From Actinopolymorpha cephalotaxi (GTDB taxonomy: Bacteria; Actinomycetota; Actinomycetes; Propionibacteriales; Actinopolymorphaceae), in contig NZ_JACBZA010000001.1 in the NCBI RefSeq assembly GCF_013408535.1, positions 1,634,850-1,698,849 of the forward strand: a stretch of 64,000 bases of DNA, read 5' to 3'. Both the position numbers and the translations under genes were made by a program. Shown here piece by piece: positions 1 to 64,000 of the stretch. The notes beneath the pieces are model-generated. The model saw nothing but the letters and a program-made list of their open reading frames with translations, was not told the origin of the DNA and did no database searches. Position 1 is the stretch's first letter. The number at the start of each line of letters is the position of its first letter.

Positions 1-625
1 CTCCGGCGCGCACACGCACAGCTCGGGGGAGCTGCGGGTGGACGGCACACCCACCACGTTCGCGAGTCCCCGGCAGGCACTCGAGGCCGGGATCGCCACG
101 GTGTACCAGGACCTCGCGGTGGTGCCACTGATGCCGGTGTGGCGGAACTTCTTCCTGGGTTCGGAACTCACCAGGGGCAAGGGCCCGTTGCGGCGGCTGG
201 ACGTCGGGCGGATGCGGGCCACCACCCGGGAGGAGCTGGCCCGGATGGGCATCCACCTGCGCGACGTCGACCAGCCGATCGGCACGCTGTCCGGCGGCGA
301 GCGGCAGTCGGTCGCGATCGCCCGGGCGGTGTACTTCGGCGCGAGGGTGCTGATCCTGGACGAACCCACCGCCGCCCTCGGGGTGAAGCAGTCCGGGGTC
401 GTGCTGAAGTACGTCGCCGCCGCCCGGGACGACGGGCTCGGCGTGGTGTTCATCACCCACAACCCGCACCACGCCTATCTCGTCGGCGACCGCTTCGTGT
501 TGTTGAAGCGGGGCAGGATGGCTGGGAGTCACGCGCGGGCGGACCTGGGCGTCGCCGACCTCACCCGGGAGATGGCCGGCGGTGCCGAGCTGGAGGCGCT
601 GAGCCACGAGCTCGACGAGAGGTGA
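1..625 (+). CDS. Sugar-type ABC transporter ATP-binding protein, 5' end cut off by the window
   Basis: The reading frame is open from base 2, so the true start and the Walker A loop lie upstream of the window. What remains shows the ABC signature LSGGERQS (about 286-309), Walker [12 protein letters not shown] (about 349-381) and the H-loop in VVFITHN (about 448-468). The spacing and the [12 protein letters not shown]-loop are like single-domain ATPases of simple-sugar importers (ribose/fructose class), which energise uptake at the inner face of the membrane. The IolE-like and Idh-like genes that follow suggest an inositol- or sugar-type substrate, but that is inference. The gene ends 90 nt before the next start, so the three may be one operon. 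Confidence 0.85.
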
Positions 626-706
626 CGAAGCAACACAGCAAGAACAGCAACACGGCAAGACCGCAACACGGCAACACCGCAACATCACGAGATACGCAAC
701 AAGGAG
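626..706 (+). repeat. AC-rich repetitive spacer with CAACAC units
   Basis: About 80 nt between the ABC ATPase and the IolE-like gene are strikingly A/C-rich in a GC-rich genome. CAACAC-type hexamers recur at least five times at irregular 10-25 nt spacing and the run ends in an AAGGAG ribosome binding site (701-706). It may be a low-structure translation leader. Function unknown. Confidence 0.5.
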
Positions 707-715
707 TTGACACGT

Positions 716-1633
716 ATGGACCTGGGACCTCTGACCGGCAGGGTGGCCGGTGCGCCCATTTCCTGGGGAGTGTGCGAGGCGCCGGGCTGGGGCCACGAGC
801 TGCCGGCCTCGCTGGTGCTCGCGCAGATGGCCGAGCTCGGGCTGGCGGCGACCGAACTCGGTCCCACCGGCTACCTCGGCGCGGACACCGACGCGGTCCG
901 GGCCACACTGGACACGCACGGGCTGAGTCTGGTCGGCGGGTTTCTGCCGGTGACCCTGCACGTCGGCGCCGAGGTCGACCTGACCGAGGCGGACGCGGCG
1001 ATCCGTACCCTCGCCGCCGCCGGGTCGCAGGTCGTGGTGCTCGCCGCGGACGCGGGGCCGGCGGGCTATGACAGCAAGGTCGTCCTCGACGAGGACCAGT
1101 GGGCCCACCTGGTGCACAACCTCGACCGGGTGCGGGCCCTGGTCACCGAGCTGGGAATGCGCACCACACTGCACCCGCACGTGGGGACGGCGATCGAGTC
1201 CGCCGAGTCCGTACGCCAGTTGCTGGCGCGCTCCGACGTTCCGTTGTGCCTGGACACCGGCCACCTCGCGGTCGGCGGGGCGGACCCGCTGGAGCTGGCG
1301 AAGTCCGCGCCGGAGCGGGTGGGACACGTGCACCTGAAGGACGTCCGCAACGAGGTCGCGGCGGAGTTCAACGCGGGCGCCTTCAGCTGGGTGGACGCGG
1401 TCCGCCGCGGGTTGTTCGCCCCGCTGGGCGACGGCGACCTGGACATCGCCGGCGTGGTGGTCGAGCTGGAGCGGGCGGGATTCACCGGGTGGTACGTCCT
1501 CGAGCAGGACACCGCGCTGGGCGGCGCTCCCGCAGTCGGCGAGGGTCCGGTCAACGACGTCCGCCGCAGCATCGAGTACCTCCGGGACACGGTCGTTCCG
1601 GCACTCGGTGCGGAGGTGAACGACCGTGGCTGA
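716..1633 (+). CDS. IolE/MocC-like TIM-barrel isomerase or dehydratase
   Basis: A 305-aa protein of the xylose-isomerase-like TIM-barrel (AP endonuclease 2) family. The N-terminal PISWGVCEAPGWG stretch is characteristic of inosose dehydratase IolE and relatives. Likely metal ligands lie in HPHVGTA, LCLDTGHLAVGG, HLKDV and the C-terminal VLEQD, all present and ordered as in the family. IolE dehydrates 2-keto-myo-inositol; sugar epimerases share the fold, so the substrate is not certain. I start at ATG 716 because AAGGAG (701-706) is 9 nt upstream; the in-frame TTG at 707 touches the Shine-Dalgarno and is unlikely. The stop overlaps the next GTG start, indicating translational coupling with the dehydrogenase. 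Confidence 0.8.
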   Translation: MDLGPLTGRVAGAPISWGVCEAPGWGHELPASLVLAQMAELGLAATELGPTGYLGADTDAVRATLDTHGLSLVGGFLPVTLHVGAEVDLTEADAAIRTLAAAGSQVVVLAADAGPAGYDSKVVLDEDQWAHLVHNLDRVRALVTELGMRTTLHPHVGTAIESAESVRQLLARSDVPLCLDTGHLAVGGADPLELAKSAPERVGHVHLKDVRNEVAAEFNAGAFSWVDAVRRGLFAPLGDGDLDIAGVVVELERAGFTGWYVLEQDTALGGAPAVGEGPVNDVRRSIEYLRDTVVPALGAEVNDRG

Positions 1634-2663
1634 GCGAGGACTCGAACGAGAACTCCGCGTCGGCGTGATCGGCACCGGGATCATGGGCGCGGACCACGTA
1701 CGCACGATCGACACCTCCGTCGCGGGTGCCCGGGTGAGCGCGGTCACCGACCTGGACGCCGAGCGGGCGCGGGCCGCGATCGCCGGGATCGACGGTGCGC
1801 GCGTGCTGTCCGACCCCTTCGACCTGGTGGCCGACGACGAGGTGGACGCGGTGCTCGTCGCCTCCGCCGACGCGACGCACGAGGAGCTGGTCCTCGCCTG
1901 TGTGCGGGCGGGCAAGCCGGTGCTCTGCGAGAAGCCGCTCACGCCGGCGCCGGAAGGGTCCCTGCGGATCGTGGAGGCGGAGGAGAAGGCCGAACGCCGG
2001 CTGGTGAGCGTGGGCTTCATGCGCCGTTACGACCCGGGTTACGTCGATGTCAAGGAGAGCTTGCGGGAGGGCGTGGTGGGCGCCCCGCTGCTGGCGCACT
2101 GCGTTCACCGCAACGCCTCGTCCAGGCCGAACACCCCGAGCTCCGGGCTGATCACCGGCTCGGCCGTGCACGAGTTCGACGTCCTGCGCTGGCTGCTGGA
2201 CGAGGAGATCACCCAGGTCACGGTGTTCCGGCCGCGCTCGTCGTCGCGGGTCGTCGGGGACACCACCGACCCGCTGCTGGTGCTGGTCGGCACCGAAAGC
2301 GGGCTGCTGGCCGACGTGGAGGTGTTCGTCAACGCGCAGTACGGCTACGACGTGCGCTGCGAGCTGGTCGGTGAGCTCGGGTCGCTGTACCTCGACGAGC
2401 CGGTCCGGGTGCGCCGCCGGACCGAGCGCGCCCGGACCACCACGGTGTCGCTGGACTGGCGGGACCGTTTCGCCGAGGCCTACCGGCGCGAGCTGCAGGA
2501 CTGGGTGAGCGGCGCGGCGGCCGGTGAGCAGCGCGGTGCCGACGCCTGGGACGGCTACGTCGCCACGGTGACGGCTGCCGCCGGAGTGGCGGCGCTGGAC
2601 AGGCCGGGCACCCCGGTGCCGGTGGAGCTGCCGCCACGGCCGGAGCTGTACGCCCGGCGCTGA
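1626..2663 (+). CDS. Gfo/Idh/MocA-family NAD(P)-dependent sugar or inositol dehydrogenase
   Basis: 345 aa. The N-terminal Rossmann fold begins VGVIGTGIMGADH (glycine-rich dinucleotide loop), followed by ATHEELVLACVRAGKPVLCEKPL, whose EKP lysine is the conserved catalytic and cofactor contact of this family. The C-terminal half has the family's alpha/beta sheet with a likely catalytic histidine in GSAVHEFDVLRWL. These enzymes oxidise inositols, glucosides or other sugars. GTG 1626 overlaps the preceding stop by 8 nt. With the IolE-like protein it could carry out oxidation then dehydration of an inositol-type ring; the exact substrate is not visible. A strong hairpin follows at 2686-2728. Confidence 0.85.
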   Translation: MAERGLERELRVGVIGTGIMGADHVRTIDTSVAGARVSAVTDLDAERARAAIAGIDGARVLSDPFDLVADDEVDAVLVASADATHEELVLACVRAGKPVLCEKPLTPAPEGSLRIVEAEEKAERRLVSVGFMRRYDPGYVDVKESLREGVVGAPLLAHCVHRNASSRPNTPSSGLITGSAVHEFDVLRWLLDEEITQVTVFRPRSSSRVVGDTTDPLLVLVGTESGLLADVEVFVNAQYGYDVRCELVGELGSLYLDEPVRVRRRTERARTTTVSLDWRDRFAEAYRRELQDWVSGAAAGEQRGADAWDGYVATVTAAAGVAALDRPGTPVPVELPPRPELYARR

Positions 2664-2685
2664 GCCGGACGGTTGTGCACCCGAC

Positions 2686-2728
2686 GGGTTGTGCGCCGCC
2701 GGGCCGGGTGCCCGCCGGCGCACAACCC
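2686..2728. terminator. Bidirectional hairpin between convergent dehydrogenase and DedA genes
   Basis: A perfect 13-bp stem (arms 2686-2698 and 2716-2728) with a GC-rich 17-nt loop sits between the two convergent stops. No T-tract follows, as is common in high-GC actinobacteria. Confidence 0.65.
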
Positions 2729-2735
2729 CGGTCGT

Positions 2736-3395
2736 TCAGGCCGACTGCCGGTCGCCTGCAGGCACCAGCGCACGCGCGGGCTCTGCCCGGCGGAGGCGCC
2801 GACGGCGGCGCAGGTGGCGGACCCCCTCGACCAGCGCGGTGACCCCGAGCGCGAGGCCGACGCCGAGCACCACACCCTTGATCGGGTCGTTCTCGAACGC
2901 CATCCCGCCGACGTACCCGACCAGTACGGAGTAGACCGCCCACGACCCCGCCGCGAGGATGTCGAAGCGGGTGAACCGGCGGCGGGAGTAGCCGAGCGCG
3001 CCCATGGTGACGGTGACCGCGGTCCGCCCGCCGGGCACGTACCTCGCCACCACCAGCACCAGGCCGCCGCGTTCGGCGAGCGCCTCGGCGGCCCGGTCGA
3101 ACGCCCTGCGCTGCCTGCTGCCCGGCCGGGCCCGGGCGAGCAGCCGGCCGCCGGCGCCGCGGCCGATGGCGTAGGAGATGTGGTCTCCCACGAATGCTCC
3201 GGCGGCGGCCGCGAGTATGACCAGGGCGAGGTTCGGCGAGCCGCTCGACGCGGCGAACACCCCCGCGGTGATCACCACGCTCTCGCTCGGAACCGCGGGC
3301 AGGAACGCGTCCGTGGCGGCGAGCAGGAACAGCGCCAGGTAGATCCACGGCGAGCTCATCACGTCGTGGACCACCTGCAGGATCGACTCGGTCAC
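2736..3395 (-). CDS. DedA family (VTT/SNARE-associated) membrane protein
   Basis: 219 aa, integral membrane. The N-terminal segment is followed by the DedA hallmark motifs: FLPAVPSESVVITAG, GAFVGDHISYAIGR with the buried Asp-His pair, and ARYVPGGRTAVTVTMG. DedA proteins are polyprenyl- or phospholipid-scramblase-like and affect membrane homeostasis. At the C-terminus two more hydrophobic segments are followed by a basic RRRRRLRR tail. The start is GTG at 3395, with a weak GGGA upstream. It is transcribed leftward, divergent from the histidine kinase and separated from it by 264 nt. Confidence 0.85.
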   Translation of the reverse strand: MTESILQVVHDVMSSPWIYLALFLLAATDAFLPAVPSESVVITAGVFAASSGSPNLALVILAAAAGAFVGDHISYAIGRGAGGRLLARARPGSRQRRAFDRAAEALAERGGLVLVVARYVPGGRTAVTVTMGALGYSRRRFTRFDILAAGSWAVYSVLVGYVGGMAFENDPIKGVVLGVGLALGVTALVEGVRHLRRRRRLRRAEPARALVPAGDRQSA

Positions 3396-3420
3396 GGCTG
3401 GTCCCGTCCGTCGGTGGCGC

Positions 3421-3456
3421 TGCCGGCGGTGGTGCCCGTGCCGGCGGTGGTGCCCG
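3421..3456. repeat. Two perfect 18-bp tandem units in a divergent intergenic region
   Basis: TGCCGGCGGTGGTGCCCG occurs twice head to tail (3421-3438, 3439-3456), followed by degenerate GG-rich sequence to about 3530. The 3396-3659 interval holds no convincing gene; apart from this repeat I see only the leaderless promoter at its right end. Confidence 0.7.
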
Positions 3457-3647
3457 AGCCGGGGCTGGGAATGGATCCGGTGTCGGGGCCGATAGTTGGC
3501 CCGGTGCTGGGGCCAGTCGTGGACCTCATGCGGTCGACCCTCTCGAACGCGGACCCGGCAGGAATCGGCCTGTGGTCGAGTGCGGCCTCATCCTTAGGTA
3601 GTGGGTGCGCTGACGATCGGCCGAGGGCTCACCCGGAGAGTCCGTCC

Positions 3648-3653
3648 TACCCT
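3648..3653 (+). promoter_or_regulatory. Leaderless -10 element TACCCT for the histidine kinase gene
   Basis: TACCCT is followed by exactly 6 nt and then GTG 3660. No Shine-Dalgarno is present, consistent with transcription starting at the GTG. Confidence 0.65.
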
Positions 3654-3659
3654 GTCGAG

Positions 3660-4946
3660 GTGGACAGGACCGAGGTGGTCGGCGAGCGGGTGCAGCGCTG
3701 GGTGGCCCGTGCGTACGACCGGAGCGCGCCGTGGCTGCTCGGTGCCGCGGTGTTCGGGCAGTCGATCGCGACGGTGCGCGACTGGACCGCGCCGGTGGTG
3801 CTCGTCCTGACCTCACTGACGGCAGTGGCCGCCGGGGTGGCCAGACGGAGCAGGTGGCCGTTGTTCACCACGACGGCGGCCGGGGTGCTCCTGCTCGGCC
3901 TGTGGCCGGGCCTGCTGGTCTCCGCCTACTACGCCGGAACCACCCTGCGCCGGCGTCGTGAGCTCGCGGCGTTCCTGGGCGGATGCCTCGCCGTGATCCT
4001 TCCGGCGTACACCTTCTTCACCGACCTCGGGGTGCACATGGTGGGGTGCAGTCAACCCTGCCTTGGCACCGGCGCGCAGCTGGACGGCCTTGCCAACAAG
4101 GGCTCCGCGCTGCTGTTCATCGGCATGGGCCTGGTGGTGGGGCTGTGGGTGCGGGCACGCCGCGACGTGCTCGCCGGCCTGCACGAGCGTGCCGAACGCC
4201 TGGAACGCGAACAGGCTGCCCGGGCCGAGCAGGCACGCGGGCAGGAGCGGGCCCGGATCGCCCGGGAGATGCACGACGTGGTGGCCCACCGGGTGTCGTT
4301 GATGGTCCTGCACGCGGGTGCGCTCGAGGTGAACGCACCGGACGAGCGGACGGCCCGGGCCGCCGAACTGATCCGGGGCACCGGGCGGGATGCGCTGGAG
4401 AACCTGCGGGAGGTGCTCGGGGTGCTACGCGCGCCGGCCGGTGCGCCGGCTCCGCTCACACCGCAACCCGGCCTTGACGACGTGGCCGGGCTGGTCGCGC
4501 AGTCGCGGGCGGCGGGCGTCGAGGTCACCCGCCGGGACGAGGGCACGCCGAGGGAGCTGCCGGCGATGGTGGGGAGTACGGCCTACCGGATCGTGCAGGA
4601 GGGGCTGACCAACGTGCACAAGCACGCGCCGGGGGCGCCGGTCGAGGTCGTGGTCGGCTACGGCCCCGAGGAGGTGTCGGTGACGGTTCGCAACGAGGCG
4701 CCGACCCGGCAGGCGACCGGGCCGGGCGGCGGTTTCGGGCTGGTCGGTCTGCGCGAGCGCGTTCACCTGCTGGGCGGTGAGTTCCGGGCCGGCCCGACCG
4801 CACGAGGCGGCTTCGAGGTCGTCGCCGTGCTGCCCGCGCGCACCTCCCGTTCCGGCACCGAGACGGCCGGTACCCAGACGGCCGGCACCGAGACGGCCGG
4901 CACCGACCTGCCGTACGCAGCACACGACAGGGGAGCGGCGACATGA
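3660..4946 (+). CDS. NarL-type sensor histidine kinase
   Basis: 428 aa, inner-membrane sensor. The N-terminal ~160 residues contain about four hydrophobic segments. A short coiled-coil (ERAERLEREQAARAEQAR) leads into the HisKA_3 box REMHDVVAHRVSLM with phospho-acceptor His near residue 205. The HATPase domain has a VQEGLTNVHKHAP N-box and GGGFGLVGLRERV G-box. The upstream frame is open, but homology begins near residue 10, and GTG 3660 has a TACCCT hexamer 6 nt before it, so I take a leaderless start there. The C-terminal tail has a 15-bp tandem repeat. It overlaps the response regulator by ATGA, the typical paired arrangement. Confidence 0.88.
   Translation: MDRTEVVGERVQRWVARAYDRSAPWLLGAAVFGQSIATVRDWTAPVVLVLTSLTAVAAGVARRSRWPLFTTTAAGVLLLGLWPGLLVSAYYAGTTLRRRRELAAFLGGCLAVILPAYTFFTDLGVHMVGCSQPCLGTGAQLDGLANKGSALLFIGMGLVVGLWVRARRDVLAGLHERAERLEREQAARAEQARGQERARIAREMHDVVAHRVSLMVLHAGALEVNAPDERTARAAELIRGTGRDALENLREVLGVLRAPAGAPAPLTPQPGLDDVAGLVAQSRAAGVEVTRRDEGTPRELPAMVGSTAYRIVQEGLTNVHKHAPGAPVEVVVGYGPEEVSVTVRNEAPTRQATGPGGGFGLVGLRERVHLLGGEFRAGPTARGGFEVVAVLPARTSRSGTETAGTQTAGTETAGTDLPYAAHDRGAAT
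4853..4897 (+). repeat. 15-bp tandem repeat in the kinase C-terminal tail
   Basis: Three units of CGGCACCGAGACGGC (the middle one with two changes) plus a partial fourth encode the residues GTETA-GTQTA-GTETA. It lies after the ATPase domain. Confidence 0.8.
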
Positions 4947-5590
4947 TCCGTGTTCTGGTGGTGGACGACGAGGCGCTGGTCCGGTCCGGACTGCGGATGA
5001 TCCTGGAGGCCGCCGACGACGTGGTGGTCGTGGCGGAGGCCAGGGACGGCCGGGACGCGATCGCCGCGGTGAGCAGGCACCGGCCCGACGTGGTGCTGAT
5101 GGACGTACGCATGCCGGAGCTGGACGGCGTACGGGCCGCGGCGGAGATCGGGCGCGCCCCGGCCCCGTCGAAGGTGATCATGCTGACCACCTTCGACCTG
5201 GACGAGTACGTCCACGCCGCGCTGCGCGCGGGCGCGGTCGGCTTCCTGCTCAAGGACACCCCGCCGCGTGACCTGGTGGCCGCGGTCCGGACCGTCGCCG
5301 CCGGCAACGCGATGCTGGCGCCGGAAGTGACCAAACGGCTGATCAGTTCCTTTGCCGACCGCGGTCCCAGCCGGGCGGAGGCGGCCCGGGAAAGGCTGCG
5401 GGTGCTGACCGGCCGCGAGCACGAGGTCGTTCGCACCATCGCCCGTGGCCTGTCGAACGCCGAGATCGGCCGGGAGCTGGCGATGAGCGAGGCGACCGTG
5501 AAGGCACATGTCAGCAGGTCGCTGGCCAAGCTCAGCCTGGACAACCGCGTGCAGGCCGCGATCCTGGTGCACGAAGCCGACCTGGCCTGA
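4943..5590 (+). CDS. NarL/LuxR-family response regulator
   Basis: 215 aa. The receiver domain begins IRVLVVDDEALVRSGL (acidic pocket) with phospho-acceptor Asp54 in VVLMDVRMPELDG, a Thr in IMLTTFD and a Lys in FLLKDTPP. The C-terminal LuxR helix-turn-helix is LTGREHEVVRTIARGLSNAE followed by EATVKAHVSRSLAKL. It is the cognate partner of the overlapping kinase gene; the regulon is unknown. The stop codon sits in a CCTGA microrepeat (about 5584-5600), echoed after the second response regulator in this window. Confidence 0.92.
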   Translation: MIRVLVVDDEALVRSGLRMILEAADDVVVVAEARDGRDAIAAVSRHRPDVVLMDVRMPELDGVRAAAEIGRAPAPSKVIMLTTFDLDEYVHAALRAGAVGFLLKDTPPRDLVAAVRTVAAGNAMLAPEVTKRLISSFADRGPSRAEAARERLRVLTGREHEVVRTIARGLSNAEIGRELAMSEATVKAHVSRSLAKLSLDNRVQAAILVHEADLA

Positions 5591-5634
5591 CCTGACCTGA
5601 CCCGAGCCGCGCGCTTTGCCGTAGCCGGGTCGGC

Positions 5635-5640
5635 TACGGT
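5635..5640 (+). promoter_or_regulatory. Leaderless -10 element TACGGT for the EEP-family gene
   Basis: TACGGT is followed by 6 nt and GTG 5647, with no Shine-Dalgarno. It lies between the response regulator stop and this gene, giving the latter its own promoter. Confidence 0.65.
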
Positions 5641-5646
5641 CGACCG

Positions 5647-6381
5647 GTGACGACGGTGCGGCTGATGACCTACAACGTGCACGGCCTGCGGGACGACCTG
5701 TCCGCCCTGACGGCGGTCGTCGAAGACCTCCGGCCAGACGTCCTTGTCGTGCAGGAGGCGCCGAAGCTGCTGCGCTGGCGCTCCCGGTGTGCGGGGTTCG
5801 CCCGGGCCGCCGGCCTGCTTTACGTCGCGGGCGGTCGTACGGCGGGCGGCAACCTGCTGCTGGCCCACCAGCGGACCGTCGTACACGGCCATGCCGAGGA
5901 ACGCATCCCGCAACGGCTCCGCGACCCGATCCGTGGCGTGGTGTCGGCGACGCTCGGTGTGGGCGGGAGGAAGTTCGGCGTGGTGGGCGTGCATCTGAGC
6001 CTGTCCGCGGCCGGCCGGGTGCGCGACGTCGACCGGGTGCTGGCGACGGTCCGGTCGTTCGGCGACCTGCCGGTCCTGGTGGCCGGCGACCTGAACGAAC
6101 ACCCCGGCGGGCCGAGCTGGCGCGCGCTCACCGGAGCCGGACTGCAGGATGTGGCCGGCGACGGAGCCCACACCTTCCCGGCGGGCGAACCCCGGGCCCG
6201 CATCGACGCCGTGTTCGTCTCGTCCGGGGGAGGAGTGCGCGGCCGGGCCGTCGACCTGCCGGCCGACGACGAGAGCCGCGCCCGGCTGGCCCGTGCCTCC
6301 GACCACCGGCCGGTTGTGGTGGACGTCGAGCTGGGCACCGATCTGGGCACCGACCCGGGCACTGACCTGGGCACCGGTTGA
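5647..6381 (+). CDS. Endonuclease/exonuclease/phosphatase (EEP) family hydrolase
   Basis: 244 aa, predicted soluble; no signal peptide is visible. Family motifs are in order: MTYNVHGLRDD near the N-terminus, VVQEAP (metal-binding Glu), GVVGVHLSL, VAGDLNEHPGGPSW (Asp-x-Asn), RIDAVFVS and the final SDHRPVVVDVEL with the catalytic Asp-His pair. The fold covers sphingomyelinase-, DNase I- and phosphatase-like enzymes, so the substrate is open. After the catalytic SDH motif the protein ends in four LGTD-type units coded by a 12-bp tandem repeat. Confidence 0.82.
   Translation: MTTVRLMTYNVHGLRDDLSALTAVVEDLRPDVLVVQEAPKLLRWRSRCAGFARAAGLLYVAGGRTAGGNLLLAHQRTVVHGHAEERIPQRLRDPIRGVVSATLGVGGRKFGVVGVHLSLSAAGRVRDVDRVLATVRSFGDLPVLVAGDLNEHPGGPSWRALTGAGLQDVAGDGAHTFPAGEPRARIDAVFVSSGGGVRGRAVDLPADDESRARLARASDHRPVVVDVELGTDLGTDPGTDLGTG
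6331..6378 (+). repeat. 12-bp tandem repeat in the EEP gene C-terminus
   Basis: Four units of CTGGGCACCGAY (6331-6342, 6343-6354, 6355-6366, 6367-6378, the last two slightly diverged) encode LGTD-LGTD-PGTD-LGTG just before the stop. Confidence 0.85.
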
Positions 6382-6469
6382 CCGCCGTCGGGGTGCACCC
6401 GGAGGATTCGAAGGTCGTGCACTCGGCCTGGCCCCAGACGCCGACAGCACACAACCAGGACGGAGCTGC

Positions 6470-7482
6470 ATGAGCCGTACGAGTCACACCAGCCACGTGA
6501 GTCCACCCGACCTGGGCGGGAAGCACCCGCTCGCCCGGCGCCGGCTCGGCTCGACCGGGCTGGAGGTGACGCCGATCTGTCTGGGCTGCGGCGTGCTGGG
6601 CGGAATGCCGGGGATCTTCGGGTACGACGTGGCGGCCGAGCGCGGCGTCGCGACCGTACGTGCGGCGCTGGCGAGCCCGCTCAACTTCCTCGACACCTCG
6701 GCCGGCTACAGCGACGGCGAGAGCGAACGCCGGGTGGGCGCGGCGATCGCCGAGCAGGGTGGGCTGCCGCCCGGTTTCGTACTGGCCACCAAGGTCGACC
6801 CCGACCCGAGGACCGGTGACTACTCCGGTGACCAGGTGCGGCGCAGCGCCGAGCAGAGCCTGGAACGCCTGGGCCTGGACAGCTTCGACCTGCTCTACCT
6901 GCACGACCCGGAGGTGATCGGCTTCGAGGCGGCGACGGCCTCCGGCGGGGCGGTGGAGGGGCTGATCGACCTTGCGGAGCAGGGCATCGCCCGGCACCTC
7001 GGCGTGGCCGGCGGACCTGTGGACCTGCTGGGCCGGTTCGTGGACACCGGTGCGTTCGAGGTGGTGCTCACCCACAACCGCTACACGCTGGTGGACCAGT
7101 CCGCCCGCGGCCTGCTCGAGCAGGCAAGGGCCGCCGGGGTGGCGGTCGTCAACGCCGCGCCGTTCGGCGGCGGCCTGCTGGCCAAGGGACCCGGCGCCCT
7201 GCGCACGTACGCCTACAGCGAGGCCGACGCCGGCCTGCTGGCCCGGGTGCGCGCCATGGCCGACACCTGTGCGGCGTACGACGTGCCACTCGGCGCGGCG
7301 GCCCTGCAGTACTCCCTGCGGCAACCACTGATCACCTCCACGGTGGTCGGCATCTCCGCGCCGGAACGCGTGGACCAGACCCTCGCCTGGGCGACCTGGC
7401 CGATCCCGGACGAGCTGTGGGCGTCCCTGCAGATCCTGGCCGAGAGCGGGAACGACCCCGGCAGCGACGAGGAAGGCAGATC

Positions 7483-7486
<4 letters not shown>
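6470..7486 (+). CDS. Aldo/keto reductase (L-fucose dehydrogenase / galactose dehydrogenase-like)
   Basis: 338 aa, cytoplasmic NAD(P)H-dependent barrel enzyme. Catalytic tetrad positions can be read as Asp and Tyr in FLDTSAGYSDGESE, Lys in VLATKVDPD and His in DLLYLHDPE. The C-terminal STVVGISAPERV loop is the cofactor-binding segment. The pattern is like the sugar dehydrogenase branch of AKRs. I use ATG 6470, preceded by GGACGGAG; the upstream open frame overlaps the previous gene. The stop overlaps the beta-glucosidase ATG by 4 nt, the first link of a four-gene run. Confidence 0.85.
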
Positions 7487-8864
<1,378 letters not shown>

Positions 8865-8868
<4 letters not shown>

Positions 8869-9614
8869 GCCGTTCGGTCGTGGTCGTCGGGGGCGGGGGC
8901 GGCATCGGCGGTGCCGTCGCCAGGCGGTTCGCCGCGCTGGGTGCGCGGGTCGCGGTCGCCGACGTCGCGCGCCCCGGCGTACGCGCCGAAGGCGCCGGCG
9001 GCGACGGCGGTGCCGACGGCGACAGTGGTGCCAACGGGACCGGCACGATCGCGGAGTACGCCGAGGTGGACGTGACGCGGGAGGACGAGCTCGCCGACTT
9101 CCTCACCGGCCTGGAACGCCTGGACGTCCTGGTGAACAGCGCGGGCATCATCCGCAGGCGCGATGAGTTCCGGATCGAGGTCTTCGAGCGGGTCCTCGAC
9201 GTCAACCTCACCGGGACGATGCGCGCCTGCGTGGCCGCCCGGCCGTTGCTGGCGAGGTCGGCCGGCTGCGTCGTCAACGTCGCCTCGATGCTGAGCTACT
9301 TCGGCGGGCCACTGGTGCCGGCGTACACCGCCAGCAAGGGCGGCATCGTCGCCCTCACCAGGTCCCTCGCGGTCGCGTTCGCCGAGGACGGCATCCGGGT
9401 CAACGCCGTCGCCCCCGGCTGGATCAGCACCGAGCTCACCACCGCACTGCGCGAGGACCCCGAGGCCGAACGCCGCATCCTCGACCGCACGCCGCTGCGC
9501 CGCTGGGGTACGCCCGACGACGTGGCCGGCGTGGTGGAGTTCCTCGCCTCCCCGGCGGCGGCGTTCATGACCGGTGCGGTCGTACCCGTTGACGGCGGCT
9601 ACCTCGTCGCGTGA
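8865..9614 (+). CDS. Short-chain dehydrogenase/reductase
   Basis: 249 aa classical SDR. The glycine loop is GGGGGIGG; NSAGII and the NVASMLSYFGGPLVPAYTASKGG segment carry the catalytic Ser, Tyr and Lys. The C-terminal ITGAVVPVDGG-type motif appears as FMTGAVVPVDGGYLVA. An odd Gly/Ala/Asp-rich insert of about 20 residues (GAGGDGGADGDSGANGTG) follows the second strand, where most SDRs have a tight turn. GTG 8865 overlaps the glucosidase stop by 4 nt. With the AKR it probably oxidises or isomerises the sugar released by the glucosidase; the substrate is not evident. Confidence 0.88.
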
Positions 9615-9676
9615 GTGTCGTCGCGTACCCCTGATCGCGTACCACCAGATCGTGTACCGAGACGAAGGGACCGCCC

Positions 9677-10195
9677 ATGAGCGAGGCCAGCACCCACGAC
9701 GTGGTGTTCGGCAAGGTGACCGAGTCGTTCGGAGTGCAGCCGGAGATCGCGGTCGCCGCGATGCCGGACGACGAGCGGCTGTGGGTCGAGCAGGAGAACG
9801 GCGTGTTCTTCCGCCCGCTGCTGTTCAACACCGTGGTCGGCCAGTGGTGCAACCTGCTGCGCGTCACCCGGTCCGGTGTGGTGTCCCGGCACCGTCACCC
9901 GGCCGCGGTGTTCGGCTACGTGATCAGGGGCAAGTGGCACTACTACGAGCACGACTGGGTGGCCGAGGCCGGGCACTTCGTGTTCGAGCCGCCCGGTGAG
10001 ATCCACACCCTCGCGGTGCCGGAGGACTGCGAGGACATGGTGACGTTCTTCAACATCACCGGCGCGATGATCTACCTCGACGAGGAAGGGCGCCAGATCG
10101 GGTACGAGGACGTCTGGACCAAGATCGAGCTGTGCCGCGCCCACTACGAGAAGGTCGGCCTGGGCGCGGACTTCGTGGACCAGTTCATCCGCTGA
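9677..10195 (+). CDS. Cupin protein of the 2,4'-dihydroxyacetophenone dioxygenase-like family
   Basis: 172 aa single-domain cupin. Metal-ligand histidines are visible in SRHRHPAAVFGYV (motif 1), with GHFVFEPPGEIHTL forming motif 2. The overall pattern matches cupins annotated as 2,4'-dihydroxyacetophenone dioxygenase-like, Fe(II) C-C bond-cleaving or related. It lies 62 nt after the SDR gene with AAGGGA before ATG 9677, so it is probably the last gene of the AKR-GH1-SDR run. In this setting it could act on an aromatic aglycone or on a keto-sugar; both are inference. Confidence 0.75.
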   Translation: MSEASTHDVVFGKVTESFGVQPEIAVAAMPDDERLWVEQENGVFFRPLLFNTVVGQWCNLLRVTRSGVVSRHRHPAAVFGYVIRGKWHYYEHDWVAEAGHFVFEPPGEIHTLAVPEDCEDMVTFFNITGAMIYLDEEGRQIGYEDVWTKIELCRAHYEKVGLGADFVDQFIR

Positions 10196-10196
10196 G

Positions 10197-10221
10197 CCGG
10201 TCGGCATGCTCGCGCGACCGG
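10197..10221. terminator. Small hairpin between convergent cupin and hypothetical genes
   Basis: CCGGTCG (10197-10203) pairs with CGACCGG (10215-10221) around an 11-nt loop, starting 1 nt after the cupin stop. Confidence 0.4.
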
Positions 10222-10234
10222 GGCCGCCGTCCGG

Positions 10235-11149
10235 TCAGACGATGGCGCCGTCGTCGTCGTCCGGCGGGCCGCCCTTCATCCGCGTCACCAGGGTGACGAA
10301 CCCGCCGATGAACGCCAGTACGCCGAACGCGACCGACCAGCTCGGGAGGTAACCGCCGACGAACACGGTGAGCAGGAGCAGCGCCGGTCCGCCGAGCATG
10401 GCGGCCCAGGCCGCCTTCGTCACCGGGTCCAGGCTGGGCAGCGGCGGGGGAGGCGGCGGGACGAAGCGGTCCTCCGCCGGCCGCGGCGAGGGCTGGGCCG
10501 GGCGCCGCTCCGCTGGCCAGGCCTTCTCGGCATCCTCGGCCACGGTGTCGCGAGCCTTGTCGCCGTCGGCCCTGTGGCCATCGCGCGCCTTGCCGCTGTC
10601 GGCGTCCTTGTTCTCGACGTTGTCCGGATCGCCGTCGCCGGCAGCGTCCCGGCTCGGCGGCTCGACGTCCTCGATGGCCGGCCACCGGGGTACGACGTCC
10701 TCGAGCACCCGGTCGTAGCCCGCCACGATCTCGGCCCAGAGCCGGTCCTCGTCGAAGGTCGCCATCCGGGCCGCGTCGGATCGGTGGTCGCCGTCGCCGG
10801 GACCGGTACCGGCCGGAGCGACCTCGGCCACGGGACCGTCGGCGGACGCCTCGTCGGACGGGGCGTCCGGCGCACAGGCGGCGGGAGCGCCCTCACCCTC
10901 GCGGATCCTCGTCAGCTGCTCGCCGAGCAGGGCCTTGGCGTGGTCCTGCGCACCCTCGTCGACGTAGAGCCGGTCACACGGAGTCGGTGGAAGCCGGATC
11001 TCCCGGCACGGCTCCGCGACCGGCGGGCACGGGTCGGCGTAGGCGGCCACCCGCGCGCCGGCCAGGATCGCCAGCATGGTGTCGGCGACCTCGGGGGCGA
11101 GGTCGGCGATGGCGACGTACGACGGGGCGCTCAGACCGTTGTCCCGCAT
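10235..11149 (-). CDS. Conserved hypothetical membrane-anchored protein
   Basis: 304 aa, not assigned to a characterised family. The N-terminal ~90 residues form a compact alpha/beta domain (VADTMLAILAGARVAAYADP ... RLYVDEGAQDHAKALL) reminiscent of DUF2007-like modules. A long acidic, Asp/Ala/Gly-rich linker follows, then a PPPPPP stretch and two hydrophobic segments near the C-terminus (AAWAAMLGGPALLLLTVFVGGYL and WSVAFGVLAFIGGFVTLV), ending DDDDGAIV. The start is ATG 11149, with GGGAGG 6 nt upstream. It sits 2 nt downstream of the hydrolase stop on the same strand, so the two are probably cotranscribed. Similar proteins occur beside this hydrolase in other actinobacteria, from memory. Confidence 0.65.
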   Translation of the reverse strand: MRDNGLSAPSYVAIADLAPEVADTMLAILAGARVAAYADPCPPVAEPCREIRLPPTPCDRLYVDEGAQDHAKALLGEQLTRIREGEGAPAACAPDAPSDEASADGPVAEVAPAGTGPGDGDHRSDAARMATFDEDRLWAEIVAGYDRVLEDVVPRWPAIEDVEPPSRDAAGDGDPDNVENKDADSGKARDGHRADGDKARDTVAEDAEKAWPAERRPAQPSPRPAEDRFVPPPPPPLPSLDPVTKAAWAAMLGGPALLLLTVFVGGYLPSWSVAFGVLAFIGGFVTLVTRMKGGPPDDDDGAIV

Positions 11150-11151
11150 CG

Positions 11152-12000
11152 CTACCTCCCGGAGTCGTTCCGAGCTGCCAGGTCCGGGCCTGCCGGGGGC
11201 GGCCCCGCCGGGGGCCGTCCGGTCGGCTGACCGGACGAGCTCCGCCCGGTCAGGGTCCGGCACAGACGTTCGACGAAACCGGCCGTCTCGGTGAAGATCG
11301 TCGGCGCGTCGTAGTCGAGTGTGGCGACATGGTAGCTGTCGGGGAGCGAGTGTTCCTCGATCTCGTGGGAGCCGACCCTGGCGCGCAGCAACCGCAGGCT
11401 CGACCCGTCGACCACGTGGTCCTGCGGCGAGCGGAAGACGAGCATCGGCGCGCGGACCGACGGCAGGTCGGCGGCCACCGTCCGCCACAGCCGGGTGAGG
11501 GAGTGCAGTGCCGTCAGCGGGGTCCGCTCGTAGGCGCCCTCGTGGTCGCCGGGCTTGTGGATGTCACCGCCGATGGCCGGGACCGAGGCGAGGAAGTGGC
11601 GCAGGACGGGCAGCGCCGGCAGCCGCGGGTCGTTGCCACGCAACGCCGGGTTGACGAGGACGATCCCGTCCACCTCGTCGCCGTACACCTGCGCCAGCCG
11701 CAGGGCGAGGCAGCCGCCCATCGACTGGCCGCCGACGACCACCACCTCGCACTCCTCGCGCAACCGGAGGAAGTCCCGCTCCAGCGCGGCGAACCAGTCC
11801 GGCCAGCCGGTGCGGTCGAGGTCGGTCCAGGTGGTGCCGTGGCCCGGCAGCCGGGGTACGGCGACCCGGAAGCCGCGTTCGGCGAGGTAGGTGGCCCACG
11901 GCCTGATCGAGGCGGGCGAGCCGGTGAAACCGTGGGACAGCAGCACGCCGGCGGTCCCGGTGCCGGCGTACAGCGGTTCGGCGTACGGCTTCACTCGCAC
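11152..12000 (-). CDS. Alpha/beta hydrolase, Est30-like carboxylesterase/lipase
   Basis: 282 aa soluble serine hydrolase. LLSHGFTGSPAS supplies the oxyanion hole, VVVGGQSMGGCLAL the nucleophile elbow (GxSxG), RSPQDHVVD the Asp and LPDSYHVATLDYD the catalytic His. The short cap and these motifs match the monoacylglycerol lipase/Est30 group that hydrolyses short- to medium-chain esters. The frame opens at GTG 12006, but AGGAG is only 1 nt from that codon and 7 nt from GTG 12000, so I prefer 12000. It leads the leftward pair with the hypothetical membrane protein. Confidence 0.85.
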   Translation of the reverse strand: MRVKPYAEPLYAGTGTAGVLLSHGFTGSPASIRPWATYLAERGFRVAVPRLPGHGTTWTDLDRTGWPDWFAALERDFLRLREECEVVVVGGQSMGGCLALRLAQVYGDEVDGIVLVNPALRGNDPRLPALPVLRHFLASVPAIGGDIHKPGDHEGAYERTPLTALHSLTRLWRTVAADLPSVRAPMLVFRSPQDHVVDGSSLRLLRARVGSHEIEEHSLPDSYHVATLDYDAPTIFTETAGFVERLCRTLTGRSSSGQPTGRPPAGPPPAGPDLAARNDSGR

Positions 12001-12240
12001 AGGCACGCTCCTGAAGGTCGCGCGACGGAGACGCGGAGGTCCGGTGGGAATCGTGTCACGGTCGGTTCACCCGCGCGGAGGCGGCCGGGGGTCGGTCCGG
12101 ACCCCGGCCGGGCCGTCGCCAGGTCGCCGATCCGATCCGGTCCACAGAGGCGATACCCCACGGGCGGGCCCGCACTACTTGCGGCCGGCCCGGTGACGAC
12201 CCGTGGGAGGGTCGGCGTTGCTCCGGGCCCGGACGAGGCC

Positions 12241-12246
12241 TAGGGT
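12241..12246 (+). promoter_or_regulatory. Likely -10 element TAGGGT for the acyltransferase gene
   Basis: TAGGGT lies 25 nt before the TTG start, with a GGAGG ribosome binding site between (12261-12265). The rest of 12001-12240 shows no gene. Confidence 0.5.
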
Positions 12247-12271
12247 TCTCGGGCAAAGACGGAGGTGGGGT

Positions 12272-13135
12272 TTGTTCTACTGGTTCCTCAAGGTCTTCGC
12301 CCTGGGGCCGTTGCTGAGAACGGTCTTCCGCCCCTGGGTCGACGGCCTCGAGAACGTCCCCCGCGAAGGTCCAGCCATCTTCGCGAGCAACCACCTGTCG
12401 TTTTCGGACTCGGTGTGGCTTCCGCTGGTCCTTCCCCGGCGGATCACGTTCCCGGCCAAGATCGAGTACTTCATCGGTACGGGCATCAAGGGCCGCCTCA
12501 CCGCGCTGTTCTTCCGCGGCATCGGCCAGGTCCCGATCGACCGGACCGGCGGCCGGGCCAGCCAGGTCGCGCTCGACGCCGGGCACAAGCTCCTGCAGAA
12601 GGGCGAGCTGTTCGGGATCTATCCCGAGGGCACCCGTTCGCCCGACGGCAAGCTCTACAAGGGCAAGACCGGCGTGGCCCGCCTCGCGCTGGCCTCCGGC
12701 GCCCCGGTGATCCCGGTGGCCATGATCGGCACCGACAAGATGCAGCCGCCGGGCAAGGCACTGCCGAAGCTGATGCGGCCCGGCGTGCGGATCGGCAAGC
12801 CGCTGGACTTCTCCCGCTACGAGGGCATGGAGGAGGACCGGTTCGTCCTGCGCTCGGTCACCGACGAGATCATGTACGAGCTGATGGAGCTGTCCGGCCA
12901 GGAATACGTCGACATGTACGCCCAGAAGGCCAAGGACGAGCTCGGCAAGCGGCGCGGCAGCGACGCGGGTGAGAAGTCGGTGGGCTCCACGGGCAGCTCC
13001 GGTTCGGACAGCGCGGCCCAGTCCGGCTCCGGCACCGGCTCCGGCACCGGCTCCGGCAACGGCACCGGTCAGGCAGCCGGCTCCGGACCCGACGAGCCGG
13101 GCACCGACGGCGCCGCCGTCCGCAGGGCGAGCTGA
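12272..13135 (+). CDS. 1-acyl-sn-glycerol-3-phosphate acyltransferase (PlsC family)
   Basis: 287 aa. The HX4D catalytic box is in SNHLSFSDS, followed by IDRTGGRAS, the substrate-binding FGIYPEGTRSPDG and VIPVAMIGTDKM blocks, the four conserved motifs of LPLAT enzymes. It transfers an acyl chain to lysophosphatidic acid or a related acceptor at the membrane. TTG 12272 is chosen because GGAGG is 6 nt upstream and homology starts at FYWFLKVFALGPLLR; in-frame codons further upstream lack a ribosome site. The last ~60 residues are Gly/Ser/Thr-rich, including three 12-bp tandem units (13025-13060). The kinase gene starts 14 nt later, suggesting cotranscription. Confidence 0.85.
   Translation: MFYWFLKVFALGPLLRTVFRPWVDGLENVPREGPAIFASNHLSFSDSVWLPLVLPRRITFPAKIEYFIGTGIKGRLTALFFRGIGQVPIDRTGGRASQVALDAGHKLLQKGELFGIYPEGTRSPDGKLYKGKTGVARLALASGAPVIPVAMIGTDKMQPPGKALPKLMRPGVRIGKPLDFSRYEGMEEDRFVLRSVTDEIMYELMELSGQEYVDMYAQKAKDELGKRRGSDAGEKSVGSTGSSGSDSAAQSGSGTGSGTGSGNGTGQAAGSGPDEPGTDGAAVRRAS
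13025..13060 (+). repeat. 12-bp tandem repeat in the acyltransferase C-terminal tail
   Basis: Three head-to-tail units of GGCTCCGGCACC (last one ...AAC) encode GSGT-GSGT-GSGN in a disordered tail. Confidence 0.8.
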
Positions 13136-13149
13136 GAGAGGGACCGACC

Positions 13150-14607
13150 ATGGGGGCGGGCGGCCGGTTGCCGATGCTGCCGGGTTCTGGACGTACGCGC
13201 GCGAACGCCGGCGCCGACGGCACGGCCTCGCTGTGGAAGGCGCTGGCGGTCCTGCGGTTCGTCGTGCTGGCCCAGGCGCTGGCGGTCAACCTGTTCCGTT
13301 GGGAGCGATTCGACCATCCGCTGACCGGCTGGCTCGTTTTGACCGTCATCTCCGCCTGGACGCTGGTCGCCACCTGGGCCTACGACGCACCCGAACGCCG
13401 CCGGTGGCCGCTCCTCTCCGCCGACCTCGCGGTGGCGGTCGGCTCGATCCTGATCACGCCGTACGTCCTCAGCCCGGAGATGCTGAACCGGCACGACTTC
13501 ACCCTGCCGACGTACTGGGTGACCGCGGCCGTGCTGGCGTGGGCGATCAGGTACGGCTGGATCGGCGGCGTCCTCGCGGCCCTGGTGATCTCCCCGGCCG
13601 ACATCGCCACCCGGGCACACATCACCTCCACCACGTTCAGCAACCTCTTCCTGCTGCTGCTGGCCGGGGCGATGGTCGGTTACGCCGCCTCGCTCGCCCG
13701 CAGCGCCGCGGCCGACCGCGCCCGGGCCACCGAGCTGGCCGCCCGGACCGCGGAGCGGGAACGCCTCGCCCGGGCGGTGCACGACGGCGTGCTGCAGGTT
13801 CTGGCGTACGTCCAGCGGCGGGGGAACGAGCTCGGCGGTGAGGCCGGCGACATCGCCCGCGCCGCCGGCGAGCAGGGCGAACTGCTGCGTGCGCTGGTCA
13901 ACGGCCAGCCGATGCCGGTGGCGGGGGAGCGAGTCGGCCAGTCGGCCCTGTCGGGGCTCTCGGGGTTGTCGGAGTTCTCGGGGCACGCCATGCAGCAGGC
14001 CGTCGACGAGACCGACACCGGCATGATCGACGTCGGTGGCCGGCTCACCGGCCTCGGCGCGGCCGGGATCTCCGTCGCCACCCCGGCCGACCCGGTGCTG
14101 CTTGCGGGCAGCGTCGCCACCGAGCTGGTCGCCGCCGTCCGTGCCGCGCTGGACAACGTCGCCCGGCACGCTCCGGGCGCCAGGGCGTTCATCCTGCTCG
14201 AGGACGACGGCGAGGCGGTGACGGTGAGCGTCCGCGACGACGGGCCGGGGATCCCCCCGGGCCGGCTGGACCAGGCCGAGGCCGACGGCCGGATGGGGGT
14301 GAGCCGCTCGATCGTGGGCCGGCTGACCGAGCTCGGCGGCACGGCCACGCTGTCCGCCACCCCGGCCGGGACCGAGTGGGAGCTCCGGGTGCCTCGCGCC
14401 GCCGCCGACGCGGCGCCCGCCTCGACCGGGCTCCGGTGGACGCCGCCGGGATGGCTGGCAGGCAGGCGTTCGACCAGACCGGATGCCCACCCGGCTACCG
14501 ACCCGGATGGCGACCTGGATGGCCGGTCGCGAGCCCGGCCGGAGCCCCGGCCCGGCACTGAGCCGCAACCGGATCACGAACCGGATGCCAAAGCGGATAT
14601 CGGGTGA
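13150..14607 (+). CDS. MacS-like sensor histidine kinase
   Basis: 485 aa membrane kinase. About five hydrophobic segments fill residues 25-190. The dimerisation/phosphotransfer region has the divergent box ERERLARAVHDGVLQVLAYVQRRG (His in AVHDG), and the ATPase part has ALDNVARHAPG and RDDGPGIPPGRL. The sequence style and its place beside a response regulator, phosphofructokinase and class II DAHP synthase match MacS of Streptomyces. The C-terminal 65 residues after the ATPase domain are Pro/Asp/Arg-rich and disordered. ATG 13150 has GAGAGAGGG upstream. It is followed 33 nt later by its regulator, which has its own promoter. Confidence 0.82.
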   Translation: MGAGGRLPMLPGSGRTRANAGADGTASLWKALAVLRFVVLAQALAVNLFRWERFDHPLTGWLVLTVISAWTLVATWAYDAPERRRWPLLSADLAVAVGSILITPYVLSPEMLNRHDFTLPTYWVTAAVLAWAIRYGWIGGVLAALVISPADIATRAHITSTTFSNLFLLLLAGAMVGYAASLARSAAADRARATELAARTAERERLARAVHDGVLQVLAYVQRRGNELGGEAGDIARAAGEQGELLRALVNGQPMPVAGERVGQSALSGLSGLSEFSGHAMQQAVDETDTGMIDVGGRLTGLGAAGISVATPADPVLLAGSVATELVAAVRAALDNVARHAPGARAFILLEDDGEAVTVSVRDDGPGIPPGRLDQAEADGRMGVSRSIVGRLTELGGTATLSATPAGTEWELRVPRAAADAAPASTGLRWTPPGWLAGRRSTRPDAHPATDPDGDLDGRSRARPEPRPGTEPQPDHEPDAKADIG

Positions 14608-14628
14608 CGAACCGGCTCGCACGTTGCG

Positions 14629-14634
14629 TAAGGT
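14629..14634 (+). promoter_or_regulatory. Leaderless -10 element TAAGGT for the macR-like gene
   Basis: TAAGGT, 6 nt, then ATG 14641; no Shine-Dalgarno lies between. The regulator can therefore be transcribed independently of the kinase. Confidence 0.65.
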
Positions 14635-14640
14635 CGGTGC

Positions 14641-15297
14641 ATGATCCGGGTGATGGTGGTCGACGACCATCCGATGTGGCGCGGTGCCGTGTCCAGCGAC
14701 CTGCAGCAGGCCGGATTCGAGGTCGTCGCGGAGGCCGGCGCGGGTGACGAGGCGCTGCGCCGCGCGGAGGCGACCCGGCCCGACGTGGTGGTGCTCGACC
14801 TGCAGATCCCGGTCCTCGGCGGCGTCGAGGTGACCCGCCGGTTGGCCGAGAGCGAGTCCCGCACCCGGGTGCTGATCCTGTCCGCCAGCGCCGAGCAGCT
14901 GGACGTGCTGGCCGCGGTCAAGGCCGGTGCCGCCGGCTATCTCGTGAAGTCCGCCTCCCGCGAGGAGCTTCTCGATGCCGTACGCCGGACCGCCGCCGGC
15001 GACGCCGTCTTCACCCCCGGGCTCGCCGGCCTCGTGCTGGGGGAGTTCCGCCGCCTGTCGGGCGCGTCCCGCGCGGCCGAGCCGGTCGCCCCGCAGCTGA
15101 CCGAGCGGGAGACCGAGGTGCTGCGGCTGGTGGCCAAGGGGCTGAGCTACAAGGACATCGCCGACCGACTGGTGCTCTCCCACCGAACCGTGCAGAACCA
15201 CGTCCAGAACACCCTGCGCAAGCTCCAGTTGCACAACCGGGTCGAACTCGTCCGGTACGCCCTGGAAAGCGGACTCGACAGCGCCGACGAGACCTGA
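14641..15297 (+). CDS. MacR-like NarL/LuxR-family response regulator
   Basis: 218 aa. Receiver domain with VMVVDDHPMWRGAV, phospho-acceptor Asp in VVVLDLQIPVLGG (about residue 54), and YLVKSASREE bearing the conserved Lys. The LuxR helix-turn-helix is LTERETEVLRLVAKGLSYKD followed by HRTVQNHVQNTLRKLQLHN. It pairs with the MacS-like kinase just upstream. In Streptomyces MacRS influences morphogenesis and envelope or antibiotic genes; transferring that role here is inference. The stop lies within three tandem decamers. Confidence 0.85.
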   Translation: MIRVMVVDDHPMWRGAVSSDLQQAGFEVVAEAGAGDEALRRAEATRPDVVVLDLQIPVLGGVEVTRRLAESESRTRVLILSASAEQLDVLAAVKAGAAGYLVKSASREELLDAVRRTAAGDAVFTPGLAGLVLGEFRRLSGASRAAEPVAPQLTERETEVLRLVAKGLSYKDIADRLVLSHRTVQNHVQNTLRKLQLHNRVELVRYALESGLDSADET

Positions 15298-15320
15298 CGG
15301 GACCTGACGAGACCTGACGG
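15291..15320 (+). repeat. Three 10-bp tandem units across the macR stop codon
   Basis: GACCTGACGG, GACCTGACGA and GACCTGACGG run head to tail; the first contains the TGA stop. A small hairpin (15323-15327 with 15332-15336) follows directly and could act as a terminator. Confidence 0.75.
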
Positions 15321-15353
15321 CGGCCCTGCGGAGGGCGGCGAACCCGGCAGGGC

Positions 15354-15359
15354 TAGGCT
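15354..15359 (+). promoter_or_regulatory. Likely -10 element TAGGCT for the phosphofructokinase gene
   Basis: TAGGCT would place the transcript start near 15366, giving a leader of about 33 nt with GGAAAGGA before ATG 15399. A clear -35 is not visible. Confidence 0.5.
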
Positions 15360-15398
15360 CGACAGGACCTGTTCTTGCAGTCTTGGAAAGGACTGTCA

Positions 15399-16424
15399 AT
15401 GCGAGTTGGTGTGCTCACTGGTGGTGGCGACTGCCCAGGACTGAACGCGGTCATCCGGGCCGTCGTACGCAAGGGAGCGTCCGAGTACGGCTATGACTTC
15501 GTCGGGTTCCGGGACGGCTGGAAGGGCCCGCTGGAAAACGTCACCTGCGAACTCGGCATCCCGCAGGTGCGGGGCATCCTCCCGCGCGGCGGAACCATCC
15601 TCGGATCGTCGCGGACCAACCCGTTCAAGGTGGACGGCGGCGTCGAGCGGATCAAGGAAAACCTGGCGAGCAACGGCGTGGACGCCCTGGTCGCGATCGG
15701 CGGCGAGGACACCCTCGGCGTGGCGACGAAGCTGTCCGAGCTCGGTGTCAACGTCGTCGGCGTGCCGAAGACCATCGACAACGACCTCGGCGCCACCGAC
15801 TTCACGTTCGGCTTCGACACTGCGGTCAACATCGCCACCGAGGCGATCGACCGGCTGCACACCACGGCCGAGTCGCACCACCGGATCGTCGTGGTGGAGG
15901 TCATGGGCCGGCACGCGGGCTGGATCGCGCTGCACTCCGGCCTCGCCGGTGGCGCCAACGTCATCCTGATCCCCGAGGTGCCGTTCGACCTGGAGAAGGT
16001 CGTCGAGGACGTCGAGAGCCGCTTCCGTACCAACTTCTCGCCGATCATCGTGGTCGCCGAGGGTGCCACCCCGAAGGAGGGCACCCACGCCCTCGCCAAC
16101 GAGGAGCTGGACTCCTTCGGCCACGTCCGCCTCGGCGGGGTGGGCGACATGATCGCCGCGGAGCTGGAGAAGCGGACCGGCAAGGAGGCCCGCGCGGTCG
16201 TCCTCGGCCACACCCAGCGCGGCGGCACGCCGACCGCGTTCGACCGCTGGCTGGCCACCAGGTTCGGCCTGCACGCGATCGAGGCGGTGCACGACGGCGA
16301 CTTCGGCCAGATGGTCGCGCTGCGCGGCACCGACATCGTGCGGGCACCGCTGGCCGAGGCCACCCGTGAGCTGAAGGTCGTCACCCCCGAGCTGTACGCC
16401 GAGGCCGGCGTCCTGTTCGGCTGA
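15399..16424 (+). CDS. 6-phosphofructokinase with pyrophosphate-type active-site residues
   Basis: 341 aa, phosphorylates fructose 6-phosphate in glycolysis. RVGVLTGGGDCPGLNAVIR is the phosphate-donor loop, VPKTIDNDLGATDFTFGFDTA the catalytic loop, and VVVEVMGRHAGWIAL plus VLGHTQRGGTPTAFDR the sugar-phosphate site. Two diagnostic positions differ from classical ATP enzymes: IGGEDTLG has Asp where ATP-PFK has Gly (E. coli position 104), and PKTIDND has Lys where E. coli has Gly124. Asp and Lys together are typical of PPi-dependent PFK, as in Amycolatopsis. ATG 15399 is backed by GGAAAGGA. Confidence 0.9.
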   Translation: MRVGVLTGGGDCPGLNAVIRAVVRKGASEYGYDFVGFRDGWKGPLENVTCELGIPQVRGILPRGGTILGSSRTNPFKVDGGVERIKENLASNGVDALVAIGGEDTLGVATKLSELGVNVVGVPKTIDNDLGATDFTFGFDTAVNIATEAIDRLHTTAESHHRIVVVEVMGRHAGWIALHSGLAGGANVILIPEVPFDLEKVVEDVESRFRTNFSPIIVVAEGATPKEGTHALANEELDSFGHVRLGGVGDMIAAELEKRTGKEARAVVLGHTQRGGTPTAFDRWLATRFGLHAIEAVHDGDFGQMVALRGTDIVRAPLAEATRELKVVTPELYAEAGVLFG

Positions 16425-16481
16425 GCCGCTCCTCGAAGATCGTCGTCCGGGGTCGGCGCGTCCGCGCGCCGGCCCCGGTCA

Positions 16482-16487
16482 TACTCT
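16482..16487 (+). promoter_or_regulatory. Leaderless -10 element TACTCT for class II DAHP synthase
   Basis: TACTCT, 6 nt, then GTG 16494; no ribosome binding site precedes the start. Confidence 0.65.
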
Positions 16488-16493
16488 CGTGAC

Positions 16494-17822
16494 GTGAACT
16501 CTCTCCAGGCCTGGCGTGACCTCCCGGCCGCCCAACAGCCGGAATGGCCCGACGCGGGTGCGGTGCGGGCCGCCGCCGCACAGCTGCGGACGTTCCCTCC
16601 GCTGGTCTTCGCCGGCGAGTGCGACTCCCTCAAGGCGCGGCTCGCCGACGTCGCGGCGGGGCGGGCGTTCTTCCTGCAGGGCGGTGACTGCGCGGAGACG
16701 TTCAACGGCGTCGGCGCGGACGCGCTGCGCAACAAACTCCGCACGATCCTGCAGATGTCGGTGATCCTCACCTACGCCGGCAGCGTGCCGGTGGTCAAGG
16801 TCGGGCGGATCGCCGGTCAGTACGCCAAGCCGCGGTCCAAGCCGACCGAGGTGCGCGACGGCGTCGAGCTGCCCGCCTACCGCGGCGACGCGGTCAACGG
16901 CTTCCCGTTCACCCCCGAGGACCGCACGCCCGATCCGGACCGGTTGGTGCGGATGTACCACTCCTCGGCGGCCACGCTCAACCTCGCCCGGGCGTTCGTC
17001 GTCGGCGGCGAGGCAGACCTGCGCCAGGTGCACGCGTGGAACACCGACTTCGTGCGCGACAGCCCGGTCGGTGAGCGCTACGACCGGATGGCCCGCGACA
17101 TCGACCGGGCCATCTCGTTCATGCACGCCTGCGGCGCGGACCCGGCGGAGTTCCACTCCGTCGACTTCTACGCCAGCCACGAGGCCCTGCTGCTCGACTA
17201 CGAGGAGGCCCTCACCCGGATCGACTCCCGGACCGGCCTGCCCTACGACACCTCCGGCCACTTCCTGTGGATCGGCGAGCGGACCCGTCAGCTCGACGGC
17301 GCGCACCTGGAGTTCGCCCGGCACGTGCGCAACCCGATCGGGGTGAAGCTCGGCCCCACCACGACCCCGCAGGACGCGCTGACGCTGATCGAGCGGCTCG
17401 ACCCCGACCGCGAGCCGGGCCGGCTCACGTTCATCACCCGGATGGGTGCGGGCCGGATCCGCGACGCGCTGCCTGAGCTGGTGGAGAAGGTCACCGCGAG
17501 CGGCGCCTCGGTCGCCTGGGTGTGCGACCCGATGCACGGCAACACCTTCGAGGCGCCGAACGGCTACAAGACGCGCCGCTTCGACGACGTACTGGAGGAG
17601 GTCGAGGGCTTCTTCGAGGTGCACCGGTCGCTCGGCACCGTGCCGGGCGGGCTGCACGTCGAGCTCACCGGCGACGCGGTGACCGAGTGCGTGGGCGGCG
17701 GGCACGCCCTGGCCGAGGCCGACCTGGTGCACCGGTACGAGACCGTGTGCGATCCGCGGCTCAACCGCGCGCAGTCGCTGGAGCTCGCGTTCCTCGTCGC
17801 GGAGATGCTGCACCGCGCCTGA
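16494..17822 (+). CDS. aroG: Class II 3-deoxy-D-arabino-heptulosonate 7-phosphate synthase
   Basis: 442 aa, the first enzyme of the shikimate pathway, joining phosphoenolpyruvate and erythrose 4-phosphate. The N-terminal LQAWRDLPAAQQPEWPD, FFLQGGDCAETF, VVKVGRIAGQYAKPRS, GEADLRQVHAWN and WVCDPMHGNTFEAPNGYKTR are hallmark blocks of the plant/actinobacterial class II family; Cys in GGDCAE and His/Glu residues are metal ligands. Length is close to the M. tuberculosis enzyme. The GTG start follows a leaderless -10. A second, unrelated DAHP synthase is encoded 6 kb away on the other strand. A strong hairpin follows the stop. Confidence 0.95.
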   Translation: MNSLQAWRDLPAAQQPEWPDAGAVRAAAAQLRTFPPLVFAGECDSLKARLADVAAGRAFFLQGGDCAETFNGVGADALRNKLRTILQMSVILTYAGSVPVVKVGRIAGQYAKPRSKPTEVRDGVELPAYRGDAVNGFPFTPEDRTPDPDRLVRMYHSSAATLNLARAFVVGGEADLRQVHAWNTDFVRDSPVGERYDRMARDIDRAISFMHACGADPAEFHSVDFYASHEALLLDYEEALTRIDSRTGLPYDTSGHFLWIGERTRQLDGAHLEFARHVRNPIGVKLGPTTTPQDALTLIERLDPDREPGRLTFITRMGAGRIRDALPELVEKVTASGASVAWVCDPMHGNTFEAPNGYKTRRFDDVLEEVEGFFEVHRSLGTVPGGLHVELTGDAVTECVGGGHALAEADLVHRYETVCDPRLNRAQSLELAFLVAEMLHRA

Positions 17823-17838
17823 GGTTTCGCCGTACGCC

Positions 17839-17886
17839 ACGAACGGGCCGGGTGCTCCCCACAGGGGAGTCGCCCGGCCCGTTCGT
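17839..17886. terminator. Strong bidirectional terminator between aroG and the enolase-superfamily gene
   Basis: Perfect 14-bp arms (17839-17852 and 17873-17886) enclose a second 6-bp hairpin (17855-17860 with 17864-17869, loop ACA). It serves two convergent transcripts. Confidence 0.8.
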
Positions 17887-17912
17887 TCATCGGCCTTTGT
17901 GAGCCGCCGTGG

Positions 17913-19238
17913 TCAGCTCCACAGCCGGTCCCGGTGAACCTCGGTGTCCCACACCTCGCTCGGCTCGAAGAAACTCGGGAACGCCGGGTCGAGGTGCTCG
18001 CGGAAGAGTTCCTCGTTGATGTCGTCGAAGCCCAGCCCGGGCTTGTCCGGCACGGTGATGTGGCCGTCCTCGATCAGCGGGCTGGGCAGCCCGGTCACCA
18101 GGTCGCTCCACCACGGCACGTCCACGGCGTGGTGTTCCAGCGCCAGGAAGTTGTGCGTGGCCGCCGCGATGTGGGCGCTCGCCAGCGTCGCGATCGGCGA
18201 GGCGGCCATGTGCAGCGCCATCGCGACGCCGTGCTCCTCGGCGAGGTCGCCGACCCGCTTGGTCTCCAGGATGCCGCCGGAGGTGGCCGGGTCGGGGTGC
18301 ACGATCCGGATCGCCTCGGCCTCCAGCAGCGGCTTGAAGTTCTCCGCGAGGTAGATGTCCTCCCCGGTGCAGGTCGGGGTTGACAGTGCCGTGGTGAGCT
18401 CCCGCCACTGGGCGGTGAACTGCCACGGGACCAGGTCCTCCAGCCAGGCAAGGGCGAACGGCTCCAGCGCCCGGCCGACCCGCAGGCAGGAGTCGACGCC
18501 GATGTGGCCGAAGTGGTCGACGGCCAGCGGGATGTCGTACCCCACCGCCTCACGTACGGTCGCGACGTGCTCGGCCAGCAGGTCGACGCCCTTGTCGGTG
18601 ACCCGGATCCCGGTGAACGGGTGCATCGTGGTGGTCTGCTCGCGGGCGCCCGGCGGTGCGATCAGCGCACCGGGCACGTCCCAGAGCAGGTTGATGCCCA
18701 CGTCCATCTTCAGGAACTGGTAGCCCAGCTTGCGCCGCCCGACCAGCCGTTCGGCGAGCACCTGCGGGTCGGGGGAGTTCGGGGTGTCGGCGTAGCAGAG
18801 CACCCGATCGCGGAACTTCCCGCCGGCCAGGGCGTACGCCGGAACGCCGTACGCCTTGCCGGCAAGGTCCATCAGCGCCATCTCCACACCGCACACCCCG
18901 CCGCCCTGCCGGCCGTGGTGGCCGAACTGCTTGATGGCGCGGAAGAGCTTGTCGACGTTGCAGGGGTTCTCACCGACCAGCCGGGCCTTCAGCAGCAGGG
19001 CGAAGCTGCGGCTCGCGCCGTCGCGTACCTCGCCGTACCCGCTGATGCCCTGGTTGGTGTCGATCCGGATGATCGTGGACCGGAACGGCACCCCGGTGAG
19101 CGAGGCCACCCGCAGGTCGGTGATCCTCAGGTCGCTGGGCCGAGAGTGGGTGTTCACCCGGTCCAGCAACTGGTCGCCGGTCAGCTCCTGGTCGTGGCCT
19201 GCCCGGCCCGGTCCGCCTGCTCCTGCTCCTTGCGCCAT
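17913..19238 (-). CDS. Enolase-superfamily (mandelate racemase/muconate lactonizing-like) dehydratase
   Basis: 441 aa. The C-terminal barrel carries the catalytic Lys region in YQFLKMDVG, metal ligands Asp in PLAVDHFGH, Glu in LAWLEDLVPW and Glu in CTGEDIYLAE, and a likely catalytic His in MALHMAASP; the capping domain precedes it. These enzymes abstract a proton alpha to a carboxylate, typically dehydrating sugar acids. I choose ATG 19238 because GAGGAGG lies about 10 nt upstream; this overlaps the RraA-like gene by 58 nt. A start after that gene's stop (GTG near 19157) is possible but lacks a good ribosome site. Last gene of the PhyH-RraA-enolase cluster. Confidence 0.82.
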   Translation of the reverse strand: MAQGAGAGGPGRAGHDQELTGDQLLDRVNTHSRPSDLRITDLRVASLTGVPFRSTIIRIDTNQGISGYGEVRDGASRSFALLLKARLVGENPCNVDKLFRAIKQFGHHGRQGGGVCGVEMALMDLAGKAYGVPAYALAGGKFRDRVLCYADTPNSPDPQVLAERLVGRRKLGYQFLKMDVGINLLWDVPGALIAPPGAREQTTTMHPFTGIRVTDKGVDLLAEHVATVREAVGYDIPLAVDHFGHIGVDSCLRVGRALEPFALAWLEDLVPWQFTAQWRELTTALSTPTCTGEDIYLAENFKPLLEAEAIRIVHPDPATSGGILETKRVGDLAEEHGVAMALHMAASPIATLASAHIAAATHNFLALEHHAVDVPWWSDLVTGLPSPLIEDGHITVPDKPGLGFDDINEELFREHLDPAFPSFFEPSEVWDTEVHRDRLWS

Positions 19239-20038
19239 CGCTGGAAGTCCTCCTCGATGTGGCTTTCCCACGTGCCGACGTCGATCTCCGCGCTGCTGTA
19301 GACCTGCTCTGCCAACCGGAGCTTGCCGAAGACGTCGCGGGTACGGATGTCCGCACTGGACTCGGCGACCATGGCGGCCAGGTGCGGTGGGATGAAGATG
19401 AGTCCGCTCGGCGTTCCGAGCACCACGTCGCCGGGGAGCACGGTCGCGTCGCCGATCCGGACGGGAAGGTTGATGCCGGCCAGGGTCACGTCCCTGATCG
19501 CGGTCGGGTCGGCGTCGCGAAAGAAGAAGTTGACACCGCCGTCGAGTTGGCTGATTCCCTGGTAGTCACGGATGCCACCGTGGATCACCGCGCCGACACC
19601 GGTGCGTGCGGCGATGGCGGTGCTGAGGTTGTCACCGACAACCGTGCCGTCGCGGACCTTGCCGAAGATGTCGGTGACCATGACGTCGCCGGGCACCAGC
19701 GTGGAGATGATCCAGGAGTTCTGCTTGTCGGGTGCGAGGTGACCCTCGCGGGCACCTGCGGCGACGACCGCACTGTCGAAGTCGGGACGGTGCGGCAGGA
19801 ACTGCGAGGTGACCGCCCGGCCGACGAGGACGTTGCCGGGGTGGGTCTGGCGCCAGCCACCTGCGAACTGGCGGTCGTGGCCCTGCCGGCGGAGGACACC
19901 CCACGCCTCCTCGGTGGTGGCCAGCCGGATCTCCTCCAGCACCTCGTCAGGGACCTTCGGCCGCCCGTCCGGAAAGCGCTCGCCCTGCCAGGAGGACGTC
20001 AGCTCGATCAGGTCCTCGGGAGTGGGTTGGATTCGCAT
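19181..20038 (-). CDS. RraA-like protein (HMG/CHA aldolase-type superfamily)
   Basis: 285 aa. The core has GRAVTSQFLPHRPDF, WIISTLVPGDVMVTDIFGK, GAVIHGGIRDYQGI (the Arg-Asp pair that binds metal and pyruvyl substrate in RraA-like aldolases) and VLPGDVVLGTPSGLIFIPP. Despite the name, most RraA relatives outside enterobacteria are lyases that release pyruvate from hydroxy-acids. An N-terminal ~70-residue helical extension and a C-terminal Glu/Lys-rich extension make it longer than RraA (about 160 aa). ATG 20038 has GGAGG 12 nt upstream. Next to a sugar-acid dehydratase it would suit retro-aldol cleavage of a keto-acid product. Confidence 0.78.
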   Translation of the reverse strand: MRIQPTPEDLIELTSSWQGERFPDGRPKVPDEVLEEIRLATTEEAWGVLRRQGHDRQFAGGWRQTHPGNVLVGRAVTSQFLPHRPDFDSAVVAAGAREGHLAPDKQNSWIISTLVPGDVMVTDIFGKVRDGTVVGDNLSTAIAARTGVGAVIHGGIRDYQGISQLDGGVNFFFRDADPTAIRDVTLAGINLPVRIGDATVLPGDVVLGTPSGLIFIPPHLAAMVAESSADIRTRDVFGKLRLAEQVYSSAEIDVGTWESHIEEDFQRWRKEQEQADRAGQATTRS

Positions 20039-20077
20039 GAGTGAAGGGAACCTCCGCCGTCGGTGGATCTTCGCCAG

Positions 20078-20107
20078 ATCGTAGGAGGGTTGCCGGGGGC
20101 AGGACAA
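20078..20107 (-). promoter_or_regulatory. Candidate promoter of the RraA-like gene
   Basis: Read leftward, TTGTCC (20102-20107) and TACGAT (20078-20083) are separated by 18 nt, a reasonable sigma-70 pair 40 nt before the start codon. Confidence 0.5.
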
Positions 20108-20208
20108 CGCGTACGTCCTGAGCCGGTTACCTGTGCCCGGATGTGGCGACCGGGCGGCCGGAACAGGCCTTCTTTTCCAGGGCTTTCCAGGCCCCTCCAG
20201 GGCTTGCT

Positions 20209-21099
20209 CTAGGAGATCGCGGCGAGGTACGGACTCATGTCCATGCCGGGGTAGCGGGCGCCGACGTTGGCGACGGTGGACTTGTTCCAGTACGCGTCGC
20301 CCACCCGGGGGAAGCCGACGAACTCACGCTGGCGTGGGGTGGCGTGCTCCAGGAAGTGGTTCATCTCCGGGCTGCCGCCGTCGTGCTGGAACGTCACCTG
20401 GCCACACCACGGGGTGTCCACCCGCTTGAAGCCGATGTTCTGGGCATACCTCAGGCCTTCGGACGCGGTGAGCGCGGAACCGCGGTGGAAGGTGTTCATC
20501 GAGTAGATCAGCACCGACCCGGCCGGAACGACCACCGGCACCTCGTGTGCGTACACCTCCGGCGATCCCTCGCGGGTGTGGAAACGCGGCTCCCGGGGGA
20601 GGTCGCGGGTGAACTTCTGCGACACCACGTAGGTGGGGCTGAGGTCCACGGTCACGTCGGTGTAGTAGATGATCGCCGGCAGGTCGACGATCTCGTCGTC
20701 CGGCGGCGGGCACACCAGCGTGTTGTTGCCGTAGTCAAGGTGGAGTTGCTGTTCGAAGTCGCGCGTACCCGCGTACTTCCCGCCCAGCTGGCCGTGGCTG
20801 AGCATCAGCCGGTCGGTGCCGATGACCCTTTCGGCGAACGCGATCAGCTCCGGATGCAGCGTCGTCTCGTTCAGCGCGTCACCGACGAAGGGGAAGGTGG
20901 CGAACGTGCGCAGCCGCCCACTCTTCGCGGCGACCGACTCCTCGTACCACCGCGGGTGCCGGGCGTACTCCTCCCACGGCGGCATGTACTCGTGGATGTT
21001 CTCGACGGTCGCTCGTACCTGGTCGTCGTCGAGCAGGGGCACCACGACGTACCCGTGCTCGCGCCAGTGCTGGTGGTCCGCTTCGCGAATGGTGCCCAT
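20209..21099 (-). CDS. Phytanoyl-CoA dioxygenase (PhyH) family Fe(II)/2-oxoglutarate oxygenase
   Basis: 296 aa. The iron-binding HxD is in QQLHLDYGNN, the distal His in NTFHRGSAL, and the 2-oxoglutarate-binding Arg is likely in GLRYAQNIGFKR. HYVVVPLLDDDQV-type N-terminus (GYVVVPLLDDDQVRATVENI) is standard for PhyH proteins. It would hydroxylate a small organic acid or similar compound. Its gene is first in the leftward set with the RraA-like and enolase-superfamily genes, though a 170-nt gap with another promoter follows it. TAAGGT (21133-21138, leftward) is its likely -10, with AAGGG before ATG 21099. Confidence 0.8.
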   Translation of the reverse strand: MGTIREADHQHWREHGYVVVPLLDDDQVRATVENIHEYMPPWEEYARHPRWYEESVAAKSGRLRTFATFPFVGDALNETTLHPELIAFAERVIGTDRLMLSHGQLGGKYAGTRDFEQQLHLDYGNNTLVCPPPDDEIVDLPAIIYYTDVTVDLSPTYVVSQKFTRDLPREPRFHTREGSPEVYAHEVPVVVPAGSVLIYSMNTFHRGSALTASEGLRYAQNIGFKRVDTPWCGQVTFQHDGGSPEMNHFLEHATPRQREFVGFPRVGDAYWNKSTVANVGARYPGMDMSPYLAAIS

Positions 21100-21209
21100 T
21101 CCTCGAGGTTCCCTTCGTTGAGCGATTCGTCCACCTTAGGTTTGGCCCGGTCCGCTCCGGCCGGACGTGTCTGCTATCGGCCGGGCACCTGAACACCGGC
21201 GAGGTCGGC

Positions 21210-21215
21210 TAGCGT
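21210..21215 (+). promoter_or_regulatory. Leaderless -10 element TAGCGT for the threonine aldolase gene
   Basis: TAGCGT, 7 nt, then GTG 21223. A GTG at 21214 lies inside the hexamer and cannot be the start if this promoter is used. Confidence 0.6.
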
Positions 21216-21222
21216 GCAGGTC

Positions 21223-22320
21223 GTGGCCGAGCTGGATAACACCGAGCTGGAGAACGCCGAGGTGGAGAACACGGACCGCGACCGTCCGGTGGACCTGCGA
21301 AGCGACACCGTGACCACGCCGACGGCGGGGATGCGGGCGGCGATGGCCCGGGCCGAGGTCGGCGACGACGTGTACGCCGAGGACCCCACCTGCCGCGCCC
21401 TGGAGGAACGCGTCGCCGATCTGCTCGGCACCGAGGCGGCGCTGTTCACCGTCACCGGTTCGCTGGCCAACCTGCTCGGCGTCCGCGCCCTGGTGAAGCC
21501 GGGGGAGGAGGTGCTGTGCGAGGCGCGGGCGCACATCGCCCGCGCGGAGCTCGGCGCCCACGCGACGGTCTTCGGCGTCACCAGCCGGACGTGGTCGCAT
21601 CCGCGCGGACTGGTCGACCTGGCGGCCGTACGCGAACTGCTCGCGCCGGACGCCGGGCCCTACTTCGTGTCCACCGCCGCGGTGTCGGTGGAGAACACCC
21701 ACAACTTCGGCGGCGGGTCGATCCAGCCGCTGGAATCCCTGCGCGAGTTGCGCGAGCTCACCGCGGCCAACGGCGTCGGCGTGCACCTGGACGGCGCCCG
21801 GCTGTGGAACGCCTGCGCCGCGACCGGGGTGGCGCCGGGCACCTACGCCGCCTGCGCCGACCTGGTGTCGGTCTGTCTGTCCAAGGGACTCGGCGCGCCG
21901 GTGGGCTCGCTGCTGGCCGGGCCGGCGGCGGCGATCGCCGACGCCCGGGTCTGGCGCAAGCGGCTCGGCGCCGGCTGGCGGCAGGCCGGGGTGCTCGCCG
22001 CGGCCGGGATGTACGCCCTGGACCACCACCTGGACCGGATCGCGCAGGACCACGCGAACGCCCGCGCCCTGGCCGACCGGCTGGCCGAGGTCGCGCCCGG
22101 CATCGTCGAGCCGGCCGGCGTACAGACCAACATCGTGGTGCTCGACCTGGCCGCCGCCGGGATCGGCACCGGCGCGGCCGAGGTCGCCGAGCGGGCCCGG
22201 GCGGCCGGGGTCCTGGTGTCCGTCCTCGGGCCGACCGCGCTGCGGCTGGTCACCCACCTGGACGTGGACGAGGCCGGCTGCCGGCATGCGGGCGAGGTGC
22301 TGACCACCGCCCTGAAGTAG
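21223..22320 (+). CDS. Low-specificity L-threonine aldolase / beta-eliminating lyase family
   Basis: 365 aa PLP-dependent fold-type I enzyme. VDLRSDTVTTPT is the diagnostic N-terminus, EVGDDVYAEDPT follows, the PLP Asp is in VHLDGARLWNA and the Schiff-base Lys in VCLSKGLGAPVGS. It cleaves threonine and similar beta-hydroxy amino acids to glycine and an aldehyde. I use GTG 21223 because of the leaderless -10. The first ~20 residues are Glu/Asn-rich and precede the fold. It converges on the class I DAHP synthase gene with only 27 nt between stops. Confidence 0.88.
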   Translation: MAELDNTELENAEVENTDRDRPVDLRSDTVTTPTAGMRAAMARAEVGDDVYAEDPTCRALEERVADLLGTEAALFTVTGSLANLLGVRALVKPGEEVLCEARAHIARAELGAHATVFGVTSRTWSHPRGLVDLAAVRELLAPDAGPYFVSTAAVSVENTHNFGGGSIQPLESLRELRELTAANGVGVHLDGARLWNACAATGVAPGTYAACADLVSVCLSKGLGAPVGSLLAGPAAAIADARVWRKRLGAGWRQAGVLAAAGMYALDHHLDRIAQDHANARALADRLAEVAPGIVEPAGVQTNIVVLDLAAAGIGTGAAEVAERARAAGVLVSVLGPTALRLVTHLDVDEAGCRHAGEVLTTALK

Positions 22321-22347
22321 GGGAGCCTGAAGGGGAACGGGCAGCGC

Positions 22348-23427
22348 TCAGGACGCCGGCGAACCCAGGCGTACGGCATCCGCGCCCTCACCACGCGGCA
22401 GGGCCGCCCTGCGGCCGAGCATCGGCGGCAGCCGGCGTACGGCCGTGGCGAGCTCGCGTAGTTCGGCACCGGCCAGCGCCTGCGCACCGTCGACCAGGGC
22501 GTTCTCCGGGTCGGGGTGCACGTCGATCAGCAGGCCGTCCGCTCCGGCGGCGATCGCCGCCCGGGCCAGCGGCACGATCAGGTCCCGGCGGCCGGCGGCG
22601 TGCGTCGGGTCGACCACGACCGGGAGGTGGGACAGCCGCTGGACGAGCGGGATCGACGCCAGGTCGAGCGTGGCGCTGGTGGCGGTCTCGAACGTCCGGA
22701 TGCCGCGTTCGCAGAGCACGATCTCGCAGTTGCCGCGCTGGGCGAGGTACTCCGCGGCCATCAGCCACTCGTCCACGCTGGCCTGCAGCCCGCGCTTCAG
22801 CAGGACAGGCTTGTCCTGGCGGCCCACGCTGTCCAGCAGCGGGTAGTTCTGCATGTTGGCCGCGCCGATCTGGAGCATGTCGGCGTACGACGCCACCAGG
22901 TCGACGTCGGCAGGGTCGATCACCTCGGTGACGACATGCAGTCCGGTGGCCTCGCGGACGTCGGCGAGGATCCGCAACCCGTCCTTGCCCAGCCCCTGGA
23001 AGCCGGCGGGAAACGTGCGCGGCTTGTACGCCCCGCCGCGCAGCAGGGTGGCCCCGGCGCCGGCCGCCAGCCGGGCCGCGCCGAGCGTCTGCGCGGCACT
23101 CTCCACCGCGCACGGACCGGCGATCAGGGTGAAGGTCCCCGGGCCGACCGGCACCTCGCGGCCGCCGGAACCGACCCACACGACGGAGCGTTCGGTCCGG
23201 GCCTGGCGGTTGACGAGTTTGTACGGCTCGGTGACCCGGAGAACGGTGGCCACGCCCGGCATCCCCGCGAGGGTGAGCTCGGCCATGCGTGACCCCTCGC
23301 CGATGACCCCGACGATGGTGCGGTCCATGCCCCGGCTCACGAACGCCTGCGCACCCGCCGACTCGATCCGGGCCACCACCGCGGCAAGGTGCTCCGGCGG
23401 TGCGCCAGGATTCATCACCACGACCAT
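22348..23427 (-). CDS. Class I DAHP synthase with N-terminal ACT-like regulatory domain
   Basis: 359 aa, resembling Thermotoga-type DAHP synthase. Residues 1-75 (VVVMNPGAPPEHLAAVVARI ... VTEPYKLVNRQ) form the ferredoxin-like domain that binds Tyr or Phe for feedback inhibition. The barrel shows IAGPCAVES, LLRGGAYKPRTFPAGFQGLG, QIGAANMQNYPLL, KPVLLKRGL, LCERGIRTFE and VVVDPTHAAGRRD, with metal and PEP ligands intact. It starts at ATG 23427 behind GGAGG. AGCGTA (23480-23485, i.e. TACGCT leftward) is a likely -10 about 55 nt upstream. It duplicates the reaction of the class II enzyme at 16494. Confidence 0.92.
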   Translation of the reverse strand: MVVVMNPGAPPEHLAAVVARIESAGAQAFVSRGMDRTIVGVIGEGSRMAELTLAGMPGVATVLRVTEPYKLVNRQARTERSVVWVGSGGREVPVGPGTFTLIAGPCAVESAAQTLGAARLAAGAGATLLRGGAYKPRTFPAGFQGLGKDGLRILADVREATGLHVVTEVIDPADVDLVASYADMLQIGAANMQNYPLLDSVGRQDKPVLLKRGLQASVDEWLMAAEYLAQRGNCEIVLCERGIRTFETATSATLDLASIPLVQRLSHLPVVVDPTHAAGRRDLIVPLARAAIAAGADGLLIDVHPDPENALVDGAQALAGAELRELATAVRRLPPMLGRRAALPRGEGADAVRLGSPAS

Positions 23428-23625
23428 GTGAGGCGCACCTCCGTCCCACACCGGCCACACTCCGGCCGGCGAGAGGGTGAGCGTAACCGGCGGACTCGGC
23501 TCCGTTGACCGAAACGTCCGGCATGTGGACGCGGCCGAGGTCTCAATCAGGTTGCGGTTGTGCGGCGGGTCGGCAGACGCCTTCGTACGCTGGGATCCCG
23601 GCCCGAACGGAGGAGTCCACACGAC

Positions 23626-24300
23626 CTAGTTCGGGCCGGCGGCGGCGCCTTCCTGGTAGGCGTACCGCTCGCCCGACCAGGGGTCGGCGGAGTTGTGGTA
23701 GCCGCGTTCCTCCCAGAAGCCGCGCCGGTCCTCGGTGAGGTACTCGATCGCCCGGAGCCACTTCGGGCCCTTCCAGGCGTACAGGTGGGGGAGCACCAGG
23801 CGGAGCGGCCCGCCGTGTTCGGGGGAGAGGTCCTCACCACCCGCGCCGGTCGCCAGCAGGGTGCCCTCGGCCTGCAGGTCGGCGAGCCGGAGGTTGGCGG
23901 AGTAGCCGTACTGCGCCCAGGCCATGACGTGGCGTACGTCCTCACGGGGCGGCGCCAGCTCCAGCAGTGCCCGGGTGGGGATGCCCGTCCAGGTCAGGTC
24001 GAGCAGGCTGAACCCGTTCACGCAGTGCAGGTCGGCCAGCACGTCGACCCGGGGGAGGGCGGCCAGGGTCGCGAAGTCCAGGATGTGCTCGGTGCCGCTG
24101 GCGGTGGCGCCGATGACGCGGAAGTCCCAGCCCTGCGGATCGGTCGAGCGCGGGACCCGGCCGTAGTGCATGACCTTCCACGAGGACACACAGGTCTGCC
24201 CTGGCGGTACACCCCGGCGGGCGTCGATTCGCGCCAGGCGCTCCGGTGTGACATCCGCTCCGAAGTGCCGACCCTGCACCCAGTCATGGTCGCAGATCAC
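23626..24300 (-). CDS. Sulfite oxidase-like molybdopterin-dependent oxidoreductase
   Basis: About 224 aa. The SUOX-type Mo-cofactor domain is recognisable: WDFRVIGATASGTEHILDF, the conserved Mo-ligand Cys in DLHCVNGFS, LTWTGIPTRALLEL, AWAQYGYSANLRLADL, GGPLRLVLPHLYAWKGPKW and GFWEERGYHN. The tail matches short actinobacterial homologues. No signal peptide or Tat motif is visible, so it is probably cytoplasmic, and no heme or YedZ-like partner is nearby. The start is uncertain: GTG 24300 gives the family's usual length but has no clear ribosome site, and the open frame runs on through repetitive DNA. Confidence 0.8.
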   Translation of the reverse strand: MICDHDWVQGRHFGADVTPERLARIDARRGVPPGQTCVSSWKVMHYGRVPRSTDPQGWDFRVIGATASGTEHILDFATLAALPRVDVLADLHCVNGFSLLDLTWTGIPTRALLELAPPREDVRHVMAWAQYGYSANLRLADLQAEGTLLATGAGGEDLSPEHGGPLRLVLPHLYAWKGPKWLRAIEYLTEDRRGFWEERGYHNSADPWSGERYAYQEGAAAGPN

Positions 24301-24334
24301 CGGCGCCGGCGTGCGTGGAGGGCGGAACCCGACC

Positions 24335-24378
24335 GGAACGGGCCGGGAACCGGGCCGGAACCGGGCCGGACCCGGCTG
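24335..24378. repeat. Degenerate GGGCCGGAACC tandem repeat
   Basis: Four or more diverged copies of an ~11-bp GGGCCGGAACC unit lie upstream of the molybdoenzyme gene (about 24335-24378). Apart from the terminator at 24458-24500, the remainder of 24301-24567 shows nothing codable. Confidence 0.55.
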
Positions 24379-24457
24379 GAAACCAGGCGAGCACAGCCGG
24401 ACCTGTCCCAGTCGCTGTACGCCGTACTCTCCCGGTCCAACGGCGGTCGGCACCCGA

Positions 24458-24500
24458 AACGGCGGGGCGGTCGGACCGTAGGCCCGACCGCCCCGCCGTT
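24458..24500. terminator. 17-bp stem terminator after the sugar ABC operon
   Basis: Perfect 17-bp arms (24458-24474 and 24484-24500) flank a 9-nt loop. Read leftward, TTTC follows the stem, suiting termination of the transcript from the binding-protein gene. Confidence 0.8.
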
Positions 24501-24567
24501 CTCGTCGTCAGCTCCTCAGCGGGCGGGATCGCCGCCGGCAAAGGTGTTCGCGGGTTCCGCCGTTCCG

Positions 24568-25917
24568 CTACTCCGGGTGGGAGGGCAGCTTGAACGGGCA
24601 GAACTGCTTCATCTGCGGACCGGCCCGGTCCTGCGCGATCGACAGCGCCTCCTTCGGCGTGGAGTCGCCGAGGAGCACCGCCTGCTGCGCGGCGTCCATG
24701 GAGTCCGAGATCTGCGCGCCCACCGGCAGCGGCGGCCGCGAGGTCGTGAACTTCACCATGCTCGGGAAGATGCCCTGGTCGCCGGTGACGCTCTTGTCGT
24801 CGACCAGGCTCTGCCAGGTCGGGATCTTGCTGGCCGACTTGGCGTAGATGCGCTGGCCCTGCTCACCGGCCATGAACTTCATGAACTTCCAGGTGAGGTC
24901 CTGGTTCGGTGCGCCCTTGGGCATGGTCAGCGCGAAACCACCGGCCCAGGTCAGCGGCTTGTCGCCCTTCTTCGGCACCGGCAGGTAGGTCACGCCGTAG
25001 TCGAGTTTCGGGGCGTACTCCTTGATGCTGCCGACCGACCAGTTGCCGTCGACGGCCATCCCGATGTGGCCGGTGTAGAACGGCGACTGGGTGGGCGGCT
25101 GGTTCGGCGGCCGGTAGGTCGCGAGGAACGTCTGCACCCGGGAGTAGTCGAACTCCTTGGCCCAGTCGGCGAAGTCCTGCATCGCCTTGGTCCACCCCGG
25201 GCTGTTCAGGGTGAGCTCGCAGGTCTTGTCGTCGAACCACTGCGCCCGGTTGATGATCGCCCAGGTGGCGTGGAACGCCTGACCGTCCCAGGGGATGAAG
25301 CCCATCCGGGTGTAGTTCCCGCGCTTGTCCTTCTTGTCCATCTTCTTGCCGAGGGCGACGACCTCGTCGATGGTCGGCGGGCCGTTCTTCGGGTCGAGCA
25401 CCGCCGGGTCGATGCCGGCGTCGCGCATGGTCTTCTTGTTGTACATCAGCCCGCGCACGTCGGTGTCGAACGGCAGCGCGTACATGTCGCCCTTGTACGT
25501 CGCCTCGTCCGCGGCGTACGGGAGGTACTTGCTGCGGAGGTTCTCCCCGTCCTTGTCAATGCGCGGTTGCAGGTCCTCGAACAACCCGACCGAGGCCGCC
25601 TGCGCGGTGGTGAACCGGTCGATGATGTAGACGTTCGGCGGGGTGTTGCCGCGCACCGCGGCGATCAGTGCCGCGGAGTCGCCGGTGAACTGCCCCGACT
25701 TCGGCACGATCTGCACCGTGACGCCGGGGTTGGCCTTCTCGAACGCGTCGATGACGAGGTTCTGCGCCTTGAGTTCGCGTTCGCCCCCGAGCTGGGTCCA
25801 GACCAGCAGCTTGCGGTCGGAGGAGTTTCCCGAGCACGCACCCGCCGTACCTGCCACCAGCGCCATGGCGAGCACGGCGAGGACGACCCTTCGGATACGA
25901 CGTGGTCGCGACCTCAT
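24568..25917 (-). CDS. Sugar ABC transporter substrate-binding lipoprotein (CUT1 type)
   Basis: 449 aa. A basic start (MRSRPRRIRR), a hydrophobic core and the lipobox AGTAGAC put the lipidated Cys at about residue 28, so the protein is anchored outside the membrane. The mature part is an extracellular family 1 binding protein: LLVWTQLGGERELKAQNLVI, a hinge near MYALPFDTDVRGLMYNK, WAGGFALTMPKGAPNQ and FMKFMAGEQGQ. It delivers an oligosaccharide or sugar to the two permeases encoded directly upstream. ATG 25917 has AGGACGGG before it. Gene order (permease, permease, binding protein) is reversed from the more common binding-protein-first layout. Confidence 0.88.
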   Translation of the reverse strand: MRSRPRRIRRVVLAVLAMALVAGTAGACSGNSSDRKLLVWTQLGGERELKAQNLVIDAFEKANPGVTVQIVPKSGQFTGDSAALIAAVRGNTPPNVYIIDRFTTAQAASVGLFEDLQPRIDKDGENLRSKYLPYAADEATYKGDMYALPFDTDVRGLMYNKKTMRDAGIDPAVLDPKNGPPTIDEVVALGKKMDKKDKRGNYTRMGFIPWDGQAFHATWAIINRAQWFDDKTCELTLNSPGWTKAMQDFADWAKEFDYSRVQTFLATYRPPNQPPTQSPFYTGHIGMAVDGNWSVGSIKEYAPKLDYGVTYLPVPKKGDKPLTWAGGFALTMPKGAPNQDLTWKFMKFMAGEQGQRIYAKSASKIPTWQSLVDDKSVTGDQGIFPSMVKFTTSRPPLPVGAQISDSMDAAQQAVLLGDSTPKEALSIAQDRAGPQMKQFCPFKLPSHPE

Positions 25918-25961
25918 GTCTGCCCGTCCTGTCGGTGTCTTCTCGTTCGGCGTCGTCTCGC

Positions 25962-26858
25962 TCACTTGAAGCTCCCGAGGGTGATGCCGCGGATGAAGTA
26001 CTTCTGCGCGGCGAAGAAGAGGATCACCAACGGCGCGAGAATCATCAACGACGCGGCCATCAGCAGGTTGAACTGCACGTCGTGGGTGCTGCGGAACGCC
26101 TGGATGCCGATGGCCAGCGTCTGCTTGGCCTCGTCCTGCAGGTAGAGCAGCGGCCCCAGGAAGTCGTTCCAGGCGCCGACGGCGGTGAAGATGGCCACCG
26201 CCGCGACCGCGGGCCGGGCCATCGGGAACACCACCTGCCACAGGATCCGCGCCTCGCTCGCACCGTCGATGCGCGCCGCGTCCAGGTGCTCACGCGGAAT
26301 CTGCAGCAGGAACTGCCGGAGCAGGAAGATGAAGAACGCGCTGCCGAGGAAGTTCGGGACGACCAGCGGCAGCAGGGTGTTGATCCAGTGCAGCCAGGCG
26401 AACAGGTCGAACGTCGGGATGAGCGCGATCGGGAACGGAATGAACAGCGTGGCGAGCACGATGTAGAAGAGTTTGTCCCGCCCGCGCCACTCCAGGCAGG
26501 AGAAACCGTAGGCGACGATCAGGTTGGAGACGATCGAGCCGATGACGCTGAGCACGGTGATGAGCAGCGAGTTGCCGAAGTACGTCGCGAACGGGAACGC
26601 CTTGAACGCCTCGACGTAGTTGTCCCAGTGCAGCACCTGCGGGAACAGCGTCGCCGGGGTGATCCCCAGCTCCTCGTTGGACTTCAGCGAGGTGATGATC
26701 ATCCAGTAGATCGGCAGCAGGAACAGCACCGACATCGCGACCAGGAAGACCCGGACGCCGATGCGGTCTCCCAAGGTGCGCCACGTGCGCTCCCGGGCCG
26801 ACATCACTGGGCCGGCGCCGCCGAGGCGCGCGCCGGGTGTATCGGTTTGTGTGGTCAT
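25962..26858 (-). CDS. Carbohydrate ABC transporter permease (MalG-like)
   Basis: 298 aa with about six membrane segments. The coupling EAA loop reads EHLDAARIDGASEARILWQV, and the C-terminal FIRGITLGSFK is typical of MalG-type subunits (ITxGSxK). It forms the channel with the neighbouring permease. The binding-protein gene starts 44 nt downstream. No ATPase gene is in this operon, so a shared MsiK/UgpC-type ATPase encoded elsewhere is expected, as in other actinobacterial CUT1 systems. Confidence 0.9.
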   Translation of the reverse strand: MTTQTDTPGARLGGAGPVMSARERTWRTLGDRIGVRVFLVAMSVLFLLPIYWMIITSLKSNEELGITPATLFPQVLHWDNYVEAFKAFPFATYFGNSLLITVLSVIGSIVSNLIVAYGFSCLEWRGRDKLFYIVLATLFIPFPIALIPTFDLFAWLHWINTLLPLVVPNFLGSAFFIFLLRQFLLQIPREHLDAARIDGASEARILWQVVFPMARPAVAAVAIFTAVGAWNDFLGPLLYLQDEAKQTLAIGIQAFRSTHDVQFNLLMAASLMILAPLVILFFAAQKYFIRGITLGSFK

Positions 26859-26902
26859 GGAAAGTCCTTCGCAGCGTCGGGAAACGTGTTGGGAGCCCGC
26901 GG

Positions 26903-27862
26903 TCAGGAGGCGACTTCGTAGTTCACGAAGCGTCGCGAGACCTGGTAGACGAGCAGGGCCAGCACGACCCCGATGAGGAAGAGCACGACCGCGAGCGCCG
27001 ACGCGTAGCCGAGGTCGGCGTAGCTGAACGCGTTGCGGTACAGGTAGAGCATGTAGAACAACGTGCCGTTGTTCGGCCCGCCGCCGGTGAGGATGTAGGC
27101 CTGGGTGAACACCTGCAGACCACCGCTGATCCCGGTGATGAGGTTGAACAGGATCGACGGGGTGAGCAGCGGCAGCGTGATGCGGAAGAACGACTGGAGC
27201 GAGCTGGCGCCGTCGATGCGGGCGGCCTCGTACAACGTCTGCGGGATGTTGTTCAGGCCGGCCAGGTAGATGAGCGCCGCGTTGCCGGCGCCGAGCTGGG
27301 CCATCGCCACGATGACGATCTTCGCCGTGGTCGGGTCGCCGAGGAAGTCGCGCTCCTGGCCGCCGAAGAACGCGATCGCCTGGTTGACGATGCCGGTGCC
27401 GGGGTTGACCAGCACGATGAAGATGAACGACATCGCGAAGACGGGCGCGAGCGAGGGCAGATAGAGGACGGTGCGGTAGACCGCCACCTCACGGACGCTG
27501 CGGTTCATCGCCAGCGCGAGCAGCAGGGCCACGACGAGCCCGACCGGCACCGCCCAGCCGGAGTAGAACAGCGTGTTGAAGATGGACGTCCAGGCCAGCG
27601 GGTCCTGGAACAACCGGGTGTAGTTGCTGAGTCCGACCCACAGCGGGGTTTGCATGCCGCTGTACTTGGTAAGGCTGATGATCAGCGAGTAGAAGATCGG
27701 GAAGACCACGAACGCGAGGGTCCCCACGATCCACGGGCCGATGAACACCAGCCCTTTCCTGAGATTGGCCTTGTCGCGCGGGGTCCAGCCCGGCCGCGAC
27801 GAGGTGCTGCTCCGCCGGGCCGGCGAGCCGGTGTCCAGCGAGTCCTGCGTGCTTACTGACAA
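26903..27862 (-). CDS. Carbohydrate ABC transporter permease (MalF-like)
   Basis: 319 aa with about six membrane segments after a ~35-residue polar N-terminus. The EAA loop is QTLYEAARIDGASSLQSFFRI and the segment AYILTGGGPNNGT is the MalF-type signature. It is the first gene of the importer operon. The start is TTG 27862: GGAGG lies 7 nt upstream and no alternative fits. An inverted repeat of LacI-operator type lies about 85 nt upstream, so the operon is probably induced by its sugar. Confidence 0.88.
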   Translation of the reverse strand: MSVSTQDSLDTGSPARRSSTSSRPGWTPRDKANLRKGLVFIGPWIVGTLAFVVFPIFYSLIISLTKYSGMQTPLWVGLSNYTRLFQDPLAWTSIFNTLFYSGWAVPVGLVVALLLALAMNRSVREVAVYRTVLYLPSLAPVFAMSFIFIVLVNPGTGIVNQAIAFFGGQERDFLGDPTTAKIVIVAMAQLGAGNAALIYLAGLNNIPQTLYEAARIDGASSLQSFFRITLPLLTPSILFNLITGISGGLQVFTQAYILTGGGPNNGTLFYMLYLYRNAFSYADLGYASALAVVLFLIGVVLALLVYQVSRRFVNYEVAS

Positions 27863-27946
27863 GGTGATGCCTCCGGTGAGTAAGGATGACGCCGAACCAA
27901 CGACCTCCTTCCGGACACGCCCCGGCGGGCAGTTCTGCGGTCAGTT

Positions 27947-27962
27947 CTGGGAACGTTCCCAG
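27947..27962. promoter_or_regulatory. LacI-family-type operator upstream of the sugar ABC operon
   Basis: CTGGGAACGTTCCCAG is a perfect 16-bp palindrome with the central CG and AACGTT core seen in many LacI/GalR operators. It lies 85 nt before the MalF-like start. No repressor gene is in the window. Confidence 0.65.
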
Positions 27963-28041
27963 GTGATGATCACGTAGATGCTGGCGCAGATGCTAGGGCA
28001 CCGGAAGGCGTTTACCGACTCGCCCCCGTAACACCTCGGTC

Positions 28042-29067
28042 TCAAACCGGCAGGTGGGGAGTCTCCGCCGGGAGACGGCGCCTCGGCGCGAGTTCGGCGG
28101 TGTACATCGCGGCCAGAATAAGTCCGCCTCCGGCCACCATCCGGACGGTCGGGGACTCCCCGCCGAACACCAGCGCGAACGCCGACGCCCACACCGGTTC
28201 CATGCACATGATGACCGCGGCCCGGGTCGGCGGCAGGTGTGCCTGCGCCCAGGTCTGGGTCACCAGTGCGAACGCGCCCGCGATCAGCGCCATGTAGAGC
28301 AGGGCGATCCAGTCGCCGGTCCGGTCCGGCACGGTGATCCCGCCGGGAGCGGCCGCGATGCCGCACACCACCGCGATGACGCCGAGCTGTACGACGGACA
28401 GCCCGAACGCGTCCCGCAGGCTGGTCCACGCGCCGAGCGCCACGATGTGCAGCGCGTACAACCCCGCGGACAGCAGCGTCAGCAGCTCACCGGGTCCGAA
28501 GGCGAACCCCCGCAGGGCGAGGACGGCCAGCCCGGCGGTGGCCAGTGCCACCGCGATCCAGGTGGCCCGCCCGATCCGGTGGCGGAGCAGCACCCCGGCC
28601 AGCACCGGCGTGAGGACGACGTACATCCCGGTGACGAACCCCGACACCGACGCCGAGGTGTGCGCCAGCCCTTCGGTCTGGGCGATCTGGGCAAGTCCGT
28701 AGAGCAGACCGAGCACGGCGCCCCGCCGCCACGCGACCGCACCGAGGCGGGCGAGCGTCGGCGCGGCGAACACCCCCAGCACGACGGCGGCGATGGCGAA
28801 CCGCACGGCGAGGAAGTCCGGCACCGGCACCCGGGTGACCACGTCCTTGATGAGGAAGAACGTCGACCCCCAGGAGGCGGTGACCGCGAGCAGTCCGATC
28901 ACGGCCAGCTTCGGCACCGCGCTTCCGTGCCCGCCCTCGGGATGCTCACCGGGCCGGCCGGTGTGGGAGGACGGCGCGTCGACGGAACCAGCGTTGCCGG
29001 TGTCGCCTGTGTTGCCGGTGTTGCCCGCGTTGCCCGCGCTGCCGGTGTGGCGGATGTCGCCGCTCAC
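28042..29067 (-). CDS. EamA/DMT-family transporter
   Basis: 341 aa with ten predicted membrane segments after residue ~50, arranged as two EamA halves: the first with ITASWGSTFFLIKDVV-like sequence (VTASWGSTFFLIKDVVTR) and VSGFVTGMYVVLTPVLAG, the second with LVTQTWAQAHLPPTRAAVIM and EPVWASAFALVF. Such proteins export metabolites or amino acids. The first 40 residues are a Gly/Asn/Thr low-complexity stretch encoded by degenerate 9-bp repeats (about 28992-29050), unusual for this family. GTG 29067 overlaps the stop of the endonuclease IV gene by 4 nt, so the two are cotranscribed. Confidence 0.87.
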   Translation of the reverse strand: MSGDIRHTGSAGNAGNTGNTGDTGNAGSVDAPSSHTGRPGEHPEGGHGSAVPKLAVIGLLAVTASWGSTFFLIKDVVTRVPVPDFLAVRFAIAAVVLGVFAAPTLARLGAVAWRRGAVLGLLYGLAQIAQTEGLAHTSASVSGFVTGMYVVLTPVLAGVLLRHRIGRATWIAVALATAGLAVLALRGFAFGPGELLTLLSAGLYALHIVALGAWTSLRDAFGLSVVQLGVIAVVCGIAAAPGGITVPDRTGDWIALLYMALIAGAFALVTQTWAQAHLPPTRAAVIMCMEPVWASAFALVFGGESPTVRMVAGGGLILAAMYTAELAPRRRLPAETPHLPV

Positions 29068-29993
29068 CGTCCCCTCGCACGTTTGAGCGCGGCGATGTCC
29101 TCACGGGACGCCTCGACGCCGCCGGGGGTCTCCACGACCACGGGCACGCCCGCCACCGCCGGATGGCGCAGCAGTTCCTCGAACGCGCCCGCGCCGATGT
29201 GTCCCTGGCCGATGCGCTCGTGCCGGTCGCGGAAGCTGCCGCGCGGATCCTTGGAGTCGTTGGCGTGCACCAGTCTCAGCCGGTCGGCGCCGGCCAGCGC
29301 GACCAGCCGGTCCAGGGTCGCGGTCGTGCCGCCCGGTGTGTCCAGCGGCGCTCCGGCCGTGAACACGTGGCAGGTGTCCAGGCAGATCCCCAGCCGTGGA
29401 TGGTCGTCGAGCGCGGCGAGGTAGGCCGGGAGGTCGTCCACCCCCGAGCACAGCGACTGGCCCTGGCCGGCGGTGGGTTCGAGCAGGAGCGTGGGAGCGC
29501 CGTCGGGCAACGCGTCCAGGATCGGCAGCAGCGACTCGCGTACCTGCCGCATCGCGACCTCGCGGCTGCCCTCGGCCACACCCGAACCCGTGTGCACGAC
29601 GACACCTTCGGCGCCGATGGCGTACGCCCGGACGAGGTTGTGGGCCACGATGTCTGCCGAGCGTTCGAGGGTGGCGGGTGTGGGGGAGCCGAAGTTCACG
29701 AGGTACGGCGTGTGCACGAACACGCGGATCCCGGCGTCCGCGCACCGGGAGCGGAACGCCTCGTCCTGCTCGGGATCTCCGGCGGCGCGTGCCCAGCCGC
29801 GCGGGTTGCCGACGAAGACCTGCAATGCCTCCGCGCCGATGTCGACGGCCGTACGGAACGCACCCCTGACCAGCCCGGCGCCCACCGGAAGATGGCTGCC
29901 GATCGGCGGGACGGGCCGCCGCGCGCGGGCTCTGGGGCCCCGCGCGGTCGCCGCGGCGCGGGCCGGTGCGCTCGGGCGAGCTGAGGATGCCAC
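29064..29993 (-). CDS. nfo: Deoxyribonuclease IV (AP endonuclease)
   Basis: 309 aa; a metal-dependent TIM-barrel endonuclease that incises abasic sites in base-excision repair. IGSHLPVGAGL, LQVFVGNPRGW, VHTPYLVNFGSP, GVVVHTGSGV, LLLEPTAGQGQSLCSG, LGICLDTCHVFTAG, RLVHANDSKDPRGS and ERIGQGHIG contain the His, Glu and Asp ligands of the three-zinc centre, all in the expected order. The first ~28 residues are a basic Ala/Arg-rich extension. The start is GTG 29993 with GGTGGG nearby; a slightly later start is possible. Confidence 0.92.
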   Translation of the reverse strand: MASSARPSAPARAAATARGPRARARRPVPPIGSHLPVGAGLVRGAFRTAVDIGAEALQVFVGNPRGWARAAGDPEQDEAFRSRCADAGIRVFVHTPYLVNFGSPTPATLERSADIVAHNLVRAYAIGAEGVVVHTGSGVAEGSREVAMRQVRESLLPILDALPDGAPTLLLEPTAGQGQSLCSGVDDLPAYLAALDDHPRLGICLDTCHVFTAGAPLDTPGGTTATLDRLVALAGADRLRLVHANDSKDPRGSFRDRHERIGQGHIGAGAFEELLRHPAVAGVPVVVETPGGVEASREDIAALKRARGR

Positions 29994-30005
29994 CGGCCCA
30001 CCATC

Positions 30006-30923
30006 TCAGACGTCTGCGCCGCTCCGACTGCCCAGGTCACGCCGCTGGTCCGCACCCCATGCCAGCGTGCAGGTGCGGGCCAGAGTGGCGAAGCCGAGGG
30101 TCCGGTAGAGCCGCCGCGGCGCCGGATACGCATCGTCGCCCCGCGGACCTACGACCGCCTGCGTGGCGCCCAGCTCCCGGGCCTTCGTCATCACCGCGAC
30201 GCAGACAGCCTGGGACAGACCGCGCCGGGCATGCTCCGGGCTCGTGCCGACCGGCTCGAAGAGGACGCTTCGGGAGCGATCGTCGTACCAGCCAAGTGCG
30301 AATGCCGCCGGGCTGCCGTCCGGTGCCATGACCACGAGGTCGAGTTCGGGCCGATAGAGGGTGACGGCCTTCATCGCTTCGTACTTGTCGAGCGTGAAGC
30401 CGCTATGAGGCTCATCGCCGGTCACCGGCAGGCCGAGTAGGTCCTTGATGCGAGCTGGTGCCCAGGCGCGGCGGTGTGCGTCGACGCGGGCGTGTTCTCC
30501 GGCTTCCTCGGCAGCCAGGATGCTGTACCCGGGTAGCAGGGGCAGGCTCGGCAGCTGGTCGAGACCACGATGCTGGAGGAGGAAGAACGGCCCGCCGAGG
30601 TCATGCGCGCCGGCCGCGCGAAGCGTGTCCGCCATCGGTGAGTCCGTCACCAGGCTGATCGAACCGCGAGGCGCATGCGAGCGGATCCCGTCGAACGCGC
30701 GGCGCCGTTCGTCCGGCGACAGGTCGGGAGAGAAGTGCCCCTCGGCCTCCCCCTCGTCGTCGTGGTGCCACACCTCGGCGAACCAGCCATCGCCGTCGAG
30801 GGTCGCGTCGGCGGGTGGGGCGCCGTCGCACCCACTGCCGTGCCAGGCCACATTGCCCGCGTGCAGTTGCTGAGTAGGGACCCAGGTGCGGGTGACGAGA
30901 GCGATACGGGCGTCGAGATCCAT
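30006..30923 (-). CDS. GNAT-family N-acetyltransferase
   Basis: 305 aa. The C-terminal half carries a GNAT fold: LVVMAPDGSPAAFALGWYD, FEPVGTSPEHARRGLSQAVC (the acetyl-CoA loop, here RRGLSQA) and a final RRLYRTLGFATLARTCTLAW. The N-terminal half may be a degenerate second GNAT domain. The acceptor is unknown. ATG 30923 is preceded by GGTGAG. It has a somewhat more mixed codon pattern than its neighbours and is not part of the conserved pknL neighbourhood, so it may be a later insertion. Confidence 0.78.
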   Translation of the reverse strand: MDLDARIALVTRTWVPTQQLHAGNVAWHGSGCDGAPPADATLDGDGWFAEVWHHDDEGEAEGHFSPDLSPDERRRAFDGIRSHAPRGSISLVTDSPMADTLRAAGAHDLGGPFFLLQHRGLDQLPSLPLLPGYSILAAEEAGEHARVDAHRRAWAPARIKDLLGLPVTGDEPHSGFTLDKYEAMKAVTLYRPELDLVVMAPDGSPAAFALGWYDDRSRSVLFEPVGTSPEHARRGLSQAVCVAVMTKARELGATQAVVGPRGDDAYPAPRRLYRTLGFATLARTCTLAWGADQRRDLGSRSGADV

Positions 30924-31016
30924 GGGCTCACCCAAGCAGTCAACCTGTCGTTGGCGCACCCGCGTTGCCGGAGCCGCCGCGGAGAGCGGCTGGTCGGCCG
31001 GTGGCTCGGGGTCGGC

Positions 31017-33005
31017 TCAGACGATGTCCAGGACGATCACCGAGCCGACGCGCGCCCGGGCGTTCCCGGCCGGCGTCTGGGTGACGACGACGTTCAGCCC
31101 GACGTAGACGGGGTTGCGCTTCACCTGCACCCGGAAACCGGCGTCGGTGAGCGTCTTCTGCGCCTGGGGCACCGGCATCCGCGCCACCGGCGGGACGGGG
31201 ACGAACTCCGGCCCCTTCGACACCGCGATCCGCACCGTGTCGCCCCGGAAGACCCGGCCGGGCTGGGGCTGCTGATCGATCACCTGACCGGCCGGCACCT
31301 GGTCGGAGAACGCGTCCACCCGGGTGACCTTCAACCCCAGCGCGGTGAGCGTGGTGTTGGCCGCGGCGAACGGCATCCCGGCCACCGGCGGCAGGTCGAC
31401 CGGCTCCCGGCCCTTGCTGACGACCAGCGTCACCTCGCCGTCCCGCCGCAGCGGCGTGCCGGCCTCGGGGGAGGAGGAGATGACCCGGCCGGCGCCGATG
31501 GTGTCGCTGAAAGCCGTCTGCACCTCCTCGACCCGCAGCCGGGCCTCACCGAGCAGTTGCCGGGCGCGGTCCTCGGACGTGCCGGCGAGCCGGGGCACGT
31601 CGTGCACCTCCGGCCCCAGGGACATCCACACCTGCACCGGCCCGCCGCGCCAGGTGCGGGCGCGCGGCTCCGGCGCGGCCCGCACGACGTGGCCCTTGCG
31701 TACGTCCTCGCTGTAGACCTCGCCCGCGACCACGAACTTCACCCCGGACTCCTGGGCCAGGCCGGGCAGCTTCTTCTGGGCCACGTCGACCACCGGCGGC
31801 ACCCTGGTGAACGGGCCGATGCCGGCGGCCCAGCAGGTGAGCCCGCCGGCCAGCAGGAGGGCGGCGACCAGGCCGCCCACGAGCGGCGCCCGCAGCCACC
31901 ACGCCCGGCGGGGCGGCTCGGGCTCGTCGGTGTCGGGCACGTCCGCGTAGTCGGCCGGCCGCCCGTCGTCGAGCCGGTCCGGACGGAGCGCGACCGCGGG
32001 CGCCAGCGCGGCCGCCGAGGCGGCCCGGATCTGTTCCAGCGGCGCGATCAGGGTGTGCTCGGTGGGCGGCTCCGCGGGCCGCCGGAACGCGGTGAGGTCC
32101 TGGGTCAGCTCCGGGTCGTCCACGCCGTCGCGCAGCGCGGTGCGCGCCCGGCGGACGTGACGGAGGAAGACCCGGGCGTCGGCGGGCCTGACCGCGGGGT
32201 CGCGGGCGGTCGCCCGCAGCACCAGGGCGTCCAGGAAGGCGGGGATGCCGGGGACGGACTTCGACGGCTCGGGTACGTCCTCGTTGACGTGCTTGTACGC
32301 GATCTGGATGGGCGAGTCGCCCTCGTGCGGCTTGGAGCCGACCAGCATCTCGTAGACCATGATCCCGGTCGCGTAGACGTCGGCGCGGGCGTCGGCGGTG
32401 CCGTGCGTCACCTGCTCGGGCGCGAGGTAGGACACCGTGCCCATCAGCAGGCCGTGGGTGGAGGTGTTGGTGGCCGCGGACACCGCCCGGGCCAGCCCGA
32501 AGTCGGCGACCTTCACCACGTCGCCGTGGTCGCCATGGTTGCCCTGGTCGCGGCGGCCGAGCAGGACGTTCTCCGGCTTGACGTCGCGGTGCACGATGCC
32601 CGCCTCGTGGGCCGCGGCGAGCGCCTGCAGCACCTGGTCGAGCAGTTCCAGCGTCCGCTCCGGCGAGAGTGGCCCCTCGTCGTACAGCGCGTCCCGCAGC
32701 GTGCGGCCGGCGACGTACTCCATCGTGAGGTACGGCGTCCCGTCGTCGGCGCCCTGGTCGAACACCGCCACCACGTGCGGGTGGGACAGCCGCGCCGCGG
32801 ACCGTGCCTCGCGCTGGAAGCGCCGGACGAAATCGGCGTCCTCGACCAGCCCGGCGTGCAGGATCTTGACGGCGACGGTGCGGTCGAGACGGGTGTCGAC
32901 GGCCTCGTAGACCGTCGCCATGCCGCCTCGGGCGACGCGTCGTCCCACGCGGTACCTGCCGTCGAGCAGGCGACCGACCAGGGGATCGCTGACCGTGACG
33001 TCCAC
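31017..33005 (-). CDS. Ser/Thr protein kinase with four PASTA domains (PknL/PknB-like)
   Basis: 662 aa transmembrane kinase. The kinase domain (about 1-275) has RGGMATVYEA, the ATP Lys in TVAVKILHAG, catalytic IVHRDVKPEN, KVADFGLAR and a Ser/Thr-rich activation loop ending MGTVSYLAPEQ. An Asn/Gly/His/Asp-rich insert sits between HRD and DFG. After a linker and one membrane span (about 375-397) come four extracellular PASTA repeats, starting near VPPVVDV, VHDVPRL, PVDLPPV and FVPVPPV, which bind muropeptides. The start is GTG 33005 with GAGG 7 nt upstream; TACACT (33043-33048, leftward) is a possible -10. Position near an Rv2175c homologue, polyprenyl synthetase and metF suggests PknL. Confidence 0.93.
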   Translation of the reverse strand: MDVTVSDPLVGRLLDGRYRVGRRVARGGMATVYEAVDTRLDRTVAVKILHAGLVEDADFVRRFQREARSAARLSHPHVVAVFDQGADDGTPYLTMEYVAGRTLRDALYDEGPLSPERTLELLDQVLQALAAAHEAGIVHRDVKPENVLLGRRDQGNHGDHGDVVKVADFGLARAVSAATNTSTHGLLMGTVSYLAPEQVTHGTADARADVYATGIMVYEMLVGSKPHEGDSPIQIAYKHVNEDVPEPSKSVPGIPAFLDALVLRATARDPAVRPADARVFLRHVRRARTALRDGVDDPELTQDLTAFRRPAEPPTEHTLIAPLEQIRAASAAALAPAVALRPDRLDDGRPADYADVPDTDEPEPPRRAWWLRAPLVGGLVAALLLAGGLTCWAAGIGPFTRVPPVVDVAQKKLPGLAQESGVKFVVAGEVYSEDVRKGHVVRAAPEPRARTWRGGPVQVWMSLGPEVHDVPRLAGTSEDRARQLLGEARLRVEEVQTAFSDTIGAGRVISSSPEAGTPLRRDGEVTLVVSKGREPVDLPPVAGMPFAAANTTLTALGLKVTRVDAFSDQVPAGQVIDQQPQPGRVFRGDTVRIAVSKGPEFVPVPPVARMPVPQAQKTLTDAGFRVQVKRNPVYVGLNVVVTQTPAGNARARVGSVIVLDIV

Positions 33006-33203
33006 GCAGGGGCCTCGCTGAGATGGCGGTTAGGACGACTCGAGTGTAAAGACCTCAGGTGAGAAGGGCGGCAGGCCGCGCCGACTGCCCGCAACACCCG
33101 GCCTCGCCCGAGCTCGCCGCCATCGCCCCGCCGCGTCCGTCATCTCCCCACGCTGTGTCGTACGCCACCACGACGTTCGGCACCGCCGCCCACGCCTCGG
33201 GCG

Positions 33204-34025
33204 TCACGCGACGGCGGTCAGTATCCCGGTGTGGCCGGTCAGCACGAACGCGCCGGCCCGGTCGACCTCGGCCTGGATTCGGTCGGACGCGGCGGACCGG
33301 AAGTCCGCCCAGGTCAGGCCCTTCGGCAGCGCCCGGGCCTGTTGCCCGCGGGTGCTGTGCAGGTAGGCGAGGACCGGCCCGGCCTCGGGTACGGCGATCT
33401 CGTACCGGTGGTCGTGCACGTCGACCGTGCCGAACACCTCCCGCACCAGCGCGGCACCCAGTTCGAGGTCGAAGCGGGAGTCGCCCCGGTCGTACGGCGG
33501 CGGATCGGCGACGCCCAGGTCCCGCAGCGTGTCCGTCCACAACCGCGCCCACTGCGGCTTGTCGCCGGCACCGTTCGTGCTGGCCACCAGCCGCCCACCC
33601 GGTCGCAGCACCCGGCGCAGCTCGCGCACCGCGTTCGCCGGGTCGGCCGCGTAGTAGAGCATGTGCATCGCCAGCGCCGCGCCCACCGACCCGTCGGCGA
33701 ACGGTAGCCGGTCCACCTCGCCCACCACCTCCGGCGCCAGCCCGGCCGAGAGGTCGACGGGGACCACCCGCAGGTCGGGCCGGTCCGCGCGCAGCCGCCG
33801 GGTCAGCGCGCCGGTGCCCCAGCCCACGTCCAGTACCGGTCCCGGCCCGGGCAGCCCGCGCAGCCTCTCCAGGACTGTCGCGCCGAGATCGAGCCGCGGC
33901 CGCTGCCATTCGTAGAGGGAGATGCGGTCGGACAGCCGGGAGTCGTCGGCGTACTCCTCACCGGTGAGCACGCCCCGGTCGGCTGCTGCGCCGACGGTCC
34001 GGCCGGACTTCGCGTCGGGGGTCAT
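33204..34025 (-). CDS. Class I SAM-dependent methyltransferase
   Basis: 273 aa. The SAM-binding motif I reads PVLDVGWGTGALTRRL (usual DxGxGxG, with Trp at the third position), motif II VVPVDLSAGLAPEVV, and LPFADGSVGAALAMHMLYY and RVLRPGGRLVAS follow, a Methyltransf_11/25 pattern. The substrate is not evident. ATG 34025 follows a TACCCT hexamer by 6 nt, giving a leaderless start. It is divergent from the FAD reductase gene with 76 nt between starts. Confidence 0.85.
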   Translation of the reverse strand: MTPDAKSGRTVGAAADRGVLTGEEYADDSRLSDRISLYEWQRPRLDLGATVLERLRGLPGPGPVLDVGWGTGALTRRLRADRPDLRVVPVDLSAGLAPEVVGEVDRLPFADGSVGAALAMHMLYYAADPANAVRELRRVLRPGGRLVASTNGAGDKPQWARLWTDTLRDLGVADPPPYDRGDSRFDLELGAALVREVFGTVDVHDHRYEIAVPEAGPVLAYLHSTRGQQARALPKGLTWADFRSAASDRIQAEVDRAGAFVLTGHTGILTAVA

Positions 34026-34031
34026 CGGCCC

Positions 34032-34037
34032 AGGGTA
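34032..34037 (-). promoter_or_regulatory. Leaderless -10 element (TACCCT leftward) for the methyltransferase
   Basis: AGGGTA on the plus strand is TACCCT leftward, 6 nt from ATG 34025; no Shine-Dalgarno. Confidence 0.65.
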
Positions 34038-34087
34038 GGCGCGTTCGCACACTTCGGCGCCGAACGAGCGCGCCGGCCGGCCGACGC

Positions 34088-34093
34088 TAGGGT
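34088..34093 (+). promoter_or_regulatory. Leaderless -10 element TAGGGT for the FAD reductase
   Basis: TAGGGT, 8 nt, then GTG 34102. With the leftward element at 34032 it forms a compact divergent pair. Confidence 0.6.
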
Positions 34094-34101
34094 CGGGAAT
34101 C

Positions 34102-35358
34102 GTGGAACGAGTCGTGGTGGTGGGAGCCGGGCTGGCCGGACTGCGCACGGTGGTCGGCCTGCGCGAGCAGGGGTACGCCGGTGAGCTGACGCTGGTCGGT
34201 GCGGAGCCGCGGGGACCCTACGACCGGCCGCCGCTGTCGAAGGCGATCCTGTCGGGGAAGTCCGACGACTCGGCGCTGCCGTTCGATCCGGACAGGCTGC
34301 GGGTGGACTTCCGCCCCGGCGTACGCGCGACCCGGCTGCGCGGTGACGTGGTGGAGACGGCAGGCCCGGGCGAGACGTCCGGCCCGGACCTGGACTTCGA
34401 CGGGCTGGTGCTCGCCACCGGCGCCGAGCCGGTCGTGCTGCCCGGCGAGGGCGCCCGCTACCTGCGTACCCACGAGGACGCCCACGCGCTGCGGGCGGCA
34501 CTGCGGCCGGGCGCGACCGTGGTCATCGTCGGGGCCGGGTGGATCGGTGCTGAGGTGGCCACCGCCGCGAGGACGGTCGGCTGCCGGGTCACGGTCGTGG
34601 AGCAGGCGCCGACCCCGGTCGCGCACGCGTTGCCGCCACAGGTCGGGCGGCACCTGGCGCCGTGGTACGCCGAGGCCGGGGCCGATCTCCTCCTCGACCA
34701 CCGGGTCGCCGGCGTCGGGCCGAACGCCGTCCAGTTCGCCGACGGCACCACCCTGCGCGCGGACGTCGTACTCGTCGGTGTGGGGGTGCGGCCGGCCACC
34801 GGCTGGCTCGCCGGCTCCGGCCTGGAACTCGACCGCGGCGTGGTGGTCGGCGCCGACCTGGCCGCCGGCCGGCCCGGCGTGTACGCGGTGGGTGACGTCG
34901 CCGCCCGCTGGTCGCCGCGCTACGGCACGCGGGTGCGCGGCGAGCACTGGGACGACGCGCTGCGCGCACCGGCGGTCGCGGTCGCCAACCTGCTCGGTGG
35001 CGCCCAGACCTACGACCCAGTCCCGTACGTCTGGAGTGAGCAGTTCGGGCGGATGGTGCAGTACGCCGGCCTCCCCGCCGCGGGACTGCCGGTCGCCGGA
35101 CCCTCCGCCGAATCCCACGCCGGACCGGACCTGCCGGGCACCCGGCTGGTGTGGCGCGGTGACCCGGCCGCCGACGCTCGCTGGTCGGTCTTCTGGCTCG
35201 GCCCGGACGCCCGGGTGGTGGCAGTCCTGGCCGTCGACCAGCCACGCGACTTCGTGGCCGGCCGCAGGATCGCCGAGTCCGGCGCGGCCGTCGATCCCGG
35301 GCTGCTGGCGGACCCAGCGGTTAGCGTCAAGTCGTCCGTGGCAGGCTCTGCAGGGTGA
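34102..35358 (+). CDS. FAD-dependent NAD(P)H oxidoreductase (ferredoxin/rubredoxin reductase-like)
   Basis: 418 aa. FAD-binding VVVGAGLAGLRTVVGL, the DRPPLSKAIL segment, ATGAEPV, NAD-binding VVIVGAGWIGAEVATAA and GVYAVGDVAARW are the ordered blocks of the pyridine nucleotide-disulfide oxidoreductase family without the redox Cys pair. The C-terminal ~90 residues (SEQFGRMVQYAG onward) are the Reductase_C domain of ferredoxin reductases feeding P450s or dioxygenases. No ferredoxin or oxygenase gene is adjacent, so its partner is unknown. The stop overlaps the next GTG by 4 nt. Confidence 0.87.
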   Translation: MERVVVVGAGLAGLRTVVGLREQGYAGELTLVGAEPRGPYDRPPLSKAILSGKSDDSALPFDPDRLRVDFRPGVRATRLRGDVVETAGPGETSGPDLDFDGLVLATGAEPVVLPGEGARYLRTHEDAHALRAALRPGATVVIVGAGWIGAEVATAARTVGCRVTVVEQAPTPVAHALPPQVGRHLAPWYAEAGADLLLDHRVAGVGPNAVQFADGTTLRADVVLVGVGVRPATGWLAGSGLELDRGVVVGADLAAGRPGVYAVGDVAARWSPRYGTRVRGEHWDDALRAPAVAVANLLGGAQTYDPVPYVWSEQFGRMVQYAGLPAAGLPVAGPSAESHAGPDLPGTRLVWRGDPAADARWSVFWLGPDARVVAVLAVDQPRDFVAGRRIAESGAAVDPGLLADPAVSVKSSVAGSAG

Positions 35359-35795
35359 GCAAGAACGAGCCGATCACGCAGACGGACCCGTCGGAGCACG
35401 CCGAGCAGCCGGAGACGGCCGGGCAAACCGGGCAGGGGGGCCTGGCCGACGTCCACACCCTCGTACCGGAGTGGCTGAACGTCCCCGAGGTGGCCGAGCG
35501 CCTCGGCGTCAACGTCAGCCGGGTACGCCAGTTGCTGCGCGAGGGCGAGCTCATCGCCGTTCCGCACGGGGAGCGCGGCGCGTTGCACGTGCCCGCGGCG
35601 TTCCTCGACGGCGCCCACATCCTGAAGGGCCTCACCGGCACGCTCACCGTCCTGCGCGACGGTGGCTTCGACGCGGAGGAGACCGTGCGCTGGCTGTTCT
35701 CCGTCGACGACCGGCTGGACACCCGCCCGATCGACGCGCTGGCCGGCAACCGGATCAAGGAAGTACGCCGGCACGCACAGGTGCTCGCGTTCTAG
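35355..35795 (+). CDS. Rv2175c-family DNA-binding protein
   Basis: 146 aa. The central winged/MerR-like helix-turn-helix is in LVPEWLNVPEVAERLGVNVS followed by RVRQLLREGELIAVP; the C-terminal part (LTGTLTVLRDGGFDAEETVR then WLFSVDD and a basic RRHAQVLAF end) matches the conserved domain of Rv2175c. In M. tuberculosis this protein is a substrate of PknL, which phosphorylates its N-terminus and weakens DNA binding. Here the N-terminal 35 residues are rich in Thr, Ser, Glu and Gln, a plausible phosphorylated tail. GTG 35355 overlaps the reductase stop (GTGA); TAGCGT at 35322-35327 could also give it its own transcript. Confidence 0.85.
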   Translation: MSKNEPITQTDPSEHAEQPETAGQTGQGGLADVHTLVPEWLNVPEVAERLGVNVSRVRQLLREGELIAVPHGERGALHVPAAFLDGAHILKGLTGTLTVLRDGGFDAEETVRWLFSVDDRLDTRPIDALAGNRIKEVRRHAQVLAF

Positions 35796-35945
35796 GACGC
35801 CTACTTCGCAACCAGCCCGGGGACGCAACTCAGCCCCTGGGGTGCAACACCTCAGCGCACAGTCGGGTCGCGCCCAGGACCGAGGTGACCGGGCCCGGGA
35901 TACACGCAGACCACGACATGCAGCAGAGCGCGAAAGGAGTCGCCG

Positions 35946-36371
35946 ATGTCGCAGCTGGACCTGCTGCTGGCCGGTGAGCTCACCCCAGGCGTCTACCGCT
36001 GGCCGGCGGCGCCGCCCACCGTCAAGGTGAAGGGCGTCGTCGACCAGGAGGGCTGGCACTTCGTCGACCTGGACACCGCGACCGTGGTCGACAAGGCCGG
36101 GTTGCTGGACGCGGTCGCCAAGACCCTGGGCCTCCCGGCCTACCTCGGCCGCAGCTTCGACGCGTTCGCCGAGCTTCTTGCCGAAGTACGCGACGAGCAC
36201 GGCGTGGTGGTGTGGTGGCAGGGCTGGGCGGGGCTCGCGCAGCTGAACCCGCAGGCGACCGAGCTCGCGCTGACGGAGTTCGCCACCCGTGCGGCCGACC
36301 GGGAGCAGGGCGTGCTGGCGGTGGTGGTCGCGGGCCCGGGCCCGGTGCTCGACGTATCCACCTGGGAGTGA
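35946..36371 (+). CDS. Barstar-family protein, no barnase partner seen
   Basis: 141 aa. The segment WHFVDLDTATVVDKAGLLDAV, then LGLPAYLGRSFDAFAELLAE and VVVWWQGW, is the barstar (RNase inhibitor) fold, including the helix that inserts into the barnase active site. No ribonuclease gene is next to it, so it may be an immunity protein for a toxin from elsewhere or a repurposed regulator. ATG 35946 has AAAGGAG 7 nt upstream. It takes the place where mycobacteria carry mptA between the Rv2175c-like and polyprenyl synthetase genes. It converges on the latter with 72 nt between. Confidence 0.82.
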   Translation: MSQLDLLLAGELTPGVYRWPAAPPTVKVKGVVDQEGWHFVDLDTATVVDKAGLLDAVAKTLGLPAYLGRSFDAFAELLAEVRDEHGVVVWWQGWAGLAQLNPQATELALTEFATRAADREQGVLAVVVAGPGPVLDVSTWE

Positions 36372-36443
36372 CCGGCCCGCACCTGGATGTGGCCGCACCG
36401 GGAGTGGTCCGCGCCCCGCGCGTCCGGCCGGCTGCCGGATGCG

Positions 36444-37640
36444 TCAGCCGGTGCGCTGGGTGGCGGCTCTGGCCAGTCCGGCAAGCGCGGCGCGGGCGTC
36501 GTCGGCTGTCAACGGCGCCTTGTCGAGGGCCAGTGACGCTTCCGCGGTGAGTTCGGCGATGAGGTGTTCGACCGCGGCCAGCGCACCGGTGGAGACGATG
36601 ATGTCGCGGAGTTCGCCGACGCCCTGCGAGTCCAGGTCCGGGTCGCCGAACCACCGCTGGAAGCGTTCCACCTGTGCGGGGGACGCGGTCTCCAGGGCCT
36701 TGGCCACCAGCGCGGTCCGCTTGCCCTCGCGCAGGTCGTCGCCGGCCGGTTTGCCGGTGATCACCGGGTCGCCGAACACCCCGAGCACGTCGTCGCGCAA
36801 CTGGAACGCCTCACCGAGCGGCAGGCCGTACGCGGAGTACGCCGCGAGCAGGTCCTCGCCGGCACCGGCGAGCGCACCGCCGAGGTGGAGCGGGCGTTCG
36901 ATGGTGTACTTCGCGCTCTTGAACCGCACCACCCGCATGGCCCGGGCCATCGTCGTGTCGGCCGCGGACTGCGTCACCAGGTCGAGGTACTGCCCGGCCA
37001 TCACCTCGGTGCGCATCGTGTCGAAGTAGCCGAGGGCCGGCAGCAGCCGCTCCGGCGGCAACCCGCACGTGCGCAGCATCTCGTCCGACCAGCACAGGCA
37101 CAGGTCGCCGAGCAGCAGCGCACCGCCCAGGCCGAACCGCTCGCCCGGCCCTTCCCAGCCGCGTTCGCGGTGCTGGGCGGCGAACTGCCGGTGGATGGAG
37201 GGCCGGCCGCGCCGGGTGTCGGAGGCGTCCATCAGGTCGTCGTGCACGATCGCGGCGGCCTGCAGCAGCTCGAGCGACGCGGCGGCCACCATCATCCGCG
37301 GATCGTCAGGGTCGCCGCCGGCCGCTCGCCAGCCCCAGTAGGCGAACGCCGGCCGGAGCCGCTTGCCGCCCGCGACGAACTCCGCCACCAGGTCGCTCTG
37401 GATCCGGAGCTCGGCGTCCACGCCGGCCAGCTCGGCGGCGCGACCGGCGAGGAACTCCTCCAGCGCCCGGTCGACCCCGGCCCGCAGCGCGGCCAGGTCC
37501 GCCTCGGTCCCGGGCGGCCCGGGCGGCCCGGGCGGCCCGGGCGCGGGCGACTCAGGCGGCACAGCAAGATCATCGGCGGCCGGCGCGGTCCCGGCGGGGG
37601 TCTCGGCGTGGTCACGATGCGGCTGGGTGGTGTCCGGCAC
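36444..37640 (-). CDS. Polyprenyl (geranylgeranyl-type) diphosphate synthase, IdsA2-like
   Basis: 398 aa isoprenoid synthase. The first Asp-rich motif is IVHDDLMDASDTRRG and the second FQLRDDVLGVFGD; GGKRLRPAF binds the isopentenyl diphosphate. It condenses IPP with allylic diphosphates for carotenoid, menaquinone or lipid-carrier chains. The open frame extends upstream, but a TAGGCT hexamer lies 7 nt before GTG 37640, so I start there. The N-terminal ~55 residues are Pro/Gly/Ala-rich, including a 9-bp tandem repeat. The metF gene diverges, with the two starts only 50 bp apart. Confidence 0.88.
   Translation of the reverse strand: MPDTTQPHRDHAETPAGTAPAADDLAVPPESPAPGPPGPPGPPGTEADLAALRAGVDRALEEFLAGRAAELAGVDAELRIQSDLVAEFVAGGKRLRPAFAYWGWRAAGGDPDDPRMMVAAASLELLQAAAIVHDDLMDASDTRRGRPSIHRQFAAQHRERGWEGPGERFGLGGALLLGDLCLCWSDEMLRTCGLPPERLLPALGYFDTMRTEVMAGQYLDLVTQSAADTTMARAMRVVRFKSAKYTIERPLHLGGALAGAGEDLLAAYSAYGLPLGEAFQLRDDVLGVFGDPVITGKPAGDDLREGKRTALVAKALETASPAQVERFQRWFGDPDLDSQGVGELRDIIVSTGALAAVEHLIAELTAEASLALDKAPLTADDARAALAGLARAATQRTG
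37511..37537. repeat. 9-bp tandem repeat in the N-terminus of the polyprenyl synthase gene
   Basis: Three perfect CGGGCGGCC units encode GPP-GPP-GPP on the minus strand. Confidence 0.85.
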
Positions 37641-37647
37641 GCGCGCC

Positions 37648-37653
37648 AGCCTA
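37648..37653 (-). promoter_or_regulatory. Leaderless -10 element (TAGGCT leftward) for the polyprenyl synthase
   Basis: AGCCTA on the plus strand is TAGGCT leftward, 7 nt from GTG 37640. Confidence 0.65.
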
Positions 37654-37676
37654 GACGGGGCCGGGTGCGGCACCGC

Positions 37677-37682
37677 TAGCCT
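37677..37682 (+). promoter_or_regulatory. Leaderless -10 element TAGCCT for metF
   Basis: TAGCCT, 7 nt, then ATG 37690. Only 23 bp separate it from the leftward -10, so each promoter's -35 region overlaps the other promoter. Confidence 0.65.
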
Positions 37683-37689
37683 GGGCCGC

Positions 37690-38613
37690 ATGGCTTCTGG
37701 GCCCGCGTCCTCCGCTCCCCGTCCGTCCCGAACCGTCCGTGAGCTGCTCGCGGGCGGTGATCGTTCGTATTCGTTCGAGTTCTTCCCACCCAAGACCGAC
37801 CAGGGCGAGCTGCAGCTGTGGCGCGCCATCCGCGAGCTGGAGCCACTGTCGCCGACGTTCGTCTCGGTCACCTACGGTGCCGGTGGGAGCACCCGCGACC
37901 GCACGGTCCGGATCATCGCCCGGATCGCCAGTGACACGACGCTGACGCCGGTCGCCCACCTCACCTGCGTGGGGCACTCCCGCGCGGAGCTGCGTTCGGT
38001 GATCGGTTCGTACGCCGACGCCGGGGTCCGCAACATCCTGGCGCTGCGCGGTGACCCCGAAGGCGGGCCGAACCAACCCTGGATCCGGCACCCGGAGGGG
38101 CTCGACCACGCCGACGAGCTCGTCACGCTGGTCCGCGAGCTCGGTGACTTCTCCGTGGGCGTGGCGGCGTTCCCCGAGGGACACCCGGAGGCGGTCAGCC
38201 TGGACGCCGACGCGGAGTACCTCGCCGCGAAGGCGGCGGCGGGCGCGGACTTCGCGGTGACGCAGTTCTTCTTCGACGCCGACGACTACTTCGCGCTGCG
38301 CGACCGGGCGCGGAAGCTGTCCTGCGAGATCCCGATCATCCCGGGCATCATGCCGGTCACCAACGTCCGGCAGATCCAGCGGTTCGCGGCCCTGTCGGGT
38401 GCGGCGTTCCCGCCCGACCTCGCCGAACGCCTGCTGGCGGTCGAGGACGACCCGGCGGCCGTCCGCGCGATCGGGGTGGAGGCCGCCACGGAGCTGTGCC
38501 GGAAGCTCCTCGACGGGGGAGCCCCGGGCCTGCACTTCTACACCCTCAACCGGTCCACGGCGACCCGCGAGATCTACGCCAACGTGGTCGGCCCGGTCGC
38601 CCGCGCGTCCTGA
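37690..38613 (+). CDS. metF: Methylenetetrahydrofolate reductase
   Basis: 307 aa, close to the usual ~300. It reduces 5,10-methylene-THF to 5-methyl-THF for methionine synthesis using bound FAD. SYSFEFFPPKTDQGE carries the catalytic Glu, FVSVTYGAGGSTRD, AHLTCVGHSRAEL, NILALRGDPEGG, DFAVTQFFFDADDYF and IPIIPGIMPVTN are the ordered family motifs. A longer open frame exists upstream, but it would overlap the divergent gene; ATG 37690 with TAGCCT 7 nt upstream is a leaderless start. The gene ends inside a large inverted repeat that should stop transcription. Confidence 0.94.
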   Translation: MASGPASSAPRPSRTVRELLAGGDRSYSFEFFPPKTDQGELQLWRAIRELEPLSPTFVSVTYGAGGSTRDRTVRIIARIASDTTLTPVAHLTCVGHSRAELRSVIGSYADAGVRNILALRGDPEGGPNQPWIRHPEGLDHADELVTLVRELGDFSVGVAAFPEGHPEAVSLDADAEYLAAKAAAGADFAVTQFFFDADDYFALRDRARKLSCEIPIIPGIMPVTNVRQIQRFAALSGAAFPPDLAERLLAVEDDPAAVRAIGVEAATELCRKLLDGGAPGLHFYTLNRSTATREIYANVVGPVARAS

Positions 38614-38678
38614 CCGGCTGTCAACCGGTGCTTGCGTACGGACGACGTCCGTACGCAAGCACCGGTTGACTCAGGTCA
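38611..38678. terminator. Exceptional 25-bp-arm palindrome, bidirectional terminator
   Basis: Bases 38620-38644 and 38646-38670 are perfectly complementary 25-bp arms around one central base, with an outer TGACC/GGTCA pair (38611-38615 and 38674-38678). The metF stop codon is part of the outer stem. It separates convergent metF and the CrtI-like gene. Confidence 0.85.
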
Positions 38679-38702
38679 CCACTCAGGGCCGGGGCCGCCA
38701 AC

Positions 38703-40079
38703 TCAGGCGCGGCCGATCTCCTGGGCGACCGTCGCGGCGCCGAGCAGCACCAGCGGCACTCCCGGTCCGGGATGCGCCGTCCCGCCGACCACGAACAGCC
38801 CGCCGACGCCGGTGCGGTTGGCGGGTACGCCGAGGCCGCGCCACGCACCGCGCCAGGTGGGTCCGTACGCCGGGACCGGGGACTCGACCCGGGTGACGAC
38901 GCGGTCCCGCAGGTCGAGGCCGCGTTCGGCGAGCAGGTCCAGCAGGTCCGGCACGCCCTCACGAGTGACCTCACCGGCCGCGTGCACGCTGACCGCCTGG
39001 TGCCCCTCGGGCGCGGCCCCCTCGTCGGCGGCGGCCCGGACCACGATCGGCGCACCGCCCTCGCCGGGCGCCGGATGCAGGACGGTCTCGAACGGCAGCA
39101 CCGGCCCCGCATCCGCACGAACACCGACCAGCAGCCGGGACCGGGGCGGCGGAACGCGCAGCGACCGCGCACCGCGCCGCAGCGTCCCGGGCGGCCGCTC
39201 CAGCATCCGGTCGGTCAGCGTCCGTACGTCGACGTCGGCGACCACCACCCGCGCGGGCAGCGTCTCGCCGTCGGCCAGGCGTACGCCGGTCACCGCACCG
39301 CGGGCGTCGCCGGCCGCGTTCGGGTCCGTCGTCACCGCGACGACCTCGGCGCCCAGTCGCACCCGCACGCCGCGCTCGGCCAGGCGGTCGCGGAGGGCGG
39401 TGACGAGTTCGGTGAAGCCGCCCGGGAAGTACCACGACCCGAAGGTGCGCTCCACGTAGGCGGCCACCGCGGTCAACGCGGGCGCCCGGGAGGCCGGCAC
39501 GCCACCGTCGGGCAGGGCGGCGTACTCCAGCACCTGCCGCAACCGCGGCTCGGCCAGCCGGGCACGGGTGAACCCGCGCAGCGACCGCCCGTATCCCAGC
39601 GTTCGCAGCCCGGCGGCGCCCAGCGACCGCCCACCGGTGAACGGCACCTCCAGCGCCCGGGTGCGCAGGACTTCCCACACCGGGGTCAGGTCGTCGACGG
39701 TGGTCTCCCATGCCGTCGCCGCGGCCGGGCCGAGCACCGCTTCGAGGGCGTCGCGCTGACCCGACCGGCTTTCCACCGGCAGGTCGAGAGCCGTCCCGTC
39801 GGCGAAGACGTGCCGGCGAGGAGTGGACACCGGCAGCAGGGTGCGTACGCGTTCCAGGGGGCGGCCGGACTTGCGGAACAGGTCGCGCACCGTCGCCGGC
39901 AGGGTCATCGTCGCCGGACCGAGGTCCCACCGGAACCCGCCGTGCTCCACACCCGCCACGGCGCCGCCGAGCCGGTCCGTCGCCTCGCACAGGCAGACTT
40001 CGTGACCCAGCTTGGCGAGCCGGGCCGCCGCCGCGAGTCCGCCGAGGCCGCCGCCGACCACCACCACCACCTGTGCCAC
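38703..40079 (-). CDS. CrtI-like phytoene desaturase family FAD oxidoreductase
   Basis: 458 aa. The N-terminal dinucleotide fold is VVVVGGGLGGLAAAARLAKL, followed by CEATDRLGGAVAGVEHGGFR with the GG doublet, RWDLGPATMTLPA, and a C-terminal segment LRDRVVTRVESPVPAYGPTW ... GLFVVGGTAHPGPGVPLVLL, matching the amine oxidase/phytoene desaturase superfamily. It would desaturate or isomerise a polyprenyl or carotenoid substrate. No phytoene synthase is in the window, though a polyprenyl synthase lies 2.4 kb away, so the carotenoid role is unproven. GTG 40079 has a leftward TAGGGT 8 nt upstream. Confidence 0.82.
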   Translation of the reverse strand: MAQVVVVVGGGLGGLAAAARLAKLGHEVCLCEATDRLGGAVAGVEHGGFRWDLGPATMTLPATVRDLFRKSGRPLERVRTLLPVSTPRRHVFADGTALDLPVESRSGQRDALEAVLGPAAATAWETTVDDLTPVWEVLRTRALEVPFTGGRSLGAAGLRTLGYGRSLRGFTRARLAEPRLRQVLEYAALPDGGVPASRAPALTAVAAYVERTFGSWYFPGGFTELVTALRDRLAERGVRVRLGAEVVAVTTDPNAAGDARGAVTGVRLADGETLPARVVVADVDVRTLTDRMLERPPGTLRRGARSLRVPPPRSRLLVGVRADAGPVLPFETVLHPAPGEGGAPIVVRAAADEGAAPEGHQAVSVHAAGEVTREGVPDLLDLLAERGLDLRDRVVTRVESPVPAYGPTWRGAWRGLGVPANRTGVGGLFVVGGTAHPGPGVPLVLLGAATVAQEIGRA

Positions 40080-40087
40080 GTCGCCAG

Positions 40088-40093
40088 ACCCTA
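40088..40093 (-). promoter_or_regulatory. Leaderless -10 element (TAGGGT leftward) for the CrtI-like gene
   Basis: ACCCTA on the plus strand is TAGGGT leftward, 8 nt from GTG 40079. It lies in the 27-nt gap after the DUF4126 gene stop, so this gene need not depend on read-through. Confidence 0.6.
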
Positions 40094-40106
40094 GCGTCCG
40101 GCGACG

Positions 40107-40700
40107 TCAGGGTTGCTCGAGGATCTGGTGCCGTCGTTCGCGCCATCGGCGGTATCCGCGACGGACCCGCCGGGTCAGGACCAGCGTCAGCAGTCCACCG
40201 CCCGCCAGGGTGCCGAGCACCAGCGTGAACGCCGTCCACGGCCAGGTCACCGCGAGGGCCAGGGCGCCCGCCACCGACAGGTCCTCACCCAGGCTGACCG
40301 CGACGTTGCTGACCGGCTCCGGTGAGGTGTGGACCGCGAACCGCAACCCCGTCTTGACAGCGTGGCTGGCCAGCGCGGTCGTCCCCGCCACGGTCGCCGA
40401 CAGGGCCTGGTCGAGGTCGCCGGAATGCCCGGCGATCAGCAGCCCGAGGATCGCGCCGACCGTGGGCCGGATCGCGGTGGAGACCGCGTCCCAGCCGGAG
40501 TCGACGTACGGGATCTTGTCGGCCACGAACTCCAGCGCGTACAACCCGGCCGCGGCCAGCAGGACGTCGGTGCGTTCCAGGGCGGCCGGTATGCCCTCGA
40601 CGCCGAGGAACCTGCCGAACAGGCCGAGGAGCAGGACCGTCGCGTAGGCGTTGACGCCGCTCGCCCAGCCGCTGGTGAACACCAGCGGAAGCAGTTCCAC
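40107..40700 (-). CDS. DUF4126 family membrane protein
   Basis: 197 aa with about five hydrophobic segments. The start of the domain, LLPLVFTSGWASGVNAYATV, and the repeats YALEFVADKIPYVDSGWDAV and GTTALASHAVKTGLR are typical of DUF4126, whose function is unknown. I use GTG 40700 because AGGGG lies about 6 nt upstream and the domain begins at once; the open frame extends 27 codons further without support. It lies upstream of the CrtI-like gene on the same strand. Confidence 0.78.
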   Translation of the reverse strand: MELLPLVFTSGWASGVNAYATVLLLGLFGRFLGVEGIPAALERTDVLLAAAGLYALEFVADKIPYVDSGWDAVSTAIRPTVGAILGLLIAGHSGDLDQALSATVAGTTALASHAVKTGLRFAVHTSPEPVSNVAVSLGEDLSVAGALALAVTWPWTAFTLVLGTLAGGGLLTLVLTRRVRRGYRRWRERRHQILEQP

Positions 40701-41069
40701 CTCGTCCCCTCTCGTCTCCTCGTCGCCGGTGGCCGGCCCGGACCGCACGCCGGCACTGCACGCCAGCACAGTGTCGCCCACGACCCCTGCCGAACGCGGC
40801 CGCCGGGCCGGACGGCCGCCGTGTCGGCGCCGTCTACCCAGGGCCGCTGGTGTCCGGCCCCCAGCGGACAGCCGGCACAGGAGTGGTGAGTACCTACGTG
40901 GGAATGAGTACGACGCCGGATGCTCGCGTCGGCCGGTCCGAGCCAGGATCTTTCCAACGCGTTCGGCGGTCTTTCAAGGCCGCGGACGCCCGCCACGGCG
41001 GTGGTCCTGGGCCCGGACCTTTCGCCGCCGCGGCGGGACGGCGCGGGTGGGCCCCCACGGGGGTGGGGC
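40701..41069. other. Intergenic stretch, no supported gene
   Basis: 369 bp between the DUF4126 start and the MFS stop. Frames here run on from the MFS gene's antisense and show no recognisable domain or ribosome site. Two TGAGTAC heptamers occur near 40885-40910 without forming a palindrome. Confidence 0.5.
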
Positions 41070-42485
41070 TCACCCTGCCGGCCGACGCTCCGCTTCCCGG
41101 CCGGCCATCCCAACCTCCGCCGGCCGTACTTCCGCCGGCAACGCCCCGGCAGGCCGTACCTCCGCCGGCAACGCTCCCGCCGGGCCAGGTACCCGCGGCG
41201 CCCCCGGACCGGCGATCGCCAGGTCGTTCACCGGCTCCGGCGTTGGTCGGCCCTCTTGGCGCGCGGCCGGATCCCGGCCGACCACGGCAGCCGCCGCGAC
41301 CCCGGCGGCCACACCGGCCCCGACCAGCACCCCTCGACTCGACGTCGCCTGGGCGATCACCCCGGCGAGCAGAAGGGCCAGGGCCTGGCCGAGTTGCAGT
41401 GCGGTGTTGGCCAGGCCGACCACCCGGCCCCGGGCGCCGGCGGGCACCAGCCCGACGATGGCGGCCTGAAGCTGGGCGACGTGCCCCATCGCCAGACCGG
41501 CCAGCAGCAACGCCGCCACCACGAGCACAGCCGGCCCGGCCAGCCCCGCCGCCGCGATGCACAGCCCGACCGCGACCGCCCCCGGAGCCACCAGGCGTTC
41601 CCGCGTCGGTGTGGACATCCGCCCCACCACGAGCAGACCGACCGCGCTGCCCAGCGGCGGTGCCGCGAGCAGGATGCCCGCGCCCTGTTCGCCCAGCCGG
41701 AGTTCGGCTGCGAGCGGCAGGGCGAGTCCCTCCGCGGTGGCCAGGACCGTCGGCCCCAGGAACAGCAGGCAGAACAGGCTCGGCATCCGGGCGGTGTCCC
41801 GGACGACCCGCAGGCCCTGCCAGGTGTCGCGCAGGATCGGCTGACGCGTGCCCGCGGGACGGGCCGGCGCCGGCCGCGGCACGACGAACACCGCGAGCAG
41901 GACGGCGGAGACGGCGTACGCCAGTGCGTTGACACCGAGTGCCGCGGGCGAGCCGATGAGGACGACGACGAACCCGCCGGCCGCGAAGCCGATCACCTGG
42001 ACGGCCTGCTGGCTGGTGGCGACCAGAGCGTTTCCGGCGGCGAACCGCTCGGTGGGCAGGACGTCGGCCAGGATCGCCGTCCGTGCGGCTCCGAACGGCA
42101 CCCGGAAGAACTCCGCGAGCAGGAGCAGGGCGAGCGCCAGCGGAATGTTGTCGCCGAGGAACGCGATCAGCCCCGTGACCACGGCTCGTACGACGTCACA
42201 CGTGATCAGGAGGCCGCGCCGGGGCAACCGGTCGGCCAGGGTGGACAGCACCGGGCCGCCCAGCAGGCCGGGCAGGTAGGTGACGGCGAACGCCACCGCG
42301 GCCAGGGCGGCCGACCGGGTGCGTTCGTAGACGAGGGCGGCCAGAGCGAACTTTCCCAGCTGACCGCCGATCCGCGAGGCGACGTCCGCGACGAACAGCC
42401 CCGAGAACTCGTGGTTTCGGAGCAGGCCGCGATAGCCGGTCTGGGCCGGCCCAGCGGACTCGTCGGTACCCCTCACCTTGTGCAT
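41070..42485 (-). CDS. MFS transporter
   Basis: About 471 aa with twelve predicted membrane segments. LFVADVASRIGGQLGKFALA, VLSTLADRLPRRGLLIT (the A-motif loop) and EFFRVPFGAARTAILADVLP resemble MFS proteins of the macrolide-efflux/DHA3 type. Likely an exporter, substrate unknown. The start is unsettled: ATG 42485, GTG 42476 (better spaced to AGGA) or ATG 42518 all remain open. The last 55 residues are a Pro/Ala/Glu-rich tail containing a 30-bp repeat. It is transcribed away from the LexA-box promoter region. Confidence 0.83.
   Translation of the reverse strand: MHKVRGTDESAGPAQTGYRGLLRNHEFSGLFVADVASRIGGQLGKFALAALVYERTRSAALAAVAFAVTYLPGLLGGPVLSTLADRLPRRGLLITCDVVRAVVTGLIAFLGDNIPLALALLLLAEFFRVPFGAARTAILADVLPTERFAAGNALVATSQQAVQVIGFAAGGFVVVLIGSPAALGVNALAYAVSAVLLAVFVVPRPAPARPAGTRQPILRDTWQGLRVVRDTARMPSLFCLLFLGPTVLATAEGLALPLAAELRLGEQGAGILLAAPPLGSAVGLLVVGRMSTPTRERLVAPGAVAVGLCIAAAGLAGPAVLVVAALLLAGLAMGHVAQLQAAIVGLVPAGARGRVVGLANTALQLGQALALLLAGVIAQATSSRGVLVGAGVAAGVAAAAVVGRDPAARQEGRPTPEPVNDLAIAGPGAPRVPGPAGALPAEVRPAGALPAEVRPAEVGMAGREAERRPAG
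41122..41181. repeat. 30-bp repeat in the MFS C-terminal tail
   Basis: Two nearly perfect 30-bp units (GGCCGTAC-TCCGCCGGCAACG core) encode the repeated residues AGALPAEVRP on the minus strand. Confidence 0.75.
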
Positions 42486-42728
42486 CCTGCCGCAACAAAG
42501 ACACTGTGCGTGCGACATTCTTCACAGAAAATCACCAAAGTTCGCCGCTGCCCGGATTCTGTCCCGTTGACGGCGGTCGCCGACCCGCCGCCCCCGGCGC
42601 TGACTGCACCCCGGCGATCGGCGTCGGCCGGGAGTGTCGGTGGTCACCGCAAGACTGGCGCCATGGCAGTACGTGGGTGTCACGCGAGGCTCCGCGCCAC
42701 CTCGCCCGGGCGAACGCACCGGGTCCGG

Positions 42729-42757
42729 TTGACGGCGACGGCCCGGTGGGTTAACTT
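42729..42757 (+). promoter_or_regulatory. Strong sigma-70-type promoter, LexA-controlled
   Basis: TTGACG (42729-42734), a 17-nt spacer and TAACTT (42752-42757) form the best canonical promoter in this region; the start should lie near 42764. The LexA box follows immediately. Confidence 0.75.
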
Positions 42758-42763
42758 CTCTCG

Positions 42764-43034
42764 TAGGTCGAACGTATGTTCGAGCTGCCGATTCGGGGGA
42801 GCCGAGCGATCTCCCGAGTCGGTTCGCGAAGTCCGACGGGGGTGGCTCGTCCCTGCCCCCGCTGGATCGCCGTTGACCCCGGGCGGGACGCGCAGGGGCA
42901 GGGGAAAGCGTCCCGCCCGGTTCGGCGGCAGGCGAGCTCGGCGGCTCATCGGCGCCGGTGCCGACGGGCAGCACGCAGGCTCCGTCCCGGCCACGGCCGG
43001 GGTGGGCGCTCCGAGGCAACGGAAGGGCTAACTC
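42764..43034 (+). other. Long structured 5' leader of the HEPN gene
   Basis: About 270 nt between the LexA-box promoter and ATG 43035. Two stable hairpins are visible: 42790-42800 pairing with 42810-42820 (11 pairs, one G-T wobble and one G-T), and 42879-42891 with 42908-42920 (13 perfect pairs, purine-rich 16-nt loop). No family domain is coded here. It could be a regulatory leader or a small RNA. Confidence 0.5.
42768..42783. promoter_or_regulatory. LexA (SOS) box
   Basis: TCGAACGTATGTTCGA is a perfect palindrome fitting the actinobacterial/Bacillus-type SOS consensus GAAC-N4-GTTC with symmetric TC/GA flanks. It covers about +4 to +19 of the promoter at 42729-42757, a repressing position. 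Confidence 0.8.
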
Positions 43035-43529
43035 ATGCGCACACAGTCGAGTCCGTCGTTCCAGGCTCCACTCGGGCCGAGCGTCTTCGAGGCGCTCGAC
43101 CGGGCCCGGGCGTCGCTGGCCGAGGCGCGGATGGCCGAGCTCGCGACCGAGCGCTACTCCGCCGCCCACATCGCCGCTCTGCGCACGGCGGCAGCCGTCC
43201 TGGCCGCGCGCACCGGGCCGGCCGTTCGCCGCGGTCGCCGCGACGCGTGGACACTGCTGGCCCGGGTCGCCCCGGAGCTCGCGGAGTGGGCGGCGTTCTT
43301 CGCCGCCGGAGCCGGCAAGCGCGCGGCGGCCGAGGCAGGACTCCCCAGAGCGGTGACCGACCGGGACGCCGACGATCTGGTCCGCGACGTCGAGCGCTTC
43401 ATCGCGGTGGTCGAGGCAATGCTGGAGCTGCCGCACCAGCCCTCGCTGCCGCATCAGTCCGACCCGGCCGACGGCGATCGCCTGGGCCGGACGGGCCTAC
43501 GGGTCCACGGCCCGGGGGCGGCCGCCTGA
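43035..43529 (+). CDS. SAV_6107-type HEPN domain protein
   Basis: 164 aa, mostly helical. SVFEALDRARASLAEARMAE, ERYSAAHIAALRTAAAVLAA and DADDLVRDVERFIAVVEAML follow the pattern of the SAV_6107 HEPN family found near the dcw cluster in many actinobacteria. HEPN domains often belong to RNases or nucleotide-binding proteins; I do not see a clear R-x4-6-H catalytic motif, so activity is uncertain. ATG 43035 has GGAAGGG upstream. Its nearest promoter carries a LexA box, suggesting damage induction. A hairpin at 43531-43563 follows, then the methyltransferase gene. Confidence 0.78.
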   Translation: MRTQSSPSFQAPLGPSVFEALDRARASLAEARMAELATERYSAAHIAALRTAAAVLAARTGPAVRRGRRDAWTLLARVAPELAEWAAFFAAGAGKRAAAEAGLPRAVTDRDADDLVRDVERFIAVVEAMLELPHQPSLPHQSDPADGDRLGRTGLRVHGPGAAA

Positions 43530-43595
43530 CGAGTGGCGGGTTACCCGCGCGGATGAGCCACTCGCCTCACCGGCGCCCACGTCGCAACACCCCCT

Positions 43596-43601
43596 TAGGC
43601 T
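43596..43601 (+). promoter_or_regulatory. Likely -10 element TAGGCT for the methyltransferase gene
   Basis: TAGGCT lies 38 nt before GTG 43640, between the hairpin after the HEPN gene and the GGAGG ribosome site. Confidence 0.45.
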
Positions 43602-43639
43602 GGTGACGCCAGTCATCCAGCCCAGAGGAGGGCCGTTTC

Positions 43640-44449
43640 GTGCCCGAGCGCAGCCTGGACGTCGAAGGTGGCGCCGCTCACCGGGCCGCCGACTCCCTCA
43701 GCGGTTCGGCGCCCGGACGCCGCCGGTCGCTTCGGGACGAGGTGCTCGGACGCCTGGTCCGAGCAGCCCTCGACGACCAGGTGGCCAAGTCCGGCCGGTC
43801 TGCCCTCCGGGTGGTCGACGCCGGCGGCGGCACCGGGCACCTCGCGGTCCCGATCGCGCGCATGGGCCACCAGGTGACTGTCGTCGATCCGAGCCCCGAC
43901 TCCCTGGCCGCGCTCGAACGCCGGGCCGCGGAGGCGCGCGTCACCGAAAGAGTCCAGGCGGTGCAGGGCGACGCGGTGGGCCTGCGGGACCTTCTCGGCG
44001 AGGAGACCACCGACCTGGTGCTCTGCCACAGCGTGCTGGAAGTGGTCGACGATCCGCAGGTGGCCGTGCACGAGATGGCGCGTGTGCTGCGGCCCGGGGG
44101 AGCGCTCAGCCTGGTGGCGGCCAACCGCTACGCCGCAGTGCTGGCCAAGGTCCTGGGCGGCCACCTCGACCAGGCGCGGGCGGCACTCGACGCCGCCGAC
44201 GACCCGGTGGAGGCCGGCCCGACGCCGCGCCGCTTCACTCCCGAGCAACTACGCGATCTCGCCGAGAACGCCGGACTCGCGGTGGTCGATGAACGCGGCG
44301 TGAGGGTCTTCGCCGATCTGCTGCCGGCCGGCCTGGCCGACGAGCCCGGGGCGACGGCCGCCCTGCTCGACCTGGAGTCACAGGCCTCGGCACATCCGAA
44401 GTTTCGCGCCCTGTCCGCCCAGCTCCACCTGCTCGCCCGCAGGCAGTGA
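43640..44449 (+). CDS. SAM-dependent methyltransferase (SmtA/CmoA-like)
   Basis: 269 aa. Motif I is LRVVDAGGGTGHLAVPIARM, motif II VTVVDPSPDSLAALERRA, then QAVQGDAVGL, DLVLCHSVLEVVDDPQVAVH and RVLRPGGALSLVAANRY, a complete class I SAM fold. A C-terminal extension (RRFTPEQLRDLAENAGLAVV to LHLLARRQ) resembles SmtA-like enzymes. The acceptor is unknown. GTG 43640 has GGAGG 8-9 nt upstream. It follows the HEPN gene by 110 nt with a possible promoter of its own. Confidence 0.85.
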   Translation: MPERSLDVEGGAAHRAADSLSGSAPGRRRSLRDEVLGRLVRAALDDQVAKSGRSALRVVDAGGGTGHLAVPIARMGHQVTVVDPSPDSLAALERRAAEARVTERVQAVQGDAVGLRDLLGEETTDLVLCHSVLEVVDDPQVAVHEMARVLRPGGALSLVAANRYAAVLAKVLGGHLDQARAALDAADDPVEAGPTPRRFTPEQLRDLAENAGLAVVDERGVRVFADLLPAGLADEPGATAALLDLESQASAHPKFRALSAQLHLLARRQ

Positions 44450-44450
44450 T

Positions 44451-44483
44451 CCCGGCCGGCGGGCCTGAAGCCGCCGGCTCGGG
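44451..44483 (+). terminator. GC hairpin after the methyltransferase gene
   Basis: CCGGCGG (44456-44462) pairs with CCGCCGG (44471-44477), extended by CCCG/CGGG outer pairs. A second, AT-richer hairpin (44605-44611 with 44618-44624) lies further on, before the DUF3040 gene. Confidence 0.55.
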
Positions 44484-44665
44484 TACGGTGTCGGTGGGAA
44501 GCATCGCTTCGAACGTCGCCATGCGGACAGAGGTCGTCGTAGCCGACTTTTACCCGCCGGTACCGTCGAAGGTGCAAGGTCGGCTACCGTGCCGTTCCGA
44601 GCCTGCCTAGACTTTCATCTAGGCTCATTGAAGATCGAACACGGCAGCGTCCCGTTGGAGGTCAG

Positions 44666-45136
44666 GTGCCTCTCTCTGACCACGAGCAGCGACTGCTCGA
44701 GCAGATGGAGCGGGCCCTTGCCGCCGAGGACCCGAAGTTGGCCTCGGCGTTGCGGGGGGTCGATCTGCGCACGCGTCAACGTCGGCGTGCCGTGATCGGA
44801 GCCGCCGTCTTCGTCGTCGGCATGGTGTTGATGCTGGGCGGCGCGATCATGATGACCACCCGCCAGAGCTCGGGCTTCGTCGCGGTGAGCGTGCTCGGCT
44901 TCCTGGTCATGCTGGTCTCCGCCTATTACGTCGCGACCAGCCTGCGGCACATGCCCGCGGCCGGTGAGACGACCAAGGTGGTGCCGCTTCGCGGGCGCGG
45001 ACAGCGACCACGCGGCGGCCAGGCGAAGCCGAGCGGACAGGCGAAGCCGAAGGCCCGCCGCCCCAAGCCCAGCGGCACCTTCATGCAGCGCGTCGAAGAA
45101 CGCTGGCGGCGCCGCCGCGAAACCGGCGGGTACTGA
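44666..45136 (+). CDS. DUF3040 family membrane protein
   Basis: 156 aa. PLSDHEQRLLEQMERALAAEDPKLASALRG is the DUF3040 signature, followed by two hydrophobic segments (VIGAAVFVVGMVLMLGGAIMM and GFVAVSVLGFLVMLVSAYYVA) and a Lys/Arg/Gly-rich basic tail. Function unknown; it is a conserved neighbour of the actinobacterial dcw cluster. GTG 44666 has GGAGG 4-5 nt upstream. The 248-nt gap that follows, up to the convergent transglutaminase gene, shows no feature. Confidence 0.9.
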   Translation: MPLSDHEQRLLEQMERALAAEDPKLASALRGVDLRTRQRRRAVIGAAVFVVGMVLMLGGAIMMTTRQSSGFVAVSVLGFLVMLVSAYYVATSLRHMPAAGETTKVVPLRGRGQRPRGGQAKPSGQAKPKARRPKPSGTFMQRVEERWRRRRETGGY

Positions 45137-45384
45137 CCGACCGGCCTCCCGCCTCGGCCCGGTCCGCCGTGCCGTCCGCCTGCCTCCCATGCACCCTCGC
45201 CGTGCCCACCTCGCCGTGCTGCCTACCTCCACGCACCCCGCCGTACCCACGTCGGCGTTGCCGCGTCGGCCGCAGATGTGGCGCCCACCGCGGCGACCGG
45301 AGCTCGGTACCCGCGCCCCGCGGCGAACCGTCTGCAGGTGGTGCGGTGCCCGGAGTTCGGCGGACGGTGCCCGGCGACGGAAGC

Positions 45385-47742
45385 TCAGCGGCTGGTGCCG
45401 GCCATCCGGCCGCGTCGCACCCGGCGGGCAAGGCGCGGCCCGAGCGTGTCCACCCGGTCCAGCAGCCCGGTCACCGGAGACCACAGCGCCGGCAGCCGAC
45501 GCCACAGGGAGACCGGCGCCAGCCACGCCCTGAGCCGGTGCGCTCTGGTCAGCTGACCGGACAGCGCCCGGGTCACCGTGACCACCGCCGCGCGCACGTC
45601 ACCGACGTCGCCCGGAGTCGGGGCGTACCGACCGCGTTCGACCGCGTCGACCACGGTCCGAAGCGCCTGGTGCGCTGACGCCGGAAGCCGGTCGGCCAGT
45701 CGGACTCCGGCTGCCCGCGGGGTCGTGGCGTTGTCCCACGGGACGCCGAGGTCGGTCGTCACGTCGGCGAGCTCCCGCCAGGCGGCCTCGACCAGTCGTT
45801 CCGGGTCGCGTTGCGACAACCGGGACCGCCGGATCCCGACCCGGGTCAGCATCGGCATGGCCACGACCAGGAGCACCGCCAGAACGCCCAGCACGGGCAG
45901 CACATCGAACGACGGGCCGGTCGGTGTGGTGGGTACGGCGTTGATGTTGTCGTGCCGGTTGGGCAGCGGCGTCGGCGACGACGACGGGTTGCGGTTCTGT
46001 CGCGGGTCCTCGGGGTTGTCGCGCTGGTCGGGAACCGGGGTGTTCGGCGTGGCGGTGTCCGGGACGGTCCAGACCGGAGCGACGCCGGTCTGCGACTGCG
46101 GGGTCGGCTCGAACCGCACCCATCCGTATCCCGCGAAGTACAGCTCGGGCCAGGCGTGGGAGTCGTGGGAGGTCACCAGCCAGCGCCCGTCGGCCTGCCG
46201 GGTGCCCGGCATGTAGCCGACGCTCACCCGGGCGGGGATGTCGAGCGAGCGCGCCATGATGGCCATGGTGGCGGCGAACTGCTCGCAGTAGCCGCGCCGG
46301 TCGGCGAGGAACTCGAGCATGGCCGACCCGCCGTGGCCGGGCTGGACCTCGAGGTCGTAGATGAAGTCGTTGCGGAACCACGTCTGCAGCGCCACCGCCT
46401 TGTCGTAGGCGGTCCGCGCCTTGGCGGTCTCGGTCCGGGCCAGCCGCAGCACTTCCTTGGGGATGTTCGGCGGGAGCTTGGTGTAGCGGTCGAACACCGC
46501 GGCCGGCGGGGGCCCGGCGTTTCGCAGCTCGGCCGGGGTGTAACCGACATCCAGGGTGCGTACGTCGTAGGAGAGCCCGGCCGACTCCTGACCGCGGAGC
46601 ACGATGTCCAGCGTCGCCGGGTCGTACCCCCAGTCGGCCGTCGTCTTCACCGCGGTCGGGGGGTACGGCGTCGGCAGCCACCTCGACTGCAGCGAGTCGG
46701 CCACCTGGAACTTCGTCGTCACCGCGGTCTTCGCGACGTTGCTCCGCAGCCCCGGCGGGTCGGGGAGCCGCCCGTAGTCGGAACGGTCGGGGGTGACGTT
46801 GCTGACGTTGCGGGGCGAGGGCCGCCACCGGTCGCCGTCGAACTCGTCCAGCGTGACGAGCTTGATGTAGTCGGGGGAGTTCGTGCCGGTGGTGTACGTC
46901 ATCACCGGGAAGTCCTGTGGACGCTTCAGGTCGCGTTTGAGGTCGACGATCGGGTTGTTCACCTTGATCGTGCGGCTGGCCGGTCCGAGCCCGCCGCCCT
47001 CCCCGCGCCCCAGCACGCTCTCCGGAAGCGTCGGCACGACCGCGGGTACGACCACCGCGAGCCCGATCACCGCGGCGCTCACCCGCCGGCCGGTCTGCCC
47101 GAGCAGCGACGTCTGCACCGTCTCCTGCGGCCCGGCGACGTCGTCGGCGAGGCCGATCACGCGTCCCCATCGGCCGAGGCGTTCGCGGCCCTCGCCGAGC
47201 AGCAGGACGACGTACCCGATCGCGGCGGGAATGAACGCGAGCGCGGAGATGCCGCCGGAGACCGTGGTGGCCGGGATGCTGTAGACGAGGAGCAGCGGCA
47301 GGCCCGCCCACGGGGTCAGCCGGTAGGTCGCCGCCAGCAGGTCCACGGCGATCGCCACCAGGCCGATGCCGATCGCCGTCACCATCACCAGGTCGGCGTC
47401 ATAGGGGACCGGCGCGGCGTAGCGCACCACGATCAGCAGCCCGTCGTTGATGCGGTGGGCCAGCGCCAGCACCGACTCGCCGGTGGGCAGGAAGCCGAAC
47501 CGCAGGTCGTGGGGTGCGTAGACCAGCACGAACGCCCAGCCGAGCGCGGCCAGCTGCCCGACGGGCACGAGCAGCCGGGGAGTACCGACCTGGCGCAGGA
47601 CGAACCCGATCGTGGTGACGAACAGCGCCGCCAGCACGGTCGACCACAACCACTCGGTGGTGGCGTACGCGGGGAACAGTGCGAGCGAGGCGAGGACGGT
47701 GGCGAGGAAAGCCGAGAGGCTCCGGCGAAGCGCGCTGCTCAT
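45385..47742 (-). CDS. TgpA-like transglutaminase membrane protein (DUF3488/transglutaminase/DUF4129)
   Basis: 785 aa. The N-terminal ~230 residues hold six or so membrane segments (DUF3488 region). An extracytoplasmic transglutaminase-like core has the catalytic Cys in [14 protein letters not shown] (about 482), His in [13 protein letters not shown] (about 525) and the Asp position near [12 protein letters not shown] Pro/Asn/Thr-rich linker leads to another span (about 615-635) and a cytosolic DUF4129 module ([20 protein letters not shown]). Family members may crosslink or cleave peptides at the envelope. ATG 47742 overlaps the DUF58 stop. Last gene of the MoxR-DUF58-TgpA operon. Confidence 0.9.
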
Positions 47743-49220
47743 GACGCCTGTCCTCCCCAGGGTTCCTCGCGGGCGGCCGGGGGAGCCGGGGAGTCGTTCG
47801 CCACCCCGGCCAGGAACCCGGGCACGGCGGGCGGTGCCGGCGAGGACGATGAGTACGCGGAGGACGCAGCCGCGGGGGACGCGGCCGCGGGGGACGCAGC
47901 CGCGGGGGACGCGGCCGCGGGGGACGCGGACGACCCGGGCGCTGCGGCCTCCTCGCCGAGCATCAGCTGGGACCAGGCAGCCGGAACGCTCGTGCCGTGC
48001 CTGACCACGCAGACCCGCCACCCGCCGTGGCGCAGCATCCGCACACTCTCCGCGAGTTGCTCGGCCACCGCCTGGGGCGAGCGCTCGTTGCCGGCCGCCC
48101 ACGACGGGGTGTCGACGACGATCGCGAACGCCGTGTTGGAGCGTTGCCGAGCCTGCACCAGCGCCTGGGCCTCGGCGGGGGTGACGACCCCGAGCACCGC
48201 CACCAGCAGGCCGTGCGAACCGTCACTGCTCGCCGTCAGGGACGTCTGGGACAGGTGCCCGATCGACGACGGGCCGACCACGGCGAGCGCGTCCAGGATC
48301 TGTCCCTCGGACTCCACCGACGGGCCCGACTCCCGCGCGGTCGCCAGCACCGACGCGCCGGCGTCGGTCAGCAGGCGTACGGAGAAACCGCGGCGCAGCA
48401 GGTGCACGCCGACGGAGCCGGCCGCGCTCACCGCCCACTCGAACGACGACGTCGCGCCGCTGCCGCGATGGCTGATCCGGCGGGTGTCCAGGAACACGGT
48501 GGCGCGGCTCTGCCAGGGCTGTTCCTCGCGCCGGACCATGAGTTCCCCGCGGCGGGCGCTGGACCGCCAGTGCACCCGGCGCAGGTCGTCACCGTCGCGG
48601 TACTCGCGGACGGTGACGTCCTCCTCGCCGTCGGCGGACACCGCGCGCTGGTTGTTCTCGCCGCTGCTGGACCACTCACCGGCCGCCTTGGCCGACGGGA
48701 GGTCGTGCACCCGCGGCGTCACCAGGAACACCTCCTGGGCGCGGAAGGACCGGGACATCTCCACCAGCCCGAACGGGTCGGTGACCCGCAGGGTCAGGGG
48801 GCCGACCGTGAACCGGCCGCGGGCCTCCGACCGCACGGGGTAGGTGACGTCGCGGCGCCACCGGGCCGACATGCGGTCCAGGACGAACCGCGGCTTGGAA
48901 CCGAGGAGGTACGGCACCTGGTCCTCGAGGAGCAGCAGGCCGGTGGGCATCCGGCCGACGTTCTCCAGCCGCAGGCGTACGGTCGCCTGCTCGCCGACCT
49001 GCACCCGCACCGGTTCGATCGTCCGCGAGGCGGCGATGCGGTAGCGGGTGCGGGTGACCACGAGGACGGTCACCAGCGGAAGGGCGAGGAGGAACACCGC
49101 CACCCGGAGGAGGTCCTTCTGCCCGAGGGCGACGGCGCAGACCGCGGCGGCGACACCCGCGGCGAGAAAGGCCCGGCCGCGGGTGGTGAGGGAAGAGAAC
49201 CGTCCCCCCATCCGGGTCAC
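47739..49220 (-). CDS. DUF58 domain protein
   Basis: 493 aa. Two membrane segments lie near the N-terminus ([15 protein letters not shown] and [16 protein letters not shown]); the DUF58 core is [20 protein letters not shown] followed by [16 protein letters not shown], and a von Willebrand-like half follows. I start at GTG 49220, which overlaps the MoxR stop as GTGA; ATG 49211 is three codons in. The C-terminal ~60 residues are an Ala/Ser/Pro tail encoded by a 15-bp tandem repeat. DUF58 and MoxR proteins act together, probably in assembling or activating envelope complexes. Confidence 0.88.
47863..47922. repeat. 15-bp tandem repeat in the DUF58 C-terminal tail
   Basis: Four units of GACGCRGCCGCGGGG, alternating A and G at the sixth base (so also two perfect 30-bp units), encode SPAAA four times on the minus strand. 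Confidence 0.9.
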
Positions 49221-50242
49221 CGAGAGCGGCGGTGCGGGTCGGGGACCGGAACGGTCCGCACCAGGTCGGTGACGACCTGCTCTGCCGAACGCCGGGCGAT
49301 CTGGGCCTCCGCGGCCGGCAGCAGGCGGTGCGCGAGGACCGGCACGGCGAGCGCCTGCAGGTCGTCGGGCAGGACGTACTCCCGGTCGTCGAGCGCGGCC
49401 GCCGCCCGGGCGGCCCGGACGAGGTGCAGGGTCGCCCGCGGCGAGGCGCCGAGTCGCAGGTCGGGGGAGTTGCGGGTGGCGGTCACCAGCGCGATGGCGT
49501 ACTCCTTGACCGCGGGGGAGACGTAGACGCCCTGCACGATGTCGACCAGCTTGGCGACCTCGCGGGCGTCGGTGACCGGCTCCAGGTCGTCCAGAGGAGA
49601 AGCCGACCCGTGGGCGTCGAGCATCTCCAGCTCGGCCTGGGGGCTCGGGTAACCCATCGAGACGCGGGCCATGAACCGGTCGCGCTGCGCCTCGGGCAGG
49701 GGATAGGTGCCCTCCATCTCGATGGGGTTCTGCGTCGCGATGACCATGAACGGCGCGTCGAGGTGGTAGGTCGTCCCGTCGACGGTGACCTGGCGCTCCT
49801 CCATGCACTCCAGCAGCGCCGACTGCGTCTTGGGCGACGCGCGGTTGATCTCGTCACCGACCACGATGTTGGCGAAGATGCCACCCGGCCGGAACTCGAA
49901 GTCGTGCGTCTCCTGGTTGTAGACCGACACTCCCGTGACGTCGCTCGGGAGCAGGTCGGGAGTGAACTGCACCCGGCGTACGGAACAGTCGATCGAACGC
50001 GCCAGCGCCTTGGCGAGCATCGTCTTGCCCACGCCGGGCACGTCCTCGATAAGCAGATGACCTTCGGCGAGCAGGACCGTCAGCGCGGTCCTCACCACGT
50101 CGGGCTTGCCCTCGATCACGCGCTGGACCGCGTCGCGGACACGGCCCGCGGTCTGTGCGAGATAGGGGAAGTCCGCCGCCGGAGCCCAGCGCGGCTCCTC
50201 CGGTCGCCTCGTCGGCTCGAACGTCGGGCCGGTCGACACCAT
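49217..50242 (-). CDS. MoxR-family AAA+ ATPase
   Basis: 341 aa chaperone-like ATPase. Walker A is [18 protein letters not shown] (about residue 67), Walker [21 protein letters not shown], sensor 1 [20 protein letters not shown] and the arginine region [15 protein letters not shown] 50242 is chosen: GAGG lies 6 nt upstream and the preceding codons are unsupported. It heads the leftward operon with DUF58 and the transglutaminase, each joined by a 4-nt overlap. It diverges from mraZ across a 940-bp gap. Confidence 0.93.
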
Positions 50243-51109
50243 GGCCTCCCTCACCAATGGGCCGCTGGCGAAGCGGCGCGTGGGTCCGAGTGTCTCAGGT
50301 TCTGGTCCTGCTGGGGATGGGGGTTCACATCTGCTGTCCGCGCTTTGTCGCGCTGCCGACGACGATGCTCCTGTCGGGCATCCCGTCGGATCTGACCGAG
50401 CCGGACGACTTCTGGCATCGACCGTACGTCGGCCGGGCCGCGGAATCCTCGCTCGACGAGAAATTCCCCGGCTCTCTCTTTCTGTCCCCGATTTTCGTGC
50501 CCCTCTTCAGGTGTCCGTCGCTGTGCCCGTTCGCGTGTCCGTCTCTGTCCCACCGCTGTGTCGTCGTCTCCGTGTCGTCGCCGCTGTGTCGTCGTCCGAC
50601 CCGGACGCCGGTCGGCTGTCCGACCGTGCCGTCGCCTCGTCCTCCGTGGCGAACAAGGTGCCTTCGGCATCGGTCCTCCACCTCGCTCCACCGGCCGCAC
50701 CACTTCGCTCCACCGGGGCGGTGCGTCATCCGCCACCGCGCCCCACCACGCAGCCCCACCACTCCGCCCCACTCGGCGCACCGCACCGCTCCTCCACCTC
50801 GCCCCACCACGTCGCGGGGCGTGCGTACGACACCTCCGCACGCCTCTCACGTGTCTTTACGTCGCACGCGCGGAACGCTCCACCGGTTCGACGAAAGCCG
50901 GCCGCGCGGTGGCCAGGACCGGGGTTCGCCGGAGCGACACGCCGGGCGACACGCCGACAGACGCGTACGGACGCCGCGTCCGCTCCACCCGCTCCGCAGC
51001 GGGCGCTCCACCGCTCCCTTTTCCTCCACCGTTCGCCAAACCCGCTCTGACCTGCGGAGATGCAACGGGCCACCGGTACGAAGAAGCGCCGCGCCGAGGC
51101 GAGACCAGG
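50243..51109. other. Large divergent gap, strand-biased pyrimidine-rich repeats
   Basis: No supported gene. From about 50450 the plus strand is strongly C/T-rich. Between 50680 and 51040 the hexamers CTCCACC/CCCCACC recur at least fourteen times at irregular spacing, so the minus strand is a run of GGTGGAG/GGTGGGG. The frames here have no domain and skewed composition. The MoxR operon promoter must lie here but is not obvious. Confidence 0.6.
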
Positions 51110-51137
51110 TTGACGGTGGAGGGGGGTGGGGTAAAGT
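51110..51137 (+). promoter_or_regulatory. mraZ promoter
   Basis: TTGACG (51110-51115), 16 nt, TAAAGT (51132-51137). The start should be near 51144, giving a leader of about 40 nt ending in AGGGGGAG before GTG 51183. Confidence 0.7.
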
Positions 51138-51161
51138 GGCGCGCAGTGGTGGACAGCGGTA
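51117..51161 (+). promoter_or_regulatory. MraZ operator: TGGNN pentamers every 10 bp
   Basis: TGGAG (51117), TGGGG (51127), TGGCG (51137), TGGTG (51147) and a degenerate CGGTA (51157) lie exactly 10 bp apart across the -10 element. MraZ is known to bind TGGGN direct repeats with 5-nt spacers at its own promoter. Confidence 0.75.
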
Positions 51162-51182
51162 CTCAGCGAGCCTCAGGGGGAG

Positions 51183-51623
51183 GTGGCGGCCACGTTCCTC
51201 GGCACCCACACCCCCCGTCTGGACGAGAAGGGTCGGCTGTTCCTCCCAGCCAAGTTTCGGGACGAGCTTGCGGAGGGGCTTGTGGTCACACGTGGACAGG
51301 AGCGCTGTCTCTCCGTCTGGCCGCTCGCCGAGTTCGGTCGGCTGACCGAGCAGATGCGGCAGGCGCCGGTGACCAACAAGGCGGCCCGCGACTACCTCCG
51401 GATGCTGTTCGCCGGAGCCTCCGACGAGAAGCCCGACAAGCAGGGGCGGATCACGCTTCCGCCGATGCTGCGGGAGTACGCCGGCCTGCGGCGCGACTGC
51501 GTCGTGATCGGCGCTATGAACCGCGTCGAGATCTGGGACGCCGAGGCCTGGGCGGGTTACTCCAGCGACCAGGAGCAGGCGTTCTCCGAACTCAGCGAGG
51601 AGGTACTCCCAGGAATCCTGTGA
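51183..51623 (+). CDS. mraZ: Transcriptional regulator MraZ
   Basis: 146 aa. Two AbrB-like SpoVT repeats are present: [20 protein letters not shown] in the first and [20 protein letters not shown] in the second, with [20 protein letters not shown] and [19 protein letters not shown] at the end, as in M. tuberculosis MraZ. It binds DNA as a ring and represses the dcw operon, of which it is the first gene. The start is GTG 51183 after AGGGGGAG; the phased TGGNN array and promoter lie just upstream. A small membrane-protein gene follows before rsmH. Confidence 0.95.
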
Positions 51624-51868
51624 CGTTCCGCCCCGTCGGCACACCCGTCGGCACACGTCGATACACCCCGTCACATGCCCCGTCCACCGGCGCTTCCGGT
51701 GGGCAGTCCATCCGATCGAGCAAGCAGTGGTCGTGCGGTGAGGTCTCCAGCCCGCTCCCTGCGCCTTCTGACGCACCTTCCCCGGCGCCAGACGGCGGTT
51801 TCCCCAGCGAGCGGGCGGGGACCTGGCCGCATGGCGACGACACGCAGCAGCACGCAGTGGGGGTCGAG

Positions 51869-52081
51869 GTGAAGGAACCGGCACGCCGGCACGGCGCGGA
51901 CCGCTCCGGTCACGTGTCCGGTGCGACCGACCCCGCCTCGGCCCCGTCGTGGCCGCTCGACCCCGGTCAGGAGGCGTTACGCCCGTTGCTGCGCGCACGG
52001 TTCGTTGCGGCCGGCCTCACCCTTCTCGTCTGCACCGCCGTGTCGTTCGCCCTCTCGACCCTGCTGAGCCTGCCGGGCTGA
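51869..52081 (+). CDS. Small single-span membrane protein between mraZ and rsmH
   Basis: 70 aa; no family recognised. A polar, His/Arg-rich N-terminus is followed by PLDPGQEALRPLLRARF and one hydrophobic segment of about 25 residues (FVAAGLTLLVCTAVSFALST) that ends at the stop. GTG 51869 has GGGGG 5 nt upstream; the longer open frame upstream has mraZ-antiparallel composition and no ribosome site. It ends 15 nt before rsmH, so it would be cotranscribed with the division genes. It could be a division-associated peptide or a chance frame. Confidence 0.5.
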   Translation: MKEPARRHGADRSGHVSGATDPASAPSWPLDPGQEALRPLLRARFVAAGLTLLVCTAVSFALSTLLSLPG

Positions 52082-52096
52082 GAGGACAGAATCCCC

Positions 52097-53089
52097 ATGA
52101 ACCCACGTGCCGGCGAGCCGACCCACGTCCCCGTCCTCGCGGCACGGGTGGTGGCCCTGCTCGCGCCCGCACTGACCGAGCCCGGTTCGGTGGTGGTCGA
52201 CACCACGCTCGGCCTGGGTGGTCACGCTGAGGCGCTCCTGGAGGAGTGCCCCCAGGCCGCCCTGGTCGGTTTCGACCGCGACCCGCAGGCGCTGGCCGCC
52301 GCCGAAGAACGCCTGGAGCGGTTCGGCGACCGGGTGACCTACGTCCACGCGGTGTACGACCGGCTCCCCGACGCCCTCGACGACCTCGGTCACCGCCGGG
52401 TGCACGGCGTTCTGTTCGACCTCGGTGTGTCCTCCCTCCAGTTGGACGAGGTGGAGCGCGGGTTCGCCTACAGCCGGGACGCCCCACTGGACATGCGGAT
52501 GGACCCGACCACGGGCCCGACCGCGGCCGACGTCCTCAACACCTACCCCGCCGCCGACCTGGCCCGGATCCTTCGCGCGTACGGCGAGGAGCGCTTCGCC
52601 CGGCGGATCGCCGACGCGATCGTCCGGCAGCGCGAGAACACCCCGCTGACCACCAGCAGGCAGCTGGTCGACCTGCTGCGCTCGGCCATCCCCGGCGCCG
52701 ACCGGCAGGTCGGCGGCCACCCGGCCAAGCGCACCTTCCAGGCGCTGCGGATCGAGGTCAACGGCGAGATCGCCGCCCTGGAACGCGCACTGCCGGCCGC
52801 CGTGGACCGGCTCGCGGTCGGCGGCCGGGTCGTCGTACTCGCCTACCACTCGCTGGAGGACCGCCTGGTGAAGCAGACGCTGGGCGCCCTCGCGCGCCCG
52901 GACGTCCCGCCCGGCGTCCCGGCGGTGCCGCCGGGCCACGAAGCCGTACTCCGCCTGCTGACCCGCGGGGCCGAGAAGGCCACGCCGGAAGAGGTGGAGT
53001 CGAACCCGCGTGCCACCTCGGTGCGGATGCGGGCAGCGGAACGGATTCTTGACAGTCGCCGTACGGCGAGCAGAGGGGGAGCGGCATGA
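52097..53089 (+). CDS. rsmH: 16S rRNA (cytosine-1402-N4)-methyltransferase
   Basis: 330 aa, the MraW family. [14 protein letters not shown] and [20 protein letters not shown] form the SAM site, followed by [53 protein letters not shown]-type blocks (in the sequence at about residues 104-140) and [12 protein letters not shown]. It methylates C1402 in the ribosomal P site. ATG 52097 follows GAGGACAG. The stop overlaps the next gene as ATGA. Confidence 0.95.
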
Positions 53090-53754
53090 GTGCCCTGGAG
53101 AGTCTCAACCGACCAGTCCGGGAGGCCGCTCCGCGGCCACGGCTGCGGGTGGTGCCGAAACCGGAGCCCCAGCAGTCCAGGGCGCCGTTCGTCATCCTCG
53201 TCGTGGCGATCCTCGGCGCGGGCCTGCTCGGGCTGCTGCTGCTCAACACCACGGTCCAGCAGGGTTCGTTCACGATCCACGACCTGTCCCGCCGGACGAC
53301 CCTGCTGGAGGACCGCCAGGCGGCACTCGAGCAGCAGGTCGCGGTGATGCGGGCGCCCGAGCACCTGGCCGGACAGGCCGAGCGCCTGGGCATGGTGCCC
53401 AACACCAACCCGGTGTTCCTGCGCCTGCGCGACGGCGCCGTGCTCGGTGACGCGGTGCCCGCGAAGGCACGCCAGACGCCGGCGCCGGCCCCGTCGGCGC
53501 GGGTCGGCGACAGCGTCCCGCCCCAGGTGTCGGCCGGCCGGCCGGGTACCCAGACCGGCACCCCGCCCGGCGCCCAGCCGGGCCAGGGGACCACTCAGAC
53601 CGACCCCGGCACGGCGGGAACGACCGCGGGCCAGGACAACCCTCAGGCCGGCACCGACGAGCCGCGGGCCGGGCAACCGCAGACGCGGCGGCCCTCGGGC
53701 TCGGCGCCCCTCGTGACCCTGGAACCGCCGACGTCGGGCGGGGGTGACCAGTGA
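53086..53754 (+). CDS. ftsL: FtsL-like division protein with long disordered tail
   Basis: 222 aa. A cytoplasmic basic stretch, one span ([20 protein letters not shown]), then a coiled-coil ([20 protein letters not shown]) and a [18 protein letters not shown] block match FtsL/septum-formation initiators, which join FtsQ and FtsB at the divisome. The last ~100 residues are a Pro/Gly/Gln/Thr-rich unstructured region, much longer than in E. coli FtsL (121 aa in total). It overlaps rsmH and ftsI by 4 nt on each side. Confidence 0.82.
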
Positions 53755-55883
53755 GCGGCGAGCGTCCGCGCAAGCCGTCCGACCGCGCCGACGGCACCGG
53801 CCGCACCGGCCGCACCGGCGCCGGGTCCGGCCGTGGCGCCGGTGGCACAGGTGCCCGGCAACCCGGCCGGCCGGCGCGTTCGGCCACCGGCCGCAAGTCC
53901 GCGCAGGGAAGCGATCGCACCACCGGCCGCTCCGGCACCGGTCGCTCCGCCGGCTCCTCGCGTACCGGCGGCACCTCACGCTCCGCGGGCACCTCCCGCT
54001 CCGCGGGCACTTCGCGCTCGGGAGGCGGCCCGCGCCGGACGTCGCCGGCGGCGAGCGGTGTGCCCGTACGCCGCCGTCGGCCCGCCACCCAGGCCCGGGT
54101 GGTCCGGCCCTCGCCCGGCCGCCCACCCCGGACCATGCGGCTCGGCCGCACCGAACGCCGCCTGCGGGTCGGCTTCCTGCTGGTCGCGTTCGTGATGTCG
54201 GTGTTCGCCGGGCGGCTCGTCCAGCTGCAGGGCTTCGACGGCGCGGCGTACGCCAACGCGGCCGTGAAGGAACGCATCAGCAAGGTCACCCTGCACGCGA
54301 CCCGCGGTGAGATCACCGACGCGACGGGCGTACCCCTCGCGACCACGGTGGACACGCTCGCGGTCACCGCGGACCCGTCGATCACCCGGCCCGACGCCGG
54401 TCAGATCGCCGAGACGCTCGCCCCGATCCTGAAGGTCGACCAGACCGACCTGACGACCAAGCTGCGGACGCCGAAGACGAGGTTCGTCTACCTCGCCCGC
54501 AAGGTTCCGACGCAGACCTGGAAGAAGGCGCGGGACGCCCTCCGGGCGGAGGGCCTCGGCGGCGTGCTGACCGAGCCCGACCCGATGCGCACCTACCCGT
54601 CCGGCCAGGTGGCGGCGAACATCATCGGGTTCGCCGGCTCCGACGGCGGCGGCCTGTCCGGGATCGAGTACGCCCTGGACGGCAAGCTGCGCGGCAAGGA
54701 CGGCCACATGGTCTACGAGCGGGGCCTGAACGGCCAGCAGATCCCGCTCGCGCACAGCTCGGAGGAGGACCCGGTACCCGGTGCCAACGTCCGGTTGACG
54801 ATCAACCGCGACGTCCAGTGGACCGCGCAGCAGGCGATCGCCGCCCAGGTCAAGGCCACCGAGTCCCGCAGCGGTGACGTCGTGGTGATGGACACCCGTA
54901 CCGGCGAACTCGTCGCGGTCGCCACCGCGCCCACCTTCGACCCCAACCACCCGACGAGGTCGCCTGCCGAGGACCGCGTCAACCGGCCCTTCCAGGAGGT
55001 GTACGAGCCCGGCAGCGTGGCCAAGGTGCTCACCGCCTCCGCGCTGGTCGACAGCGGCTACGTCACCCCCTCGACGAAGATCAGGGCACCCGGCTCGCTG
55101 ATCCGCGACGGCCGCCGGATCGGCGACTGGTGGGGACACGGCACGATCAACCTCACCTTCGCCGGCGCCCTGGCGAGGTCGAGCAACATCGGTGTCGTGC
55201 TGGCCGCCGAAGGCATGCCGAAGAAGCTGCAGGCCTCCTACCTCCGCAAGTTCGGCATGGGGCAGCCCACCGCTGTCGGGTTCCCCGGGGAGGCCGGGGG
55301 CACCATCGGCAAGGGCTCGGACTGGAGCGCCCTGCGCCGGGCGACCATCTCGTTCGGCCAGGGCATGTCGGTGACCGCGGTCCAGCTGACGGCCGCGGTT
55401 GCGGCGGTCGCCAACGGCGGCGTACGGGTCGACCCCAGCCTGGTCAAGGGGTTCGTCGACGACGACGGCACGCTCACGCCGAGGCCCGCGCCCAAGCGGA
55501 CCAGGGTGGTGAGCCAGCAGGCGGCGGCCAGCGTGGCCCGGATGATGGAGCAGGTCGTCCAGGGCCCCGACGCGCTGGCCACCAAGGCGGCGATCCCGGG
55601 CTACCGGATCGCCGGAAAGACCGGAACCGCCCAGCGCGCGGACTCCAGCTGTGGCTGCTACCGGGGCTACACCTCGTCGTTCGCGGGTTTCGCTCCGGCC
55701 GACGACCCCCGTTTCGTGGTGTACGTCGACCTGCAGGACCCCAAGAAGGGCGGCAACAGCGGAAGCGCGCTCGCCGCGCCGGTCTTCCACGACATCATGG
55801 CGTTCACCCTGCAGAAGTACGGCGTCCCGCCCACCGGCACCAAGTCGCCCATACTGCCCCTGTACTGGGGTGATGAGCGGTGA
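53751..55883 (+). CDS. ftsI: Peptidoglycan transpeptidase FtsI (class B PBP)
   Basis: 710 aa, the septal transpeptidase. After a ~140-residue basic Gly/Ser/Arg/Thr-rich cytoplasmic region comes one span (RVGFLLVAFVMSVFAGRLVQLQ), the PBP dimerisation region, and the penicillin-binding domain with Ser in EPGSVAKVL (about 421), SSN in LARSSNIGVV (about 476) and KTG in IAGKTGTAQRA (about 622). A Cys pair in SSCGCYRGY follows KTG. The N-terminal extension holds 18-bp tandem repeats. GTG 53751 overlaps the ftsL stop. Confidence 0.94.
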   Translation: MSGERPRKPSDRADGTGRTGRTGAGSGRGAGGTGARQPGRPARSATGRKSAQGSDRTTGRSGTGRSAGSSRTGGTSRSAGTSRSAGTSRSGGGPRRTSPAASGVPVRRRRPATQARVVRPSPGRPPRTMRLGRTERRLRVGFLLVAFVMSVFAGRLVQLQGFDGAAYANAAVKERISKVTLHATRGEITDATGVPLATTVDTLAVTADPSITRPDAGQIAETLAPILKVDQTDLTTKLRTPKTRFVYLARKVPTQTWKKARDALRAEGLGGVLTEPDPMRTYPSGQVAANIIGFAGSDGGGLSGIEYALDGKLRGKDGHMVYERGLNGQQIPLAHSSEEDPVPGANVRLTINRDVQWTAQQAIAAQVKATESRSGDVVVMDTRTGELVAVATAPTFDPNHPTRSPAEDRVNRPFQEVYEPGSVAKVLTASALVDSGYVTPSTKIRAPGSLIRDGRRIGDWWGHGTINLTFAGALARSSNIGVVLAAEGMPKKLQASYLRKFGMGQPTAVGFPGEAGGTIGKGSDWSALRRATISFGQGMSVTAVQLTAAVAAVANGGVRVDPSLVKGFVDDDGTLTPRPAPKRTRVVSQQAAASVARMMEQVVQGPDALATKAAIPGYRIAGKTGTAQRADSSCGCYRGYTSSFAGFAPADDPRFVVYVDLQDPKKGGNSGSALAAPVFHDIMAFTLQKYGVPPTGTKSPILPLYWGDER
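53970..54023 (+). repeat. 18-bp tandem repeat in the ftsI cytoplasmic region
   Basis: Two near-identical units of GGCACCTCMCGCTCCGCG and one diverged unit encode GTSRSA-GTSRSA-GTSRSG, just before the membrane span. Confidence 0.85.
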
Positions 55884-55948
55884 TCACTGGTGATGACCCG
55901 CGGTGGGCCGGTGACGTGGCGGCGTCGCGCCCGGAGGCGATCACCGCT
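55876..55948 (+). other. Inverted repeat in the ftsI-murE gap
   Basis: AGCGGTGATC (55876-55885, overlapping the ftsI stop) is the reverse complement of GATCACCGCT (55939-55948). The 53-nt separation makes it a weak terminator, but possibly an operator or attenuator in the only sizable gap (202 bp) inside the dcw operon. No clear promoter is seen before murE. Confidence 0.4.
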
Positions 55949-56085
55949 GTGACGCTGTAACCTCACGGCCCAGACGGTGGCGCGCGTGGGGGAACGCGCG
56001 ACCGGCCGCGTCCCGGCCGCACCGCGCCGAACCCCGCCCCGGACGGGGGTGGGCGAAGATTCTCGACATCGAGGGAGGAAACCCC

Positions 56086-57789
56086 GTGGCCGTCCCCGCC
56101 ACCGGCGCGGTGACCCCGCGTCCGACACGTCCGCTCCGCCGGACGCTGCCGGAGGTCGTCTCCTTCCTGTCCGCCCTGCCGGGGGCCGAGCTCGCGCCGG
56201 CCGAGGTGTCGTACGCCGAGCGCTCCGACGCCGGATGGGCCGACGTGGTGATCACCGGCATCAGCCAGGACTCGCGGTCGGTCGTACCCGCCGACCTGTA
56301 CGTCGCCCGCCCGGGTGACCGCTCCCACGGCGCCACCTACGCACAGACCGCCGCGGACGGCGGCGCCGTCGCCGCCCTGACCGACCCCGCCGGCCGGGAC
56401 CGGTGCGAGGCGGCCGGGCTGGCGACGCTCGTGGTGCCCGACCCGCGGGCCGTGGTGGGTGAGCTGTCCGCCTGGATGTACGGCAACCCCGCCCGCGACC
56501 TGCTGATGCTCGGGATCACCGGCACCAACGGCAAGACCACCACGGCGTTCCTGCTGGAGGCCGCCCTCCGGTACGCCGGGCGGCAGACCGGCCTGCTCGG
56601 CACCACCGGCACCCGCATCGGGACCGAGATCCTGCCCAGCGCCCGGACCACCCCGGAGGCCCCGGATCTGCAGGCGCTGCTCGCGGTGATGCTCGAGCGT
56701 GGCGTACAGGCGGTGTCGATGGAGGTCTCCAGCCACGCGCTCGTCCACGGCCGGGTGGACGGGACGATCTACGACGTGGCCGGGTTCACCAACCTCAGCC
56801 AGGACCACCTGGAGTTCCACGGCGACCTGGAGTCCTACTTCAGGGCCAAGGCGAGCCTGTTCACCTCCGAGCACGCCCGCGTCGGCGTCGTCAACCTCGA
56901 CGACGAGCACGGGCGGCGGCTGGTCCACGAGACGCCGATCGAGGTGGTGACGTACTCCGCGGCAGGCGACCCGGCGGCCGACTGGCGGGCCGAGGACGTC
57001 CGGGCGGCCACCGACGGCGGCAGCGACTTCCGGGTGCGCGGCCCCGGGGGGATCGACGTGGCCGTCTCGTTGTCCCTGCCCGGGGACTTCAACGTCGCCA
57101 ACGCCCTGCTGGCGACCGCCGTGCTCGCCACCGCGGGGTTGTACCCCGAGGAGTTCCTGCCGGCGTTCGCCGAGGTCGCGCTGCCCGGGCGGATGGAACG
57201 CGTGACCGCGGGCCAGGACTTCGTGGTGCTGGTCGACTACGCCCACACCCCGGACGCGATCGCCCGGGCCCTGGACACGATGCGGGCGCGAACACCCGGC
57301 CGGCTGGTCACGGTGCTGGGCTGCGGCGGCGACCGCGACCGGGGGAAACGACCGTTGATGGGTGCCACCGCGGCCCGGCACGCCGACCTCACGGTGATCA
57401 CCGACGACAATCCGCGCTCGGAGGACCCGGCGGCGATCCGTTCGGCCGCGCTCCACGGCGCCCGGGAAGTGCCCGCCGCCGACCGCGGTGAGGTACGGGA
57501 GGTCGCCGACCGGCGGGAGGCGATCCGGTACGCACTTGGGGCCGCTCGGCCCGGCGACACGGTGCTCGTGCTGGGCAAGGGTCACGAGCAGGGCCAGGAC
57601 GTCGCCGGGGTGGTGCACCCCTTCGACGACCGGGTCGTCGTCGCGGAGGAACTCGCGCGGATGTCCGGCCGCCACGGGGCCGGACTGGCCGCCGGGCCCG
57701 AAGCAGGACACGAAGCAGCACACGAAGCACGACACGAAGCAGAGCACGGAGCCGGTCGGGAAGCCGGTCGGGAAGGGGCCCAGCGATGA
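56086..57789 (+). CDS. murE: UDP-MurNAc-tripeptide synthetase MurE
   Basis: 567 aa. Adds the third stem-peptide residue. [20 protein letters not shown] is the ATP loop (about 145), SMEVSSHALVHGRVDG and FTNLSQDHLEFHGDLESYFR the carbamylated-Lys and metal region, VLVDYAHTPDAI, and DNPRSEDP (about 441), the motif linked to diaminopimelate rather than lysine. GTG 56086 has GGAGG upstream. The C-terminus carries a 24-residue His/Glu/Ala-rich tail from 12-bp repeats. It overlaps murF by ATGA. Confidence 0.95.
   Translation: MAVPATGAVTPRPTRPLRRTLPEVVSFLSALPGAELAPAEVSYAERSDAGWADVVITGISQDSRSVVPADLYVARPGDRSHGATYAQTAADGGAVAALTDPAGRDRCEAAGLATLVVPDPRAVVGELSAWMYGNPARDLLMLGITGTNGKTTTAFLLEAALRYAGRQTGLLGTTGTRIGTEILPSARTTPEAPDLQALLAVMLERGVQAVSMEVSSHALVHGRVDGTIYDVAGFTNLSQDHLEFHGDLESYFRAKASLFTSEHARVGVVNLDDEHGRRLVHETPIEVVTYSAAGDPAADWRAEDVRAATDGGSDFRVRGPGGIDVAVSLSLPGDFNVANALLATAVLATAGLYPEEFLPAFAEVALPGRMERVTAGQDFVVLVDYAHTPDAIARALDTMRARTPGRLVTVLGCGGDRDRGKRPLMGATAARHADLTVITDDNPRSEDPAAIRSAALHGAREVPAADRGEVREVADRREAIRYALGAARPGDTVLVLGKGHEQGQDVAGVVHPFDDRVVVAEELARMSGRHGAGLAAGPEAGHEAAHEARHEAEHGAGREAGREGAQR
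57706..57777 (+). repeat. 12-bp tandem repeat in the murE C-terminal tail
   Basis: Six units derived from GRACACGAAGCA, the first three nearly identical, encode GHEA-AHEA-RHEA-EHGA-GREA-GREG, a feature not found in typical MurE. Confidence 0.88.
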
Positions 57790-59225
57790 TCACGATGACC
57801 CTGGCGGAGATCGCGGCCGCGGTCGGCGGGGAGCTGCACGACGCCGACCCCGACTCGACCGTCACCGGGGGAGTGGCCGCCGACACCCGGAAGCTGTCGC
57901 CGCGCGGGCTGTTCGTCGCCGACGGACGCGGGCACGACTTCGCCGCCGAGGCCGTCCACAAGGGAGCCGCGGCGGTGCTGAGCAGCCGGCCGCTGCCCGG
58001 CCTGCCGTGCGTGGTCGCCCCGCCGGCGCAGGGCCACCGGGACGCCTCCGTCGCGGCCGTCGGCCGGCTGGCCCGGCATCTGCTGGACCGGCTGCCCCAC
58101 CTCACGGTGGTGGCCGTCACCGGGTCGGCGGGCAAGACCACGACCAAGGACCTGCTCGCGCAGCTGCTCGCCGGAGCCGGTGAGACGGTGGCGCCGGAGG
58201 GGTCGCTGAACGACGAGCTGGGCATGCCGCTGACCGTCCTGCGGGCCGACGAGCAGACCCGCTACCTCGTACTCGAGATGGGCGCGAAGGGCGTCGGGCA
58301 CATTCGCTACCTCACCGAGCTCGCGCCGCCCGACATCTCCGTCGTCCTCAACGTCGGCCTCGCCCACGTCGGCGAGTTCGGTGGCAAGGAGATGACGGCC
58401 AGGGCCAAGGGTGAGCTGGTGGAGGCCCTCGGCGAGGACGGCATCGCGGTCCTCAACGCCGACGACCCGCTGGTGGCCGCGATGGCCGGGCGAAACCGCG
58501 GCCGGACCGTGTTCGTGGGCGAGGGCCCCGACGCCACCGTCCGCGCCGAGGGCGTACGTCTCGACGACGCCGGCCGCGCGGCGTTCGAACTCGTGACCGC
58601 GGCCGGGAGCGCCAAGGTGGCGCTCGGCCTGGTCGGCCGGCACCACGTCGCCAACGCGCTCGCGGTCGCCGCGGTCGGCCTCGCGGTCGGCCTGGACGTC
58701 GCCGCGGTCGCCGAGAGCCTGTCGGCGGCGGTGGCGCTGTCGCGCTGGCGGATGGAGGTGAGCGTCCGTCCCGACGGCGTGACGATCGTCAACGACGCCT
58801 ACAACGCGAACCCGGACTCCATGCGGGCGGCCCTGGAGACCTTGCCGGTGCTGGCGAGGGGCGGCCGATCCTGGGCGGTGCTGGGTGAGATGCTCGAACT
58901 CGGGGAGGCCGCGGACGAGGGCCACGAGGGTGTCGGCAGACTTGCGGTGCGGCTGGGCGTGTCCCGGCTGGTGGTGGTGGGCGCGGGAGCCCGTGCGATC
59001 GAGCGCGGGGCCCGGGCGGAAGGTTATTCGGGAGAGGAGTCGGTCTTCGTGCCGGACACCGATCAGGCGCTCGCGCTGCTGCGGCGGGAGCTCCGTGCCG
59101 GTGACGTCGTACTCGTCAAGTCCTCGCGAGACGCCGGGTTGCGTCATCTGGGCGACACCCTGAGTGAGGGTGCTGCCGGTCGTGCGGGCGGTCCGGGAAC
59201 GAGCACCGTGGAGGGCGGCGCGTGA
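57786..59225 (+). CDS. murF: UDP-MurNAc-tripeptide:D-Ala-D-Ala ligase MurF
   Basis: 479 aa. The Mur ligase pattern has [33 protein letters not shown] (ATP loop, about 112), [27 protein letters not shown] and [12 protein letters not shown], diagnostic of MurF. It attaches D-Ala-D-Ala to complete the pentapeptide. ATG 57786 overlaps the murE stop and its own stop overlaps mraY. Confidence 0.95.
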
Positions 59226-60307
59226 AGGCCATCCTCCTCGCCGGCGGGGTCTCCCTGCTGATCTCCCTGCTGGGCACTCCCGTCGCGATCCGGATGCTCG
59301 CCGCCCGGGGGTACGGCCAGATCATCCGCGACGACGGACCGACGTCGCACCACACCAAGCGGGGTACGCCCACGATGGGCGGCGTCGTGATCATCGTCGC
59401 GGCGGTGCTGGGCTACATCGCCGCACACCTCTTCGTCTGGCGGCTGCCATCGGCGTCCGGCGCGCTGGTGCTGATGCTGATGGTCGGGCTCGGCCTGGTC
59501 GGGTTCCTGGACGACTACCTCAAGGTGTCCCGGCAGCGCAGCCTGGGACTGCGGGCCAAGACCAAGCTCGCCGGGCAGACCTCGGTCGCGGTGATCTTCG
59601 CCATCCTGGCGCTGCAGTTCCCGGACGAGCGGAACGTCACGCCGGGTTCCACGTTCGTCTCGTTCATCCGCGACATCCGGGTCCCCTGGCTGGAGCTCGG
59701 CTCGATCGTCTTCGTGCTGTGGGTGCTCTTCCTGATCGCGGCGACGTCCAACGGCGTCAACCTCACCGACGGCCTGGACGGCCTGGCCACGGGCGCCTCG
59801 GTGATGGTGTTCGCGGCGTACACGCTGATCTGTGTCTGGCAGTTCAACCAGGCGTGCTTCAACCAGCCGGCCGCGAAGTGCTACGAGGTCCGGGATCCGT
59901 ACGACCTGGCGGTGGTGGCGTTCGCCGTCACCGCGGCCTGTTTCGGATTCCTGTGGTGGAACGCCTCACCGGCCAAGATCATCATGGGTGACACCGGTTC
60001 GCTGGCGCTGGGCGGCGGGGTGGCCGCGATGGCGGTCTTCACCCGCACCGAGCTGCTGCTGATCGCCATCGGCGGCCTCTTCCTCATCGAGGTGGCCTCG
60101 GTGATGTTGCAGACCGGCTTCTTCAAGTTCACCCGATGGCGCACCGGCACCCCGCGCCGGATCTTCCGGATGGCCCCGATCCACCACCACTTCGAGCTGA
60201 AGGGCTGGAACGAGGTCACCATCGTGATCCGGTTCTGGATCATCTGCGGGATCTGCGTGGCGGGCGCGATCGGGATCTTCTACGCCGAGTGGGTGTCCGG
60301 GGCATGA
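59222..60307 (+). CDS. mraY: Phospho-MurNAc-pentapeptide transferase MraY
   Basis: 361 aa, about ten membrane spans. [28 protein letters not shown] (Asp-Asp, about 97), [16 protein letters not shown] (about 179), [13 protein letters not shown] and [15 protein letters not shown] are the invariant MraY motifs for Mg and UDP-MurNAc binding. It forms lipid I on undecaprenyl phosphate. GTG 59222 overlaps the murF stop and its stop overlaps murD. Confidence 0.96.
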
Positions 60308-61824
60308 GCGAGCCGAACGCGCGCAACGCCCGGCACGCGGGTCCGGACTGGCTGGACGCCGCCGACCGGAACTCACCCTGGCCGCGGCTGTCCGCGCTTG
60401 TCACCGGGATCGGCGTCTCCGGCTACTCCGCCGCCGCCGGTCTGCTGGGGGTGGGCGCGCGGGTGGCCGTGGTGGACGAGCGGGACGGGGACGCCGAACG
60501 CGAGCGCGCCACGATCCTGGAGACGCTCGGCGCCGACGTCCGGCTCGGCCCCGGCTCGACCGCCGCCATCCCTGACTCCATTCCCGGCTCCATCCCCGGC
60601 GGCCCTGACGTCGTGGTGACCTCGCCCGGCTGGCGGCCCGACGCCCCGATCCTGGCTCAGGCGGCCGCCGCCGGCGTCCCGATCCTCGGCGAGGTCGACC
60701 TCGCGCTGCGGCTGCGCGACCCCGAGCACGCCGCGCCCTGGCTCACTCTCACCGGCACCAACGGCAAGACGACCACGGTCGGCATGCTGGCCTCGATCCT
60801 GTCCGCGGCCGGGCTGCGGACCGCCGCGGTCGGCAACATCGGCGCCCCGGTCGTGGACGCCGTGCTCGACCCCGAGCCGTACGACGTCCTCGCCGTCGAG
60901 CTGTCCAGCTTCCAGCTGCACTGGTCGCGCCGGCTGTGGCCGCGGGCCGCGGCCGTGCTGAACGTCGCGCCCGACCACCTCGACTGGCACGGGACGCTGG
61001 ACCGGTACGCCGCCGACAAGGGCAAGATCTTCGAGGGCTGTGAGGTCGCCTGCGTCTACAACGTCGCCGACGCCGCCACCGAGGAGCTCGTCCGCGCGGC
61101 CGACGTCGTGGAAGGCTGCCGCGCGGTCGGCTTCACCGCCGGCATCCCGGCCGCCGGGATGCTCGGCGTGGTCGACGGGGTGCTCGCCGACCGGGCCTTC
61201 GTCGAGCAGCGCCGCACCTCCGCCGCCGAGCTGTGCAACGTCCGCGACCTGCCGTCGTCGGCTCCGCACAACGTCGCCAACGCGCTGGCCGCGGCGGCAC
61301 TGGCCCGCGCGCACGGGGTCCCCACGGGCGCCGTCCGGGCCGGCCTGACCGACTTCACGCTGGAGCCGCACCGCATCCAGCGAGTCGCGGAGGTGGACGG
61401 GATCCCGTACGTCGACGACTCCAAGGCCACCAACGCCCACGCCGCGGTGGCCTCGCTGCTGTCGTACGACTCGGTGGTCTGGGTCGCGGGCGGCCTCGCC
61501 AAGGGCCAGGATTTCGGCGACCTGGTACACGCCGTGAAGGACCGGCTGCGGGCCGTCGTCCTGCTTGGCCGCGACCGGAGGCTGATCTTCGACGCACTCG
61601 CGCGACACGCGCCCGAGGTCCCCGTCGTGGAGGTCGCCGACGGCGAGACTGAGGTAATGGATCGCGTCGTGGCGCACGCGCGGCGCCTGGCCCGACCAGG
61701 CGACACCGTGCTCCTCGCGCCCGGCTGCGCGTCCTTCGACCTCTTCGCGAGCTACGGCGCGCGCGGTGACGCGTTCAGCGCGGCGGCGCGGCGGCTCGCC
61801 GGAGGTGCACCGCACAGCAGTTGA
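60304..61824 (+). CDS. murD: UDP-MurNAc-L-alanine:D-glutamate ligase MurD
   Basis: 506 aa. [19 protein letters not shown] binds the UDP moiety, [19 protein letters not shown] is the ATP loop (about 151), [12 protein letters not shown] and [11 protein letters not shown] follow, and [16 protein letters not shown] marks MurD. A small insert ([11 protein letters not shown]) occurs in the N-terminal domain. It adds D-Glu to UDP-MurNAc-Ala. ATG 60304 overlaps the mraY stop. Confidence 0.95.
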
Positions 61825-61861
61825 ACGGGAGGCCGCGCTTGCGCACAGGGACGGGAGTCTG

Positions 61862-63130
61862 GTGACCACCGCCGAGGACACCGGGGACGCAGGGGCGGAA
61901 CGCCGGTCGAGCTGGCTGGCCGACCTGCGCGGACTGCTGGACCGGCCGCTGACGTCGTACCACCTGATCGTCGGGGTGAGCGGGCTGCTGCTGGCCCTCG
62001 GCATCGCGATGGTCCTGTCGGCCTCCAGCTACGACTCGCTGGAGACCTACGGCAACTCCTACACGATGGCCCTGCGCCAGCTGATGTGGGTGGCCGCCGG
62101 CATACCGCTCGCGTTCGTCGCCACCCGGTTGCCGCTGCGCCTGCTGCGGGCGTTCACCTACCCCATGCTGATCGTGGCGTTCGTCCTGCTGGTGCTGACC
62201 TTCACCCCACTGGGCGTGGAGATCAACGGCAACCGCAACTGGCTGCGGCTCGGCGGGCCGTTCATGATGCAGCCCAGCGAGGCGGCCAAGCTGGCGCTGG
62301 TGCTGTGGGGCGCCGACGTGCTGGCCCGCAAGGAGAAGCTGCTCCAGCACTGGAAACATCTGGTCATTCCGTTCGTCCCCGGGGCGGGGCTGGTGCTCGC
62401 TCTGGTGCTCGGGCAGCGCGACCTCGGCACGGCACTGGTGCTGTTCTCGCTGGTACTGGTCCTGCTGTTCGTGGTGGGCACGCCGCTGCGCTACTTCGCG
62501 ATGTTCGTCGGCGTCGTGGGTCTGCTCGTCACCTACCTCGCCATCACCAGCGCCTACCGCATGCGCCGGCTGATGAGCTTCATGGACCCGTTCGCCGACT
62601 ACAGCAACTCCGGCTGGCAGGCCGCGCACTCGCTGTTCGGCCTCGGCACCGGCGGCTGGTGGGGTGTCGGAATCGGCAACAGCCGGGAGAAATGGGGCTG
62701 GCTGCCCGAGGCGCACACCGACTTCATCTACGCCGTGATCGGGGAGGAGCTGGGCCTCGTGGGCACCCTGGTGGTGCTCGGAATGTTCCTCACCCTCGCC
62801 TATGTCGGCATCCGGGTCGCACTGCGCACCGAGGACACCTTCACCCGCCTCGCCACGGCCGGGATCGTGGGCTGGATCACCGCCCAGGCGCTGGTCAACA
62901 TGGGCGCCGTCCTGGGTCTGCTCCCCATCGCGGGCATACCCCTGCCGCTGGTGTCATACGGTGGGTCCGCCATGCTTCCGACTCTGTTCGCCCTCGGGTT
63001 GCTCGTGTCGTTCGCGCGGCGTGAGCCGGCCGCGCGTGCCGCGCTCGACGAGCGGTCCGCCAACAGGGCGGCGTCCAGGGCAGCCGCGCGGGCCCGGCGG
63101 AAGAGTTCGGCCCGCCATGACGAAGGGTGA
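61862..63130 (+). CDS. ftsW: Septal lipid II polymerase FtsW (SEDS)
   Basis: 422 aa with about ten spans. [68 protein letters not shown] and [20 protein letters not shown] are SEDS motifs, including the essential Asp of the periplasmic loop. It polymerises glycan chains with FtsI. I start at GTG 61862, preceded by GGGAG and 37 nt after murD; the in-frame GTG at 61766 would overlap murD by 59 nt. The C-terminus is a basic Ala/Arg tail. It ends 4 nt before murG. Confidence 0.93.
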
Positions 63131-63134
63131 GTTT

Positions 63135-64000
63135 GTGCACGTCGTTCTCGCCGGCGGTGGTAGCGCCGGCCACATCAGTCCGGCACTTGCCCTCGCCGCC
63201 GCGCTCCGGCGCACCGACCCCGACGTGGGTCTCACCTTCCTCGGTACGGAGGAGGGCCTGGAGGCTCGGCTGATCCCGGCCGCGGGATACGAGCTGGCGC
63301 TCATTCCCCGGGTGCCGCTGCCCCGGGAGCTGACCCCCCGGCTGCTCACCGTGCCGGGCCGGCTGGCCGGCGCCGTGCGGGCCTCGGCCGCGGTGATCGA
63401 ACGCACCGGCGCGCAGGTCGTGGTCGGTCTGGGCGGATACGTCGCCATGCCCGCCTACCTCGCCGCCCGCCGGATGAAGGTCCCGGTCGTGGTGCACGAG
63501 CAGAACGCCCGCCCGGGGATCGCCAACCGGTTCGCGGCCCGGTTCGTCACCTCCGAGGTGGCGGTGAGCTTCCCGGCGACGCCGCTGCGGCACGCGAAGT
63601 TCGTCGGGCTGCCGATCCGGCGCGAGATCGCCGCCCTGGACCGGTCCGCCCTCCGGGCCCAGGCCAGGGCCGAGTTCGGGCTGGACCCCGACCGTCCGAC
63701 GCTGCTGGTCACCGGCGGGTCCCAGGGCGCCCAGCGGATCAACCAGGCCGTCTCCCAGGCCGCGCCCGCGCTGGCCGCCGCCGGGGTCCAGGTGCTGCAC
63801 GCCACCGGGCCGCGCAACACCGTCGAGGTGCCGCCTGCCAGCCCGGGGGACCCGCCGTACGTCGTGGTGCCGTACATCGAGCGGATGGACCTGGCCTATG
63901 CTGCCGCCGACCTCGCGGTCGGCCGGGCCGGTGCCAACACCGTGACCGAGCTGGCCGCGGTCGGGCTGCCCGCCGTCTTCGTCCCGTACGCGGTCGGTAA
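63135..64000 (+). CDS. murG: Lipid II synthase MurG, 3' end cut off by the window
   Basis: 288 residues are visible. Adds GlcNAc to lipid I at the inner membrane face. [20 protein letters not shown] is the N-terminal lipid-binding G-loop, [17 protein letters not shown] and [15 protein letters not shown] follow, and the C-terminal domain opens with [14 protein letters not shown] and [20 protein letters not shown] (UDP-GlcNAc site). GTG 63135 makes the protein begin at MHVVLAGGG as in Streptomyces MurG and has GGTGA just upstream; ATG 63117, overlapping ftsW, is the alternative. The frame is still open at 64000. Confidence 0.94.

Follow-up and report, generated by a model that had tools for sequence, protein, structure and literature searches.

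A LexA-boxed SAV_6107-type HEPN gene with a structured leader and its possible place in actinobacterial translesion synthesis

In the genome analysed here, as in most of the loci surveyed, the gene for a SAV_6107-type HEPN protein lies behind a perfect LexA (SOS) box, and in many relatives it is accompanied by genes for translesion polymerases. Taking the explanation as a whole, we regard it as reasonably probable that this gene is repressed by LexA, that its product is a non-catalytic accessory of translesion synthesis and that the structured leader of its mRNA serves as a second gate.

The promoter and its LexA box

The window, by which we mean the whole stretch of 64,000 nucleotides analysed, corresponds to positions 1634850-1698849 of contig C1 in a genome of 6.86 Mb, and the features of the HEPN locus are collected in Table 1. 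The preliminary description of this DNA had proposed a promoter TTGACG-17-TAACTT with an SOS box at about +4, and, as the first coding gene downstream, a HEPN gene followed by that of a methyltransferase; both the promoter elements and the box are present, and the two products match PF18726 and PF08241, respectively. For the full 16-mer TCGAACGTATGTTCGA, allowing up to 3 mismatches, 0.10 sites are expected per window, and a single site was found, matched on both strands. The epithet "strong" holds for the promoter only in part, since its elements are kept in 8/8 genomes of the family, in the arrangement TTGACG, 17-18 nt, TAnnnT and then a perfect box 8-10 nt on, but TAACTT agrees with TATAAT at only 3/6 positions and a consensus promoter scan of the window did not call it. 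Because the promoter-to-box spacing is conserved in all eight genomes, LexA would cover the first transcribed bases, and repression of the HEPN promoter by this occupancy is the step of the mechanism which conservation strongly supports. As the presence of the box would suggest, DNA damage would lead to RecA-dependent cleavage of LexA and hence to release of the promoter.

Table 1. Features of the HEPN locus (positions in the window)
Feature	Position	Strand	Basis and remarks
Promoter	42729..42757	+	TTGACG 42729-42734, 17 nt, TAACTT 42752-42757
LexA (SOS) box TCGAACGTATGTTCGA	42768..42783	+	at about +4; 12/12 match to TCGAACNNNNGTTCGA
5' leader, structured RNA, 251 nt	42784..43034	+	fold of 42760-43034
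Leader hairpin, A-like, loop CUCGUCC	42831..42867	+	MFE fold
Leader hairpin, B type, 13-bp stem, loop GCAGGGGCAGGGGAAA	42879..42920	+	fold, covariation
HEPN_SAV_6107 gene, 164 aa	43035..43529	+	PF18726, E 2.5e-34
Class I SAM methyltransferase gene	43640..44449	+	PF08241, E 3.9e-20; part of the cassette at many related loci
DUF3040 gene, SCO2097-family morphological protein	44666..45136	+	PF11239; NF058603 136.7 bits, cut-off 110

A survey of SAV_6107 loci for conserved boxes, which had been proposed as a check, gave a strongly positive answer. It covered 180 HEPN loci, re-annotated with profiles, namely the window, 49 named records, 40 close relatives, 60 loci from a class survey (in which the HEPN_SAV_6107 family is present in 247/394 genomes) and 30 from further genera; box counts refer to 178 of these, two with less than 300 bp upstream being left out. 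Within 1600 bp upstream of the HEPN domain the best box was perfect (12/12) at 141 loci, matched 11/12 at 25, 10/12 at 7 and 9/12 at 5. The 180 loci include duplicates (e.g. L061, from Actinopolymorpha rutila, the closest named relative found, with 98% at the HEPN protein, and L143), which clustering at 90% removes, and with one locus per cluster a perfect box remains in 103/137. The 141 perfect boxes fall in 0.279 Mb of upstream DNA as against 7 in the 1.30 Mb that make up the remainder of the same loci, a 94-fold difference in density. So far as conservation in sequence can tell, it thus holds that the promoter of a HEPN gene adjoining the division cluster carries an operator of the LexA type. 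At eight loci (L077, L078, L222, L223, L225, L228, L230 and L236) HEPN is preceded by a pair of 11/12 boxes at a distance of 40 bp from each other, an arrangement that looks like a double operator.

In the Corynebacterium-like genus, where HEPN is present in 60/61 genomes, the sites are degenerate and mostly lie at -200 to -300; among 30 loci the best upstream site matched 12/12 in 1, 11 in 10, 10 in 9, 9 in 9 and 8 in 1, and a downstream control of 44 kb from these loci held no site of 11 or more. The order of genes in this genus, HEPN - DUF3040 - gap - mraZ, fits that of cg2381 to cg2378 (mraZ) in C. glutamicum, which suggests, by synteny only, that cg2381 is probably the counterpart of HEPN. 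This gene, a conserved hypothetical of unknown function, belongs to the LexA regulon and is induced by ciprofloxacin with an M-value of 3.86, equal to that of recA, and in the accessible part of the report it is not named as a HEPN (PMC5055667). The view that the arrangement is little described stands insofar as SAV_6107 is rare in the open-licence literature, but has to be qualified insofar as a probable counterpart already figures, in that part of the same report, as a LexA-regulon gene (PMC5055667).

Genome-wide, 9 perfect TCGAACNNNNGTTCGA sites were found in the 6.86 Mb as against 1 in a backwards control. Four of the perfect boxes other than that of the window adjoin known SOS-type genes; one lies between lexA and the gene for a LysM protein, one in front of a radical-SAM gene, one in front of imuA' (NF058630) and one ahead of an imuB-like gene with dnaE2 behind it, such that the genome possesses a separate LexA-boxed imuA'-imuB-dnaE2 row away from the window locus. 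The remaining four (L190, L191, L193 and L195) are found in the vicinity of a gene resembling those of membrane mannosyltransferases and of genes that match no Pfam family.

Neighbouring genes and the mutasomes

The window locus contains no polymerase, ImuA' or ImuB and is thus not itself a DnaE2 mutasome operon; the conserved row of genes ends there with the DUF3040 gene. Similarly, in the window's genus the genes for HEPN, methyltransferase and DUF3040 retain the SOS promoter, and neither linked polymerases nor DUF6504 were seen. The fullest order found in relatives is box - DUF6504 - HEPN - DnaE - methyltransferase - DinB - DUF3040, with DinB (PF00817) in many of them following HEPN at 1-5 kb, in the same direction. 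At the 46 loci in which DnaE is the gene matched next, a median of 15 nt separates the HEPN stop from the first matched residue of DnaE. Altogether, DnaE2 or DinB is co-directional downstream in 66/113 representative loci, and no linked polymerase is seen in 47/113, many of these stretches being short owing to contig or stretch ends; the latter figure implies that the link between HEPN and polymerase is not obligatory. On the side of the division cluster, an mraW RNA (RF01746) was matched in the window at 51725-51844, between mraZ and mraW, with 50.2 against a gathering score of 50. The window methyltransferase scores 111.2 bits against CmoM, below the cut-off of 366, and matches the PADLOC model mad2 with E 4.2e-18. 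At three Nocardioides-like loci HEPN and the methyltransferase are separated by an Endonuclease I (PF04231) with DUF6359 (L154:4459-5730, L164:4642-5892, L166:6560-7747), behind which lies a second perfect LexA box.

The DnaE proteins of the cassette form, in a midpoint-rooted FastTree phylogeny of 52 sequences drawn without support values, one group apart from both the DnaE1 pair of the genome analysed here and the ImuA'-linked DnaE2. Their catalytic aspartates are preserved, the differences being confined to the PHP motif; a loss of catalytic residues, as an earlier and too strict pattern had indicated, is ruled out by the presence of these aspartates. The cassette DnaE of locus L072 scores 592.8 bits against the error-prone-polymerase model, whose cut-off is 939, as compared with 1430.2 for the DnaE2 of the genome analysed here. 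The genome of the window encodes, besides DnaE1 and the imu-linked DnaE2, a third DnaE (L321:2654-6211; G000:C1:453500-463500), which clusters with DnaE1; the stretch analysed around it contains no box matching at 11 or more of the 12 positions.

A second kind of neighbourhood is found in families f21 and f40, in which HEPN directly precedes imuA' in at least 17 genomes; at one locus, L235, family models give the order HEPN - ImuA' - IMS-family (ImuB-like) - DnaE2, and ImuA' was also confirmed at another, L206. Genomes in which HEPN is linked to DUF6504 and DnaE almost lack ImuA', which is present in 1/26 of them as against 23/32 others, and among close relatives in 2/7 as against 33/34, these being raw counts which ignore kinship and judge presence from an E-value gap. 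The first two of these counts cover 26 of 27 and 32 of 33 genomes, G196 and G206 being left out; in G076, which was counted among the genomes with the cassette, some 7.9 kb lie between HEPN and DnaE. ImuB is present in 46/57 relative genomes, and the 11 without it are the same 11 that are without ImuA'. HEPN being linked to DUF6504 and DnaE in some genomes and to the imuA' row in others, it stands beside two alternative types of mutasome, and it is because the gene is co-directional with both DnaE2-type and Y-family genes, in both types, that we propose the protein as an accessory of translesion synthesis.

Neither system has, in what we could consult, been connected with this protein. The ImuA'-ImuB-DnaE2 mutasome, known for example from mycobacteria, resembles the present loci in the SOS box in front and, in f21 and f40, in the adjacency of HEPN to imuA', and differs in that the window locus is devoid of its three components and that neither HEPN nor the methyltransferase is described, in the sources available to us, as part of it; the main text of a paper on the mycobacterial mutasome contains no mention of HEPN (PMC10421592). 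A computational survey of polymerases predicts DnaE2-[ImuB-C]-PolY-RecA and DnaE2-[ImuB-C] modules only in Actinobacteria, in genomes without ImuA and ImuB (PMC12926913, NAR 2026), and its DnaE2B-[ImuB-C]-PolY-RecA and DnaE2B-[ImuB-C] modules are probably identical with the relatives' DUF6504-HEPN-DnaE-methyltransferase-DinB cassette, with which they share a small beta protein, a divergent DnaE2, an intact Y-family polymerase and the general lack of ImuA'; HEPN, the methyltransferase and LexA are, by contrast, absent from the main text of that survey. Variant DnaE2/Y-family operons without imuA had, according to the part of the report at hand, been described already by the predecessor of this survey in 2019 (PMC6511836). 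The LexA regulon of S. venezuelae takes in dnaE2-dinP, where again LexA is bound at the promoter from which a DnaE2 and a Y-family gene are expressed, and the accessible part of that study leaves HEPN unmentioned (PMC9380542). Four Streptomyces-like loci of our own survey (L075, L201, L202 and L250) contain HEPN behind a best box of only 9/12. Within the portions of the open-licence literature that were accessible, no link of SAV_6107 HEPN to SOS mutagenesis was found, nor was any mention of DUF6504 found in the open-licence literature.

As regards DUF6504 itself, it is probably the ImuB-C of the 2026 polymerase survey. Its model is all-beta, and in a global alignment its W..WW pattern is in register with that of the ImuB C-terminal domain. 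A profile comparison of the two domains was not significant, and when DUF6504 was compared with known structures none matched with a Z higher than 5.9. The possibility that the window leader is the scar of a DUF6504 gene was rejected, no trace being found in the window and weak ones only in two relatives (G003 and G005); there, the longer leaders (L142 and L144) contain DUF6504-like stretches (E 0.0007 and 0.00016 in a tiny search set) which are possibly a decayed gene.

One question then is whether the operator concerns HEPN at all, or whether it serves the polymerase genes while HEPN and the methyltransferase are carried along or perform an unrelated task, for example in connection with the division cluster. 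In accord with this, the neighbourhood is conserved, with DUF3040 followed by the division cluster at its mraZ end, and the Streptomyces-like loci keep HEPN without a good box. We nevertheless consider it unlikely that HEPN is such a passenger, as the box is retained where no polymerase is linked, not only in the 8/8 genomes of the window family but also, at 11/12 or better, in 7/7 representatives that have none of DnaE2, methyltransferase, DinB and DUF3040 downstream although at least 7 kb are available, and as HEPN is associated with two different types of mutasome.

The HEPN protein

The AlphaFold2 model (41 sequences, pLDDT 85.6) predicts a six-helix HEPN bundle, whose nearest structures are 2hsb (Z 15.2, rmsd 2.3, 117 aligned), 3o10 (Z 13.2) and 1ufb (Z 13.0); the PF18726 match and the similarity to 2hsb place the protein in the HEPN superfamily with its four-helix-type bundle. 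A sequence search of solved structures reached at best E 0.16, and Foldseek alone, queried with the model, returned nothing with E below 0.001. Among 138 representatives the most conserved residues are W72 (100%), R50, P80 and F122 (99% each), W85 (97%), F89 (96%) and R96 (93%).

In catalytic HEPN RNases the R-x4-6-H motif sits in the C-terminal helices. No such motif was found in the C-terminal helices of the present family, in which H45 is the only histidine conserved in more than 60% of the 138 representatives. The preliminary description had pointed to HEPN proteins as being often stress or defence RNases, and a corresponding explanation would make the present one a ribonuclease, toxin or defence effector induced in the SOS response, which slows growth or aborts phage infection during repair. 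The fold is indeed shared with toxin HEPNs (8yuf, Z 9.8; 8xdj, Z 9.6), an R-x4-H (R40, H45) occurs in 104/138 representatives and there is a weak PADLOC match to the phage-defence candidate model PDC-M05B (E 9.4e-6, 23.9 bits). The R-x4-H, however, opens helix 2, away from its usual C-terminal place; the gene is a stable, single-copy chromosomal one, situated by polymerase and division genes, with no antitoxin partner seen, and in the window the HEPN gene adjoins no MNT nucleotidyltransferase antitoxin such as a HEPN-MNT pair would include, its neighbours being instead the MFS, methyltransferase and DUF3040 genes. Moreover, in the relevant part of a survey of HEPN families, SAV_6107 (HEPN-M) is listed as "No" where other families are "mostly conserved", an entry that we read as referring to the catalytic motif, and no association is given for it (PMC3710099). 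We therefore consider an RNase or toxin rather improbable and, given also that the frequent neighbours at related loci are translesion polymerases, depart in this respect from the earlier suggestion. The family and the fold are those of the HEPN-M group, which the survey, as far as the same part shows, lists only as actinobacterial, so that SOS control and the links to polymerases would be new to it (PMC3710099).

A non-catalytic adaptor is, we infer, the better assumption. The HEPN product may be envisaged as a small helical accessory, acting as an adaptor, a loader or a restraint of SOS translesion synthesis, which would help or hold in check the DnaE2/Y-family machine.

The leader RNA and the SOS response

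The fold of 42760-43034 has a z-score of -2.30, and 4/200 shuffled sequences were as stable. Four outer pairs added to the stem of the 42879-42920 hairpin make 17 pairs, which in an alignment of seven genomes are all paired, 8 of them having changed on both sides, as compared with at most 50.4% paired when the same alignment is slid by 1-3 columns. A model of this hairpin gives one strong match, the HEPN leader, in each of the seven genomes from which it was built, and nothing above 38.2 bits elsewhere in 57 genomes.

Across families two hairpins recur. They were counted in 125 cluster representatives whose box matches 11/12 or better and whose leader has 60 bp or more. Of these leaders, 39 contain hairpin A (loop TCGACCY), as against 0 in antisense and 0.1 in shuffled controls; hairpin B (loop GGGGAAR) is present in 35 (antisense 2, shuffled 0.15) or, under a looser stem rule, in 40 (antisense 3, shuffled 0.2). 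One or the other is present in 68 leaders and both in 6. The stems of hairpin B (16 sequences) are 96.4% paired with 11/12 pairs changed on both sides, and those of hairpin A (14 sequences) 95.8% with 9/11, against at most 48.9% and 63.6%, respectively, on sliding, these pair counts being inflated insofar as the alignments (A4, A5) were chosen by loop and pairing. Run on 100 loci (1.04 Mb), the hairpin-B model reached an E below 0.1 at 35 places, every one of them a HEPN leader read in the sense direction; 16 of these sequences had served to build the model. In the window, the loop CUCGUCC resembles the hairpin A loop CUCGACC of other families and does not match the exact pattern, while the hairpin at 42879-42920 matches the cross-family hairpin-B model weakly (23.8 bits, E 0.15). 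Comparison of the leaders with Rfam 15 yielded none at the gathering score and only sub-threshold matches at E up to 10. The covariation supports the view that the leader structure is real.

Both loops have potential partners downstream: CTTCCCC follows GGGGAAG within 75 nt in 11/46 leaders (upstream 0, shuffled 0.2), and GGGTCG follows TCGACCC within 75 nt in 17/51 (upstream 0, shuffled 3.0). These complements suggest H-type pseudoknots, which such leaders would probably form; inspection by eye found no downstream CTTCCCC in the window flank. A structured leader of this kind may restrain translation or elongation or set their timing, and would in this way probably constitute a second, post-transcriptional gate behind LexA.

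Actinobacterial terminators can lack a U run, and many of the leaders have stems of 10 pairs or more, stable hairpins that could stop the transcript. The SOS promoter might on this account give mostly a short RNA, the hairpins being terminators or attenuators and HEPN being expressed from elsewhere or after antitermination. This appears to us distinctly improbable, for invariant loops and their downstream complements would be superfluous in a terminator, and no U-tract terminator (hairpin and T run) was found in the window leader. Finally, the box could be a chance palindrome, GAACNNNNGTTC alone having an expectation of 0.65 per window, or could serve an MFS gene that diverges upstream of it (start at 42518) as operator. 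This is so improbable as to be in practice refuted by the 94-fold enrichment upstream of HEPN in the 178-locus survey, by the conservation in all eight family genomes and by the fact that the upstream neighbour varies among loci while HEPN or DUF6504 stays beside the box.

The preferred reading of a LexA-repressed translesion accessory can be extended, tentatively and with rather more doubt than assurance, to the proposition that SAV_6107 HEPN is a constituent, as yet without a name, of SOS mutagenesis in Actinobacteria, shared by the ImuA'-ImuB-DnaE2 machine and the DUF6504(ImuB-C-like)-DnaE2B-DinB machine alike, and that its LexA-controlled mRNA carries a new pseudoknotted leader in which the invariant loops CUCGACCC and GGGGAAG together with their downstream complements gate expression again. 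Since mutagenesis by DnaE2 machines after damage is a route to adaptation whose accessory factors are incompletely known, an SOS-boxed HEPN beside both types of mutasome is a direct and testable candidate for a subunit or regulator, and it occurs in genera that are safe to handle. If an SOS operon had a structured leader, control after transcription would come into a response for which LexA is the level mostly described. The family, known chiefly as a HEPN without an active site, would also gain a concrete pathway, and the protein seems to have been overlooked as a contributor to the way in which these bacteria deal with DNA damage or mutate under it.
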